Of a stretch of 64,000 bases of DNA, positions 1-64,000 are shown piece after piece. Position 1 is the first letter of the stretch; the number at the start of each line of letters is the position of its first letter. The notes under the pieces are model-generated. The model did not search any database and was not told where the DNA came from. It was given only the letters and a program-made list of their open reading frames with translations. Source of the stretch: Isoetes taiwanensis (Eukaryota; Streptophyta; Lycopodiopsida; Isoetales; Isoetaceae); assembly GCA_021234155.1 (NCBI GenBank), contig JAJEKV010000041.1:4454829-4518828 (forward strand), read 5' to 3'. The translations under genes and the position numbers were made by a program.

Positions 1-978
1 CTTCGAGAACCTAGAGGAATCATAGCTGCAGAGCAGCTACCCTTTTCTAGCCATCGAATTGGCTGATACTTATTGTTTCTTTTTTCTAGACTTCGATTTT
101 GCTTGGCCTTCCACATATTCTGCATCAGTCATCAAATCTATCTGATTGGGCTAGAATTGCGTCAGTTTTTGCAAGGCAGTTCTCCAGTGGGCATCTAAAA
201 TGGATCTGCTGAGCCATCGAATTGGCTATGCCGTCTAGTTTTATACTAATGGGCTTTATTAACTGGCTATGCCATCTATTTTTGCACTAAGGGGCTTTAT
301 TCCCAACGATGCTGGCATCCCCTTTAAGGGGTGCTCACATTTAAAAGGCCATATATATTCGATTGGGTTCCTTTTAAGATTCATTAGACTTAAATATTAG
401 ACATCATCCCCTTGTTTCTTAGTTCCAACTAATTTGTGGGGTGCCTAAACTTTAGAACCTTCTTTAGAGCTCCAAGATTTTCGCTTAACAATTCTTCTCT
501 TATTGCCATCATTCCTTATCCAATCCGGATTACTATCAAATTCCATTTGGTTTTGGATTTCTCAGGATTCGAGGGGGTGCCATAAAATCATTATCCATTG
601 GTTTTCGGAGTGACATATAATCATTATCCAATAGTTGTTGATGTTGAAATTGTTATTTCTAACACACAATTCAGGAGTTAGGAGGAAAACAACATCTAAC
701 TTTTATTCATTAATTTTGCTATAGAACTAGTGTTATTGGAGGCACGTTATTTTTTAGCCCTCCACATATCCTTATGATCCTTATGCATATACCTTTAATT
801 ATCGAGCAAGGAATCTTTTTGGACCCATGTGACTTTCCGCAGGAACGTGTATTTTTGCCATTGTAGCATGTACCTCTATGAGGCACCATTTTTCATGGTT
901 CAGAGTGGTAATGGTTGCAAAATTTGTCTCATTTTCTTGACCATTTAGTTGCAGTTCTTTTGCATAGCTTCTCTCCTT
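1..978. other. Gene-poor stretch with a short direct repeat
   Basis: I see no open frame or exon chain that resembles a protein. A roughly 41-bp unit beginning TGGCTATGCC is present twice in tandem (about 223-263 and 264-302, diverged), and a CCCCTTTAAGGGG palindrome lies just after it. It could be the edge of a decayed retroelement, but no element end can be fixed. Confidence 0.5.
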
Positions 979-1206
979 CGTCAGACTTGCTCTTCAGGGG
1001 CATGGTATTTGAGAGCCTACTGTTAGGGTTTTTCCTCCCAAGTGGGGGTTTTTTCATCCCGGTAGTAGGGTTCTACTGTACAGTTACATTGTTTGTTTTT
1101 GGTGTTGGGGTTTTTGGCTTTTTTGCCTGTTCTCTGCATGTACCGTCTCATAGGCCTCTGGCCTCCGTGGACGTTAAAATAAACTTCCTTCCTTCCTTCC
1201 TTCCTT
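979..1206 (+). mobile_element. 5'-truncated LINE copy (3' end only) with (TTCC)n tail
   Basis: This 228-bp piece matches the last ~220 bp of the LINE at 16,896-21,709, starting at CGTCAGACTTGC and running to the CTTCC-repeat tail. Differences are scattered substitutions plus a short CATGTA insertion near 1,137. A copy that keeps only the 3' end and the tail is the usual product of incomplete target-primed reverse transcription. I found no convincing target-site duplication. The 97-codon open frame across it is UTR sequence, not a gene. Confidence 0.8.
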
Positions 1207-1660
1207 AGTTTCAATGGTTTTATTTGCATGTTTTTTAAGGTTTGTAGTTATAAGATACAATTTTTTAGTTTGTTGGGGGCTTTAGACATGGTCAGTAGGG
1301 GGACCTTGCGCAGCTAGCCAACATGTGGTTGAGACGATGGGGCTCTTTGGGGGCTTTAAATAATCCAATTTCTTGGCATCTTGCATTTCTTAGGATATTT
1401 TTCCGCCAAAGTTCTATCCAACGAGCTCGTTTTATTGGATGGCATGCTTATCGCCTTTTTATGCTTATCCTCAATTTTTTTTATAGCATATACAAGTATT
1501 GGTACGTAACCCATGGATGTTCTAGGACGTTTTTGTTTTTGTGGCTCTTTGGTCTTGGTGGTAAAGGAGGAACGTATTATGTGATGCGACCTTAGACGTT
1601 CTTTGATTGTTCACCATACATACTACTATTATCTTTGGGGTTTTTTCATTATGTTTCTTA

Positions 1661-2045
1661 AGAATAGAATAGAATAGAATAGAATAGGTTTTTAGCGTCC
1701 ACGGAGACCAATTGGCCTATGGGACCCAAACAAAAAGAGAGCAGCAAGCATATTACTGACAGGATTAAAAAACCCCCGCCCTGAAGGGTTTTCGAGAGAA
1801 AAACCTTAGCAGTAATAAGCATGCTGGCACACTGTACAATTGCATAGGACAGTTCAAGACCGTCCCGTAGGACACAAACGCGTCCGTGCATCCATAACCT
1901 CCTGGAGGTATGACCCCAACAAACCCACTGACGCCGTAGTCAATAACTGATGCAACGGCTGGCCAGGCACTAGTAGTCGAACATACCTCTCTCGGATATG
2001 GGCAAATGCCGGGCAGATCTGGAGGGTATGACATTCATCCTCAAT
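1661..2045 (-). repeat. LINE/SINE 3'-end fragment with (CTATT)n tail, copy A
   Basis: Read on the minus strand, this contains a GGGGGTTTTTTAATCC block, then CCCATAGGCC, then CTCCGTGGACG, and ends in a pentanucleotide tail (AGAAT repeats on the plus strand, 1,661-1,687). The block order and the CATAGGCC...CTCCGTGGACG motif match the 3' end of the (TTCC)n LINE at 21,488-21,709, so the families appear related although the tails differ. The 5' boundary near 2,045 is approximate. Confidence 0.6.
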
Positions 2046-2055
2046 CGTGCCCTGG

Positions 2056-2180
2056 TAGAATAGATTAGAATAGATTTCTTATCGTCCACGGAGACCAATT
2101 GGTCTATGGGACCCAAACAAAAAGAGAACAGCAAGCGTATTATTGTCAGGATTAAAAAACCACCGACCCGAAGCTTGTAC
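2056..2180 (-). repeat. LINE/SINE 3'-end fragment with (CTATT)n tail, copy B
   Basis: A second, shorter copy of the preceding fragment in the same orientation. About 115 bp align closely, from the AGAATAG tail through TCGTCCACGGAGACCAATTGG to AGGATTAAAAAACC. Homology stops near 2,175, so it is more severely 5'-truncated than copy A. The two copies abut, with the tail of B against the 5' end of A. Confidence 0.6.
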
Positions 2181-2420
2181 ATAGCAGTTCTGAGTGGGAG
2201 CATGTTGTTAACTTGAGCAGGTTTTGAGGTAAGCTTATAGTCAAAGTCTATAACTCTTTGTGATGTAGCTAGGAGCATATTGTCACTTTGTATATAAGGT
2301 CTGCTATCTTGTCAACTTCTTGTTGGTTGATAATCTTCTTCTTGGCTACTGATCTCAGGCGCTTGATGTTTGTAATATGAGGGACTGCGTGAAGCCGACC
2401 CTTCAAAACACATCCAGCCT

Positions 2421-2878
2421 AAAAGATTCCCCTAGACTTCTGAAGATTATCCCAAGGTTCCTTTAGATTTTGCAATATTCTATGTAGATTCTCGCCGATT
2501 CTACGAAGATTCCCCAGGATTCTATCAAGACTCCTCTCGATTCTCAAAGATTTCCCTAGATTTTCTAATATTCTCTTGAGATTCCCCTAGGTTTTCAAAG
2601 ATTATCCCAAGATTTTTCTAGATTTTAAGATTCCATGTAGATTCTCTTAGATTTTCCAAGATTCTATAAAGACTCTCCTAGAACCTTAAGATTCTCTTGA
2701 GATTCCTCTATATTCTCTAAGATCCTACAAAGATTTCCCTCCTCTAGGTTCTTAAAGATTTTACCAAGATTCCCCTAGATTACGAAGTTTTTATCTAAAT
2801 TCCCATATATTCTTAAAGATTTTATGATAATTTCCTTAGATTCTCCTATATTTCCATAGATTCTCTTAAGATTCCCTA
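2421..2878. repeat. Degenerate minisatellite of AAGATTC / CTAGATTC units
   Basis: About 450 bp consist almost entirely of variants of AAGATT(C/T)CC and CTAGATTCTC, alternating with a rough 20-25 bp period. No two units are identical. There is no open frame. The compositional border is sharp on both sides and the hAT-like element begins just to the right. Confidence 0.75.
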
Positions 2879-2904
2879 ATGGCCAATGCATGTAGATGAT
2901 AAAC

Positions 2905-4803
2905 CATAGTTAGAAGTTAGCAGTTATTCGTTAGCTAATGGTTAACGCGAAAATAACGGCTAACGAGTTATCAGCCAAGGTGATAACGTGTTATTTTGGG
3001 GCAAAAAAAAAAAAATCGAATTTTTACAAATTGAAACTTGTTATTGACTAATTCGAGCATGCTGAATTCAAATATGGAATCAGAATTTTGAACAGACTAC
3101 TCTAACCTGCTGAAACTTCATCTTAGTACCCAAACCTGTGTTGCGCTCAGTCTTACAAAATTCCTTTCATGTATCTGCATGTCCGGTAAACTTAATTGTT
3201 ATTACTATTAACCCAAAAACATACATTTGTCTCTGAAATCTCAAATTGCCAATAACACAAAAAAAAAAGATGTTTGTCTCAAATAGCATAAAGAAAGAGA
3301 TGCTCGTTTCTCGTGTAAACTTCAAGCTTCAAGCTTCATGTTCCTGCAAGATAGAATTGAAGCCTAAAATATGAAATCTGAAATCTAATTTTTGCCAATG
3401 AAATCTCAAATCTCAAATCTTAATGCTTACCATTGAACACTTCAAAGTAGATCTTTAACACTTCGTGTCCGTCTTGGCAGAAGTTTTCCCTTCATTAACA
3501 ATTATGACATGCTCCCATTCGGGTCCCTTCCTCATCCTAAAACAGTCAAAAAGACATGGTGCATCATCATGATAGAAACTAAGCTTATGAAGCGAGCATC
3601 TCTTGTATATCACTAGAAGGAAGATAAAAAAAGGACATTCATAGAAAACAGCAGCAAGGCAAATAAAAGAGAAGGCTTCACCAAGATATATTTCGCACTT
3701 GATTTTAAATATGCACATCGAATCTAAGCTTTGATCCCACAACTTAAGTGCAAGGACCTCAATGACAAGAAAGTCCTTTCTTATTATCTTGTAGTGTTTG
3801 ATTCATGATACTAAAAGAACTAAAAAGCAAAACAAAAGAATAGTTGGTCTAACATGCATGCTATCAAGGTCAAGTTCATTGCTATGTTGATGTCAGCAGT
3901 AAAACAAGATCAAGTCTCAGGTGAAAGGATAGAAACTAAGCTTATGAAGCGAGCATCTCTTGTATCACTAGAAGGAAGATCATACAAGGACATTCGTAGA
4001 GAACAGCAGCAAGATAAATTAAAGAGAAAGCTTCGCCACTTGATTTTATATATATAAATGTCAAATCTAGCCTTGATCCCATAACTTAAGTGAAAGGCCT
4101 CAAGCAGCAAAATTGAAGTTAAGTACCTTCTTGTTATCTTCTAGTGTTCGATTCATGATGCAACACGAACTAGAAAGCAAAACAAAAGAATAATTGGTGC
4201 AACATGCATGCTATCAAGGTCTACAAATTTACAGTTTTGGATCAATCACTAAGTTAACAGAACTAAGTTTGGATCAAGTTACATACCTGGCTGCTGTAAT
4301 GCTGCTGTTTTGGATTCTTGTAGCAGCAAGGTCGCTGCTGCAGCCAGCAGACCTGCTGCTCCTCACAAAATCTCTTCTGCAGTTGCAGTAGAAGGTCGGC
4401 TACAAGCTGCAGAATGTTGAACATGTTTGTTGAGCAAACAAAATGAGCAAACAAAAGATGAAGATGAGCAAACAAAATGTTGAACAGAATCAAAGAAAGT
4501 AATGCTAGTAACAGTTGAAATAAGGTGTTTTTGTTTGATGGGTACCTTGCGAAAATGAAGCGAGTAAGAGTGAGTATCGATGCTGCAGCCAGCCGAATCG
4601 AAGCAGGTCGATGCATTCAGGCGGCCGTTTGCACCAGAACCGCCAAGAAGACACGGAGGAGAGGCACACGAAAAAAAAGAAACAGAGGGAAAAATGGGTC
4701 AAAAAAATGTCGCCCCAAAATAATACGTTATTTAACGTTACTTTTTTTGATAACGTATAACGCGTTATCCCCAATTTGATAACGCGTTATCTTCTAACCC
4801 CTG
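2905..4803. mobile_element. Candidate non-autonomous hAT-like DNA element
   Basis: The ends read CATAGTTAGAAGTTAGCAG on the left and, reverse-complemented, CAGGGGTTAGAAGATAACG on the right, giving imperfect terminal inverted repeats. Inside both ends are ATAACG/GTTAT subterminal motifs and a matching TGTTATTTTGGGGC / TATTATTTTGGGGC block (about 2,988-3,001 and 4,713-4,726). CA..G ends with subterminal repeats are typical of hAT elements. No transposase ORF is present and I could not find an 8-bp target duplication, so the class is an inference. Confidence 0.45.
3572..4223. repeat. Two-copy tandem duplication, period about 356 bp
   Basis: The segment beginning GATAGAAACTAAGCTTATG at 3,572 recurs at 3,928. 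Both copies run through AAGCGAGCATCTCTTGTAT, ACTAGAAGGAAGAT and GCAAAACAAAAGAAT to CATGCATGCTATCAAGGTC. The copies have diverged by substitutions and small indels. The duplication lies wholly inside the hAT-like element and gives no conserved reading frame. Confidence 0.8.
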
Positions 4804-6479
4804 AAATTCGACCCCTGAAATTCGACCTGAGGAATCAGTAGCAGAGCGATGGCGATCTCCAGGGCTCATCCATGCAAAAATTATCCGAGCAGAAGCCCAT
4901 ATGTACACAGATATAGCCAGATATTGAATAAAGATGAATGGTCAGATTTCGGGTGAGAAACTGTGAGCGAATAAACACAAAAACTGAGTTTGATGGTCAA
5001 ATTCAACGCGTGGACAAGCTCTTTCAATATCTGCAAAAAAGGACATACCTGTCAAAGAAGAGTCAAGAGAATAGAAACGAACGACTGAGAAAGAAGTTGC
5101 TTGGAGATCTGGCCAAGTCCTGGGGAACCGAAGGGTGATCCAAAGGAGCCCCATTGTAAGAAGAGTATAGAAAAAGAATTAGGATGGGAGGAGATGGTGG
5201 AGAAAAAAGCACAGGAAGGGTTTGCCCAATGCCACTATACTGCTGTGAGAAGAACACCAAATGAGGAAAAACACGAAAAGACCGAACATATATCGCTCTC
5301 TCTCTCACGAGAATCGTGATCCTATGGTGTGGATTGATCGGCATTCTAGTTCAATATATCATCTGTGGATTACTCTTTTGAGTCGCAAAAGTCATTTGCA
5401 TGATGAGACTTGCACTCATTCACTTCTTTCCTCGATAATAGCTAGTAGGTTTTGAATCTGGGTGTGGAATCCAAAGGCCTAGCCATGAGACCACACCGTG
5501 ATGGGTTCTGGGTTTGCCTTCCTTAACTGCAATTATAATGCAAACCATGGTAGTTGCTTCGAAATGCGTGTCTATTCTGTGCTTATCCACATATGTCTTC
5601 TTCCTTGTGCACTTTGATAATGCATTGTCTAGCTTTCTTAGCAAGGTGCTTTTTTATTGATCTCAATTTCCAGCACCGTCTCAACACCTTTTAATTACAC
5701 TTGTGACATGATTACCTTTTAATTACCATTTAATTTTCTTGTGACGTGGAGGACGCCCTTCATCATTTTTGCAGGATGACTTTCATTCCTTTGCAAGGTG
5801 TGCACGCAAAAAGGTTTTGCAGCCGGAATTGATTACACGCATAGGTTCGTAGGATCCGAAATGATGTTTGAAATGATTTCAAACATGAATTTTGGATTTT
5901 AAGTGTATTCTGAAAGGTCATGCAGCAGTCACAAACTCGATAATGTCTATAACAATCAACTCCAACGAGGTAATTTTGCTCTAAAAACTCGTGGTTTTCA
6001 ATTTTGCTTCTCAATTTGTTCTAACAAAATGTGTATACTATTGTTACAGAAATTGCTTCGAGTATGAATTTCTTGTAAACAGGGGCTTGTGTAATCAGGA
6101 AAAGAAATCAAAGGAATTGAAGGCTGAGGATGTTTCCTATCGTGATTTTCTTGATGTCGTGCAGAGGCCCCTTTGAAACTAAAGATCAACTTGAAATTTA
6201 TTAGACCTCATTTTTTACTCTGTTGCATGATTTTCTAGCAAGAATTTATCGGAAAACTAAGCCTACAAACAATGAGATTAGGGTCACATTTGCTCGAGGT
6301 TTTGTTTAAATTAATACCAACGAGCTTTGGCAAATTTTAAAGAGTTCAAATTGAACTAGATCAGTTTTGCTGCAAACGCTTTTACAAAATTCTGAGCACC
6401 AAATTTCTGAAGGAGCCATCAGCAGTTACTACTTGAATAGTAATGCAATGCTAGATTACTAGGGGACGTTTGTTGAGAT
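4804..6479. other. Gene-poor stretch; possible SINE head on the minus strand
   Basis: No gene recognised. CCCTGAAATTCGAC is duplicated at 4,799-4,827. On the minus strand near 5,445-5,500, TGGTCTCATGGC resembles a tRNA A box and ATTCAAAACC a B box about 35 nt further on, as in the head of a tRNA-derived SINE; no SINE tail or target duplication was found. The ORFs here are short and without family resemblance. Confidence 0.4.
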
Positions 6480-6581
6480 GACAAGCTATCGTCAACACAA
6501 AAATCTTTATTGAGGAAAGAAGGTGCAGAGGACAAGCTATCGTCAACACAAAAATCTTTATTGAGGAAAGAAGGTATTATT
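6480..6581. repeat. Perfect 51-bp tandem duplication
   Basis: The unit GACAAGCTATCGTCAACACA...AAAGAAGGT starts at 6,480 and again at 6,531, with only a short GCAGAG linker inside the period. The repeated part is identical, so the duplication is recent. It is non-coding. Confidence 0.85.
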
Positions 6582-7132
6582 TTGCCGGCGTAAACATAGC
6601 TTGCAAAGTTATATATAATAATATCCAGTTCAAACTAATGGCTAGACAATCAAGTCCAAAACTTGAGCTCTCAACAATGTTGATACATTAAATCTTGTCC
6701 AAGTTCTAAACCTCGGCCCCTCAAGGTGAGCTCTTAAAATGAACACGTAACATTGCCGACTATCTCACCACCCAACACTACATGTGACAGTGGTACTAAC
6801 ATATTCTATCATGGATGTCCCATCTATTTTTGTAGGTGCCTATAGTGGTACCAGCATCTTTTATCACGAGGGTTCTTGACCAATGAAATCATTTATGCCC
6901 GCCTCCAACACACATACCTTATATATATTCCTCAAAAATCGTTTGGAACGAATCTTGTACAGTGGTAAGCTTAAAGTGTTCTTGTATTACCATAGACCAT
7001 CTGAACTCCATAGACAATAAAAATCAATTCAAACTCGATTCAATTTGTCTATTATTACATCTCTGAGTAAATCGATTGCAAAACTATATACACCATAATA
7101 AGAACTTATTTATGTTGTTTAAATAAGAAGTT
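6582..7132. other. Non-coding AT-rich stretch
   Basis: No exon chain, ORF of note or repeat end is visible. It ends at the GGTTC target duplication of the TRIM element. Confidence 0.5.
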
Positions 7133-7137
7133 GGTTC

Positions 7138-7314
7138 TGTTGGAATGCTGAAGCATGTGTAATGGACACACATGAAGAATGACTCAATGGAGGAGTGCCG
7201 AAAGCCCATCAATAGGCCGGTGGCTCAGTGGTAGAGTACTTAGCTTGCAAGCAAGAGCTCCTGGGTTCGATCCCCAGCCTGTCCACCCAATCATAGAAAG
7301 CTCATTTCTCGACA
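7138..7314 (+). repeat. Left LTR of the TRIM element
   Basis: 177 bp, TGTTGG...CTCGACA. The final GACA is probably a mutated AACA, since the right LTR ends CTCAACA. It contains a tRNA-like sequence in sense orientation. Confidence 0.85.
7214..7285 (+). pseudogene. tRNA-Ala(UGC)-like sequence in left LTR
   Basis: D arm GCTC-AGTGGTA-GAGT, anticodon loop CTTGCAA (anticodon UGC, alanine), T arm CTGGG-TTCGATC-CCCAG and discriminator A are all present. The A box (TGGCTCAGTGG) and B box (GGTTCGATCCC) of an RNA polymerase III promoter are close to consensus. The acceptor stem and anticodon stem carry mismatches, so a functional alanine tRNA is unlikely. Confidence 0.65.
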
Positions 7315-7328
7315 TGGTATCACAAAGC
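7315..7328 (+). promoter_or_regulatory. Primer-binding site for initiator tRNA-Met
   Basis: TGGTATCACAAAGC abuts the left LTR and matches the canonical TGGTATCAGAGC in its first eight bases. A PBS directly against an LTR is diagnostic of LTR retroelements. Confidence 0.8.
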
Positions 7329-7433
7329 TTGGCCAGTGGAAAGCCCAACTCCCGCAGTGGTGGAGTTGCCCGAGGAGGGGAGCATGTGGATTGTGGTGAA
7401 GGCTGGAATGGATTGGTGTGCCCATTAAGGGGG

Positions 7434-7606
7434 TGAAGGCTGAAGCATGTGTAATGGGCACACATGAAGAATGACTCAATGGAGGAGTGCCGAAAGCCCA
7501 TCAATGGGCGGACAGCTCAGTGGTAGAGTACTTGGCTTGCAAGCAAGAGGTCCTGGGTTCAATCCCCAGCCTGTCCACCCAATCATAGAAAGCTCATTTC
7601 TCAACA
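7434..7606 (+). repeat. Right LTR of the TRIM element
   Basis: 173 bp, TGAAGG...CTCAACA, preceded by the AAGGGGG polypurine tract. Its 5' five bases differ from the left LTR; the rest aligns closely. Confidence 0.85.
7506..7577 (+). pseudogene. tRNA-Ala(UGC)-like sequence in right LTR
   Basis: The 72-nt sequence folds as a cloverleaf: acceptor GGGCGGA with CCTGTCC (two G-U pairs, last pair mismatched), D stem GCTC/GAGT, anticodon stem CTTGG/GCAAG with one mismatch, loop CTTGCAA, perfect T stem CTGGG/CCCAG with loop TTCAATC, and discriminator A. It keeps A and B boxes. Being inside an LTR and mispaired at two stems, it reads as a co-opted promoter rather than a true tRNA gene. Confidence 0.65.
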
Positions 7607-7943
7607 GGTTCCTTTTTAAGATGCAATATCTAATATTTAGATTCCACAACTTACAAGACATTTTTTGCTAAGAGGATATTTAAGCAAGGGAAATCCTCCA
7701 CACACACACCCACACACTACAACCCCCCACCCTTTGGCCAACATAGGCACGTTACCCAAATCTATGGAACAGGTACCCAAACAAGGCATCTTCCTCTAAT
7801 GCAAATCCATATCCGTAACATCCATTGACCATTGTTTTCCACATCTCTAGAACTATTTTTCTAAGCCATTGACAGAAGCTTATTGTCTATTTAGGAAAGG
7901 CACGACCAGTTTGATTCGATAGTATGTTGTAATCAGATTACCA

Positions 7944-10900
7944 TTACAAACTGGTATTTCTGCCCATTTGCAATATCACCAAGCCCTTATATTCCTCCAG
8001 TAGCACAGGTATATCAGCGATGCGGATCTGCAAAAAAGATCACGCAATTTAGATTATTTAAGAGCATCCCAACTTAAGAAAGTTAGTTCCAATACCTCAT
8101 TAGCATTTCGAACATGATGGAATTGGTAAATTGGCAATCTAATTTCTTCTACATCCACCTCCCTGAAACATAGGCACATAACTGTTACGACGCCACATGT
8201 CCGCTTCCAAAGGACTTGTCAAATGAACAAGATCATAGATTACATTTGAACAGCAGCAATTTGACGGTGGTAGTCTCGCAACAGAACATCCAATTCCTTC
8301 AATTGGAGGGAGTTGGAGTCACAACTTAGCCAGTGATCTCGAACAACCTACATTGACATGCAATCTCAAATCCCAAAACAACAATGAACTCCAAAAGATA
8401 TGCACATCCAAACCTTCAGAGTACTTTGTCCATCAATTCCATTATTTGCAAGCAAGGTATGACACAAGTTTAGTAACTCTTTATCATCCATTTCATCAAC
8501 TTCATCTTGTACGCAGACAGTAGGAATATGTGGCAGCCCTAAGCAATTGCGCAAGTCAGAAATCTGGCTAATCTTCCCAGGTTCCTTTCCCTGCATGTGT
8601 ACCATAACATTAGTCAACTTCGTGTGGCTCAAAAATATTGTCCATTTCTTTTCAAAACTTGGGTCAATATAGGTGGTACTTTCTGAGATGTCCCTAAGCT
8701 TGCATTCTCTGAAATGATAGTATGGCCTTGGGGTGGTGATATAGGCCTTTGTTTGGCCATTGGATCATCTGCATGTAGTAGAAAACGTTGATAAGATGTG
8801 GGGAAAACTTTGAGAATATGTGAAAGAGAGTGTAACAGACCATCTGATACTAGCCACCAAACGTCATTAAAGGTGCATTTGCCATCATAGCCGCCAATGA
8901 GGAGAAAACGTGTGCCGATCCGAGTCATGGAATGATAAGCCCGTGGAGAAGGTGCTTCGTTGTGCACTGAAGGACGTTTCCACTGCACAGATGCTGAGAC
9001 AACCTCACTAAAACTTAGTGGTTTCCACCTCATTTTACGACTATCTATAGCAAATGTATCCTACTAAATAATTTAAAAACTTGATACCTCGGTCAAGAAT
9101 GACTAAATCATTATGATAGACATCATAACGACTAAGCCAGCCTCCTGTTCCATGACCTCCAAAGACTAATAACTGCCAACCGCACTTATATTTCACTTGA
9201 TTGGAACAAAAGCGCCATGCTGAACTCAACAATTTAACCTTTTGTACCTGTGTACCACCAGGAGTGGTTGTATGGCCACAACGAGGGGCCGGCGCTGAAC
9301 CTGGTAACTTTAATTGTGTCCATGCTGGAGGCTCCTTCTCTTTCTTGACAACAATATATAAAACCAAAGGTTACCCCATTCACACACTCTAGTAATTCCT
9401 TTTAATAAACCAGCCTTAATTCACATTAAGTTTTGGAAATGCACATATACAATTATAATTAAGTATAACAAGCACACATAATTTTGACCATTCAGACATT
9501 GCTGTCAATCAGTTAGCCCCATGACAGTAATAATATTACTACAGTGCCATTCTGTAAACAATGGTTTTCCAGTTTGACTTCCTTAGTACATATGACTTGT
9601 TTCAACTTTGATTTCATAGCAATAATTATAAGCCTTTCTAGAAATGCCAGAAATCCATCATTTCCTGGACGGATATGTTTATGACAAATAAAGATCCCAC
9701 TCAAACGTTCATCTGACAAGCATCCCATCACTAAGGAGATAATTAGTTAGGAGTTAATTAACTAAAGATAGATGAAATACCTTCATCAAAAAGACCCTTT
9801 AAAGCCCATAAATCTCCTAGAATTGGGCCACCGCCTCCTGCAGTCAGGGAGATCTTTGAAAATTATAGGGTTAACGTAATTGACATGCGCTTTTGAATTA
9901 GCAAGAAAAAGGAGGGCACATAATGGTGCGTTTGAGAGTTCCACTGTGAAAATTTCCATGACATAGTCAACCATGCCCAAGAACTATATTGATAGGTCAC
10001 ATATATGGACATTACATCCTTTGCAAGCTTGGGTTCTTTCTGAAATTCAAATGTACCGGAATTTATGATCCTAAGAACCAAACTCATGTCAAGGGAACAT
10101 ACCGAGACTAACCTCTTCCACCAAAAAGAAGTAGACGCTTTTCCACCATTGTAGCAGTATGTCCACAACGAGGGGGTGGCATAGGTCCAGTTATAGGCAG
10201 CAACCGCCACTCCAAAGATACTGTTGTGAAGGAAGAAACTTAATCTAAGGAACTGTAAAATGTAATATATGCCACAGTTTACACACTTGTGTCGAGGACA
10301 TAAACATCCGAAAGCCACTTTGTCCCATCCCATCCGCCACAACTACAGTACAATGATTACGCGTTAGAACCTGAAATAACTAGTATTTCTCACTTCTCAA
10401 TGACCTTACATCACAAGCTTGCCATCTCCAAATGACGTGCCTGCAGCAAAATCACGCGCTGGAGGAAGATCCCCATATCCAGTAAGTTCTGCCCACTGCC
10501 ATGTATCTACAGACATTTGCTCTTAGATTTATGTATCCATCAGATAGTTTACAGCTCTTAACTGGCAGTTCTTGGTGTTTATCACACAATCACACAGATC
10601 AAGGCATTGGATTGCAACCAGATTATATACAAGAACAAGCAGATCTACATGATAATCCAGTAGGGACTGAGTGCAAGTTGAGGCAGATACCCTGCTGCTC
10701 TTGCCAGTTATGGCAACAGGCTCTAATAGCATGTTATCCCCTCTTCAAAGAACGTGACATCCTTTAAATGAAGTTCCATTTGAAGGATTTAAAGGAAGAA
10801 TTAGTCTCCCTCCAAGGCCTGCTAGAAATGCTCAGCCAAAGGAGGGACACATTACCCAACTTACGGCTAGCTGCTACACAACATCTTATCACGCCAACCC

Positions 10901-12165
10901 CAGATGCATATACTTTCTGTTAAAAAAATTGCTAATTTTATCGTGGGGTTAAGCCGGTGGTTACCATTTGCCACTAGACTTTGGTTCTGCTTCTGCCTAT
11001 TAGTTTCTCATGCACCCAATCTAGTTATAGGAATATGAAAGTAAGTGTCCAAAAACAGAATAGAATGAAATCGATGCACCACACTATCCAGGTAGTTGAT
11101 CGTATGTTGCTGTAAAGGGGGCATGCAAAATAGATATAAAGTAGCTTTCTCATACATTTAGATGGATGTCTTATCCTAGCTCTGAAGCTGCAAATCACTT
11201 GTTACAGATGTAAAAGTTCTTTCTGCCCAACATACTACAAGCATAATTTTGGCATAAAGATCTGTCGGTGGCATGCTACCCGAAGTCACTTACCCGTATC
11301 AAGCATCCAGAAATCTCCCAATCTATTAAAACGAATTTTCAGAATAATTAGTAGGATGTTGAGCAGATTTATGCACAAATAAAATGTAGGTGAATTTTTT
11401 TCCTTCCATAACATGCTCAACAAGCAAGTTGGCTGACAAGGACATGCAGCTCAATAAATCTAAGAGCAATTGCCCAATTAGTCAAAATCCCCTTTTGTTT
11501 GAGTCTATAATGAGCTTCAAGAAATGTATGTTTTTCAACCACATAAAATTCTTCTCCCAAAGTAGCCTTCATTTCTTCATGGAAACGTTTTAAGCTGAAT
11601 ATTGAAAATTTCTGCAAACAATTATTGTTGCCTATGGATTCAAGGCTTTATTAAACGCATGAATTGATTAATCGACCAATATACAAGTTCTAACTGTATA
11701 GCTGACCTTTTGCGACCTGAACGGCCTCCAAATATAAACATGTGGCAATCTATTGCTATAGCAACATGGAAAGCCCTAGGACAGGGCCCAACATTTCCAT
11801 CTTGACCGCTTCCTGTGCACTCTGGCTGAAACCAGACATTATTTTCTGCCAGAGAAAGAGGTATGAAACTATCATTGACCAGAGTAAACAAAATTGTAAG
11901 GACCAGCTCCAATTGCCCAAAAACGATCTCGACAGACCTGTATCTAAAACAATGAGATCCTGCAAAAATTTCTTATCCACAAGACCACCAAACACTACCA
12001 CAAGTGTTTTCTTCACTCTTACTGCCGTGTGCCCACTGCTCAAATTACAGACTACAGATTGATATTCAAAGCATAGTAAAATAGATGAAACATGCAATTT
12101 GCTTACCTACGACCAGAAGGAGGGTTTCCTCCAAAATCTGCCGATGCAGATTGCACCCACCTCAT
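7944..12165 (-). CDS. Kelch-repeat (galactose-oxidase-like beta-propeller) protein, 16 exons
   Basis: I assembled 16 exons by GT-AG borders and phase: 12107-12165, 11938-12035, 11707-11845, 11294-11322, 10410-10506, 10287-10342, 10113-10220, 9781-9837, 9248-9339, 9088-9172, 8841-8993, 8680-8768, 8414-8590, 8244-8347, 8096-8162, 7944-8027. They sum to 1,494 nt, a single 497-codon frame from MRWVQS to a TAA. Kelch blades are clear: [86 protein letters not shown] and [19 protein letters not shown] helical tail ([14 protein letters not shown]) follows. The layout matches a conserved plant kelch family whose exact role I cannot name; such propellers usually bind protein partners. The exon 12 donor (AAA|GTACCA) is weak but is the only one keeping frame and avoiding a TGA. 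No damage is seen, so the gene is probably active. Confidence 0.88.
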
Positions 12166-12463
12166 TTTGTTTTGGTCCGGCTATTAACTACAGATACAAA
12201 TAAATTTCTGTTTTGGTCCACAATATATACAATAGATTTTGTTTTGGTCCCGGTATACAATAGATTTCTGCTCATGAAATGAAATTTCTGTGACGTGGCA
12301 AGCCTACGTGGTTATTCGTTTGACGGGTTGAAAGAACAAAGAAAACTAACAAAACGTCACACCAGAAGGAAGGCTGTGGTGTTAGGCGAAGGTCAAATTT
12401 TGTTAAGCCTTTTGTTAGGCGAAGGTCAAATTTTGCACTTTTGTTGCACTTCCATCCTGGAAG

Positions 12464-12628
12464 ATGTGATGACGCTTGACACGGCAGAATTGTAACGAAA
12501 GTGCAATTATTATAACGTGAAGTTTGGGTTTCTTGACATTCTAATGTGATGACGCTTGACACGGCAGAATTGTAACGAAAGTGCAATTATTATAACGTGA
12601 AGTTTGGGTTTCTTGACATTCTAATGTG
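12464..12628. repeat. Perfect 80-bp tandem duplication
   Basis: ATGTGATGACGCTTGACACG... begins at 12,464 and again at 12,544 and is identical through CTTGACATTCTAATGTG. Just upstream, GTTAGGCGAAGGTCAAATTTT also occurs twice (about 12,381 and 12,414). Both lie 0.2-0.45 kb upstream of the kelch start codon on the other strand, so they may fall in its promoter region. Confidence 0.9.
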
Positions 12629-12876
12629 GCAACTGATGTGTCAAGCTGAGGTGGTCGTATGAAGGATTTTTTCATGCTTTTCTCTCTCTCTTTCTATGCT
12701 TCATCTCATCGACTATGGCATTTCCGTGATGCCTAGTTGGAACGATGGCGCTTCTGTTTTGAATGCTAGCTTGAGATTAGATATGGCAGTTTAGGAGTGT
12801 CAGGGATCTTTTTGGAGTCTTTGTAAGATCGGCTAAAGATCAGCTTATATTTTGCAAGTTTAGCTAAAGATTGTGA

Positions 12877-13081
12877 TTGAGATTTTTTGAGCCTTTTAAA
12901 GAGTTCAAAGTTTTCTTAGATGATCTATGCTTAGGATCTAGCTCTGCTAACCATTTGGAATTGCTTGCAAAGCTCTGCTCTTTGTGCAGGAATTCTAGAG
13001 TTAATCTCAATCCCAAGAAGTGCATCTTCTTTGCATCCAAAGGGCGGATTTTGGGAATGAGGTCTCCAACAAATATCAAGT
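12877..13081 (+). pseudogene. Ty3/gypsy reverse-transcriptase fragment
   Basis: The frame contains FLDDL (a variant of the YxDD catalytic box), NHLELLAKL, and then LNPKKCIFFASKGRILG, the standard Ty3/gypsy sequence after the catalytic box. Only about 65 codons are recognisable. Neither the rest of pol nor an LTR can be joined to it, so it is a decayed fragment of an LTR retrotransposon. Confidence 0.7.
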
Positions 13082-13514
13082 GGCACAGTATGCACTCTGC
13101 TCGTCGCAGCAATGCCTCAGTAGGAGCGACCCAAGGAGTTTCGCATGATGGTGATCCTGCTTAATGCGGACGTCAGTCATCGTCTTCTCACTCTTGCTAT
13201 GTCATTTGGACTCTAACTCAATGTCTTGATGTTTCTCGTCAGCGTGGCTTATATAAAGGAAGTTCTCCGGTTGTCGGCCGGTTTTTGTGTTCTTTGTGAG
13301 TCCCTTACCAGAATAGGCATCGATCTGAGCCATCGGATCGGCATTCTGGGAAGGGACGAGCAGCTATATATGCACTATTCATTCTTTTGGTTGGTTATCG
13401 GCGTCTTCTCATAGCAGCGTCTCTTCCTTGCCCATTGCTTCCCTCCCTACCCGCCCTTTTAGTCTTGAGCTTGTTTCATGTTCATGTTTATTTCCTTTTC
13501 AATATTAACTCCAT

Positions 13515-13745
13515 TATCCTCCACTCATTGGGTGTTGCTATGGTGAATATTGTCGTCTATTTTTTATATGTTTTTGTTCAACCCGTTGGATGATTTTTTT
13601 TTTATTTTTTTTTTCCCCACCCGATGGCTAATGCAAATTATTTTCCACTCACTGGGTGATGCTATCTATATATTTTCCACCCATTGGGTGATGCTAGATG
13701 ATTTCCGCCAATGATGCTATTTTTCTTTTTCTACCTCTCGATGAT
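13515..13745 (+). repeat. Degenerate repeats of a CCAC(T/C)CA(T/C)TGGGTG motif
   Basis: Variants of TTTTCCACTCACTGGGTGATGCTA occur near 13,518, 13,637 and 13,672, with weaker echoes (CCACCCGATGGCTAATGC, CCGCCAATGATGC). The stretch is pyrimidine-rich and non-coding, probably part of the retroelement that left the RT fragment upstream. Confidence 0.5.
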
Positions 13746-13991
13746 GTTTTCTATTTCTATATATGTTTGTTTACGGTTTCTAACGTCTAATGGGTGTTTT
13801 TGCTTTCTGGGGACTATTTTCTTAGGGGGTGCTCGCCTTTTGTGGTTGTACCTATTTTAATAACGTTTAACGGATACTTTCTAGGCATTTCTCCCTTTTT
13901 CCAGGTTTCACACATTCTATGGTGTTGATGCGCATTTGGGCTGGCTTCATCAACTTCCTACCTTGCTCTTCAAGGTATCCTCGAGGCCGTT

Positions 13992-14068
13992 GGCGACCAT
14001 TTCTCATTAGGGTTTTCCTCGAAAACCCGAAAGGACGGGGTTTTTTACCCCGATGAGAAGTTGTCGCC
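13992..14068. repeat. 77-bp hairpin with nested GGGTTTT/AAAACCC stems
   Basis: The outer arms are GGCGACCATTTCTCAT and, inverted, GGCGACAACTTCTCAT. Inside are GGGTTTTCCTCGAAAACCC and GGGGTTTTTTACCCC, each self-complementary. The inner blocks resemble the 3'-end block of the LINE family at 979-1,206 and 21,488-21,709, so this may be a decayed member. Confidence 0.55.
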
Positions 14069-14118
14069 ATTGTCCTCTCTCTTTCCTTTGCATATTTTCT
14101 TATTTCATTATGGGGTAG

Positions 14119-15190
14119 CTAGACATTGTTCCTATGGTCAGCACCCCATTCAGATTTTACCACACATTGTACACTGCGGCTGTGATGAATGACAACTGGT
14201 TTTTGTGTTTTTTGCAGGTTCCTTACCAAAATAAGAATGTTTACAAAAGATGCATCATTTGGCATATGTTCCAATTGCATCTCATCAAAACATTCTAAAG
14301 CAAGAAAGACCTTCTCCATGTGGGCATATCCTGTTACCATTGCACCCCATGTTATCACATTCCTATTAAGCAGTTCTCTAAACACTTGATGGGACTCCGC
14401 CATATTCCCACATTGGCCTACATATCAACCAAGGCACTGCCCACAATAACATGTAAATAAAGATTAGTCTGAATAATTCCATGCGAAACGAAGCTTCCCT
14501 GCCCTACTGCTCCTACAATGGCACATGGCTTCATAACACTGAAAAGGATAGCATCATCGGGCTCTAAGCTTTCTTTTGCATCTTTTCAAAATATTGCAGG
14601 GCCAACAAACCTTGCGAATTTGGTAAATTGTTAAAAGCATTGCATGTCTCCTCAAGACTGCTATCATCATAGTAAGACTAATATCTACAAAGCATATAAA
14701 AGAAGATGCAAGATTTTTAAGCTTGTTGTCAGCAAGGAAACGTTGCTATTTGTAAACAGTTTATATGATTGAACCAGGGTTTCTATACCCTTGTTTTCAT
14801 CATCATAAATACCAAGAAATATAGGATCCAACGAAAGCTAATTATCAAGGATTTTCTGTCTATTCGGTAAGGCAGAGGACCCAGTGTTAGAAAAATCATT
14901 TTGCAAAGTCAAAGCAGCAATAGAAATGGTCAGGGAATGTTCGTTGATGCGCTTTGCTACAACCCTAGTACTACTTGAAGAAGAAGCAAAGATTAAGGAC
15001 TCACAAATCCAAGAAGCGAGTTTGCTTGAGCACATATCGTTTCTGACTCGTCTGAGGTCCTTGCCTTTTAAGAGTTCTTCCAGCTTACGGGCAGAAAAGG
15101 TGGTCATTTGCTTCAGATCATTTGGTTCCTTTTCATTTTCATCATCAAAAGGATCGATTCCATTCTCTTATTCTTCTTTTCGGTGGAAGT
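14119..15190 (-). pseudogene. PLS-type PPR pseudogene
   Basis: The clearest part (14,119-14,403) reads HQVFRELLNRNVITWGAMV then ALECFDEMQLEHMPND, the usual L/S-motif phrasing of plant PLS PPR proteins. Upstream (about 14,420-14,560) a second motif, IIQTNLYLHVIVGSALVDM, runs into TAG where the family has Y-A-K, and the frame shifts after it. About 14,838-15,190 there is a charged N-terminal-like segment (KLEELLKGKDLRRVRNDM) that also stops. Several stops and shifts separate the blocks. The intact family would specify RNA cytidines in organelles. Confidence 0.65.
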
Positions 15191-15854
15191 TGAACTAACC
15201 TGGGACAGTAACATGGACAGATTGGTGCAGAACTTGCCTTGATTCAAGAGTCGCCGTTTTTAAGTTCACTCAAGAATGGGCATTCGATTTGTTGCACTAC
15301 AAAATATAAATCGGATAACCCTCCTATAAAAGCTCCTTTCTCAATCCCCCCCATTGCCCATTACTTACAAAACCCTCTAATCCCTGATCTTCTCTTTCCT
15401 GATCTGAAACCCTTGTTCTCTGCATCTGATTCACACATCTAATTCCTGTTTCCGAAAAGGCATAAAGAACTCCTACAATGGCTAGAACCTTTCAAGAAAT
15501 TTAAGTCCAGTAAGTACCTTGCACAACATCAAAAATTCATGCCGGTTAGGCGGTTCGAACAACATTGAAGGGAAACAGGGGTGACTGGCAGTTTACTAGC
15601 AACAACCAGTTTGGAGCGGTTTTCAGCATATTTCAGGCATATTCTAGCATATACTCGGACCCCAAAAAGAAAAAAGAAATTGTGCACCTCCGGTTAGGGC
15701 AAGCCTGCTTAAGAAAAAAAAGAAAAGAAACTAGTCAAAAGCACGTTTGATTACTTTGCATAGCAAATTGCAAGATTTGGAGTCATACATTGGATTGGAC
15801 ATGATGTGTAGCTGCTCTTCTCTGCAATCACATTTGAAATTCAATGATCATGTT

Positions 15855-15887
<33 letters not shown>

Positions 15888-15932
15888 GGCAAGGTTGGTT
15901 TTATATTTCATTTATAGAAAATACATAAATAC

Positions 15933-15952
15933 CTTTGCTAATAAAAGCAAAG
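15933..15952 (-). other. Stem-loop next to the L1 poly(A)
   Basis: CTTTGCT and AGCAAAG pair around a six-base loop, 47 nt from the poly(A). A comparable hairpin with a different stem sequence sits 54 nt from the tail of the second L1 at 63.19 kb. Confidence 0.55.
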
Positions 15953-16485
15953 TATAGCAGAAAGTAAAGCTACTACAATAATATAGTAGGTATGGTCCCA
16001 AGACCAATTGCATCAGATTTGAGTATAATACCAAAATCTAAGTATGTAGATATGAAAATATATGTTTTTGTTACTGATAGCAATCCAAAAAGTTATCTCT
16101 GTCAGAATTTGAGTTGCACATCTGTTTCCATGGACGTCATGCCAGATCCAGTACATCTTGCATTGTGAAATCCGGAACCTCCCTCTTTCCAAACATCGTG
16201 AGCATGTGGTCCAGATCTTCTGCAATGTAATTTGTGAAGTCAAGAAGAACCAGAACATGAGCTTGCCTTTTTTGCTGCCACTTATGAAACAAATTCTCAA
16301 AGTACGGTTTGAGGTTATTAAACCTCCACACCTCCCTGTTTTTGAGTACCCTTTTGATAGCTTTTGCATGAACCAATTCTCTTCTCAATTGCTTAAACAT
16401 GTCTTCCTGTTCGAACTTGGACAGCTGTGAGAATTCTTCATCCTCATACTGTGCCACCCCCATCATTCTCTCTCCACTTCTTGTG

Positions 16486-16890
16486 CTATTGAGTCTCCTC
16501 ATTTCTCCTGTGTAAGACATCATCAAAAGCATTTAAGTTAGTAAGAAAGAAATCAAAACTGCCATGGAATCTACCAATTTTATCCCATGATCTGTCATAA
16601 TTCTTTCCTCTAACCATTTTATGAGCCACTGCTGTATCTGCAATTAAGTATATGAATTCTTTTTTAACCCAAATCAATGATGAACTCTTCCCCTCTATCT
16701 GAACTCGGTTCCTATGTTTCCACAAAATCCAACATGCCATTGTTCTAAGTGTGTTCAGAAATCTGCTATTAGTATCCATGACCTGAGAATATTATTTTCT
16801 GTAATGGAACCCTGGTTTATTTGTGCTGCCCAACTCCAAAACTCAGTAATTCTCTGACATATAAACACATGATTAGAAGATTCCCTTTGG
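16486..16890 (-). pseudogene. L1 ORF2, C-terminal part beyond the nested insertion
   Basis: Reading leftward from the insertion, the frame gives HQRESSNHVFICQRITEFW, the second half of a zf-RVT finger, which joins the CPLHCG left on the other side. Near 16,780 the frame slips by one base. In the new frame ACWILWKHRNRVQIEGK follows, typical of the very end of plant L1 ORF2. It stops at 16,486. A separate open stretch at 16,137-16,532 in another frame (FEQEDMFKQLRREL) belongs to the L1 3' region but I do not recognise it. Confidence 0.85.
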
Positions 16891-16899
16891 TGGCCCTCT

Positions 16900-18150
16900 A
16901 TGGCCACCTCTGACAGCATGCATGCGTTGAAGAAAAGAGCAATTTGGACACCTCGTCCCCATCAGAGCAGGTATCTCAGGCTGAGGCAATCAGGGTTGTA
17001 CAGGAACAGGCCGATTCCCTCCAGGCTAAGCTGGCAAGCTTGGAGGCATCACGAGACCATCTGCCAGAGGCTGCGCTCAAGAAGCAGCTTCTCCAACAGA
17101 AGGAGCGAATTTCCCTTGTGGAAGTTCGGCTTGGGGATTATGATTGCAGGGGAGCCCAAAAGGTCGAGGACCGGATAAGAGGGAGATACAAGCAACAACG
17201 CAGCCTAGTCACGAGATGGGGCACCGCTTGGATAAGGTCCACCAGCGGTGGATGGAAGACATGGCGCCAAGCGCGGCTGACATGAAGGGGTTGCTCCAGC
17301 CAGATTGTACAAGTCACAAGCATGGCTGGTCGGATAGATGCTAAGGAAAAGGATGTGGAAGCGGTGCGGGGCGGGCTCCAATTCCTTGACGGGCAAAGGC
17401 GGACATGTGAGAGATGTCGAAGATGCTCACATATAGAGAACCATATGGCCCACTTACAAAGAAGAGATGCAGGGACCTCCAATGGAGGTGCAACGAACCC
17501 GAGTGCACCACGGTCATCACGCACCAGCACCCCCATACCGCAGGCCGAGGTGGCTCGTGGAATCGGCGGTACTGCCGTGAGGAGCAAGACATCCAGGCAC
17601 GCCGCCTCAACCTTATTGTGCGGGGATTGCCGGAGGAGCAAGGCGAGGATTTGCCAGGTAAGCTTACCACCCTGGTACTTGCAAAGCTCCAATTACAGTA
17701 TTTGGTTATCAAGAGTCCAATCAGATCGGAGGACCGAGCATGAGACCTCGGCTAGTTAAGTTTGCAGTCTTGGATTGGGAGGCAAAATCTTTGTTGTTGC
17801 AATGCACCAGTCGCTTGAAAGGTACGTCCATATACCTGGATGTGGATCTCACGCCACTGCAACAACGGGAAAGAAGCCAAGAGTTGGTCAAGATAAGAGA
17901 GATTCAAAAGCCGGAGGGGCCGCTTTGGTTTGGTTAATGGCAAGATGAAGGTATATGTGCCTCCTCGTCGCGATTCGCGGAGGCAAAGACTCCCACGAAG
18001 CAAATTGGCCAAGCAGGGCGTGAGCGTCCAGGCATCGTGCCGCGAGGCCGTGGAGAGGGCGGATTGAGGCCTTCCACAATCGCAAAGACATCCATCAGGG
18101 TCCCGTGAGCAGGCTGCCCGAGTTATTCCAACTACAGCAGCGTCCTCAGG
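16900..18150 (+). pseudogene. ORF1-like region of the nested LINE
   Basis: Several overlapping short frames contain heptad-rich sequence (VVQEQADSLQAKLASLEASR, then KKQLLQQKERISLVEVRL), a predicted coiled coil, followed by shifted fragments. LINE ORF1 proteins often use coiled coils to multimerise. The original frame is broken too often to give a reliable protein. Confidence 0.5.
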
Positions 18151-18192
18151 CACTCAGATGGATCCACAGCCGCAGGAGTCAGCATAGGGAAA

Positions 18193-19040
18193 GTGTCTTC
18201 GTATTGTTTCCTGGAATTGTAGGGGCTTCCCGTGGCGTATGGGCGATGGCTTGAATGGGATCGCGATTTACATGGACATCGCCTTCCCGCAGGAGACATG
18301 GGAGTATGAAGGGCATCGATTGCCGGACATTCGAGGATATCGGATTTCTCACTTGCTAATGGCGCCATGGCGGGGGCAGGTACGGTGGAGTGGCTTGCTA
18401 CTTTAGGGATGCCTTAGCATGCAAGATCACACTTCAGAAGTCTGATGTGTTTAACCGCTACATGTGGGTAATGGTATTAGAGCCTGGTCATGTCCCATTG
18501 TTTCTTGCTAGCTGCTACATTCCCCATGCAGGCTCTAAGTTCTACCAGGTACATGATGCGTACCGCGGATGTCCGGATGCCATATAGGGAATCAGTATGA
18601 TGACATAGACCGCTATAATCAGCGAGGGACAAGTGTTTTTGCTTGGAGATTTCAATGCTCAGACGGGCCAAGCAGATTCAAATGCGATCGGTGACCTTCC
18701 AAGGTGACGATAATGCTGATCCGCTTTGGCTTGAGACAGCCGCTATTCAGAATACACGGCACTCCGAGGATATGGTGGCTAGACCATTTGGCAGGCAGCT
18801 GGTCCAGCTCTGCCAGGTTTTTGACATGGTAATTTGTAATGGTATGCGCCGTGATGGCCACACTCGGGGGGTGTTACTTGCGGGAGTGATAGGCGTGATG
18901 GGGAGCTAGTGTGTTGGATTACCTTCTCGCCCGTGCTGAAGACTTGACATGGTTACACACCTCTCCATTGGCACAAGCACGTGGGATGAGGAGGCTTTGT
19001 CGGATCACTACCCGCTTTATGTCACGCCCCGAATTGGGAG
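18193..19040 (+). pseudogene. APE-type endonuclease domain of the nested LINE
   Basis: Recognisable in order across shifting frames: RIVSWNCRGFPW at 18,198, DIAFPQETW (catalytic E), SCYIPHAG, LLGDFNAQTG near 18,640, LDYLLARAEDLTW near 18,915, and SDHYPLYVT near 19,000, the conserved S-D-H of the family. At least three frameshifts and stops separate these motifs. The enzyme would nick target DNA to prime reverse transcription. Confidence 0.8.
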
Positions 19041-19724
19041 CACTCAATAGCGGAGACACCGCAAAGGGGCGTGGAGGGTTACCATACATCCCACGCCATC
19101 GAGCGTGACAAGCGATGAATCGTGTTGGTGCGTGAATTACAGGGGTTTGATAGCTTCTACACACTGCAAGACAGGTGTGCATGGTTGGTGAGGGCGCTGC
19201 TTGCAGCTGCTGAGGCTTCCTTTGCAGTGAAGGGCCCTCCAAGGAGGGACACCGCGCATTTTCCTGAGAACCCGTGGTTTGATGCTGATTGCAAGGCTCT
19301 AAAGAGCCACCTGCGCTTGGTCATAGATCCACGTTTGCGCCACAGTGCCCCGCAAGACTATAAGCTCTTCCTAAAAGCCAAGAAGGGGAGATACATGGCA
19401 GAAACCCAGGAGCGCCTTTGTTTGACATGCTCATGGCAGAGCCAAAAGCTTTTTGGCGTAAGGTGTTATATAAGAAGCGCCAGGTGGCTGGTAATGTAAG
19501 TGTGGAGCAATGGATGCACCGCTTGCAGGAGTTATATGACCCGCCAGGAGCTAATGCCAGGGTCCCGGATCGTAGGAGAGGTGCCGCGGCTCACGCGGAG
19601 GATGTTCAAAAAGGTCTCGGGCATCCGGCGAATGGCAAGGCAAAGGATTTACAGGGGGCTGCAGGCCGAAATTTGTTGAAATGGGGTGGCCCATCTCAGT
19701 GGTAGGGCCCCGGACGGTGATCAT

Positions 19725-20690
19725 TAACCGTGCTCGAGCGAGGGGCTCCCCGTGAGTGGATGGTTAGTAAGGTTGTTCCTGTTCATAAAGCCGGTAATCT
19801 GGATGGCCGTGCCAATTACCGGATGATTATGGTAAGCTCATTGCTTGCAAAGCTCTGGCGTGGGTGGTGGAGAAGAAACTTACTAAGTGGGCCGAGGAGG
19901 CAGGGGTGCGGGCAATTGGCCAGGCAGGCTTTCGCCCAGCTCACTCCACGACCGACCATATCTTCACTTTGAGAGTGTTGATGGAGGCAAGCCGGAATGA
20001 GCGACAGGACTTGTATTGCTGCTTTGTAGATTTTAAGACTGCATATGATACCGTCCCCAGAGACATACTGTGGCAGAGGTTGCAAGAATTGCGAGTTCCA
20101 CAGGAGTTGCAGAATGTGGTGCACCAGCTTTATGATGGGATTTATGCTGCACTGCCTTATGAGGATCGGCGGGTAGCTAGCACTATGGGAGTTAAGCAGG
20201 GCTGCCCGTTGTCTCCAACGCTTTTTGGGTTGTATATTGATAGCTTGGAGACGTGGATGCAGCACCATGGGGGAGCCGGGGTGCAATTATCTGATGCGAC
20301 CTCTGTGAGCCAGTTACTATATGCGGATGATGTAGCTTTGCTAGCTCACACGGCCAGCAGTATGCAGCAGCATTTGGATGCCCTCAGTGGGTTCTGTGGG
20401 GCAACGGGAATGACAGTGAACTTGCACAAAACTAAGCTTCTCGCGATCCTGTCCTCGCAACACCCTATCCCGGAGTTCTATTACAGGGGACAGGAAGTGG
20501 AGATGGTGCGGAGCTTCAAGTATCTGGGAATTGATTTCACTACTAACATGCTGTGGGATGAGTGTGTGGAGAGAAGAGCCGGTCTGGCCGGAAGGCTTTA
20601 TATGCGATGCAAAACGCGTGTTGCTTGGATAGATCTCTCGGATCGGGGCGAGGAGAGCACACCGCTTTAGAGCTTTGGTTGAGCCGGTCT
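19725..20690 (+). pseudogene. Reverse-transcriptase domain of the nested LINE
   Basis: The best open part (19,864-20,670, 268 codons) has GQAGFRPAHSTTDHIFTLR, CCFVDFKTAYDTVPR, GVKQGCPLSPTLFGLYID, QLLYADDVALLAH with the catalytic YADD, and FKYLGIDF. A short preceding frame (19,730-19,860) supplies WMVSKVVPVHKAGN and NYRMI. The order fits fingers, palm and thumb of a non-LTR RT. One frameshift separates the two parts and another follows. Confidence 0.9.
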
Positions 20691-21453
20691 TTGCTATATG
20701 GGGTGGAGGTTTGGGGCCCAGCAGTTAGCAAAAATACGTGGGATAGGTTGGAAAGGGTGCAGAAAGCTTTCTTGACCTATAGCTTGGGAGTGAAGGACAC
20801 CGTACCGTATCAGATTTTGTTGTATGAGACGGGGTTCTGGCCTTTACAGCATTCTGCTATGCGAAGGCATCTTACTTGCTTCCATAAGGTGGATGGGATG
20901 GATGAGCATCGCTGCTTGCCCCCACAGCCGCGTTGTTAACGTAGGGCCCCCCAAATGACCGAGGGGGTATGGCACGAGCAGCAATCGTAAGGGATGGTTT
21001 AGGAGGTGGTCTATGGATTACCAAATGATGGTGGCACCGCGCATTCGCATGAGAATGGGCAATTGGATGCGGGCTATCTTGCCACTCGGGGATGCCTCTA
21101 CTCTTGCAAAGCCCAAGACGAGCACTATCACGCCGATTAATCCCAGCCTTGAGCATGGACCCCATCGGTACTTGAAAGCACACATCTCTGTGAAGAAACG
21201 GAGAGCTATTGCCGCCATAAGGACGGGTTCCCATTACCTCAGAATTGAGACAGCTCGCTGGGGGGTGAATGGCGGGCACGGGATCCCCAGGGAGGAGAGG
21301 ATATGTCAGTGTTGTGAGATGCACGTGATAGAGGATGAGCACCATGCCCTCCAAATGCATTGCCCAAAGATATGCCCATGTCCGGCGAAGGTGCACACGA
21401 TCTTAGATGCTCTGACACACCGCTACATCAGTTACTCGCATCACCTATGGTAG
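20690..21453 (+). pseudogene. C-terminal domain with zinc finger of the nested LINE
   Basis: Shifted frames carry LLYGVEVWGP, FLTYSLGVKDTVPY and then, at 21,186-21,365, SHYLRIETARW and RICQCCEMHVIEDEHHALQMHC. The last is a CX2C...HxxxxxHC finger common at the end of non-L1 LINE polyproteins. The frame ends at 21,453 and the 3' UTR begins. Confidence 0.7.
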
Positions 21454-21714
21454 CGCGACTGGGAGCTTACATCCTGCAGATTTCGGCCGTCAGACTTGCT
21501 CTTCTGGGGCATGGTATTTGAGAGCCTATTATTAGGGTTTTTCCTCCCAAGTGGGGGTTTTTTCATCCCGGTAGTAGGGTTCTACTGTACAGTTACATTG
21601 TTTGTTTTTGGTGTTGGGGTTTTTGGATTTTTTGCCTGTTCTGTGCCGTCTCATAGGCCTCTGGCCTCCGTGGACGTTAAAATAAACTTCCTTCCTTCCT
21701 TCCTTCCTTTGGCC

Positions 21715-24700
21715 ACAGTGTAAAGGGCAAAGTGGTGAAACTGCATTATCAAATTTAGCCCTTTTTTCATTTGTTTGCAAGCTCTGGTGCAATAATAGCC
21801 ACCTGAATGTTTTCAGTTTGTTAGCAGTGTACAACTTCCAACTTTTTGCATTGATTTTGGCCAACGTTTTCTCATCACAGTGCCACATTGCATTTGCTTT
21901 GGATGGCTTGTGTACTATTATCTGTTTATACACCTCCTTTACTGAGTATATTTCCTTTCCCTGCAATGTCCACTGGTTGGAGTTTTCACTAAAATCATCC
22001 TGTGAGGCAACTATATCCATAACTTTCCTAAAAATCTCCTTATCAACCTGAGATCCTTTGGTTTCTGCTGCAATCTCATCCCAAGTTTTCCATCTATTCT
22101 GTACTCTTAGATCCCCAAACTTTCTGAGACCTGCATCATGCCATTGCATATACTTTTGTGGGTGTTTGAAAGCAAGACACCCTTCTTCCTCTGTGCAAAG
22201 ATCAGGATGCTAAAAGAAATTGTTTTCCGAACATCTTGCATCAATAATTGGTGGCTTATAACATAGACTTACCTCATTCCATGCTTCAAAGATCCTTTTC
22301 AATGTTTTAGATGTTCCTGACCCTGACTTAATCTTGAAGAAAGTAGAATCAGGCAATTGGTGTATAATTGTAGGACTCCCCACAATCTTTGATTTTTGAA
22401 GCCAGTATTTAATTAACCTCAGAGCTGGTGATGGTTTTGCACAATAGATGGCACTCCACACCAACTTAGCTGACAATGCCTGTGCCTGAATAAATAAATC
22501 CTTACAACCTAAACCACCATTCTTTTTATCCTTGACTAAATCAGTCCAAGCCACCTTATGGCTGCCCTGCCATATGAACTTCCTAATTGCTGTTTCAATC
22601 TTGTTATAGGAACCCTTGTCACCAATAATTGCTGAGGAGAAATAAACATATGTGCTACCAATCACTGCATTTGCAATTTCTACTCTTCCAGCTAATGATA
22701 ATGTCCCTGGATACTTATTAAGTTTCTGTTTTATTCTTGAGACAATTGGCTCCCATACACCTGGCAGATTTTTATTAAGAGCCAAAGGAATCCCCAAAAT
22801 GGTAATAACTGTATTCTTGTCCAAAACCTTTATCCCCTGTAAGTCCAGTTCCTGAGTATCCATAATGATAGCACTCTTTTTCCTGTTCAGCCTGACTGCT
22901 GACACATTGCCAAAAATCTCAATTGCCTCCAGAAAATTCTCCAAACTTTTATCTCCATGTTTAAGAAAAACAAATGTATCATCTGCATATTGCATGATGG
23001 TAAAGGGCTCATGGTCTTCTGGCATCATCAATGTTTGGATCTTACCTTGTTGTTGAAGATATGTAGCCATTTTGGTAACAATTTCAGCAACTATCAAAAA
23101 TAAATATGGTGCCAATGGGCAACCTTGTCTTACCCCACGTCTACACTTAAATTGTTTGCTTGGATTTCCATTTATCACTAAAGCTGAGGATGCTGTGCAA
23201 TTAAGACTCCATATTTTCTGATAGACTTCATCTTTAAAACCCAGGTGTTTCATTGCTCTTTCTAAAAACTGCCAGTTAATTGTATCATAAGCTCTTTGAA
23301 AGTCAAGTTTTAATAACATACATTTCTGACCTGACACCTCATTCCAATGCAATCCCTCTGAGGCTCCAATATAGTTCTCCAAGATGTTTCTTTGCTGCAG
23401 GAAAGCAGTTTGACATGGATTGATGAGCTTCATCAGGGTAGGCTTCAACCTATTAGCAAGAATTTTGGCAAGGATTTTGTATGTCGTATTTGTCAAGGAT
23501 ATTGGCCTCCAATCCCCAATTTGCAATGGATTATCTACCTTTGGAATTAAGGTAATATGTCCAGCATTTATTGCAGGGTTTAAACTTCTTGCTTTCCAAG
23601 CACCTTGTATAAAGATAATTATGTCATCTTTCAATATGTCCCAAAATTCAGCATAAAACTCAGGTTGGAATCCATCTGGCTCTGGACTTTTTCCTTTAGC
23701 CATAGACTTTATTGTCTCCCAAATTTCCTTTTCATCTGGTACATTCAATAATTCATTGTCTTCTTCAGCTTGAGGAGCCCTTGGAATGCCCTGAAAATAT
23801 TCCTCCATATCCTCCTCTGAAACTTCATTTTCCTGAAATATTTTACTGTATTCTTGATGGAAATAATCTTCAATATCTTCTTGTTTCTCCAGCATGTCAC
23901 CTGCAACTGTCTTAATTTGGACAATACCATTATTTACCATTCTGCTCTTGGCAACCCTGAAAAAGAAACCAGAACTTCCTTTGTCCATTTCATTAATGTA
24001 CCTGCACCTGCTTTTTACTGACAATGCTTTAGCTTCAGATTCCTCCACTAATTTAACTTTCCTTTCAAGAATTTCCTCTTGTTGCTGCAGGGCCTCATTT
24101 GATTTGTCCAAAAATAACCTACTTCTGATTTCTTTCATTTCTGCATATAAATCCTGTTTCTCCTTCCTTCTTTTCATATTCCATTCCTTGCCCCATTTCT
24201 TAATCCATCCCTTTATTAGCTTCATTTTCTGAATAAATCCCTTCATTGATTCTGTTCTGCTGACCGGGTTCAATGTAGATAAGAACAGTTTGAATTCATC
24301 CTGGAATGACTTATTATTTAATAATCCAACATTAAATTTGAAAGGACTATTTACTCCACCCCGACTTGCTTGAGTCCTACCCTGAATAGACTGTGGATAA
24401 TGATCAAAAATGGAGTTACTAACATCCCCAGTTACAAACAAGTCATCCCATGTATTAATACTTTTATTGCATATGTAGAATCTATCCAATAGACAGAACA
24501 CCCTTTCTTCTTTTTTCCTTTTATGACTCCAGGAGTAATTATTAGAAGTAGAAGGAGGAACATATGAAAAGAATGTCATCAAGTTATCCCAATAATCTCT
24601 TTCCTTCCTTGCCATATTAATTTTCTTTCCAAGTTTTTGGTCCCAAACAGGGGTATTATTGAAATCACCTGCCATCAGTCAATTTTCAATATTCTTTGTT

Positions 24701-25080
24701 TGGATCCATTGAGAGATTTGTGTCCATTGTTCCTCTCTCTCATTACTTTCAGTTGAGGCATAAATATTTATAATCCCAAAAGTTTCCTTTCCTCTTTGCA
24801 ATACTGCTACATTCCACCTACCCGAGTTATGTCTAAATTTCTCAAGACATTTGTACCCCCACCAAGCCATACAAATTCCACCTCTAGTGCCATCTGCAGC
24901 TGACCAAACAGAATCCCCCCCAGACCTGATCCATTCATGCAACTTAGAAGCTTCAAATTCAGGTAGCCTATGTTCCTGTAACAATATTATATCAGACTTT
25001 ATTTCTTGTAGAGCTATCAGTGCCCTTTTTCTCTTGAGGGGACCCTTAATCCCTCTCATATTCCATGTAGTAATCTTCAT
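21715..25080 (-). pseudogene. L1 ORF2, endonuclease and reverse transcriptase part
   Basis: The frame opens MKITTWNMRGIKG, an APE-type endonuclease start, with LLQEHRLPE (catalytic E) and GDFNN. TGA at 24,679-24,681 falls where the family has W before L-M-x-GDFN, so TGG to TGA is the simplest reading. The RT has FQRAYDTINW, RRGVRQGCPLAPYLF and the catalytic QYADDTFVF near 22,985. A second stop, TAG, is at 22,210-22,212. Beyond it the same frame gives the zf-RVT region (VYKQIIVHK...FRWLLLHQSL...CPLHCG), cut at 21,715 by the inserted LINE. It would nick the target and copy the element RNA. Confidence 0.92.
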
Positions 25081-27311
25081 GCTGGGTATTTCTTCCTCTC
25101 CTGTACTCTCAGGTTCAGAGCTGGGCTATTTTCTGAGAAATGAGCTTTCTTCATATTCTTCTTGGTGGTGATAGGAGTGTAGAACACTTCTCCTCTAGAT
25201 TGTTCACTGCATGTACTTGTAAGCATAGTCTCCTGTCCTTTTTTATCACCTATTTGCATCTCCTGGCCATTTGGACTTATTGGTCTATTGTTACCAATTC
25301 CCAGGCCATTTGGACTTATTGGTCTATTGGTAACAATTCCCAGGCCATTTGGACTTATAGGATCCTGCAACATCTGAGCTCCAACACCATAACAAATATC
25401 TTTATCCTCCATGTTTTGGATGTGTTCCATAGGAGACCTCGTGAAGAATTTGAATTTTGATATATCCTTTGGTGTCACTTCAATAGCATCCATTTGTGTT
25501 TCTGGCACAACCTCAATGTGTTCCTCAATCAGAGTTTGTTCTTGTGTATCTGGTACAAAATGAGAGTCAATCTGAGACTCACTTTGTTCTTGTGTTTTTC
25601 CATTTGCCACTTTCTCTGCATTTTCCATCAGTTCTAATAATATTTCATACATCTGCTTACCTGGACTATCTTCCCCCAAAAACTTACTGGTTGAAGCCTC
25701 TCCTTTGTGAAATTCACTTCCCTTTATTTCTGCAGTGTTTTGACCTGAGTTCTGATGCTGTTTTTTAGCATTTACAGAGGTATCCCTTGAAGTTTTGGGA
25801 GAGTTATGATGAACAATTCCTTTGCCATTTGAATTGTTGGGACTTATAGGGACCTTGGATAATTCCAACACCTGGCCATTAGGTCTTATAGGTTCCTTGG
25901 AATTCTCCACTCCCTGGCCACTAGCATTGACCAGAACTTTTATCTGATCATTTATTCTGTTGTGCTCTTCTTTTTTCTTCCATTCTTTTCTAATGGTATT
26001 CAAAGTGACTTGTTCTTCCCCTTTGTTCCCAGCATTAGTTATATCTTTCTGTTTCCGAGCCCTTCTGTATGTACTTCCATTTCTGTTCTTTCTGTAATTA
26101 CTTACAGTTACCCAAGAATTTGGTTTTGGATCATCATGTTCATGCTGAAGAATTTCATTATTTCCTGGAACAGTGTGAACAGAGCTATTTTTCATCCATT
26201 TTCCTTGACAAACACCTCCACCATGCAATCTGAGGCCACAAACATTGCATGGAAGAGGAAGACCCTGCCAATTTAAAGACAAATTCTTGTGTTCTCCAAA
26301 ATAATCTTGATACTGAATTTGACTTGGTATCTCCTTCAGAATATCAATTTGTATCCATACTTTTGGAGCCCTTTCTGGAACTCCTTCCCAGCCTATATAT
26401 TCCCCTATTCCCGAGAACAAATCCTTGAAGATATCCTCATGCCAATACATAGGATTTAGCCCTGCTACAGTGCAAGATGCTGGGTGGTATAATTGTTTTA
26501 AATCTTTAGGATCAAATTTCGGATTCCATTTCTGAAAATAGAATTGGGTATTGGCTTTATAGATAGTACCCTACTTAAGGAGATATTGGACTGTATTTGG
26601 ACTTTCACATTCTACCACAAAGAAAGGGAATTGCAGCCAATACATTCCAGAGATTTCTACCTTTCTATCCATCTTCATAATTTCTGTTTTAAGGTAGTTT
26701 AACTTTACACCTTCATGGCGAATGCAACCAATTACAGCCCGGGATTCTAATTCTTTGAGTCTAGAAGGAATGAACTGATGATTTTTCAAGTTAGGAATAC
26801 CTCTAAACTCATGAATTGGTCTCGTCTCTTATTTCTGAAGAATCCTCCTTTGTTCTTGATTGATTTGCTCCAGGATCGGACCAACAAGGTGAGATTGCAT
26901 CTCTACAGGCGACATGGTTTGAGCTCGGGTTCTTCTCTCCGCCATTGTTGGGATCAGCCAGTCACCACATGCAAAGTATTCAGGAGTTTGAATGCTTCCA
27001 GTTTTTCCGTTTAAAAATTTTAGAAGAGCAATGATCTTTTCTTTGATGTGATCTGACGATTCCTGAAATAAATTCATAAATTCCTGACCGACTTCAGAAA
27101 TTTTCAGATAGCCATGATTCCTTGCCTCATGAAATTCTGTCCTCTGCTGTCCATCCTTTTCTCGATTCCCCAAACTCTGATCCTGTCCCAAATTTACTTT
27201 TTTCAGGCTTATGTCACCCTGTCCTGTCCCCCTATCCACTATTCCTGTCCCACCATCAACAAAATCTACCTCAAATTGCCCATGTCGGGCCTGGTTTCTC
27301 TCTCTACACAT
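25077..27311 (-). pseudogene. L1 ORF1 (zinc-knuckle RNA-binding protein), two stops
   Basis: One frame of 745 codons runs from ATG at 27,311 to TGA at 25,077-25,079, broken only by TAA at 26,829-26,831 and TAG at 26,571-26,573. It contains the basic RNA-binding region usual in plant L1 ORF1, then a CX2CX4HX4C knuckle (CNVCGLRLHGGGVC), then a long polar tail. The tail holds several PISPNG(Q/L) repeats near 25,260-25,350 and 25,850-25,910. In L1 elements this protein coats the element RNA. The stop TGA overlaps the ORF2 start as ATGA. Confidence 0.85.
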
Positions 27312-27542
27312 CCTTCTATTCCAAGAAGCGCTCCCTCATAGCGCCAAGATCCACAAAACCTTCAAAACCGATCATGTTCTAAAGCACAACAGTTACGGAT
27401 AACTCGTGCATCAATCATTTAAATTGGAATATCTTTCTAGAGAATGAAAAGAGAACGTAATACTTACTTTCACATCAAAGGGCCTGAAGCTTTGCTTGTA
27501 AAAAGACGTTGACGGCATGCCTATATTTTATCTGCCACCTGT

Positions 27543-27725
27543 CACTCATTATGCCATTAGCACAATGTCACTCATTATGCCATTAGCACAATCTACTTCG
27601 TTCTATGTGTAAAGGACACCAATGAAAGCAAGCAAGCATACATCCCACTCATTATGCAATTAGCACAATCTAGATTGTTGTATGTCTAAAGGACCTATTG
27701 AAAATAGATATACATCCCATAACTT
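27543..27725. repeat. Short direct repeats of CACTCATTATGCCATTAGCA
   Basis: The motif occurs near 27,543, 27,569 and 27,646. The last two head roughly 80-bp units that also share TATGT(G/C)TAAAGGAC and ATACATCCCA. It is non-coding and lies just outside the L1 5' end. Confidence 0.7.
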
Positions 27726-28655
27726 CGTATTCCCCTCTCTTTCTATCCTATTCCACAAATCTTGAATGTTTTGAAAATAAACAAACCCTCTCCTAATTGT
27801 CTTTTGCAGGTCACGCTAATTAGAATAACTTGGGTTTTTCAAAAACGCATTGTTAGCTCATATGGCAGGAAGCAGACTGTAATAGGGCATGAAACGACAG
27901 ACAGAAATAGGGTGCTTGAAACCAGAATCGGCGCAATATTGTGAAGTTGCCGCTTCTGCTGAATGAAATGGCAAGGCTGCAAAAATCGTAAATAAAGTGA
28001 ATAAATTCTTTGCTCAGATTTGAGCAATATCATGACCAATTTTGCATGGGAAAAAATGAGATAAAAGCAAAGCATCAAGCAGCACATCCTAAAGAGATTA
28101 CAGAAATGGCATGAATCTTACCTCAACCGATTCACAGATTGCAAGAGAAAGGTTAACCCCTTTATAGTAAATGTTTACAACCTAAGAAGTCTATTCAATT
28201 GTCCCTGCCCTTCTCCACCAGATAAGCATTATATGAGATAATAGAAGCATTGCAAATACAACATGGTTTAGGTGTACGTTCTCCAGCAATTTCTCTGGAA
28301 ATCAAAATGCCTAATGAACGTGGTTGATTTGGTACTACAGAAAGTGCATGACAATTGTAAAGAAGATACAACTTGCTGAGGAAAAGCCTTGGAAATTGAG
28401 AATATTTCAAGAAAAGCATAAAGTTATAGTGCTAGACATCTGCTGCTGCACGCAAGAGAGTAACATGTTTTATTTATGCACCAGCTAAAAGAAATCAACC
28501 TAGAATTTTCACTAAAATCTTCAGTCTTGAATCTCAGCACTACAATTCAAAACATCATTTCAGTGGCATTCTTGCATGGCAAAAGAGGAAATGCATAATG
28601 ATTGCATATTAACATTTAACGTACATATCAACCAAATTACTACCTAAAATAAGGT

Positions 28656-28903
28656 TTAGTTCAAGCCCATTGAACATCTTATTCGTGTAAGAGCCTGCCC
28701 TGATTTAATGCTCGCATGATGGCATATGCTTCCAAGGCACCTAAGAAAGTCACGAAAACTGGAAACATACCCTCTAGTTGCATCTCTTGACAACAGTTCA
28801 GTGCCAGCTGAGCTTCTTCGTGATCCCCTGCAATCATTGTGTTCCATGTTACTACATCCCGAACTGGTAACTTCAGAAAGCTAGCAACTAACCAGAATGG
28901 CAT
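28656..28903 (-). pseudogene. PLS-type PPR fragment
   Basis: LPVRDVVTWNTMIAG followed by ALNCCQEMQLEGM and VTFLGALEAYAIMRALNQGR reads like two adjacent PPR motifs of the PLS class. One motif is shortened (GDHEEAQ where about ten residues are expected) and the frame ends soon after. Nothing similar continues on either side, so it is a fragment. Confidence 0.65.
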
Positions 28904-30263
28904 GGAGTGTGTCTGTTGCTACCCCTTTCAAATTGTGAAAATGATTCTGGTGAAGAATATCAAGATGCTGAGGAAGATCTTATACTATGCGCTGCGTTTG
29001 GAGTTGCTTTCACATATATTTTCTTTTCTACATAAACAATAGCTTTAGGTGAACTAACTCTTGCTTTTGAATTTTGGAGGGAACTGGCAGATGCGCGGCT
29101 GTTTGTATGGCTTTAACCTGTATGCTGATGATGTTCGAACCCTTCCAAGTGATTCACTTTATTCCGTTGCAAAATCTCTGAAGCATCAGGTGGAAGTTTA
29201 CAGTTATTTTTTCTTGCATTGTAAATATCATACTTGCTTTTGTTGGAAAATAAAAGTATATGCTGCTCTTTGTTTTGAGCTTTAAAGATTTGTCTGTGTT
29301 TTTCTCCAAGCATGTGCTATTTAATAAAATTTATCAATGGTAGGCCTGTTCTTTTGTAACAATGATTTCCTTTGTGCCAAGCACAATCTTTTGACGCCAC
29401 TTTAGCTTGTTGTAGGAATAATTATAGACGAATATACCAAAGCTAAGTTAGTATCCATTGGAGATTTGCACATGAAGATTTTTCTTGGCGCTTTTAGTTG
29501 CTTTATCTTGGTAGTTTGTTTATTTTTCCACGTGCAAGTTATCGCTCCAAGAGTACCTGGTAATGGATGTACTAATAATGCATAAATTTAGTACTGTTCC
29601 AAATTGCAGTTTTGTTAACTTTTCTACATGGGCATTTTCGTAAATTTTGCAAAAATGCAGAGGCATTTTAGCAGTTTTCCCTTTTATTTATCAATCAACA
29701 TACACAATAATTTGGTTAGGGATAATCAACGCAAGTATGCCCTTCTCCGAGCCACCCTGCCTCCGTCGATTTTCCTGCGTAATGGATCAGGCAAATAATA
29801 TTTCCACCAACAGCAAGAATAGAAGATTTGAGATTTTTTTGTCATGGATTCAAAGAGCTCAAGAAGAGCAGCAGGCCATTATCGTTGTAATCGAGTGCAA
29901 TGTCCTCTGCTCGAACATTATGTCAAAAACAAGCCCATGACTGGGGAACATTTGCTGACTTATGCACTGGGAATCTTGAATAGATATTAGAGATTCCCAT
30001 TGATGAATTATTACCTCTCCAAATACCCACCGATACAAAGGATCTCACAAGAAGCCAAAGTACAAGTAAAAAATGTGATATCAATGAGCAGTTTGCTCCT
30101 TCGTCTTGAATATGCTACTTATTGTTAGTCTCTTAATATCAATGTTGTGTAGATACATTGGCCACCAATCGTTGGTTTGTCCTCAAAACTCTTATTTCTC
30201 AATGTTTTTAATGACAATTGCAGGCCAACTTCCTGATGTCTGAATTGGAACCGATAATAGTTA
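28904..30263. other. Stretch without a recognised gene
   Basis: Short exon-like frames occur on the plus strand (for example ENDSGEEYQDAEEDLILCAA at about 28,936), some with plausible splice sites, but none resembles a family I know. The YADD string near 29,120 lacks any RT context. They may be remnants of a host gene or transposase. Confidence 0.35.
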
Positions 30264-32751
30264 CCTTCTCTTGCTGAATCTTCAATACTGCACTCTTCCA
30301 TTCAAAGGGACCTCTGTAAGAAAGGGTCCTATGTTCTGGGTTCCTAGACTCAGTCTGCCACCCCTGAATAGGCTCCTGCATAGTATGCATGCCTCTTGCA
30401 TCTTACATTAGCCTCCAGCTCATCTGCATATACCAGATTTTTTCCTCTTATTTTTCCTTTTCACAGCATCTAAAAGAGAGGTTGGATTGGATGGCTTTGT
30501 GTCTAAAGCTCCAACCATCTAAGTTCTGTGCCTTTGGAAATACTGGCCCCTTTTGGCAACTAGCTTGTTTCTGGCTTAGGCTTAGTTTTGCATAAACTGC
30601 AGCTGCAGTCAATGTGTCGGCTCCACTCACAACTATGGATTTTGTCTCCACCCTTTCAGAATCTTTTGTTAAAACCTTTGTGACCATCTTCAACTCTTCC
30701 ATTGCATCAGCATCTAGACAATTGCACACATCAACAAAAGAAGCTGTCTTGAATAAAAGATGTGCAGTGCAAACCAAATACCTGGTGGAAAATTGTCCTT
30801 GAAATTAGCAGCCTCTGGCAACCTAGCACAATCATAAAAGAAAACGAGTCATAACAAGACACCAACAAAAATGCAACACAAATACCTACAATAATTGTAC
30901 AGCATGACTGCATTAGTTCATGAAAATTATTTAAATAGTACCCTAGAGATCTGTACATAGTCGATTCCCTCATTAACAACACTTACTGACTGCTGGTGCA
31001 TCCCAAAAAAATCATTTTCTTCAGTGAGTTTGTTGCATTTCGCAATTTCTCCCACATTGTCACTATTCGAGTTGGAACTCTTGCCATCGTTGCCACTCCC
31101 ATCTTCAGATATATCCATTTTAACTTCATTAATCTCAGTCTTTAAAACCTCCAGTTGACCATGAGTTAACATAGTCTTCACATTTGCAGTAACTCCCTTT
31201 AGGATCTTGTGTCGTTTAACTTTACTTTGAGCTCTTTCCAATTCATGTGATTCTACCTGCCAACAAAAGTAACACATTAAGTTACTTATGCACTGTCGAA
31301 TCTTAGCTTGATTATTTGCTTGATTTCTTTAAACTAACTTCAATTCTATGCCATCTGTTGCTTCTAAGCCCATTCGCTCTGAACTCCAGGTCCTTTGTGT
31401 ATGCCATTTATTCTACAATTTATAACTAGATTTGAAGTCTTTGTGGTGAGATGATGCTAAAACATATAAAAATTTCTGAAAATTTGTTTCACAGAGATGC
31501 ATGTAAAGGTCACTTTTATAATGCATACTATATATCAAATCGACATGATCGCTACTAACCGCTTTTCTCAAAGTGGTAGTGATCTCGGCGACTTTTTGCA
31601 CAAGCAATTCGTAAGCGCGTGCATTATCTCGAGATAGTTACTCCTAATCCACCTCCCTTTTGAACAAAGACATAACTCCCCATGGGCATTGACACTTATT
31701 GTCGCGACTTCCCATCACGCCTTCTTCTTTCAAAGTTGGGTCTAATACCCGTGAAACCACTGAGAAGGCTAATCCCACAAAATAACGTTTGGAGCCAGAA
31801 AACCCAGCCCCATACAAAAGGTCTATTCCACACATATCAGGAAATTCATGTATCGTACCACTAGATCTCCTTTATCAAAGAAAGCAAAGCTAAGAGCAAT
31901 TGGCAGGTGATGTAGAATTAATGGAATGGGCTCCCTCACCTGTAAAGACGGAAGCACAATACAAATTAATCATGTCAGCAGTAATCTCTAGTCTCCAATA
32001 TGTGGTAGAATTTTTTCCATAAACTCCAAACCATCAGGCTGGTACAACCATATGGTTATTAAGGTAAAAAGTATGGCAAATTAAGAATGACTTCAGTACC
32101 CACTTATCCAAGCAGCAGAATGTAATACCTGTGCAACAACTCCAGTATCAAATGCACGGACTAATGCCTCCTCATCAATGTGACAGGCCCAGCACTGTGG
32201 ATCAACGAAGCAACCATTTGTTATAGAAATAATGCAAAAAAAGACCCTCAAATAGGACACCAATCTACCAGCTTGAGGAGATACTATGCTCTGGTGTGGT
32301 AGTCCAGAATCAGTCCATCCTTGATAAAGCACATTGAAACGTGATCGATGTCTGGATATTGATGTCCTTTCACAGCAAGGATTGTCCATATATGATGATT
32401 TTGCCTGAAATACAACTAGCATAAAAGATTGACAAAAGAAATGGTTTCCATAGGGTCACGAAAATATGATTTTACTAAAACGGAAGAGTGCCACTGGCAA
32501 CAGAGGTATAATTTATAGTTTACAAATAAATGATCCCAGAGCTAGGCAACAAAGGCCGAACTTTGTTTTCCCAGAAAAGCTTCAAAAGCGGTTACTAGCT
32601 GAGCTTGATGTTTGTCATAGCCAATCAACGCCACAACATATTCTACAAGTAAGACTCTGTGCCTTCTTTCAAGCTGCAAGAGCTTGTCTCTGACAACTGG
32701 CTTAAGATCTTCGGCCCTAGCACCATCGACATCGAGAGGAAAAGTCTCCAT
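30264..32751 (-). pseudogene. Damaged multi-exon gene with PWI-like N-terminal domain
   Basis: Exon 1 would start METFPLDVDGARAEDLKPVV at 32,751 and continue VEYVVALIGYDKHQ...FEAFLGKQSSAFVA, then TAG at 32,542-32,544, then LWDHLF before a GT donor. Families with this N-terminal fold have W at the TAG position (F-V-x-W-L-W-D-H-L), so it looks like TGG to TAG. The resemblance is to the PWI-like start of RBM26/27-type RNA-binding proteins, which is tentative. Further exon candidates downstream include 32,404 leftward (AKSSYMDNPCCERTSISRHRS), 32,197-32,131 (CWACHIDEEALVRAF), about 31,615-31,560 (ARAYELLVQKVAEITTTLRK), 31,258-30,960 and 30,382-30,264 (EPIQGWQTESRNPEHRTLSY). I could not join them all in one frame. 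It is divergent from the PPR gene at 33,020. Confidence 0.45.
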
Positions 32752-33019
32752 TCCGGCATTTGGAAACTTGAGTGTGGAACGCGGGCAAGCATTCTCCCCA
32801 ACGCGGGCATAACTTCCCAATACACGCTGGAATTTCTATTAATTTTCTGTGACCGTCCATAAATCCAATGATGGAAAGTGCATCCACGCGGACAAAAATC
32901 CTAATTGGCAGCAACGTGGACACTCTAAAATTGCTTCAAAGTCCACTTGCGTTTGTGCAAACGTGCGAACAAGGTTCTTGTATTTATAAATAATATCGTC
33001 GCAAGAATGATCAACGGCT
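32752..33019. promoter_or_regulatory. Shared divergent promoter region
   Basis: The 268 bp lie between two divergent start codons. TATTTATAAA at 32,981-32,990 is a TATA-like site for the plus-strand PPR gene, very close to its ATG. About 170 bp (32,790-32,970) recur near 47,495-47,690, including GTTTGTGCAAACGTGC, so part of this block is duplicated in the window. Confidence 0.4.
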
Positions 33020-34807
33020 ATGGCGGATGTGGTTGTTACGACTGCCCTTCGCTTCCCCGGCGCAAGACATGGCCCTAAAATTGCCCTCTTACCACGTCGA
33101 GTAAAGAGTTCTATTTTAAGTGCATCCCTTCAAATACGTAGCAGCTATGAAAGCGGCCGCATCTACAAAACCTCTCAACAACACAGAGAGAAGGTTGAGA
33201 ATCTAGTTTCAAAATTAGAATGCCGGGATGCAGAACACAATCTAGAGGAGCTTCTAACTAGTTGGGGTAAGAAGATCACCCCAAGCTTTTTAGGTTATGT
33301 TCTCCAGAAATTGAGAAACCCTAACACTGCGATAGCAATTTTTTCCTGGGCTGCTAGACAGGACAGGTACAAGCACACTACATTTGCTTACAACTGTTTG
33401 CTCAATACCCTTGTTAGAAATGATAGGCAGGATGAAGCTTTTAGTATTTTTATGGAAAATATGAGGAAGGAATGCGAGCCTGACAATTTTACAGAGTCCA
33501 TTTTAGTCCGAGCACTATGCAGATCCGGTAAGATTGTAAAAGCTTGCAAGTTAGTCAAGTATATGAAATCTTCACATGGTTTGACACCAAATGTTGTTGT
33601 CTATACTGCGCTGATTGATGGGTTTTGCAAGGCGGGAAGGATTGAAGATGCTGTGGAGATTTTTAAGAAAATGGGCAAGGGAAAGACTTGTTCCCCGAAT
33701 GTAGTTACCTATAATGCAGTAATTGATGGGTTGTGCAAGGCTGGGAGGTTACCTGAGGCACAGGAGCTAATGAAGGAGATGCTAGATGCAGGTATTAAAC
33801 CTGATGCTTTCACATATACACCCTTGATCCATATTCTCTGTAAGACTGATAAAGTTGATGATGCTTACCAGTATTTCCGGACAATGATCCAGAACAAGTG
33901 CATCCCTCATGTGATTACTTACCTTGTCTTGCTAGATGGGCTGTGCCAACAGAAACGGTTAGATGATGCTAAGGGGCTTCTGCAAACAATGAACGCAACT
34001 AATTGTGCCCCAAGTGCAGGTGTATATGCCATGCTCATCAGTGCCTTCTACAAAGAGAACAGAGCAGATGAAGCTTGGCAATTATTTCAAGAAATGGTTA
34101 CAAGGGGATGCACTCCTAGTGTGGCCGTATATAATGCCATCATGGGCAATCTCTGCATGCAGGAGAAGTTTACAGGGGCTCATTGGCTGCTGCAGGAAAT
34201 GAGTGATAAAAACCGTAGGCCCAATGCAGCGACTTACAACATTCTCATAAAGGGCTTTTGTGCTGCCAAGAAAGTTGAAGAAGCCTATGTGTTTTACAAA
34301 GAAATGAAGATGCAGGGTTGGATTCCAAATAGTTCCGCTTATCAGGCTTTAATGGAAGGTCTTTCTCTTTTGAATAGGGATGATGATGCATTTTGTGTGT
34401 TTGAAGATATGGCATCTAATGAACGTTTTCCATCTTCTGAAGCATGTACTTTACTTGTAAATAATCTTTGTTCATCAGGAAAGTTTCATGAGGCACAACA
34501 AGTGATTAGGACTCTATGCGTGAAACAAAATATTGAAGGTGCTCAGCAACTTCTAGACGAGATGTTAGAAGCTGGCCATGTTCCTTCGAGCATTACATAT
34601 CAAAAGCTTTCATCTGCACTTTGTGAAGCAAATGAAATTGAGAAAGCCCAACATCTCCTCGGAGCTCAAAGCCCTTTATCTCTTGCCCAACATTTGGAAG
34701 GCTCTGCTGAATCAACGGTTGCGAGTGTTCCCTGTCCAGAAGTGGTGTATGAAGGGGAGAATCTACACGAGAGTGAATTGCACCAAACTGAGGAGGAGTG
34801 CTTCTGA
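33020..34807 (+). CDS. P-class pentatricopeptide-repeat protein, 595 aa
   Basis: A single-exon frame from MADVVV to TGA. The first ~40 residues are rich in R, S and A with few acids, as in organelle transit peptides. From about residue 115 the protein is a run of 35-residue PPR motifs: YNCLLNTLVRNDRQDEAFSI, VVYTALIDGFCKAGRIEDAV, VTYNAVIDGLCKAGRLPEAQ, FTYTPLIHILCKTDKVDDAY, VITYLVLLDGLCQQKRLDDA and others, ending near 550. The last motif (ITYQKLSSALCEANEIEKAQ) is followed by an acidic tail without E or DYW domain. P-class proteins bind organellar RNA, stabilising ends or aiding splicing or translation. The target cannot be read from here. One shortened motif (HEAQQVIRTLCVKQNIEGAQ) is the only oddity. 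It looks intact. Confidence 0.93.
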   Translation: MADVVVTTALRFPGARHGPKIALLPRRVKSSILSASLQIRSSYESGRIYKTSQQHREKVENLVSKLECRDAEHNLEELLTSWGKKITPSFLGYVLQKLRNPNTAIAIFSWAARQDRYKHTTFAYNCLLNTLVRNDRQDEAFSIFMENMRKECEPDNFTESILVRALCRSGKIVKACKLVKYMKSSHGLTPNVVVYTALIDGFCKAGRIEDAVEIFKKMGKGKTCSPNVVTYNAVIDGLCKAGRLPEAQELMKEMLDAGIKPDAFTYTPLIHILCKTDKVDDAYQYFRTMIQNKCIPHVITYLVLLDGLCQQKRLDDAKGLLQTMNATNCAPSAGVYAMLISAFYKENRADEAWQLFQEMVTRGCTPSVAVYNAIMGNLCMQEKFTGAHWLLQEMSDKNRRPNAATYNILIKGFCAAKKVEEAYVFYKEMKMQGWIPNSSAYQALMEGLSLLNRDDDAFCVFEDMASNERFPSSEACTLLVNNLCSSGKFHEAQQVIRTLCVKQNIEGAQQLLDEMLEAGHVPSSITYQKLSSALCEANEIEKAQHLLGAQSPLSLAQHLEGSAESTVASVPCPEVVYEGENLHESELHQTEEECF

Positions 34808-36260
34808 GTTCTTTAATTGACTTCTAAGGATATAGAAAGGGGAATGTGTAAACATTGCTTCTTTCATCTCTGACATGATCTCCTGTCAGGGATGCATTTG
34901 GGAAATGCAACTTTGTGGAGGAATGTCACTCCTGATATGAACGAGGAGGTGAAGGAAGCGTGACGGATGAAGAGCAAGCTGTGGGAAGGGAAACCCTAGC
35001 ACAGCCACCGGGAAGCAGTTCCATTGGACCAAAAAGTTCAAAATTTGGAAGTTGTTGCTGAATCTTCACCATGAAGTGGATGCTGCCAAAACGCCAGAGT
35101 TGAGATCTCAGTGTGAATGTTTTTCATACACTGTTGCCAGACTGTTTTTAGAACAGTTTTAAACATATATTGTGAGTGGTAATTATGGTAGCCTTCAGCT
35201 TTCCCCGTCAGCCTGGCCGTAGATTTATCCTCTAGAATAGCTAACCTTCAAGGTTGTGCAGTTGATTTTATGGTTTCTTTTGTGGATTGCGTGCGTGGTG
35301 TTGGTTATATTTTCAAATGTGTTCCCTCTCTATCCCAGCCCCTGATCTGGATATTTTCCCCACGGGGCAAAACAACGGCCAACATGTATTGAAATACGCC
35401 TAGGTTGAGAAGGGACAGTTTACGTTATTGTTTTATAACTACGACATCGTCAAATTATATAAAACATACTGAATTAGAGGTGCAAGAAACATGAAACTAC
35501 ATCTGCTATATAGATATGCATAGATATGCAGGAAACTATATCTGCAGAATAGAGATATTTAATGAAGCTATCATGAAACTATCATTTATGCACCATGTTT
35601 TGCACAAACCTCATGCATGCAATTTGATCAAATTTGATGTTACATGGAGACAAAAACATGGCAAAATCCACCTTGATGCTTACAATGAACTAACTCGAAC
35701 AACATCCTTAGGATAGACCTCTAATTTATGTGTATATTTCTTGGTTGATATAAGTTCTCTGTGAAAAATTACAGCATGCAGGAATACGTGGAAGTATGGA
35801 AGTTCATACCCAATGTTTAATACCGCGTTCTAACGACAGGTATGAAAACAACTATTAGAGATTTCGTCACACCTGGATCTGCAATGCAAATTCATAAATA
35901 GTATCTTTGCTAACTTAAATTGCACAAATAGTGCTAACAGATTTTGACAATGTTATGGAGCAATATCGTGAGAAGAGTCTAGAGTAGAGTGTATTTATGT
36001 GCAGTTAGTCATTCAAAAAACAACGGATGCTGCCTAGAAAAACATGAACGGGCAGGCTATTTTTCGCCTTCTAATCCAATGCCATCACCACACGTGTCCA
36101 TGATTCTTTTTGCGAATCTCCCATGATGTTGCTACTGTACTTTTGGAGGACATTCTGGTCGTCATTCTGCTACTGCACCACATTCTGCAGCAATCAAGCT
36201 CTACGCCGTCCACGTGTCCATGATCGAAAGCTGAAAATAGCCTGCCAGTTCTTTCCGTAT
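34808..36260. other. Gene-poor stretch after the PPR gene
   Basis: The first few hundred bases are probably PPR 3' UTR. No other gene or repeat end stands out. Confidence 0.5.
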
Positions 36261-36370
36261 ACAAGAATTGCAGGCTGCTTTAAATTCCATGGGGGAAAGT
36301 GTTGCCGACGCGCGTCAGTGCGGAGGCAACACTTGACCCCACGAAATTTAAAGCAGCTTGCAATTCTCGT
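36261..36370. repeat. Foldback hairpin with ~46-bp arms
   Basis: The left arm (36,261-36,306, ACAAGAATTGCAGGCTGCTT...) and right arm (36,324-36,370) are inverted complements with about eight mismatches, separated by a loop of about 17 nt containing GACGCGCGTC. Weak complementarity continues outward. It may be a small MITE-like or foldback element. Confidence 0.8.
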
Positions 36371-36619
36371 AACGTGAATGTATAGCTGTCGATTTTTCTG
36401 ACGTGGCATTTTCCCTATCTTTCTCCTCCACAGCTATGGCATTCTGAATTGTTCCAGTCCATTTTCGAAGCTGCTAGGGCATTTTGAGGCTATTTTTTAT
36501 GGCACTGCATAATTTTTGAAGGCGCTTGGCTGTTTCGAAGGTCCTCATCGAGCCATGCTTCTGTTTTTAGTTAAATTTTGTTGCATGCCGATAAATCTTT
36601 GTTGCAGGTGGTTCAACGA

Positions 36620-36802
36620 CTGTTCTTGCTTGTTTCATGAGATCTTTGTTGATTTTTGAAGCAGTACGCCGAGTTTTGGAGCTTCTTGGCGTTTTTTGTA
36701 AGCATCCTCTCTGTTCTTGCTTGTTTCATGAGATCTTTGTCGATTTTTGAAGCAGTACGTCGAGTTTTGGAGCTTCTTGGCGAGTTTTTGTAAGCATCCT
36801 CT
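36620..36802. repeat. 91-bp tandem duplication
   Basis: CTGTTCTTGCTTGTTTCATG begins at 36,620 and 36,711. The two copies differ by a few substitutions and a two-base indel (GGCG/GGCGAG). Both also end in TTTTTGTAAGCATCCTCT. No open frame is maintained. Confidence 0.85.
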
Positions 36803-37714
36803 TCTTGTCTTTGTTTTCGATTTTTCATTCTAACAACTTGTTTATTTCTTTTGTGCAGTTGATTTTCAAGAGATTTTTGCCGAGTATTGGAGTCTTGCCA
36901 AGTTTTGAAGCCGCATCCTGTTCCGGCAAAGTTTTTTTGGCTGGGCATCCAGGTTCAAAGGAGTTTCCAAGTTGCAAAGCTTTTACAGTAAAGCAGCTAA
37001 CACCGACTCTTTCTGGAAGATTCAAGGATGCAGATGGCAAGCTATCATGCAAAGCTCTTGAATCGGCCAAAATGATGCAAGTTAGAGGAGTTTTATGCTG
37101 AAATCAGTCGGGTCTGCCCTTTCGATTCCCATTTTAGAAGTGGGCACTTGCTATGGTCTTTGCTTTCTAAATCCTATCATTTTCCACCTCGAATCTGCTC
37201 CTTTTTATGCTTCACATTGGGCCTGATCACAAATTCATTTTTCTGTATGGTGCTGGACTGATTTCTGAATCTTTTGTATCAGTTTCTGAGACTACCCTCT
37301 TCATACAATGCTTCCAGGGATTTTCGGAGTTTTTAATTGAGTAGATTTGAACTAATGATTCAATTGACATGTTGATCATTTTCTTGATCTATTCTAAACT
37401 CTCTAATCTACTTGATCTGCACTGTTGTAACTTTTTCAATGGAATCAAATTTTCTTGTCAAATTTGATTTTTTTAATTGTTTTGATTGGGTGAGTTCAGT
37501 AAAAGTTTGAGAATATAAGGTAAAAATTATAAAATGTAGAGTTAAAATTTTCAGAATGTAAGGTAAAGACTTATAATGTAAGGTAAAAATTGAGAATGCA
37601 AGGTGAAAAACAAATCACCAAAAAGAGACAAACATTCCCTAAAAGAATGTATACCACATGGCAACACACCAATGGCAGAGAAGTCATAAAAATTGATAAC
37701 TTACATTTACTTTA

Positions 37715-37801
37715 GGTGAAAGCCCCTCCGGGCTTGACTCCGGAGGGTCGTCGCGGAGGCCTGCTTTACCCTCCAGAGTCAAGCCCGGAGGGGCTTTCTC
37801 C
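37715..37801. repeat. GC-rich hairpin with 34-bp arms
   Basis: The left arm 37,715-37,748 and right arm 37,768-37,801 are inverted complements with two mismatches around a 19-nt loop. Each arm is itself nearly palindromic (CCCTCCGG...CCGGAGGG), so alternative folds exist. It stands out as a GC-rich island in AT-rich DNA. It could be a MITE or a small-RNA precursor. Confidence 0.85.
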
Positions 37802-38326
37802 TATACAAAATGTATATGAAATTTCATTGCTGTTTTAGCTATTCGCAATTTAGTAGATGCAATTTCGGAAGATGCATCTCAATTTCTAGCTTGTGAGATG
37901 ATTAATTAACCAGGATGTAAACAGAGGCTTTCACCATTGATGTTGAGAAGTGGTCTTAGAAACACATTTTTGCATTGCAGCATCCTAGAAAGCAGCAATA
38001 ATTGCAGAACACAAATAGGGGAGGACGAAACAATGCCTAGAAACCAAAAGTTTTATCTCCTTGCAGCTTTAAAAGAGTAGGCATTTCTGAGTTCTGGGAT
38101 TAGACCTCTGTATCATGCAATTGACCTCTAGCCTTCACATAGTCCTTTTGCTTCAACAGACCAAACAGAGTATAGCCATTAACAGTTTTTTGCTTGGTTT
38201 TTCCTTCAAGTCTCCATGGCGTGAGTAAAACTCGCATGTAAGACTCTGTAAAATTTTGCAGGTAAAACTTTGCTAGAGGATTTGCTCTTCATAGATAGAT
38301 CTTCGCAGGGAGAGTATTGGATCTGT

Positions 38327-38728
38327 TCAGAACTGTGCAAAACTGCAAGAAACATGTCCCCTATTTAGTAGAAAACGTGTCAAAGATCTCCACAAAATGG
38401 CTAAGCTTCTAAGAAGTTGTTTTGGCATGTCATCTCCAAGTGGCCATATTCTAACTAGTACTTGAGCAAATACATATTTCTTGGGAGTCTTTGAGGTCGT
38501 GCATACTACCCATGTATCAGACCATCCCAAAAATCGACTATCCCAGGCCGCCCCGCTCCATTTTTCCTCCAATCCGCCCACAACATCTGCCCACCCCCCA
38601 CCATTCCAATTCGTGAAAACCACCCTAGCATCATCCAGGTTTTTCCTTGGTAGATCTCGATAAATTTTGTTTAAAACGAACATGGAGCAATTTTTTAAGC
38701 ATTTTTCTTTGCTATCGGATATACGCAA
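38327..38728 (-). CDS. Hypothetical ORF, 133 aa
   Basis: An open frame with an amino-acid mix that looks coded (ARVVFTNWNGGGWADVVGGL, then WSGAAWDSRFLGWSDTW). Tryptophan-rich segments of this kind occur in LINE ORF1-like proteins, but I do not recognise it. It has no clear partner exons and no promoter features. It could equally be a retroelement remnant. Confidence 0.2.
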   Translation of the reverse strand: MRISDSKEKCLKNCSMFVLNKIYRDLPRKNLDDARVVFTNWNGGGWADVVGGLEEKWSGAAWDSRFLGWSDTWVVCTTSKTPKKYVFAQVLVRIWPLGDDMPKQLLRSLAILWRSLTRFLLNRGHVSCSFAQF

Positions 38729-39144
38729 AGGTTGATTGATGGCAAGGTTGGATTCGAGAGGGCCATCAGGGTGATTACTCCTGCCATTCTTATTTCATAT
38801 GATGGAGCAGCTACCCGGATCAGAGGATGAACACAGCGGGAGTGGAAATCCGAGGAGGGAGGAAAATGAATGAGAACAACATGCTGATTTCAAAGGAAAG
38901 TCTGCAACATATGGGCGAAGGGAAAGTGGTAAGGAAACCAGGCGAGGGACTACCGGGATCGAAGAACAAGTCGAAGCCACCGGTTAATCATTACGAGAGA
39001 TACTAGTGACGGCCACATGCATTGTTTTAGGGGAGCTCACCCTCTATTTTGGAGGTAGAGGCCCCCATTTCAGTGCGAAGGCTGATCGTTAGTGTACCAT
39101 TTTCCTGGGTGTCGATTGACGTTGTTAACAGGCTAGTTACCTGT

Positions 39145-39554
39145 TGTTAAGAGACAGAAGCAGAAAGGAAGAAGAAGATTGAACAACAGTTTTTCACCTA
39201 CCATTATCTCGGGAGGCCCTCCTTAAGATTGGATGCACAACCCTCTCTCGAATCAGAATCGTCTACGGAGGCATATATGAAGGCTGCCAAGAAACCTTGG
39301 CATGTGGCCAGGCTTACGAAACAGACACTTGATGTGGCATGCTATCTCACCACCCAACCACAAGCCCTCAGCCAAAACACCGCTGCCCTAGAGCTCTCCC
39401 CTGAGCAACTATATAGCATGCACACCCTTTGGCCCTCCTTTGGACCAAACCCTCCCTTGGACAAAGGCCCAAAGGTCCAAAGGCCCACACGGCCCAAAAA
39501 GGCCCAAGGCCTTTTGCCATGTCCTTGGCATATATCATTCCCTCCCTCTTGACA
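39145..39554 (-). repeat. 3' LTR of a Ty3/gypsy remnant
   Basis: On the minus strand the block opens TGTCAAGAG and closes CTCTTAACA, imperfect inverted ends of the TG..CA type, 410 bp apart. It lies directly downstream of the gypsy integrase C-terminus. It includes runs such as GGCCTTTTTGGGCC. No matching 5' LTR is in the window, so the ends remain a proposal. Confidence 0.5.
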
Positions 39555-40660
39555 TTGCAACAGTCCTCTACTGCAAAAGGGTATTTACATACCTTTAGCC
39601 ATCCAAGCATAATCCTTCCTTGGCCCCCTCCTAGGCCAGCTAGTAGAAGCCTGTCGCGAAGAATATTCGGATAAGCTTTTAATAACAATGTCACATACCC
39701 ATGAAGCGTCCTCCAAAGTTTGTGAGCAAACTTTACCAAATACTGTCTTGAACCACTAGTGGATTGTTCTTCCAAAATTGTTTCCCAATTCTAGAACTTT
39801 GGAAATACCAATCAATTTTGGCTCACTTAACCTTTCAAGTGGAGGTAAGTCTTTATCTTGATAAGCTTTTAGGAATTATACGAGGCAATCATAATTGATA
39901 TGCACTCTCGTTGACCACTTATAACTTGAAATGATCCATGGAAATGGGGTGCCAACTTAAGATTCTTCTTGCACGCATAAAGACGACTGAGCATCTCAAA
40001 TACGAGCCTGAAACAAGTCTATGAGATCCTTATGCTCAATAAGCAAATCATCAGCAGCTGGAACATCCTCACTCACCCAAAAGAGTGGCTCCCGTATAGG
40101 CTGATCGTAGACCGCCTAAAAAGGGGTCATCTTTATGGTAGACTGATAGGTGTTTTTGTATACAAATTTAGTTATAGGTAATTAACCTTGCCACGTTCTT
40201 GATGTTCATTGACAAAGCCTTTTAAGATGGAACAAGTAACTTTGTTCACCACCTCAAGTTGTCCATCATTTTCTTGGGAAATGCAGTGTTAGTTTCCAAT
40301 TGCATAAATAATGCCTTGCACAATTTAGTTGTATCCTTAGGCAACACACGTAGCCTAAATCTCTTTAAAGGAACACCATGAGGTTTCTTGTTCATTTTCT
40401 TTATCCGTTGGCAATTGACGCAATGACGAATATGAACCAAGACATCTCTCCGCATCCAGGCCAAATAAAGTATGGTTCTATCTTTGCCAAAGTCGCCCCC
40501 ATGCCACGATGACCCGCAGTAGGTGCATCATGGACCTCTCTAAGAATACGTGATCTAAAGTCACAAACAATGCATAGCTTTGGACATGTATATAAGAACC
40601 CATTAACGATCTTATATCCATACAAGAATTTGGCGCCGACGAAGCCGGTGCTCTATGCAA
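39555..40660 (-). pseudogene. Ty3/gypsy integrase remnant
   Basis: The HHCC zinc-binding region of integrase is visible in two frames: VHDAPTAGHRGMGATLAKIE with the histidines (40,401-40,625) and RRDVLVHIRHCVNCQRI with the cysteines (40,246-40,464). The central catalytic core is missing. Downstream pieces still read EPLFWVSEDVPAADDLLIEH near 40,080 and LPPLERLSEPKLIG near 39,840, typical of the integrase C-terminal region. Several frameshifts are present. It is a 5'-truncated, internally deleted copy. Confidence 0.75.
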
Positions 40661-41610
40661 ATTATATCTTTTGAGACGTCATGTCACAAGTTACAATACA
40701 ACAGCTTTATTTTTTTCAATAATTGTGCTTTGTTAAGTGAAATAATGGATAATGTAGAACTTCTTTGCATGCCTAGAATGAATACATTTTGTGAATTTGG
40801 TTTTTGATACACATTGCTACTTCGCTAGTGATGTCGTGAATTTGAGATCAAAAGCGAAATGCGAACCATGATGTAATTTGATTAGATGCAGATTGATATG
40901 GTTTTCTAAAATAACTTTATAGACATCTAGAAAACTAACAACCTCTGCACGACGGTGGGATCAAAAACTGAAAGAATGACATGGTTTCCTAAAACGGTGT
41001 CATAAGAATGTTACAATTGTCATGAAAGGGGCAATTAAGTACCTAACGAAATTGGCATAGGTGGTTTGAAAGCACATTATATTAACAAAGACCTAGAGTT
41101 GACGACAATAAAGTATACAATATCTAAGCTCTGACATTAAAAAATTTTGCAATTGCTCGAAGTCTAGTTCTTAGGTAATTGGATTCACTAAATTGCAGTA
41201 AATATAAGTCAATTTGTCGCATTTTGAACACAAGCACCTACTTTTGGACAGCTTTACGAGAGTTGTAGAAACATTAAAACTTGAATTATTTTAATGCTGT
41301 GGTTATGAGATGTAAATATTAAAACTTGAATTATTTTAATTATGTGGTTATGAGATGTTTTCAAGGTCTCATAACTTATATATGGCAAATGCATGGCCCC
41401 TTTATTCTGCAAAGCCGAAGCTTGTCTAACATATATAACTCTCCTATGAAAATTCCTTTGGCATATTCTTTTAAGATGCTTTCTTCTAAAGCCGCCACGT
41501 ACCATTCTGAGGAAAAAATAGAGCATTAAAAAATATGGGAAAAAACCAAAAAATAGACGGATTTGGGGGCGCATTGCCTTTGTAAAAATTTAGGGCGGCT
41601 TTAATATCCA
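40661..41610. other. AT-rich stretch without recognised genes
   Basis: A roughly 45-bp unit with AACTTGAATTATTTTAAT is repeated at 41,277-41,292 and 41,325-41,340. Nothing else is assignable. Confidence 0.5.
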
Positions 41611-41619
41611 AGATCGTGA

Positions 41620-42075
41620 ATTTGCTATGACTTCTGCGCTGAAGATTTTAGTCGACCTGCCGAATCTTGAAGAACCCAGTTGCCGATTTGCTTTAACATG
41701 TCCCATTCTTCAATTCATATCCAAGCTAAGCAAACTTAGGAAGATTGATCTTTATTTCAACAAAGGCATCACTGGCAGCCTGCTGGGGTCCATTTTCAAC
41801 CTCCCTCATCTGGAAGAACTTAATTTGCACCATTGCAGCATTGGCAGAATTGTACCACCAAGCATATCCAAGCTTCAAAAGATCAAACATTTCATTTCAT
41901 GCTTAGAAATACCCAGTTGAGAGGGGTTATTCCGTCAACAATTGGATTGCTCAGAAATCTCGAACGATTGGATCTAGCAGAAAATTTTCTGGAAGGAAGT
42001 ATTCCTGGAAGTTTGGGCGATCTATCAGAGCTCAAAGTGCTTATGCTTGGTGGCAAGGCACAGAGAAGTGGCACA
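41620..42075 (+). pseudogene. LRR receptor-like fragment with frameshift
   Basis: Five to six leucine-rich repeats of the plant extracellular type are visible: LSKLRKIDLYFNKGITGSL, LPHLEELNLHHCSIGRIVPP, then after a frameshift near 41,900 LRGVIPSTIGLLRNLERLDL and AENFLEGSIPGSLGDLSELK. The G-x-(I/V)-P phrasing is that of LRR receptor kinases and receptor-like proteins. There is no signal peptide, membrane segment or kinase nearby, so it is a fragment. Confidence 0.75.
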
Positions 42076-42440
42076 TAGATCTGGCCACTGGTTGAGCTGT
42101 CAGAGATTGCTTGAAGAGCAAGAAAGGGGAAGGCCGTACAAGAATGGGACTTTTAAAATTTGTTGTTTTGTTAAGTACACTTGTTGTGCTCAGGTTTTTT
42201 TTTTTAGACGTAAATATTGTAGGGTTCAAGTTTGACGGGCACCCCCTAATTTTTCAATGGCATGTACTTTTTTTTTGGTCTTTCATATGACAAAATGTTA
42301 ATCAATTTGAACCTTTCAATTGACATACAAAAATTTTAATTGACGGAAGACCATTTTTCAATAAAAAACTTAGAACAAGAAGGTAAGTTACATAATAGTA
42401 ACTACTAATATAAACATAGTTTAAAAGTTAAAGAGTAGCA

Positions 42441-42830
42441 TCAACAACATGATTCAAGAGTCAGCAAAAGACATTGATGCTCTTCTACATTTATCTTCAT
42501 TCTAAACATCAAAGCATGTTTTCTAATCCATGTTTCAAATGGTTTACTGCACATGGAAACCATCATAGTAGCATCCAACGTTTCCAAGTTCATGCAGGCC
42601 CTCACTCTTGATGTTTTTTTGGAGGGAGAAACCCCTCTCACAACATGTTGTGCTTCTTGGAATAACCATGCAATACTGCCATAGACTCATAAGTGCTGGA
42701 AAATTGTTCCACCAACTATCTGCTGTTCCATCCTCCTCTGTATAAATAGTCCAAGCCACCAATATATTTTTATTCTTGGTTGCCCAGAAAAGTGTCCCAA
42801 CAAAGTCTTCTCTCTCACTCAATTTACCTT
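42441..42830 (-). pseudogene. hAT-type transposase C-terminal fragment
   Basis: WWNNFPALMSLWQYCMVIPR followed by STTCCERGFSLQKNIKS matches the hAT C-terminal dimerisation region as found in ZNF862-like transposases. A frame slip then leads to NLETLDATMMVSMCSKPFETW, the expected continuation. No N-terminal BED finger or DDE core is present. The hAT-like element at 2,905 is unlikely to be its partner, since their ends cannot be compared. Confidence 0.65.
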
Positions 42831-45230
42831 TTGCTGTAGCAGATGTGGGGCTCTAGTTAATGTCCACTGGTGAATCTCGATGACAAAGACGATGACAACC
42901 TCTCTGCTCCACAGACTCCGTCCACAGAACAGAGTCCATAGACGCCGCCGTTTTGTGTAAAAGGGGGGAAAGAAAGAACCAAAAACAAATTTTATTTGAG
43001 CATTATATTACATGCTTACCAAAAAGAGCCGTGGTAGCAGGCAACTGGCAGAGCAGAAATCATACGAATTTCCTAAATTAGTGGATTTGTTGGGGGAAAT
43101 GGGAGAATAGGAGGAATCGTGAATGTAATAGATGTTAAAAAAACTAGTCAAAAGCACGTTTGATTACTTTTTATAGAAATTACATGTTTTGATAATTTTC
43201 TTTTGCCTCTGCAATTTGTAATATCAAGTTTCCTATATCAATGTCATTAGAAGCAGAGCTAATTTCTAGTTATACTATCATGGTGCACCTGGAGTCGTGG
43301 TAATTAAGTTACTTTAATTCTTGTTGTAATTTGGTGGCACTGGATCCTGTAAACACAACTAATTTGCGTGATATTTACTAATTAACATGGCTGAATGCTA
43401 GGGCGGCTACTACAATTGGTGATTTGTTTAAATTGTTCAAAATGGAAGTTGTTTCTCTAATTCTATGTTTGGTGCAGAATGGCTTTCATGCTGCTAAATT
43501 TGGAATTGCAATGGGCTGGTTAAACATGATCCACAAGAATGGCCCACTAGAACGAAATAGAGGGGATATGATGAAATGCAAGAATGCCACTTCTTTTGTG
43601 AGAGCGAAGGAATAAAAATTTTGAAATAAATTTCAAGGAATATTTCAATCTTTCATATATTCCTTCGTCATTCGAAGAGGCCAGAGGCTAATCGATCCAC
43701 ATTCAGGGCAATTGAACTCATTCCTATGGGAATTATTTTAATGTAATGCATATTTGGCTCAAATTACATCCATTTTATTACCATTGTTATCAGGTAGAAT
43801 TACCAAGATGGTGTTGATGTGGCTGCCGGGCTTGGCATCACTCATGGCTTCACCATTCGTGATGCTCGTTTACCGGCATCGCCGAGCATCGCCTCAACAG
43901 TTTATAGAGCATAAAATGCCTCGCCACAAAAATTATCTCGACATGGAATTAGAATTGGAGAACCAATGGCAGTGTTTTTATCAAATTTAGAGTTATGTAC
44001 CCAAATTGCTATATACTTACATGTAGCACATGGTGGCTTGGTACCTTAACTCAAGAATAGCGCCTTTCATTGTCTGAGATGACATGCTTCCCAGTTCGTT
44101 AATGGCCTTTTTTTGTGAAATCGTCACAAAAGATGTAATAAGGTGCAAACCAGACCTTTGATAAAATGAACATACTTACAGAAAAATCTTTTCGATCCAT
44201 GAGCACATTGTGTGATAATAAAATGGAATAAACATCACGAGCTGAAACTGCAGATAGACTCCGACTTAGTGACTTTTATGCCAACGGCTCGAGCATTCCG
44301 CACTATCAAGCTGACCTGTAGGACATTATTTTCATGTTGTTCAGCATTCATGGGACAACTTTCACAGCATTTATGCAAAGACTTTATAGAAACTCAAGAT
44401 CCAATAGCAAGAGAAGGAAGAGGAAGAACAGTTCATTAACATCTACTAAAGACCCTTAGGGTCTATGAGACCAATTATGTACGGCATTTTCCATTTGAAC
44501 CTGCAAGAAGGAAGGGCGAGATGTTCCTAGTCATTTGATGTAAGCTACTGCTAAGAAAAAACATCTACGCAAAATTCTTAAAAGAATATTTCCTAAGGAA
44601 ACGTTCCATTTGACATCACAACTTCTTCAAAGTAAGGCCTGATATCAGCAACTGGCACCGTTTGTAAGGAGCTGGAATAACCCTACCAGTGAGTAATGTG
44701 GTTGGGCCTCCCACAGCCAGATCCTCCTTGCCCAATTACCAGATCCTCCTTGCCCAATTACTGCTGGACCAGTGCTATTGAAACGTGAGAAAAGCTCCTC
44801 TTCTTCTGCACTGGCAGCCCGAGCATGTAGAGAACGATGATGGCTCTATATCCAAAGCACTATTGGCTGGTGCCATGGGATTTGATGTGAATACCTATAT
44901 AGCCAATTATTTGCATTGCCATTATGGTGTATGTTGTGTAAGTTTAACCTAGAGCAATGTACTGCATGGCATATTCAAAATGTCATATCAACGACATGTT
45001 ACACCTACAATCCTCTTTACCAAGTAAATTATAATTAGCAAAAGTTAGAACACAGCATAGGCTCAGTTTCTGTAGTACTGTGGCCTTCCAATTCACCTAT
45101 CCGTATGAGCCCTTAACTCATGTTCTTTCTACTACCAACATCATTACTATCCATGTAAAGATCCAAATTATGATGTTAGTAAAGGAGTCCATAATCAGAA
45201 ATGCCCATTGATAGCATAAAATCCTTTTGG
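42831..45230. other. Stretch with no supported gene
   Basis: A 30-bp string ending in AGCACGTTTGATTACTTT at 43,139-43,172 also occurs at 15,727-15,757, perhaps the end of a shared element. CAGATCCTCCTTGCCCAATT is tandemly duplicated at 44,719-44,762. The ORFs at 43,424 and 43,754 resemble no family I know. Confidence 0.45.
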
Positions 45231-45234
45231 CTGC

Positions 45235-45390
45235 CTTTATGCTGATGATGTGATCTTGAGTTCCTCTCCCCCCCCAAGGGTCTTCAAAAATACTAAATAA
45301 AGTTAGATGCCTTTTGCAAAAGAAGGACGCTGCAAGTTAACCTGTAGAAGACTAACGTGATGTCCCTTAAAACCTCTTGCGCAGGAATAA
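45235..45390 (+). pseudogene. LINE reverse-transcriptase fragment
   Basis: GCLYADDVILSSS contains the catalytic YADD box, followed, after a one-base slip, by a stretch resembling LNKLDAFCKRRTLQVNL, the usual non-LTR RT continuation. Only about 50 codons survive. It is closer to the nested LINE than to the L1. Confidence 0.6.
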
Positions 45391-47036
45391 AGGAGAATGC
45401 TTTCCTTTCTCAAGGGTAAACTGGAAATTATATTCTGCTCTACATACTTGACACACTCTTTAGATTAGCCTAAAGGCTATGCCTCCCTCGCTCCTTTAGA
45501 AAAGCAATCACATGAAGCTCCTTCTCTTTAACATGCTAGTAAAACATGCAGCCTATATGAGTCGCAGCTATGTGCGGACAATTTGGAAAATGATGATTAG
45601 ATAGAATACGCCATTTTGGCAAAACAAGAAGGGCAGATGAGTCTCCCCTTGTTGGCATATGTCTCTTTAAAACCTTGTCTAAAGGCCAAATTCGAAATGA
45701 TGATAAAAGACAGCCTCTATTGGTGGCAAGATGTGAGGCTTTGAGAGAGGGGCATGTTCTCCATAGGAGGCTTATCCTGTACATAAAATTCCTCATTTTG
45801 GCAGGTGTATTATTCAAGCAATTAATAAGCACCTAAGGCATGAGGCTCAATCTAATGACAGGGTCATCATACATGGGTTTTATACATCCATATCAGCATG
45901 ATGATCCCACGACTGAAGCAACAATAATCCAATTCCAGCATTGTTGGCTAAAAAGAGCGTTGCTGATATCCTAAGGCAAACTTACAAATGCCAGATAGTA
46001 TATTAGTGTTGCAAAGCTGAGCACCACGAAGATGTACTGGAATACATTATACCTGTGGAAATAGCAATATATAAAGTCAAGAAGTTAATGAAAATATGGA
46101 TCGCAACATGCAACACATCATACCTAAAAAGGTACTTGATTCCACGCAGGGATTCTAGCGTAAGACCAAAAATTTCCTGCACAGCAGTGGCTCGTGCATA
46201 CAAACTAAATGCCTTTGAGCAGAATTGGATAAGACTGGAACATAGATGGTATTCTGTTAATGTCACAAATACTAAATGGAAACAGCAAAAATACTAGCAT
46301 GTCATGAAACGATGAACACTTGATTCAACATAAAAGAATAAGACCCACATTGAAAAGAAATGAGTTCATAAGTGTACCGCCATACCTGCACAATACATGA
46401 ACTTTAGGCAAAAGTCAAAGAAAAAGATTATGTAGAAGATTTCTGCACACATACTTCTTAGGATGTATGGTGATGGGAAGCAGGTGAGGCTGCTAAATGT
46501 GTTCCCATTTGAAGCGTGTTGGTTAAGAAGTAATTGACTGATCAGCTAATTTCAGAGTATGCATATATACTAGAAGAACCAAAGCTAACCTGGAGATAGT
46601 TTCTGAGAATGGCAATCACAGCAATGTGCTCATGAGAGGCACATGAATTTCATGAGCCATTGTCCAGAAGCGGAACAGTCTGGGAGCAATTAGAGTTAAC
46701 CATCGCCGCAAATGGGAAGTCAAGTCGTGGAGGAATTGCTGTGCTCTTAGGGTGTGCTCGAATGGCTTGCTTTTCTCTTCAATTCGATTATTCAATTCGA
46801 TTAGTAATCTTCAAGTGATCATAACTTCTGATCATCCTGGAAATATGTTAGAGAAAAAGGATGCCAATGCACTTGCAAATTTAAATTTACTTTGCAACTC
46901 CGTGCACATGTTCAGTCCACTTCAACATAATCAAACAGAAAACAAAAGCATTGTTTCTCTCATGTTATGGTAAGCCAAATGGAAAATGCAATTAAATAAT
47001 GTTAACAAAACAAGAACTTAGGAAGTAACTTGTCAC
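45391..47036. other. Stretch with no supported gene
   Basis: Minor exon-like frames exist on both strands but do not chain. I searched the minus strand here for the third exon of the SmF pseudogene and did not find it. Confidence 0.4.
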
Positions 47037-47304
47037 CTAAAGGTTCATGTAAGAATCCACAGAAACCAAGTACCCTGCAACCAACAAACATAGTAACATT
47101 CCATAATTTCAAACAACATAAATATAACGAAATTCCATCACTAGAACATGAGAGGTAATATTTAGAGTTGTCATTTGTGGTTGGATCTCTGTACTAAGGA
47201 TTAAATATTTTACCTTTGTACTTCATGCCCCATTTGAGCTTCACAATGACGGGCTTCCCAGTAAGGTCATTGAGGAACGGCTTGGGATTGACGGGTATGG
47301 TCCA
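47037..47304 (-). pseudogene. SmF (small nuclear ribonucleoprotein F) pseudogene, exons 1-2
   Basis: Exon 1 (47,304-47,214) reads [20 protein letters not shown] then KLKWGMKYK, ending at a GT donor. Exon 2 (47,074-47,037) reads GYLVSVDSYMNL. Both match the start of SmF, a core Sm protein of spliceosomal snRNPs. The intron position and phase are intact. Two lesions are seen: the start is ATGGACC where ATGG-CG-ACC is expected, putting ATG out of frame, and the exon 2 terminal Q codon is TAG. The rest of the Sm fold is absent. Retained introns show a genomic, not reverse-transcribed, duplicate. Confidence 0.75.
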
Positions 47305-47494
47305 TTTCGAAGTTCTTATCTGTCCATTCTTATCTGTTCTTCCCAGAGCAGAGCCATGGCCAGAGAAACCGGATGGCTTTAATACCTAAAAAGGTCGAAT
47401 AAAAAAAACAACAAAATGGGATTTTCCTCTGTAACCTCTTAGAATGCAATGCCGGAAGACCACCGCTTTGATCATAACTGGAGTTTGAGCCTCC

Positions 47495-47690
47495 GCATTT
47501 TGCTTCCAGCGCCATAACTTCCAACGCTACACACGGACCGACATGCTGGAATTTCGAAGTTTTTTTCTCCACCGTAGATGAAATCAAACGACTACTAGGC
47601 TCTCCACCTGCACAATAATCCCAGCTGGCTGCAACGTGGATAGCCTTAAATCGCTCCAAAGTCTCCACCCTCGTTTGTGCAAACGTGCTA
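47495..47690. repeat. Diverged copy of the 32.8-32.97 kb promoter block
   Basis: GCAACGTGGA...CCAAAGT...GTTTGTGCAAACGTGC aligns with 32,915-32,970, and GC(C/A)ATAACTTCC...CTGGAATTTC aligns with 32,805-32,840. The orientation is the same in both places. In this copy it lies just upstream of the SmF pseudogene on the minus strand. Confidence 0.65.
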
Positions 47691-49629
47691 AAAAAAATTT
47701 CTTAATGTTACCTAACCTAATTCATTATTCTATTAGAGGCAGGTAAAGTACATTAACTCGATATGCCTGCCTATGCCTATAAAATAACCCTAGTACTTAT
47801 ACAAAAATGAAAGGCAAATTTATATTTGCGACCTTTCAAATGACATATAATATAGCATAAATGACAATCATTGTTATAACTTCCTTGATTTAAAAAAGCA
47901 ATATAGACATAAATTAAGATATAAACATACACGAACATGTTCAAAACTCAAAATATAAAAAAAAGGGTACATTGTTCCTTCTAGATGTGATAATCTCCTC
48001 AGATGCTTCAACTATATCTGGAACACGAAAAAAAAATAGAACAAGGAAAAAATTGAACCCTACTTGAAAAAAAAAAAAAAAAAAAAATAGAACAAGGAAA
48101 AAATTGAACCCTACTTGGGGATTTCTTAAAGTTCATGTATATCTTGGTGTCAGCTTCTAGGCTAATCCATCAATTTTCCCAAGCGCACTCTTTTTGAGGT
48201 TTAGCTAATCGATGTCCGGATGGAGCTATATGGAGGTGGAGGTTTGGCTATTGAACTTAGAAGCTCATTTGGGCAGCAAAAAAGTTGGGCTAAAATTTTC
48301 CAGTTTTGGGCATTTCTTCCCATTTACTTTAGCCATTTTTCTTGACAAAAATTCTATAAAATAGCCATTTAGCTAACCTTAGCCGTTATTTTATTCCATG
48401 CTCGGCACCATTCCTCACACCAGGAATAAACCAACATAGAACAAGTTACATAGCTTCTCTAGAGCATGTCGTAATGCATGCTATTCCTCATCAACAAAGC
48501 CGTTGTCCTCCTTAAACCTACCATTATAATGATCTGTATCTCCATCCTCAGGGGAAACACAATGGATAATGCAATGTCTCACACACGTCTAATATGCCAG
48601 AAAACCAAAGATCCTCGGTTCTATACTTGTATTGCTGACATCAGTTATAGTGGCTATCTCATACTTAAATATCACTCCACTAATGCTCAACATAAACATA
48701 ATTGACTTCGTTACCAATTGATTAGTACATTTCAATGCATGTACAAATGAATTCACTGTATGTAGCATGCTTCTTCGTAACCCACTCAAAATGGGTTTCT
48801 TGTTACGAGCAGCATCATAAATATACCACCAAAAGGTTAGAGACCTCGCAACGTGTGTCAAGTTAGCCCGCTCTTTTCTAAGGCTACGTTCCCATGAAAC
48901 AGACCGGGCTTCCAAATTTCTTGTCAAGGTGAAGTCGAGCCAGTTCCCACGTTCATATTTAACTTCAAAATTTGAGGTCAACTTCCAAGGCTGGCTTGGA
49001 TTTTTCAGAAATGGAGGGGGGTTTCTGAACTCTCCGGTTACTTCCCTTGAATCTTGAGTCCAGTCGGAGACGCATGGAAATGTAGCCTAACCAGGCCAAA
49101 TAATGTGGCCGAAATTTGGAATCGTATTTTTGTAACCTAAGGTTTTTAATGGCGTAAATGGGTATTCGTATGTGAGTATGTTATTTTGCTGATGGTGGCA
49201 GGGGGGATTCGAAACCCTAGAATGTAGGCCGACCATATTGTGCCCGGTTGGCCAGAACTGGTAGTGCCGCTGTAGGGTGCTCCAGGGATGGCGGAGCTGC
49301 TGAGGCCGGAGGTTCTTATGTGTCCTGCCTGTGGGCTTGTTGCTTTTTTTGGGTTTTTGGATAAGCAGGGGTCGGGTTGTTTGGTGGGGAGCGAAGGTGG
49401 AGTCTTCTCGAAGGGCACATAGGTAAGCTGACTGTGTTCTTGCCTTTGTTTTTGTCTGTAATTTTCTGCCACACGTCTCTGAAGAGGGCAGCGGGGAAGA
49501 GTGTTGGTTGCTCTGTCCCTGGTTCTCTGAGCCACATTATAAACCTGAGTTCTTCCAATTCCCAAGAGAATGGTGGTGGTTTTTCTGTTGAGCAGGACTA
49601 GAATGTTATAGATGTGAGTGTTACCTTAG
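47691..49629. other. Stretch with no supported gene
   Basis: AT-rich up to about 49,000, then more GC-rich from 49,190. An ORF at 49,146-49,565 (minus) has a biased proline, serine and threonine content and is not convincing. A poly(A) with flanking repeats at 48.03-48.12 kb is listed separately. Confidence 0.4.
48030..48117 (+). repeat. Direct repeat flanking a bare poly(A) tract
   Basis: TAGAACAAGGAAAAAATTGA...CCCTACTTG occurs twice, ending at 48,066 and 48,117, and is separated only by a run of A residues (48,067-48,087). This is the layout of a target-site duplication around a retroinsertion that kept nothing but its tail. Confidence 0.7.
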
Positions 49630-49869
49630 GTCTGTCTGGGCAAGGATGTGCCCATGAGTTTTTATGATGGTCTTGTGGGGTTTTGCAATCGGAGGTGTGT
49701 TGCTGGAGCTGTGGCCATGGAACGTGGTGCTACTGTAGATCATTTGCATTGCCAGGCTATGTTTAGAGCCCGGTTTAAAAGTCCTAGGGCCATGAATGAT
49801 GCCATAATATGCAACGAATTGATGACACACATACAACGTCCTCGTCCCTTCGGAGCTTCAATAGAATAG
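49630..49869 (+). pseudogene. Possible HUH (Rep-like) endonuclease fragment
   Basis: After a TTAG acceptor-like site the frame reads VPMSFYDGLVGFCNRRCVAG, then MERGATVDHLHCQAMFRARF and KSPRAMNDAI, ending in TAG at 49,867. H-L-H-C-Q has the HxHxQ form of HUH endonucleases, and a basic stretch with K-x-x-R follows as in Rep proteins. Such proteins in eukaryote genomes belong to Helitrons, Replitrons or integrated single-stranded DNA replicons. No catalytic tyrosine or helicase is visible nearby, so this is a fragment and the assignment is tentative. Confidence 0.3.
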
Positions 49870-50067
49870 TAGGATACAGCAGTTTTTCCCAAGCTTACAT
49901 GGATATTATATCTTCTGCCACATGGATTTTCTTTAAATACGCGTGGATTTTTCCTATCTACGCTTATGTGGATCCAAATACGTGATTTATTACGGGAGGA
50001 TATATTACCTCGAAAACGAATTTACAAGGCCGGTATGAATATGTAAATACTAGAACGAAGGATAAGC

Positions 50068-50173
50068 ATGGCTATGGCGATGGCAGCGCCACTCTTTACG
50101 CCATGTTCCCATGTGGCTTCCGCCGCTGGAGCCAACAGTCTCCTTGCGCCTTTCCCCGGCAAGCTTTCTCCAG
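50068..50173 (+). CDS. Candidate transit-peptide first exon of the DYW gene
   Basis: MAMAMAAPLFTPCSHVASAA and a further 15 residues, rich in A, S and P without acidic residues, end at CAG|GTAAAG. This is what a plastid-targeting first exon looks like, and the PPR-DYW frame 1.15 kb downstream lacks an obvious transit peptide. I could not connect them with one clean phase, because the inverted repeat lies between. It may instead belong to an unrelated or broken gene. Confidence 0.35.
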
Positions 50174-50779
50174 GTAAAGGTTTTCATTGTTGAGCTTGAT
50201 GGATTGTTTGGCTTTGTGTTTACGCGATGAAAATGAATATTTATCGCGCATAATAGATGTTGCATTCCCAATGCCTATATTGAGAACAATGTTCAAGTAG
50301 AAGCCCAAGGTATGACAAAATTAAATATTCAGCTAAGAACTTCACGTTCATGTAGTTTAAAACTGCCTTCCATCATAATTTGAGCTGTGAGAATCCAGCT
50401 GCGAAATAAGGAGTTTTTCAGGCTCTCTTTGGGGTACTTGGCACTTAGGTCAGGACCAGAATTTAAGAACATATTATGATGGCTTCTATGGAAAGTTCCA
50501 AAATTTCTGTGACGGTAAGGCATTTATTGCAGCCAAGCAGACATGAATATCATTATGTGTGCTCTGTTTATGGAGCATTCCCAATATAAGCTTTATACAG
50601 CAGTGTATAATCTTGTAGAAAGTTTAAGGCTGTATGCATAGTTGCCATTCCGAATTTCTGATCAGGCATTGCTTTCTCTAATGCAAGTCCATCTTCATAA
50701 TACTAGGGTGTAAATCTTTGGAATCATTCACAATTGGGCTTACGAAGGCTCAATATGCATGCTTACTGCTGCAGCACCG

Positions 50780-51110
50780 CCGCTCGCGGCCCACCCGCTC
50801 GCCTGTCGGCCGCCAGGAAATTTCAAGGCGAAATTTTCTGCCGGTGAAAATTACCTATTCCTTATATTAGAATTAGACGAAGACACTTATCTCCAGCAGC
50901 ATGGCCATGCCTCGACTATTTCAATTCAGATCTCTAGCTTTACTCCAGCAGAGCTTTGTGTTGAAGTCTTTCATACAATTGCCTGCGTGTTAACGTTTAA
51001 ATATGATGGCAGTTTTAATTTCACATGTTACTCCGGCACCAATGCTTGCACGCCCAACTGGGACTGTATCCTGTTGCGGCACTAATTCTCCAACTACGTC
51101 CATTTTGACA
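50780..51110 (+). repeat. Left inverted repeat flanking the DYW PPR gene
   Basis: From CGCTCGCGGCCCACCCGCTC to CTACGTCCATTTTGACA this is the reverse complement of 55,131-55,470 with only a handful of substitutions and one 5-bp indel. The outer end fades around 50,777-50,785. The open frame inside it (50,759-51,085) has no known relatives. Confidence 0.92.
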
Positions 51111-51118
51111 AATTCCAG

Positions 51119-51242
51119 TTCAGACTTGGTGCCTGCTATTCATTTGCTTCATGATATTTCAGACTTGGTGCCTGCTATTCATTTGCTTCATGATATTTCA
51201 GATGAGCCTAGCAATGTCTCGTCTCAGTGGGGAAACAATAAA
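51119..51242 (+). CDS. Candidate upstream exon of the DYW gene with a 39-bp duplication
   Basis: Between a CCAG acceptor and a GTAAGT donor, one frame gives SDLVPAIHLLHDI twice in tandem and then SDEPSNVSSQWGNNK. It joins in frame, through the intron 51,243-51,317, to ATA ATG GCA AAG of the main PPR exon. The 39-bp duplication is in frame (13 residues). It begins eight bases inside the left inverted repeat border. Confidence 0.5.
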
Positions 51243-51320
51243 GTAAGTGCCCATGACATCTCTATGGAAATAGCATTTCAAAATGATGGTCTCAGTTAGA
51301 ATCTTGATTGGTCGCAGATA

Positions 51321-54300
51321 ATGGCAAAGACTCCCCATTCTAGGCATGAAGGTACTGAAGCTATATCTCGGATAGGGGGTAGTCTTCAATCTGATTGGGA
51401 TGAAGACAATCTTGGATATATGGAGATTGAAAAAGGAACAAATGATTTGAGAATGTTGAGCTTAGAAGAGGCTCTCGACCATTTGGAGCAAATGTTCAAG
51501 CAGCCTTCTGTTGAAGAAATTATAGATATCATGCAGAAGTGTAGGAGAATAAGAAGCCTACAATATGCCAAGCGCTTGCATTTATACATTTGCAGTAATG
51601 GGCTTGAGGTTCAGGCAACTCTAGGGAACCACATTGTGCCAATGTTTGTGCAATGTGGAAGCATGTACGATGCTCAACGTGCCTTTGACGTGTTGGTTTA
51701 TCGAAATGAACATTCTTGGACTTCAAATATCTTAGGGTATATTGAACATGAGCAACCAGTGTATTCTCTTAGCATGTATCAGGAAATGAGAAAATATAAC
51801 GTGTATCCTAGCAGCTATACACTTGTCGCTGTTCTGAGAGCTTGTATCAGAACCAGAGATTTAGAAAGAGGTCGAAAGATTCATATTGAAATAGTAAGAA
51901 GAGGATTTGATAGGAACCCATTTGTCGGAAGTACTGTTATTAACATGTATTCCAAATGTTGCTCACCTGGAGAAGCACGAGAAAGTTTTGATAAGCTATC
52001 AGTGCGGAATGTCGTAACCTGGAATGCATTAATCTCAGGGTATGTTGAAAATGGTGATGGTCAGGAGGCATTGCGCTGTTTTCAACGAATGCAACTTGAA
52101 GGCATGTCTCCTGATACTACCACATTTATTTGCAGCTTGAAAGCTTGTGGCATGTTGAGGACTACAGACAGTGGTAGAGCCATACACAGGAAAGCTACAG
52201 AAAAAGGGTTGGATAAAGATATTTTTGTTGCAAATACCATAATTGACATGTATGCAAAATGTGGAGCAATGTATGAGGCTCGAGAAGTTTTTGACAAATT
52301 GGTAGCTCGTAATGTTGTGTCCTGGAATGTGCTGATTGCAGGATATTCTGAAAATGCAGCCGGGGAGGCTTTGAAATGTTTTGAACAAATGATATTAGAG
52401 GGCATGCCTGCAGACGTTATCACATTCATTTGCACTTTGAAGGTCTGTGCCAGTACTGGTAACATAGATAAGGGGCGGGAAATACACCATAATATAAAGG
52501 GAAAAAGGTTTGAGAGGGACCTTTTCCTTGGCAACACATTGGTTGACATGTATGCCAAATGTGGTGCACTTACTGATGCCCAGCAGGTCTTTGATGAGCT
52601 ACGAGTGCGTGATGTTGTGTCATGGAGTGTTTTAATTGGAGGATATGCTGAAAATGGTCATGGCGAGGAATCATTGCGGATATTTGAACGGATGCAACTA
52701 GAGGGTCCACCTCCAGATAGTGCAACATTTGTTTGCTGTTTGAAAGCTTGTAGCAGCTTAGGAATTGTAGAGAAGGGCCGAGAAATACACTCAATAATTT
52801 TACAAAACCACTTTGAGAAAGACACTTTAGTTGGTACTAGTTTGATAGACATGTATGCTAAATGTGGCTCAATGATGGAAGCGCAGGAAGTCTTTGACAG
52901 GTTACCAATTAGAAATGTTATTTCTTGGACATCATTAATTGAAGGGTATGCTGGAAACGGACTTAGTCACGAAGCCCTGAGGTGTCTTGAGCAGATGCAG
53001 GTGGAGTATATTTGTCCAAATGCTGTCACATTCCTTTGCAGTTTAAAAGCATGTTGCAGCATTGGAGCTATATGTACAGCACGGAAAATTCATGCTCAGG
53101 TTGTACAAACAGGGTTACTGGAAAACCTTAGCATTGGAAATTGTTTGGTCGGCATTTATGCAAAGCATGGCTACCTTGCAGAAGCACATGAAGTGTTTGA
53201 TAGACAAGAAGCAAAGGATGTAGTGTCTTGGACTGCTCTGATATCTGGATATGCTGAGAATGGCCTTGGTGAAGAGGCGCTGAAATGTTTCCGAGAAATG
53301 TTATTGCATGATGTTTCTCCAGATGCTATAACTTTTCTTTCTTGTCTAAAAGCTTGTGGGGACGTGGGATCTGTGGACAGTGCAAGGGAAATACATGCAA
53401 GAGTTATACAGCTAGGATTTCAAGAGGAAGCCTTGCTTGTTGGAAGTCTTGTTGACATGTATGCAAGATGTGGATTGCTTGCAGATGCAAGAAATGTTTT
53501 TGACAGACTGTCATACCAAAATATCGCTTCATGGAATGCACTTATTGCAGGATTTATTGAAAATGGACATAACCAACAGGCGCTGAATTGTTTTGCGCAG
53601 ATTCAAGTGCAAGGGGTTTTGCCAGATGCTATCACCCTAGTTTGCAGTTTGAAAGCCTGTGGCAACTTAAAAAATGTAGACCAGGGACGAAAGATACACG
53701 ATGAGATTGTTTGCAAAAAATTTAAAGATAATGTTTTTGTTAACAATGCCTTGATTAGCATGTATGCAAAATGTGGGTTACTTGTGGAGGCACAGAAGGT
53801 ATTTGACAAGCTTCCAATCCGGGATGTTGTTTCATGGAATGCTCTAATTGAGGGCTATAGTGGCAATGGATGTGGTCAAGAAGCGCTGAAATGTCTTGAA
53901 GCTATGCAGCTAGAAGGCATGTCACCAGATGTTGTCACTCTTGTTTCTAGCCTAAAAGCTTGCAGCAACGTAGGAAGCATAGAAAAAGGTCGAGAAATAC
54001 ACATTGACATTGTGCGCAGAGGATATGGGAATGACCCTTTTGTTGGCAGTACATTGATTGATATGTATGCAAAATGTGCTTCAGTAGGAGAAGCACAGAC
54101 CATATTCAATAATCTGGCAATTCAAAATGTTATTTCATGGAATGCAATGATAAGAGCATTTAGTATGAATGATGAGTGCACCATGGCTGTGCAGTGTTTC
54201 CATAAGATGCTGGAAGAAGGTATAATGCCAAATGGTGTCACATTCACGTGTCTCCTTACTGCTTGCAGTCGTTCTAACTTTGTGGTCAAAGGTCAGGAAT

Positions 54301-55055
54301 ATTTTAAGGTAATGACAGAAGAATATAATATTGCACCAACAACAGATCACTATACTTGCTTAGTGGACATTCTTGCACGGTCTGGGCGCTTGCATGAGGC
54401 AGAGAAATTGCTTAAGCTTCTCTCTCCATCGGAAGAAAAATGGACAGCTTTTCTGGGATCATGTAAAACATATGGAGAAACAGAACTAGGAATAAGGTGC
54501 TTTGATCAGCTAGTGCATTTGAATCCGCAAAATGCCTCTTCGTATGTGCTTATGGCAAATATTTATGCAAGTGAGGGTGGATGGGAGGAAGCAAATAAGA
54601 TCCTGGAGCTTAAACAACGTGCAGGGGCAAAGAAAAAACCTGCAATTGCCATGATTGAGGTAAATAGTCAGGTGCACCAATTTGAAATTGGTGATAAACA
54701 GACTTCAGAACTTAAACAAATGTTAGAGACATTGAACTTATCCATGAAGGATGAAGGTTATATCCCAAATCTTGAACTTGTCTTGAAACGTATAACTGAC
54801 GAGAAGAAAGAAGTCACATTATGTGGGCATGTCACATTATCTGGGCATGTAGAGAGAATGGCTATGGCATTTGGCCTTCTCCACACTCCACAAGGGCATA
54901 CATTGCGTGTCACTAAAAATTTGAGAATGTGCAATGATTGTCACTGTGCCACTAAGGTTATATCTAGAACTGAAAAACGAGAGATTACTGTTAGGGAGCC
55001 CAACTGGGTACATCACTTCAAGGAAGGCCTGTGTTCTTGTGGAGACATGTGGTGA
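51321..55055 (+). CDS. PLS-class PPR protein with E and DYW-type deaminase domains, 1,244 aa
   Basis: The frame opens at an ATG just after a CAG acceptor and may extend upstream by splicing. From about residue 75 it is a long array of P, L and S motifs with the usual phrasing (IDMYAKCG, VFDKLPIRDVVSWNALI, ALKCLEAMQLEGMSPD, CSLKACGNL). E motifs begin near 1,005 (DHYTCLVDILARSGRLHEAE). The DYW domain fills about 1,104-1,244: the PG box is altered (KKPAIAMIEV), the catalytic H1176-x-E1178 is kept as HVE, C1204 and C1207 (CNDC) follow, and the end is CSCGDMW instead of CSCGDYW. DYW proteins deaminate chosen cytidines in plastid or mitochondrial RNA; the PPR array picks the site. An 18-bp duplication (VTLCGH/VTLSGH) precedes the catalytic H. 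No stop or frameshift is seen. Confidence 0.93.
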   Translation: MAKTPHSRHEGTEAISRIGGSLQSDWDEDNLGYMEIEKGTNDLRMLSLEEALDHLEQMFKQPSVEEIIDIMQKCRRIRSLQYAKRLHLYICSNGLEVQATLGNHIVPMFVQCGSMYDAQRAFDVLVYRNEHSWTSNILGYIEHEQPVYSLSMYQEMRKYNVYPSSYTLVAVLRACIRTRDLERGRKIHIEIVRRGFDRNPFVGSTVINMYSKCCSPGEARESFDKLSVRNVVTWNALISGYVENGDGQEALRCFQRMQLEGMSPDTTTFICSLKACGMLRTTDSGRAIHRKATEKGLDKDIFVANTIIDMYAKCGAMYEAREVFDKLVARNVVSWNVLIAGYSENAAGEALKCFEQMILEGMPADVITFICTLKVCASTGNIDKGREIHHNIKGKRFERDLFLGNTLVDMYAKCGALTDAQQVFDELRVRDVVSWSVLIGGYAENGHGEESLRIFERMQLEGPPPDSATFVCCLKACSSLGIVEKGREIHSIILQNHFEKDTLVGTSLIDMYAKCGSMMEAQEVFDRLPIRNVISWTSLIEGYAGNGLSHEALRCLEQMQVEYICPNAVTFLCSLKACCSIGAICTARKIHAQVVQTGLLENLSIGNCLVGIYAKHGYLAEAHEVFDRQEAKDVVSWTALISGYAENGLGEEALKCFREMLLHDVSPDAITFLSCLKACGDVGSVDSAREIHARVIQLGFQEEALLVGSLVDMYARCGLLADARNVFDRLSYQNIASWNALIAGFIENGHNQQALNCFAQIQVQGVLPDAITLVCSLKACGNLKNVDQGRKIHDEIVCKKFKDNVFVNNALISMYAKCGLLVEAQKVFDKLPIRDVVSWNALIEGYSGNGCGQEALKCLEAMQLEGMSPDVVTLVSSLKACSNVGSIEKGREIHIDIVRRGYGNDPFVGSTLIDMYAKCASVGEAQTIFNNLAIQNVISWNAMIRAFSMNDECTMAVQCFHKMLEEGIMPNGVTFTCLLTACSRSNFVVKGQEYFKVMTEEYNIAPTTDHYTCLVDILARSGRLHEAEKLLKLLSPSEEKWTAFLGSCKTYGETELGIRCFDQLVHLNPQNASSYVLMANIYASEGGWEEANKILELKQRAGAKKKPAIAMIEVNSQVHQFEIGDKQTSELKQMLETLNLSMKDEGYIPNLELVLKRITDEKKEVTLCGHVTLSGHVERMAMAFGLLHTPQGHTLRVTKNLRMCNDCHCATKVISRTEKREITVREPNWVHHFKEGLCSCGDMW

Positions 55056-55130
55056 TTTTTAATCATCAAATCATACTCAGATTTACAATTCTTGGGAACA
55101 AATTCATCCCCATTTTTTGGAGATTCAAAC

Positions 55131-55470
55131 TGTCAAAATGGACGTAGTTGGAGAATTAGTGCCGCAACAGGATACAGTCCCAGTTGGGCGTGCAAGCATT
55201 GGTGCCGGAGTAACATGTGAAATTAAAACTGCCATCATATCGAAACGTTAACACGCAGGCAATTGTATGAAAGACTTCAACACAAAGCTCTGCTGGAGTA
55301 AAGCTAGAGATCTGAATTGAAATAGTCGAGGCATGGCCATGCTGCTGGAGATGAGTGTCTTCGTCTAATTCTAATCTAATATAAGGAATAGGTAATTTTC
55401 ACCGGCAGAAAATTTCGCTTTGAAATTTCCTGGAGGCCGACAGGCGAGCGGGTGGGCCACGAGCCGCGAT
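55131..55470 (-). repeat. Right inverted repeat flanking the DYW PPR gene
   Basis: It begins 75 bp after the PPR stop codon with TGTCAAAATGGACGTAGTTG and ends near CGAGCCGCGA. The 5-bp indel (CTAATTCTAATCTAATA against ATTCTAATA) is on this side. No target-site duplication could be found outside the pair. Confidence 0.92.
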
Positions 55471-55545
55471 AAATTTCTTGTAAAACTAAAACCTATGTTT
55501 CTTCGACCTCTGCTTCTCTTCTAACATATTTTTCCAATGATTTCT

Positions 55546-55633
55546 CAGCGTGGACTCTGCTTCTAAGACTTGAAGAAAATAAAAGGATACAGCGTGGACT
55601 CTGCTTCTAAGACTTGAAGAAAATAAAAGGATA
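55546..55633. repeat. Perfect 44-bp tandem duplication
   Basis: CAGCGTGGACTCTGCTTCTA... starts at 55,546 and 55,590 and is identical through AATAAAAGGATAC. It lies at the 3' end of the MYB pseudogene. Confidence 0.9.
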
Positions 55634-56020
55634 CGGATTGGAAAACCTGATGAGGCGTAGCTGTGGGTTTGTTTTGTTTGCTTCACTTTTTACTTCTTTC
55701 AAGGTCCGGCTGGCTGAAGCTTTTGTTGCGCTTATGCAGTTACTGAATTTAGCATGGAGTTCGATGATTCTGCGTTCTTCGTCGGGAGTAAAGGCTCCTT
55801 TTTTCAGATTTGGGCGCAAATGATTAGCCCATCGAAGCCTGCGGCTTTTGCCGTATCGAGAAAGGCTGGTATGCTTCTGAATATTATTCGAATTTCCTTC
55901 CCCATGCTTGCCCACATAATCTGCCAGAATTGCATCCTCCGCTGCAGTCCATGGCCCCTTTTTCAGCCCCGGCGATCCTCTTCCTCTGTTCCACCCCTTA
56001 TCCATCCCAAATCGATCCAA
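55607..56020 (-). pseudogene. Truncated R2R3-MYB (GAMYB-type) pseudogene
   Basis: LKKGPWTAAEDAILADYVGKHGEGN and GKSRRLRWANHLRPNLKKGAF followed by TPDEERRIIELHAKF give the R2 repeat and the start of R3 in the phrasing of GAMYB-like factors. The middle R2 tryptophan is serine (GNS), two cysteines are Y and R, and R3 ends before its recognition helix, replaced by unrelated sequence (CISATKASASRTLKEVKS). Without R3 it cannot bind a MYB site normally. Sequence to the right on the minus strand (up to 56,321) may be old 5' UTR. Confidence 0.75.
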
Positions 56021-56870
56021 AAATCCCGTCTTTTACCCCCCAAATCTCTGCTTTATCCATTCCACCCTCTGTTCTTCGCATCAAATCCCCAAATCCGAAG
56101 CCTTCACCATCGCCCAGTTGATCAATTGCACCCAACTTTGAGAATCCAATTTTTCTGCCATAGCCGGAGCTCCAATTGGTGAATCCGAAGTAGGAAGTGG
56201 GTTTTTGAAGATCTACATTATGATTACGGTGGAAATTTGAAAAACAGGCAGATCCGACAGCAGATCCTGGGAGGTTGCTACCTTCATAAATGTTGAGACC
56301 GAAATTGGGGAACAGATTCAAGAGGGAAATTCGGTTCCTTTTCCTTCTACGATTAGCAGGGCTCTATTTCATGCTCTTCATATTCTAGTTTCCAGAGCTT
56401 ATTCGGGCGGCAATTCTGCTAGAAACGACTCCGTTTATGTGTTGTTTGTTGATTCTAGAAATGGGGTAGTTTTAAAATTGCAGGGAGATGTAATGAAGCT
56501 GAACCTTGAATCGGATTTGTGCCACGAATCTGCTTCAGATTGGACTCAAGAGCATGCCATAGTTTCTGTTTCTCAGATCGGGCAGATATGGAATCTGTTA
56601 GGCAATCCAAATTGGTTGGATTTAGGAGCTATGCAAATTCTGCTAACAATTTACAACTGCATAGAACAATGCGAAGGTCCTCCATCAAAATCTCTTGCGC
56701 AGACGGCCACGGACCATAATTCAAGGCTGCAGAGAAGAAAAATCGAGCGCAGGCTTGCAGAGATGCCGGAGAACGGAACCCCGAATCGCCATAGACAAAC
56801 CCCACAAAGAATTCATGGAGAAATCGAAAAAGAAATCGAAGAGTTAGAAAGGGCAGATTCAGAATCTGAT

Positions 56871-56974
56871 CACCGGAGTAGAACCTTAACAAAATTTCAA
56901 AAGCTGGGATTTGATTCTGGAACACCGGAGTAGAACCCTAAGAAAATTTCAAAAGCTGGGATTTGATTCTGGAA
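56871..56974. repeat. 52-bp tandem duplication
   Basis: CACCGGAGTAGAACC begins at 56,871 and 56,923. Both copies continue to TTTCAAAAGCTGGGATTTGA with two substitutions. The open frame at 56,439-56,933 ends at TAG inside the second copy; I do not recognise it as a gene. Confidence 0.9.
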
Positions 56975-57367
56975 CAATTCTCTGGGTACAGGACGGAGAT
57001 CAACAAACAGGGTTTCAAGTTCATAAGAAAATCGAAGGAAAAAAATCCGGTGTACAGCTTATTTTCGCTGCATGAAGGAAGAACATCCAAGCTCATCCAT
57101 CGCAGCTAGAACCATGCTGGGAAGATATGAATTCATGGTATCAGGTACAGCGGCAGACAAAAATTAAGTTCTTTGTAAACAGCGCCTTTGCAGGGTCGTA
57201 CCTAGGTAGCCGGAAAACACAACCGTAAAAACCATTCTAAAAACTAGAAATCACACTAATTCTATGCCGGAAAGTTACATATTTATAATTCTAAAAACCA
57301 ACTAGTAATCTTCTTTCCTATCTACAAGAAACTTATCGCGACGGCCAAGGCCGCCGTGAACGTTTCT

Positions 57368-57677
57368 CTTCCCCAACTCGTCTATACATGCTAGAACATG
57401 CAGAACTTCCCCAACTCGTCTATACATGCTAGAACATGCAGAATTTGAGAACTTCCCCAACTCGTCTATATATGCTAGAACATGCAGAATTTGAACTTGC
57501 ATTTTGTTGCCCTGTGTTTATGTTCAGTGCCCGCACGATAGAAGAATATTGACCATAACGACTCGTTGCGAAAGATGTTTTGCATTAAATCAACAGAATC
57601 TAAGTTTCGAACATATAAAAATTGAACTGTGTTTGAGCATGTTCGAACATATAAAAATTGAACCGCGTTTGAGCATG
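57368..57677. repeat. Clustered short tandem repeats (three-copy and two-copy)
   Basis: CTTCCCCAACTCGTCTATA starts at 57,368, 57,405 and 57,452, each followed by CATGCTAGAACATGCAGAA or a variant. A second set, TTCGAACATATAAAAATTGA, starts at 57,606 and 57,642. Non-coding. Confidence 0.85.
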
Positions 57678-57978
57678 GGGAATTCAAACCTCTGTAGTTG
57701 CCAATATATGCATATAGCAAGCATTAGTCATTATTTGGCAATAATTTGAAGGTTAGATAAGGATCTTGTGCGTCTAGTTAGGCAGTTTATTCCTGTATAC
57801 ATTGTAGAATTGAAAATGTGCATTCTACTCTAGTCCATTAAGTTACACAATTCTAACTTTATTTATCATTGTTTCTAGCTTAGATATACCGTACACGTTA
57901 ACATTTCATGCAAAAAGCATATCATTACATTCGATTCCGGCACAAAAACTTGTAACAAATCGAGGACTCCTGCGTTCA

Positions 57979-59614
57979 TTATACAGAGAATCGCAGATGT
58001 GGACGAAATTGCAGAATGTACAGGAGTTTTTTGGTCAGCAACAACAGCGTCGAAGTCATTCCGATGGACATGGATGCAGAGTTGCCTTGTGCTAAGAACT
58101 GAAGAATAATATCAGAGGGGATAAAGTCTGCATATGTTCTCCATGCAATCTCCAACAAATATAAATAGTTTCTTCCTTTTCTCCAATTGATATCCCCCAA
58201 GAGTAGTTTATAAGTTACCTAGAGAATCTTATCTGCCCATTTGCTGGAAGTCCATGCATTTGTACCTTGCTCCGGATTGCTTCCTCAAGTTTATTCTGAT
58301 GTTGCCTGGATGAATGCCTTCCATTACTATTATCCATATAAAATTCTCATGCAATAGTCTACCGAGACATGCTCTCTTTAGCAGCACTATTTGTTAGTGC
58401 CAGCTCCAATGCTGCAAAAAAAATGAGTAAAGTTTTCCTTTTCCATTACAAGAGTAGCTGTAACCAGTTCCTCCATATTTGGAGACAATTAAAAACAACA
58501 TACAGCTTCAACACACCCAAGGAACCTTGTTTATTGTGCATACAGGCACCATATTGCACAGCCACCAGAACAGGAATAACACATGAAAAGACTATAACTA
58601 GAATCCAAAATCTTATAACGTGACACTTTTTGGCAGATGTGCAGTCTATTGTGCATCATACAATATACCCAAATGGCTATATGAAGGTTGACATTAAATG
58701 CTTTCTTACAATCTCTGATTGCTGCATCATAATTCCAGACTATGTGTGAGCACTGCCTTTAAAGGCATGTTCATTTATGTGTTTAATAGCATTGGAACCA
58801 CAGATTGAAAGGCTAAATCACTTTAGCTCTTACTTACCTTGCTTTCGCTTAACAAAACCAGTGGAACAACAACTCGGCCATTCACCAATTTGAGCCCTGA
58901 GATGCAGTATTATTACTCTAATATAGAGAAGAACTGCCATAAAACATGCAAATCTCTAAAGTGGATCTGGGCGAAGGATAAAGCAGTTTGGCAAAAGCTT
59001 AGAATCGTAGATACCTCTAACTTGGGTTTAACATTTATTCTGAAAAACTCCAGAGCATGGAAGCATCTAACAGCCAGCATTAATCTAAAAAATGAAATGT
59101 ACAAATTCTGCCAGATTATGAGTGATTACATAGAACGACTTAATCCCATGCATTTTAAGTTCTAAAATCTGTGCCAACAGCTCGCCTGATTAGCCTCTAG
59201 AATAAAGAAGAAAAAGCATAATGTTCTCCAGATCACAGCATACTTAAGGAAAAGAACTTAAAACCCTGGTTGCTTTGACATTCACAGGAAACTACACGCA
59301 AGATTGATTCCAGCTGCAGTGAGAACTCAAATCAAACTATATTCATCATATTCAAAACATTTTCATATGAAATCAAGCCGAAAATCTGGATTGATTACCC
59401 GAAGACGAAAGATTGGAAGCCCAAATCAGATTAGCTTTGATGGTAGGGCTATTGTCTGCTGATGATGGTAGATCATCTTCAAAATCGTAAACAGAAGTAG
59501 CTCCTTCTTCGGCTATCCCATGGAGTCCAATTTACTGGGCGACCGCTTTACCATAGTAATGATCTTAGATGGAGCAGTTCCGAGCAGAAGGGATGAAAGT
59601 CCGGCCTTATCCAT
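57979..59614 (-). pseudogene. Unrecognised minus-strand gene with a frameshift in its first exon
   Basis: From ATG at 59,614 the frame reads MDKAGLSSLLLGTAPSKIIT and MVKRSPSKLDSMG, then TAG. One base over, it continues IAEEGATSVYDFEDDLPSSA and ends SNLSSSG at a GT donor (about 59,401), so a single base seems lost near 59,517. A last-exon-like frame at 58,200-57,979 (EIAWRTYADFIPSDIILQFL) may belong to the same gene. Exons between were not joined. I do not know the family. The frameshift could also be a sequencing error. Confidence 0.3.
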
Positions 59615-60202
59615 GAGCAAAAACTGGAAATTGACCCAAAAATTCACCAATAGCCGCAGAAAAACAGAGCTGCAGAGCAGATTTTAGCCCCAACCCCGCA
59701 GACTGACGAAGCAAATCAAGCTATGCTTCAAATCCTTCAAAATCCAATATCATAACCCAACACAGAGGAATCAGGGCCGGAAATGGCGCTCTTCTTTGGA
59801 CTCAAACAGAACCCAAAAACCTCTGCTGTTGAATCAGAAAAAACACGAATCTCGCCCAAGCCCCCGAAGAAAAGAAAGAAGAAAAAAATGAAGAAAAGAA
59901 AGAGGGCGAGGAAAAAATAGGCGAGAAAAAAGAAGAGAAGAAAGAGGGCGGATTGATTGAGCAAGGGGAGTCACGTGGCTGTGGCTCCTCCTCAATAAAT
60001 ATTAACTAGAAAAATGCAACAAAAATGTTCCTAGAAAAACAATTTCGACACTTGGCGCGCATGCACTGGAGCATCAAGGAATCTTGAAGAATAGAATCAA
60101 AGTGAATGCTTTATATATGTTTTGATAAGATTACTAGGGCATGGTCGCCTCCTATCGCGATCGCCTCTCGCACCCTAACCCCCCCGCCTCGACGCCGACA
60201 TC

Positions 60203-60246
60203 GCCCTGTGGCATGCCATCTTGGCCCTGTGGCATGCCATCTTGGC
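60203..60246. repeat. 21-bp tandem repeat in a GC-rich island
   Basis: GCCCTGTGGCATGCCATCTTG is present twice, at 60,203 and 60,224. It lies in a GC-rich block (60,130-60,420) that differs from its AT-rich surroundings. Confidence 0.85.
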
Positions 60247-60697
60247 CCGTGGACGTTATGTGCACGTCATGAATCCGTTATGGCCTGGACGTCATGCGCC
60301 AGCCATGTGTCCCGGTGTCGTGCATATGGTACCGGTAACCGCGACAAAGCTACGCGATGCGTCGGCCAAATAAGCGCGGTTGTCGTGGCAAACCGTTGAC
60401 CATCGGCGTGCAGTAGAGCTCCGCTAAGCGTGAAGCCCTGCTTCCCGCTGTCGTGTAATTGTTGTCTACAATTGTGGAACAGTTCTGCCCACTCGTGGCT
60501 GTGTTAAGAGTCATATCGATTCGAATTTAGAATTCAATGCCTGTTGCTCGAATTCGCGCCCATTCCATAGCACTCGATTACCGAAACCCAATTTGAAAAT
60601 CAAGCTCCCGCTATGGCTGTTAACAGAATAAAAGCCAATTTCATCTTCCAAATTTCAAGCTTATCGATATCAGGTCTTGAGGAGGACGATAATAGAC

Positions 60698-63117
60698 ATG
60701 GTTTCCACAAGAGGTCGGAGAGGAGATGATGTTGAAGCTAGTAACAGAGTACCTACATAAAGGAAAAGAGTTAGTGCTCCAAGGAGGAAGCATCGGACAC
60801 CACAGATCAGTGCTGCATCTCCCACAATGCCAAGGAGGCCAAGCAAACGAGGGCAGTGGACTGAAGATCAAATGGCAGACATCTTGGATGAGGTAAGTGA
60901 GTATGGTATATCTGTTAGAGAGGCATCTAGAAGGTCTGGAATCCCAGAATCAACAATAAGGGACTGGCTGTATGGCCGTATAACTCACAAACAGACTGGT
61001 AATCCACAAATCTTGACGACTCTACAAGAGGAAAAGTTAGTCAATTGGACACTCTCCAGGGCCGAGCAGGGAATGGGGGTTACACTCTCAGCTGTCAAGG
61101 AAAGGGCAGCACAGATGGCTATGGAGGGGGGCAACTCAGAATTTCCCCGGGTTCTCGGGAGTAAATGGTGGAAGCTGTTCAAACAAAGGCATCCAGAGGT
61201 TACACTAAGAAGTGCAGAGACACTAGATGTCGCCCATGTCGCTCGGGCGCGTGCTATGACACAAGAGAATCTGGATAACTTCTATGCTGGTCTGAGACAA
61301 ATCTATGATGAGTTCAATTTCCCGGCCTCTAGGATCTGGAATGCCGATGAGACTGGCATCCAAGCTGGTAAGGTGAAGGGCATGAAGATCATAGGAAGGA
61401 AAGGGGAGCATAGGGTCAATGAGGTGGTCATGAACAATAGGGAGTGGGTGACCATTCTGGTATGTGTAAATGCTGAAGGGATTAGGATACCTAATTTGTA
61501 TATATTCAAGGGTACACGGATGAGGCAAGATAACATTGCCAGATGTGAGGAAGGGGCAATTCAAGCTATGCAGCCCTCGACCTGGATGACTACAGAATTG
61601 TTCAAGTCTTGGTTGTCACATTTTGTTGCTAGGGTTCCTGGTGGAGTATCTCCAACAAGGCCACATCTGATAATATTGGATGGCCATGGCAGCCATGTGG
61701 AGTTGGAAGTGATTTTGGCAGCTAAGGAAATGGGCATACATTTTGCCATACTTCCACCCCACACATCACATAAGTTGCAACCTTTGGATGTTGCATGCTT
61801 TGCACCATTCAAGGCAGCTTTCAAGAGATTGAGATCTTCTTACATGGTTAGCAAAGGGAGGACTGAACCGAAGAGGGAGGACATTGCAGAGCTCATTTCA
61901 CAGGCCATTGAATCAGGGCTGACACCTAGCAACATCAAGGCAGGGTTTAGAGCAACTGGGATTTGGCCATTCAACTCGGACAAGGTTAAGCCAGGCCAGG
62001 AAAGTGGCAGGTTTGGAAGAGTGCCCATGGAGCAGATTATCCAAAGTGTAGGCCAGGAAAATGCAGCCAACTTGGAGGAGGAGGAATTGGAGCAATTCAA
62101 CATGGCTGACTTGCATGCGTTATGGGAGGCACCACGCCCTGATGGTGAGCATGCTGGCCAAGAGCCTACTGGAGTGCATCAACATGTAGTTGACAATGTG
62201 GACATTGAAAGACATGATGTGCATCCATCTCACCAAGAAGATGCACCAGATAGAGAACATCAGGCCATTGATTCGACCTTAAGACCCTCACAGCAACATG
62301 TGGTTCCACCTGGTGACATGGGAACAGCACATGCATGTGTGCAGCTCCCTACAGAAGTGAGGACATCACAAGCCTGCATGCAACAATCTCAATCCTCGAG
62401 GGCAAGGAATCGGGGTGTAGTCCCAGACCTAAGTGGGAGGGTGCATATCTCTAGTGATGGCTTCTGTGAGGCCTTGGCTGCTAAGAGGTCTAGGAGAGCT
62501 GAGGCAGCAAGACTAAAGAATGAACAAGTTGCAGCCAGGAAACTCGAAACTGCTAAAAGGAAATTGGAAAGACAGGAGGCTGCCAGGAGAGCTCAACAGA
62601 ATAGGGAAGAGAGGGAAAATAGGAAGAAGGCTGATGCAGAATTTGAAGCCTCTACTGCTAGACTTAGGGCACTAATGTACCCCAGGGGCATCTCAAGAGT
62701 TGCAGCAGTCTTCAGCTTTCAGAGACCAATGAGTGATGAAGTGAGGAGCAAAAGATTAGAGGTTAGAAACAGAATGAGGACAAGGCAAGGGTTGAGTCCA
62801 ATCAGGGATCCAATATTGAGAACATCATTCAACATGGATCCTGGACTTCAGCAAGTTAGTGGATTGACCACACCAGTTACTAGTGATCATGCAGGTGACC
62901 AGGATAGTGAAGATGAAGTGAATGTTATGTGCAGCCTGGAAGATACTCACCTGTGCTCGGGAGATGTTGGTGGTGTGCAGGATGTTAGCATAGAAGGATT
63001 CCTGCCTCTGGTCAGACCTGTCCCAAACTCAATTAGTACAATCAGGTCACCATTGAAGACCTGGGACTTGGTCAACAGGGAGGGAGAGTCACAGCAAGAC
63101 GCAAGTATTGGCCCTGG
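60698..63117 (+). CDS. Pogo-like (Tc1/mariner superfamily) DDD transposase, nearly intact
   Basis: The main frame starts at 60,827 (MPRRPSKRGQWTEDQMADIL). An in-frame ATG at 60,698 adds 43 residues but is cut by one TAA at 60,758-60,760. Domains: a psq-type helix-turn-helix at about 10-55 (VREASRRSGIPESTIRDW), a CENP-B-like second HTH at about 60-140 (RVLGSKWWKLFKQRHP), and a DDE_1 core with D174 (NADETG), D285 (LDGHGSH) and D321 (PPHTSHKLQPLDV), 35 residues between the last two. A roughly 350-residue C-terminal extension includes a charged coiled coil (AARKLETAKRKLERQEAARR). The last residues (GFFFFFFLRVRDD) are read from the poly(T) of an inserted L1, so the true C-terminus is lost. The enzyme would cut and rejoin the element ends; no terminal inverted repeat was found. 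Confidence 0.85.
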
Positions 63118-64000
63118 TTTTTTTTTTTTTTTTTTTTTGAGAGTACGAGATGATTTTTTCATTAATTAAGGAAATACATACATAGTAGTTTGGAAGCCTT
63201 CATAGATAGGCTTTACCAAATTCAAATTACGGGAAATACAAGAAATTCAAGAGTAGTTCAAAAACACAATATCCAGTCAAAGTCCAGTCAAAGTCTTGTC
63301 CAAGTCTTGTCGAAACCTTGAGTCCTATACTTTTGTGTTAATCTGTTTGTTGTAGAAGAGGATTAGAGCCAGGAACTGAGGTATTTTCCAAAGAGGTAAT
63401 CCCATATCTCGTCCAAATAGCAAAACCTGTCTCTGTTAACAAACCTGCAAAAACCAAGCAGATACTATTGCATCTCAAAGGAGGCAATACTGTCAATGTA
63501 TGTCTCATCAGGGATGGTAGGAATCTTTGGATCATCAGAGTTTATGGCAGTATAGAACAGTTGGTTATAGGATTGATGTGAATGAATCAGCAGTTCCCAT
63601 GACATAGGAGTCGGCCATCCATAGATTATCCCTTATTAATCTGTAAAAATCCTGTTGAACCATGAGTAGTAAAAGGGTGCCATAAGCATCAGCTAACATT
63701 ATGTGAGTGTAGAACATCTGCCTGTATTTGTTGAACTGTCCTTCGGTGAATGAACCAATACATGTAAAATATTTGCATAACTTCCCTTGTGTATATACTT
63801 GCCCAAATCCTTTCTCTTGCCTTGCATATTTCATTGTCTCTGATCATCTGTCTGACTGACCATTGATTATGGGGAGGGAACATGACCTGGTGTTCATGAA
63901 TTCTCTCATCTCCATATAACTTAACTTCAAACATATCTGATCCTCTGTCAAATCTTCTCCTCTGATGACCTCTACATAGCTCCATGTACCCTATGAGCAA
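63118..64000 (-). mobile_element. 3' end of a second L1-type LINE, running off the window
   Basis: The T run 63,118-63,138 is the poly(A) of a minus-strand element, followed by ATTTTTTCATTAATTAAGGA and TACATACATAG, close to the 3' UTR of the L1 at 15.9 kb. A hairpin (TGGAAGCCT with AGGCTTTACCA) lies at 63,191-63,218. The minus-strand frames at 63,565-64,000 (for example VKLYGDERIHEHQVMFPPHN) are probably the end of its coding region but I do not recognise them. It inserted into the pogo transposase gene. Confidence 0.65.

What the first reader, a model, noticed from the sequence alone, without database searches (positions are those of the whole stretch)
7138..7606. TRIM retrotransposon with a tRNA-Ala-like Pol III unit in both LTRs
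TGTTGG...CAACA ends, a 5-bp GGTTC target duplication, an abutting TGGTATCA primer-binding site and a polypurine tract make this a complete TRIM. Each LTR holds a ~72-nt cloverleaf-like sequence with A and B boxes and a UGC anticodon loop. The known parallel is Cassandra, a TRIM carrying a 5S rRNA unit in its LTRs. A tRNA-based equivalent would be an element transcribed by Pol III from its own LTR, a separate solution to the same problem. That the tRNA unit is functional is inference.
Basis: partly seen in the sequence, partly recalled or inferred. Interest (0 to 1): 0.85.

Follow-up and report, generated by a model that had tools for sequence, protein, structure and literature searches.

The report
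Quillwort mini-retrotransposon with tRNA-like LTRs
This is one old, damaged copy of a several-hundred-copy family of tiny retrotransposons in a quillwort genome that carry a tRNA-derived promoter-like unit in each terminal repeat, a type of element already described in 2024 under the name Helenus and listed there from only one plant.

Summary
The host assembly matches Isoetes taiwanensis in size. The element at 7138-7606 has 94%-identical LTRs, a GGTTC target duplication, an initiator-Met-type primer site, a polypurine tract and a tRNA-Ala(UGC)-like unit in each LTR. It is not complete: 72 bp are missing after the primer site and the start of the 3' LTR is lost. It belongs to a dispersed family: 342 places match the anticodon arm with at most 2 mismatches. 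Exact LTR flanks at tRNA-containing spacing occur 140 times, at tRNA-less spacing once, and that one is a partial deletion. Exact 5-bp duplications flank 25 of 29 complete elements; 7 of 29 have identical LTRs. Over 91 LTRs minor-base frequency is 0.013 in the tRNA unit against 0.035-0.058 in most of the rest, though another block is equally conserved. Two stem mismatches are nearly fixed, so it is probably a promoter, not a working tRNA. The kind is known: Helenus / TRIMp3 (Kojima 2024, PMC10886601); Selaginella is the only plant listed. Verdict: new family of a known kind. Pol III transcription is inferred, not shown.

The parts
7133..7137 (.). target-site duplication GGTTC, left copy
   Evidence: read directly; exact 5-bp TSDs flank 25 of 29 complete family members
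7138..7314 (+). 5' LTR (177 bp), TGTTGG...CGACA
   Evidence: matches to family LTRs
7210..7212 (+). CAA triplet just upstream of the tRNA-like unit, the kind of site where plant Pol III is thought to start (recalled)
   Evidence: in the 74-LTR alignment LTR positions 73-75 are C 69/74, A 73/73, A 74/74
7214..7285 (+). tRNA-Ala(UGC)-like unit of the 5' LTR
   Evidence: Rfam RF00005 44.1 bits; ARAGORN; 4 differences from the family majority
7221..7231 (+). A-box region of the 5' unit (box label recalled)
   Evidence: LTR positions 84-94, minor-base frequency 0.010 over 91 LTRs
7264..7274 (+). B-box region of the 5' unit (box label recalled)
   Evidence: LTR positions 127-137, minor-base frequency 0.012
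7315..7322 (+). primer-binding site remnant TGGTATCA; in relatives TGGTATCAGAGCCA (initiator tRNA-Met type, identity recalled)
   Evidence: 29 of 40 fetched loci show TGGTATCAGAGCCA after the first LTR; of the other 11, six are loci where only one LTR was found
7323..7426 (+). internal region, with a 72-bp deletion at its left end relative to relatives
7416..7427 (+). arm 1 of a 12-nt complementarity that would loop out the PPT (GTGTGCCCATTA)
   Evidence: 613 of 620 cells paired over 52 distinct junctions, no double compensation; fold z -2.95 for L010, but -0.78 for the divergent L125, whose best fold lacks this helix
7427..7433 (+). polypurine tract AAGGGGG (many relatives AAGGGGGAA)
7435..7606 (+). 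3' LTR, lacking about its first 5 nt
7452..7463 (+). arm 2 of the 12-nt complementarity (TAATGGGCACAC), inside the 3' LTR
7502..7504 (+). CAA triplet upstream of the 3' unit
7506..7577 (+). tRNA-Ala(UGC)-like unit of the 3' LTR
   Evidence: Rfam RF00005 52.6 bits; ARAGORN
7607..7611 (.). target-site duplication GGTTC, right copy
7613..7617 (+). first T-run of 4 or more downstream of the element, a possible Pol III stop in flanking DNA
   Evidence: no TTTT inside 7138-7606, first after it at 7613

Best explanation
A non-autonomous LTR retrotransposon (TRIM) of Isoetes taiwanensis, most often 547 bp (177-bp LTR, 193-bp internal part), whose LTR carries a tRNA-Ala-derived promoter. Proposed cycle. 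(1) TFIIIC/Pol III recognise the A and B boxes in the 5' LTR and start at or near the CAA 2-4 nt upstream of the tRNA unit. (2) With no TTTT in the element, Pol III reads through the internal part into the 3' LTR and stops at a weak site at the LTR end (ATTTCTC) or at a T-run in flanking DNA. (3) Initiator tRNA-Met primes on TGGTATCAGAGCCA, the strong-stop DNA jumps through the repeated tRNA-to-LTR-end segment, and the PPT primes the plus strand. (4) An integrase supplied in trans by an autonomous LTR element, perhaps Copia, inserts it with a 5-bp duplication. Shown here: the anatomy, dispersal, TSDs, recent copies, and the regular, conserved tRNA unit. Inferred: transcription by Pol III, start and stop sites, trans-mobilisation and its partner. 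The window copy is an old, damaged insertion.
For: tRNA-like unit in both LTRs and family-wide: 342 places with the anticodon arm at up to 2 mismatches, 140 LTRs with tRNA-length spacing against 1 without, tRNA with plain anticodon called in 84 of 91 full-length LTRs against 0 of 2000 shuffles. Conservation over 91 LTRs: minor-base frequency 0.013 in the unit against 0.035 (positions 1-64), 0.040 (65-76) and 0.058 (160-177); sites with variants shared by 4 or more LTRs 4/72 in the unit against 17/105 elsewhere (Fisher p 0.035), while sites with singletons are not reduced (31/72 against 34/105, p 0.16), as expected if selection acted on source copies and not after insertion. The result holds without the loci found through the tRNA unit (88 LTRs, same site counts). 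Near-fixed stem mismatches (G.G in 91/91, C.U in 85/91) argue for promoter and not tRNA function. No TATA box, AATAAA or TTTT in the LTR majority. PBS and PPT, exact TSD in 25 of 29 complete elements against 5 of 812 control pairs; solo LTRs with exact TSD in L060, L061, L062, L068, L069; 7 of 29 LTR pairs identical. Of ten Copia elements sampled from 150 scored hits, 9 match at least the first 12 nt of this PBS in the upstream piece.
Against: No transcript data. LTR block 25-48 is as conserved as the tRNA unit (0.010 against 0.0125), so conservation alone does not single out Pol III boxes; A and B boxes (0.010, 0.012) are hardly lower than the rest of the unit (0.014). The Fisher p is modest and LTRs are not independent. 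In older, divergent LTRs the unit differs less than the rest from a recent copy in 18 of 27 rows but more in 9. In the window copy itself 8 of 11 LTR differences fall in the unit. Lack of TTTT (1 run in 29 elements, 14.2 expected from shuffles) is weak because copies share ancestry: about half a run is expected per element. T-runs downstream are not clearly enriched: 20 of 29 within 200 nt against 16 of 29 in the upstream antisense control. There is no clear Pol III terminator inside the 3' LTR, unlike Cassandra as Kojima describes it. No autonomous partner was found; only PBS and short PPT context are shared with the Copia elements sampled.
Confidence: 0.75

Rival explanations
1. The LTR is transcribed by Pol II like an ordinary TRIM and the tRNA unit is a passenger or an enhancer/insulator bound by TFIIIC.
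For: A non-tRNA LTR block (25-48) is equally conserved; no internal Pol III terminator in the 3' LTR.
Against: No TATA box or AATAAA in the LTR majority; the tRNA unit is poorer in shared variants, and one tRNA-less spacing was found against 140.
Confidence: 0.17
2. A mobile tRNA gene: the LTR units make working tRNA-Ala(UGC) that enters translation, and the element spreads tRNA genes.
For: G3:U70-type pair in 89 of 91 LTRs and UGC anticodon in 82; ARAGORN and Rfam accept units.
Against: G.G in the anticodon stem (91/91) and C.U in the acceptor stem (85/91); the 72-nt unit of L010 folds no better than shuffles (z +1.13); the genome already has 160 matches to an ordinary tRNA-Ala pattern; Kojima judged most Helenus units unlikely to be functional tRNAs.
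Confidence: 0.05
3. tRNA processing, not only promotion, is a function: RNase P/Z cutting at the unit sets the 5' or 3' end of the element RNA. This could hold together with the best explanation.
For: Would supply the missing 3' end where no TTTT exists; most stem pairs other than the two mismatches are kept.
Against: Stem mismatches and poor folding; cutting in the 5' LTR would destroy the template; no data.
Confidence: 0.05
4. Chance or one-off recombination: a tRNA gene inserted in this copy only.
For: None found.
Against: Family-wide presence.
Confidence: 0.01

Closest known systems
Helenus (Kojima 2024, PMC10886601), a TRIMp3 group; plant example Helenus-1_SMo of Selaginella moellendorffii
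   Same: TRIM with a tRNA-derived segment with box A/B in each LTR, PBS and PPT, 5-bp TSD (as plant and fungal Helenus), length within 311-1263 bp, tRNA calls with doubtful tRNA function, solo LTRs, tandem arrays (as LTR-11_DR); Selaginella is, like Isoetes, a lycophyte.
   Different: LTR 177 and internal 193 bp here against 120 and 85 bp in Helenus-1_SMo. Sequence relation to Helenus-1_SMo could not be tested. Host not in Kojima's Table 1. PBS matches a tRNA 3' end (recalled), not an anticodon loop as in most fungal Helenus.
Cassandra
   Same: TRIM with a Pol III-type unit in the LTR, the same PBS core TGGTATCAGAGC (search pattern quoted in the passages of PMC7215508), tandem arrays.
   Different: 5S rRNA unit, not tRNA; Cassandra terminates in the 3' LTR's 5S unit (Kojima's account), whereas no T-run of four exists in this LTR majority.
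Ajax (nemertean TRIMp3)
   Same: Pol III-type small-RNA segment in a TRIM LTR, 5-bp TSD.
   Different: Partial 5S, animal host.
Ordinary plant TRIMs, including those of Selaginella (Gao 2016, PMC4717578)
   Same: Size class and LTR-PBS-PPT-LTR layout (layout recalled).
   Different: The word counts over its main text give no 'tRNA', 'Pol III' or 'polymerase III' (passages seen only).

Membership tests
TRIM | two LTRs, total under about 1 kb, no coding capacity | tested here: met
   29 complete two-LTR elements of 531-697 bp, 547 the commonest (8 of 29); coding capacity not scanned separately, the internal part is 193 bp
TRIM | PBS next to 5' LTR and PPT next to 3' LTR | tested here: met
   TGGTATCAGAGCCA in 29 of 40 loci; AAGGGGGAA or close variants before the 3' LTR in most
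TRIM | target-site duplication | tested here: met
   25 of 29 exact 5-bp; the others are two tandem-array loci and two with 4/5
Helenus | tRNA-derived sequence inside the LTRs | tested here: met
Helenus | conservation around box A and box B | tested here: met
   minor-base frequency 0.010 and 0.012 against 0.035-0.058 in variable LTR parts; but the rest of the unit (0.014) and block 25-48 are similar
Helenus | 5-bp TSD in plants and fungi | tested here: met
Helenus | sequence homology with published Helenus-1_SMo | not testable with these tools
   the published consensus was not at hand (supplement look-ups are capped at 0) and the genome collections held are prokaryote apart from the window's own
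TRIMp3 | functional Pol III promoter | not testable with these tools
   no RNA or ChIP data; Kojima also leaves this open for Helenus
Cassandra | 5S rRNA-derived unit in the LTR | tested here: not met
   Rfam search of 6000-9000 at E up to 1 lists two tRNA matches and one weak plastid-ycf2 match, no 5S
functional nuclear tRNA-Ala gene | complete pairing of acceptor and anticodon stems | tested here: not met
   G.G 91/91, C.U 85/91
SINE | tRNA head without LTRs, no PBS/PPT | tested here: not met
   window copy has LTRs, PBS remnant and PPT; seven further places found with the tRNA unit alone (L074-L080) all hold LTR sequence; the other hits were not each checked for this

The most novel reading that the evidence does not exclude
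A tRNA-promoter TRIM that lacks any Pol III terminator of its own: Pol III starts in the 5' LTR, reads through both LTRs, and takes its RNA 3' end from flanking host DNA or from an unusual weak stop at the LTR end, so that the R region is defined by a promoter-proximal tRNA unit alone. That would be a different arrangement from Cassandra, where the 5S unit brings both start and stop. A 12-nt helix that loops out the PPT would be a second conserved signal, perhaps read by the autonomous partner.
Probability: 0.2. Interest if true: 0.55.

Novelty: new member of a known kind. Interest (0 to 1): 0.36.

Why it matters
It adds a second plant, also a lycophyte, to a group for which Kojima's Table 1 lists only Selaginella among plants. 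The family has recent copies (7 of 29 LTR pairs identical) and a regular tRNA unit, so it is a good place to test whether tRNA-bearing LTRs are really driven by Pol III, which Kojima says cannot be concluded without experiment. It also matters for annotation: most of these LTRs are called as tRNA-Ala genes, and the related Isoetes sinensis genome paper lists 8,975 tRNA genes and names tRNAscan-SE as the tool (passages); elements of this kind may account for part of that, which I did not test.

Tried and rejected
Tried without result. (1) Autonomous partner: 10 Copia elements sampled out of 150 scored RVT_2 hits (13,951 candidates); their end pieces share with the TRIM the PBS and only short further matches (best E 0.003; one, L106, has a 14-nt PPT-side match). 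An LTR pair was found in 8 of the 10, an exact TSD in 3. Gypsy elements were not looked at; Gao 2016 names a Gypsy-type relative for a Selaginella TRIM (passage). Unresolved. (2) TTTT depletion as evidence for Pol III: 1 run in 29 elements against 14.2 expected, rejected as strong evidence because the copies share ancestry. (3) T-runs in the downstream flank: 20 of 29 against 16 of 29 in the control. (4) Covariation of the PPT-flanking helix: 23 departing cells, 16 still paired, none changed on both sides, so suggestive at most. (5) Insertion beside host tRNA genes: ARAGORN on 94 loci (114,518 bases) gave 135 calls, all inside LTR matches, so no sign of it within these short flanks. (6) Longer-range test with divergent LTRs: the unit differs less than the rest in 18 of 27 rows and more in 9; some rows are partial, and these loci were found with a divergent LTR as query, so they are kept out of the counts. 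(7) LTR-specific deletions of about 14-28 bp upstream of the unit looked like a subfamily, but differ between the two LTRs of one element, so they are probably later losses.

Rows dropped: one search kept 91 LTRs (81 distinct, 60 loci) matching 1-3 to 175-177 from the 72 loci L009-L080; three of these LTRs come from loci found through the tRNA unit, and leaving them out changes little. One search kept 29 elements with both LTRs near full length. L017 and L034 share flanks and are copies of one insertion. The window copy is not among the 29 because its 3' LTR start is missing. Pattern counts need exact or near-exact matches and so are floors.

Full report
What is there. The window lies in a genome of 1,658,258,908 bases in 1,110 contigs. 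The Isoetes taiwanensis assembly is 1658.30 Mb in 204 scaffolds and 909 contigs, 1,113 in all (PMC8566536, passages), so the host is very probably that aquatic lycophyte, although the piece count differs by three. At 7138-7606 there is an LTR pair (94% over 172 nt), flanked by GGTTC on both sides, with TGGTATCA next to the 5' LTR and AAGGGGG before the 3' LTR. ARAGORN and Rfam find a tRNA-like unit in each LTR. The copy is damaged: 72 bp missing after the PBS, start of the 3' LTR lost, and 8 of its 11 LTR-LTR differences lie in the tRNA unit, against the family's trend.

The family. A search with the element gave 78 matches from 40 scored of 366 candidates; with a full LTR, 514 candidates, 40 scored; with the internal part, 265 candidates, 40 scored. 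For the family counts I fetched 72 loci (L009-L080), one of them the window copy. The commonest length of a complete element is 547 bp (8 of 29, range 531-697): LTR 177, internal 193, LTR 177 (L010). Of 29 complete two-LTR elements, 25 have an exact 5-bp TSD, two have 4 of 5, and two are tandem-array loci; in the control, 5 of 812 mismatched pairs agree. Two of the 25 (L017, L034) are one insertion duplicated with its flanks. Solo LTRs with exact TSDs occur in L060, L061, L062, L068 and L069. LTR-LTR divergence has median 1.7% and is zero in 7 of 29, so the family moved recently.

Is the tRNA unit part of the element? The exact LTR sequence on both sides of the unit, at a spacing that holds the unit, is found 140 times; at a spacing without it, once, and that one keeps the T-arm side and so is a deletion. 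The anticodon arm with up to two mismatches occurs 342 times. ARAGORN calls a tRNA with a plain anticodon in 84 of 91 full-length LTRs, 82 of them Ala(tgc), and in none of 2000 base-shuffled LTRs.

Is it constrained? In 91 LTRs the mean frequency of minor bases is 0.035 at positions 1-64, 0.040 at 65-76, 0.013 in the unit, 0.018 at 149-159 and 0.058 at 160-177; it is 0.010 for the A-box, 0.012 for the B-box region and 0.014 for the rest of the unit. A first alignment of 74 LTRs, all from loci found with the whole element, gave 0.051, 0.013 and 0.041 for upstream, unit and downstream. Variants shared by four or more LTRs, which reflect the source copies, hit 4 of 72 unit sites and 17 of 105 others (p 0.035); singletons, which mostly follow insertion, do not differ (31/72 and 34/105, p 0.16). 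Leaving out the three LTRs from loci found through the tRNA unit does not change this. Against a simple reading: positions 25-48 are as conserved as the unit (0.010 against 0.0125), the LTRs are not independent, and in divergent LTRs the unit is the more conserved part in 18 of 27 rows only.

tRNA or promoter? The unit keeps G3:U70-type pairing in 89 of 91 LTRs but has G.G in the anticodon stem in 91 of 91 and C.U in the acceptor stem in 85 of 91. The unit of L010 folds no better than shuffles. The genome's ordinary tRNA-Ala genes (160 pattern matches) are 77.6% identical over 67 nt to the unit in the two cases L101 and L102. So it is tRNA-Ala-like and probably a promoter. The CAA 2-4 nt upstream is conserved; that plant Pol III starts at such triplets is recalled. 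The LTR majority has no TATA box, AATAAA or TTTT.

Mechanism and gaps. The likeliest cycle is given in Best explanation. The weakest link is the 3' end: there is no T-run of four in 28 of 29 elements, but about half a run per element is all that is expected and the copies share ancestry; flanking T-runs are hardly more frequent than in the control. The helper is unknown. Nine of ten sampled Copia elements carry the same PBS core, three of the eight with an LTR pair show an exact 5-bp TSD, and none has more than short matches to the TRIM.

Known or new. Kojima 2024 (PMC10886601; parts 1-4 of 6, and section 29) named TRIMs with a tRNA-derived LTR segment Helenus, with 5-bp TSDs in plants and fungi, conserved boxes A and B, doubtful tRNA function and no experimental proof of Pol III use. 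Its only plant is Selaginella moellendorffii (LTR 120, internal 85 bp). Searches with Cassandra/TRIM/tRNA/Pol III terms, Helenus, TRIMp3, Isoetes taiwanensis, Selaginella with TRIM and tRNA, Isoetes with TRIM and tRNA, and tRNA-derived LTR elements listed no title or abstract opening reporting such an element in Isoetes; these are listings, and of the papers I saw passages of PMC12859917, PMC8566536, PMC4717578, PMC10853983, PMC7215508 and PMC10541799. I therefore file it as a new family of Helenus. Whether it descends from the same ancestor as the Selaginella family could not be tested.

Noticed in passing
L081, L082, L085, L088-L090 (G000 C1018, C1074, C1101): Clusters of tRNA-Ile(UAU) genes repeated at irregular spacings of roughly 0.5-2 kb, with one tRNA-Thr(UGU) in L090.
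   Followed up: no
G000 C66, C232, C926: Ordinary tRNA-Ala genes lie in dense arrays, in C926 often at alternating steps of about 300 and 950 bp.
   Followed up: no
window 7416-7427 and 7452-7463; same in relatives: A 12-nt complementarity flanks the PPT and would loop it out; 613 of 620 cells paired in 52 distinct junctions but no double compensation; the LTR arm lies in the other conserved block.
   Followed up: partly
L125, L127, L132, L134, L136, L140: One LTR of the pair lacks about 14-28 bp at or just upstream of the tRNA unit while the other LTR has it; the deleted stretch seems bounded by short CAATGG-like repeats (repeats by eye).
   Followed up: partly
L037, L038, L129; L063, L077, L131, L133: Tandem LTR-internal-LTR arrays, and repeated segments inside the internal part; tandem arrays are reported for Cassandra and LTR-11_DR too.
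   Followed up: partly
window 7510-7515: In the 3' unit the 5' acceptor strand reads GGACAG, an exact complement of CTGTCC at the unit's 3' end, unlike the family majority; may be a hairpin-templated change (idea only).
   Followed up: no
window 22210-24678 (-) and 19798-20670 (+): Long frames that look by eye like non-LTR reverse transcriptases (no family search run).
   Followed up: no
window 60761-63169 (+): 802-aa frame that looks by eye like a pogo/Tigger-type transposase with a helix-turn-helix start (no family search run).
   Followed up: no
window 33011-34807 and 51300-55055 (+): Long open frames that look by eye like pentatricopeptide-repeat proteins (no family search run).
   Followed up: no
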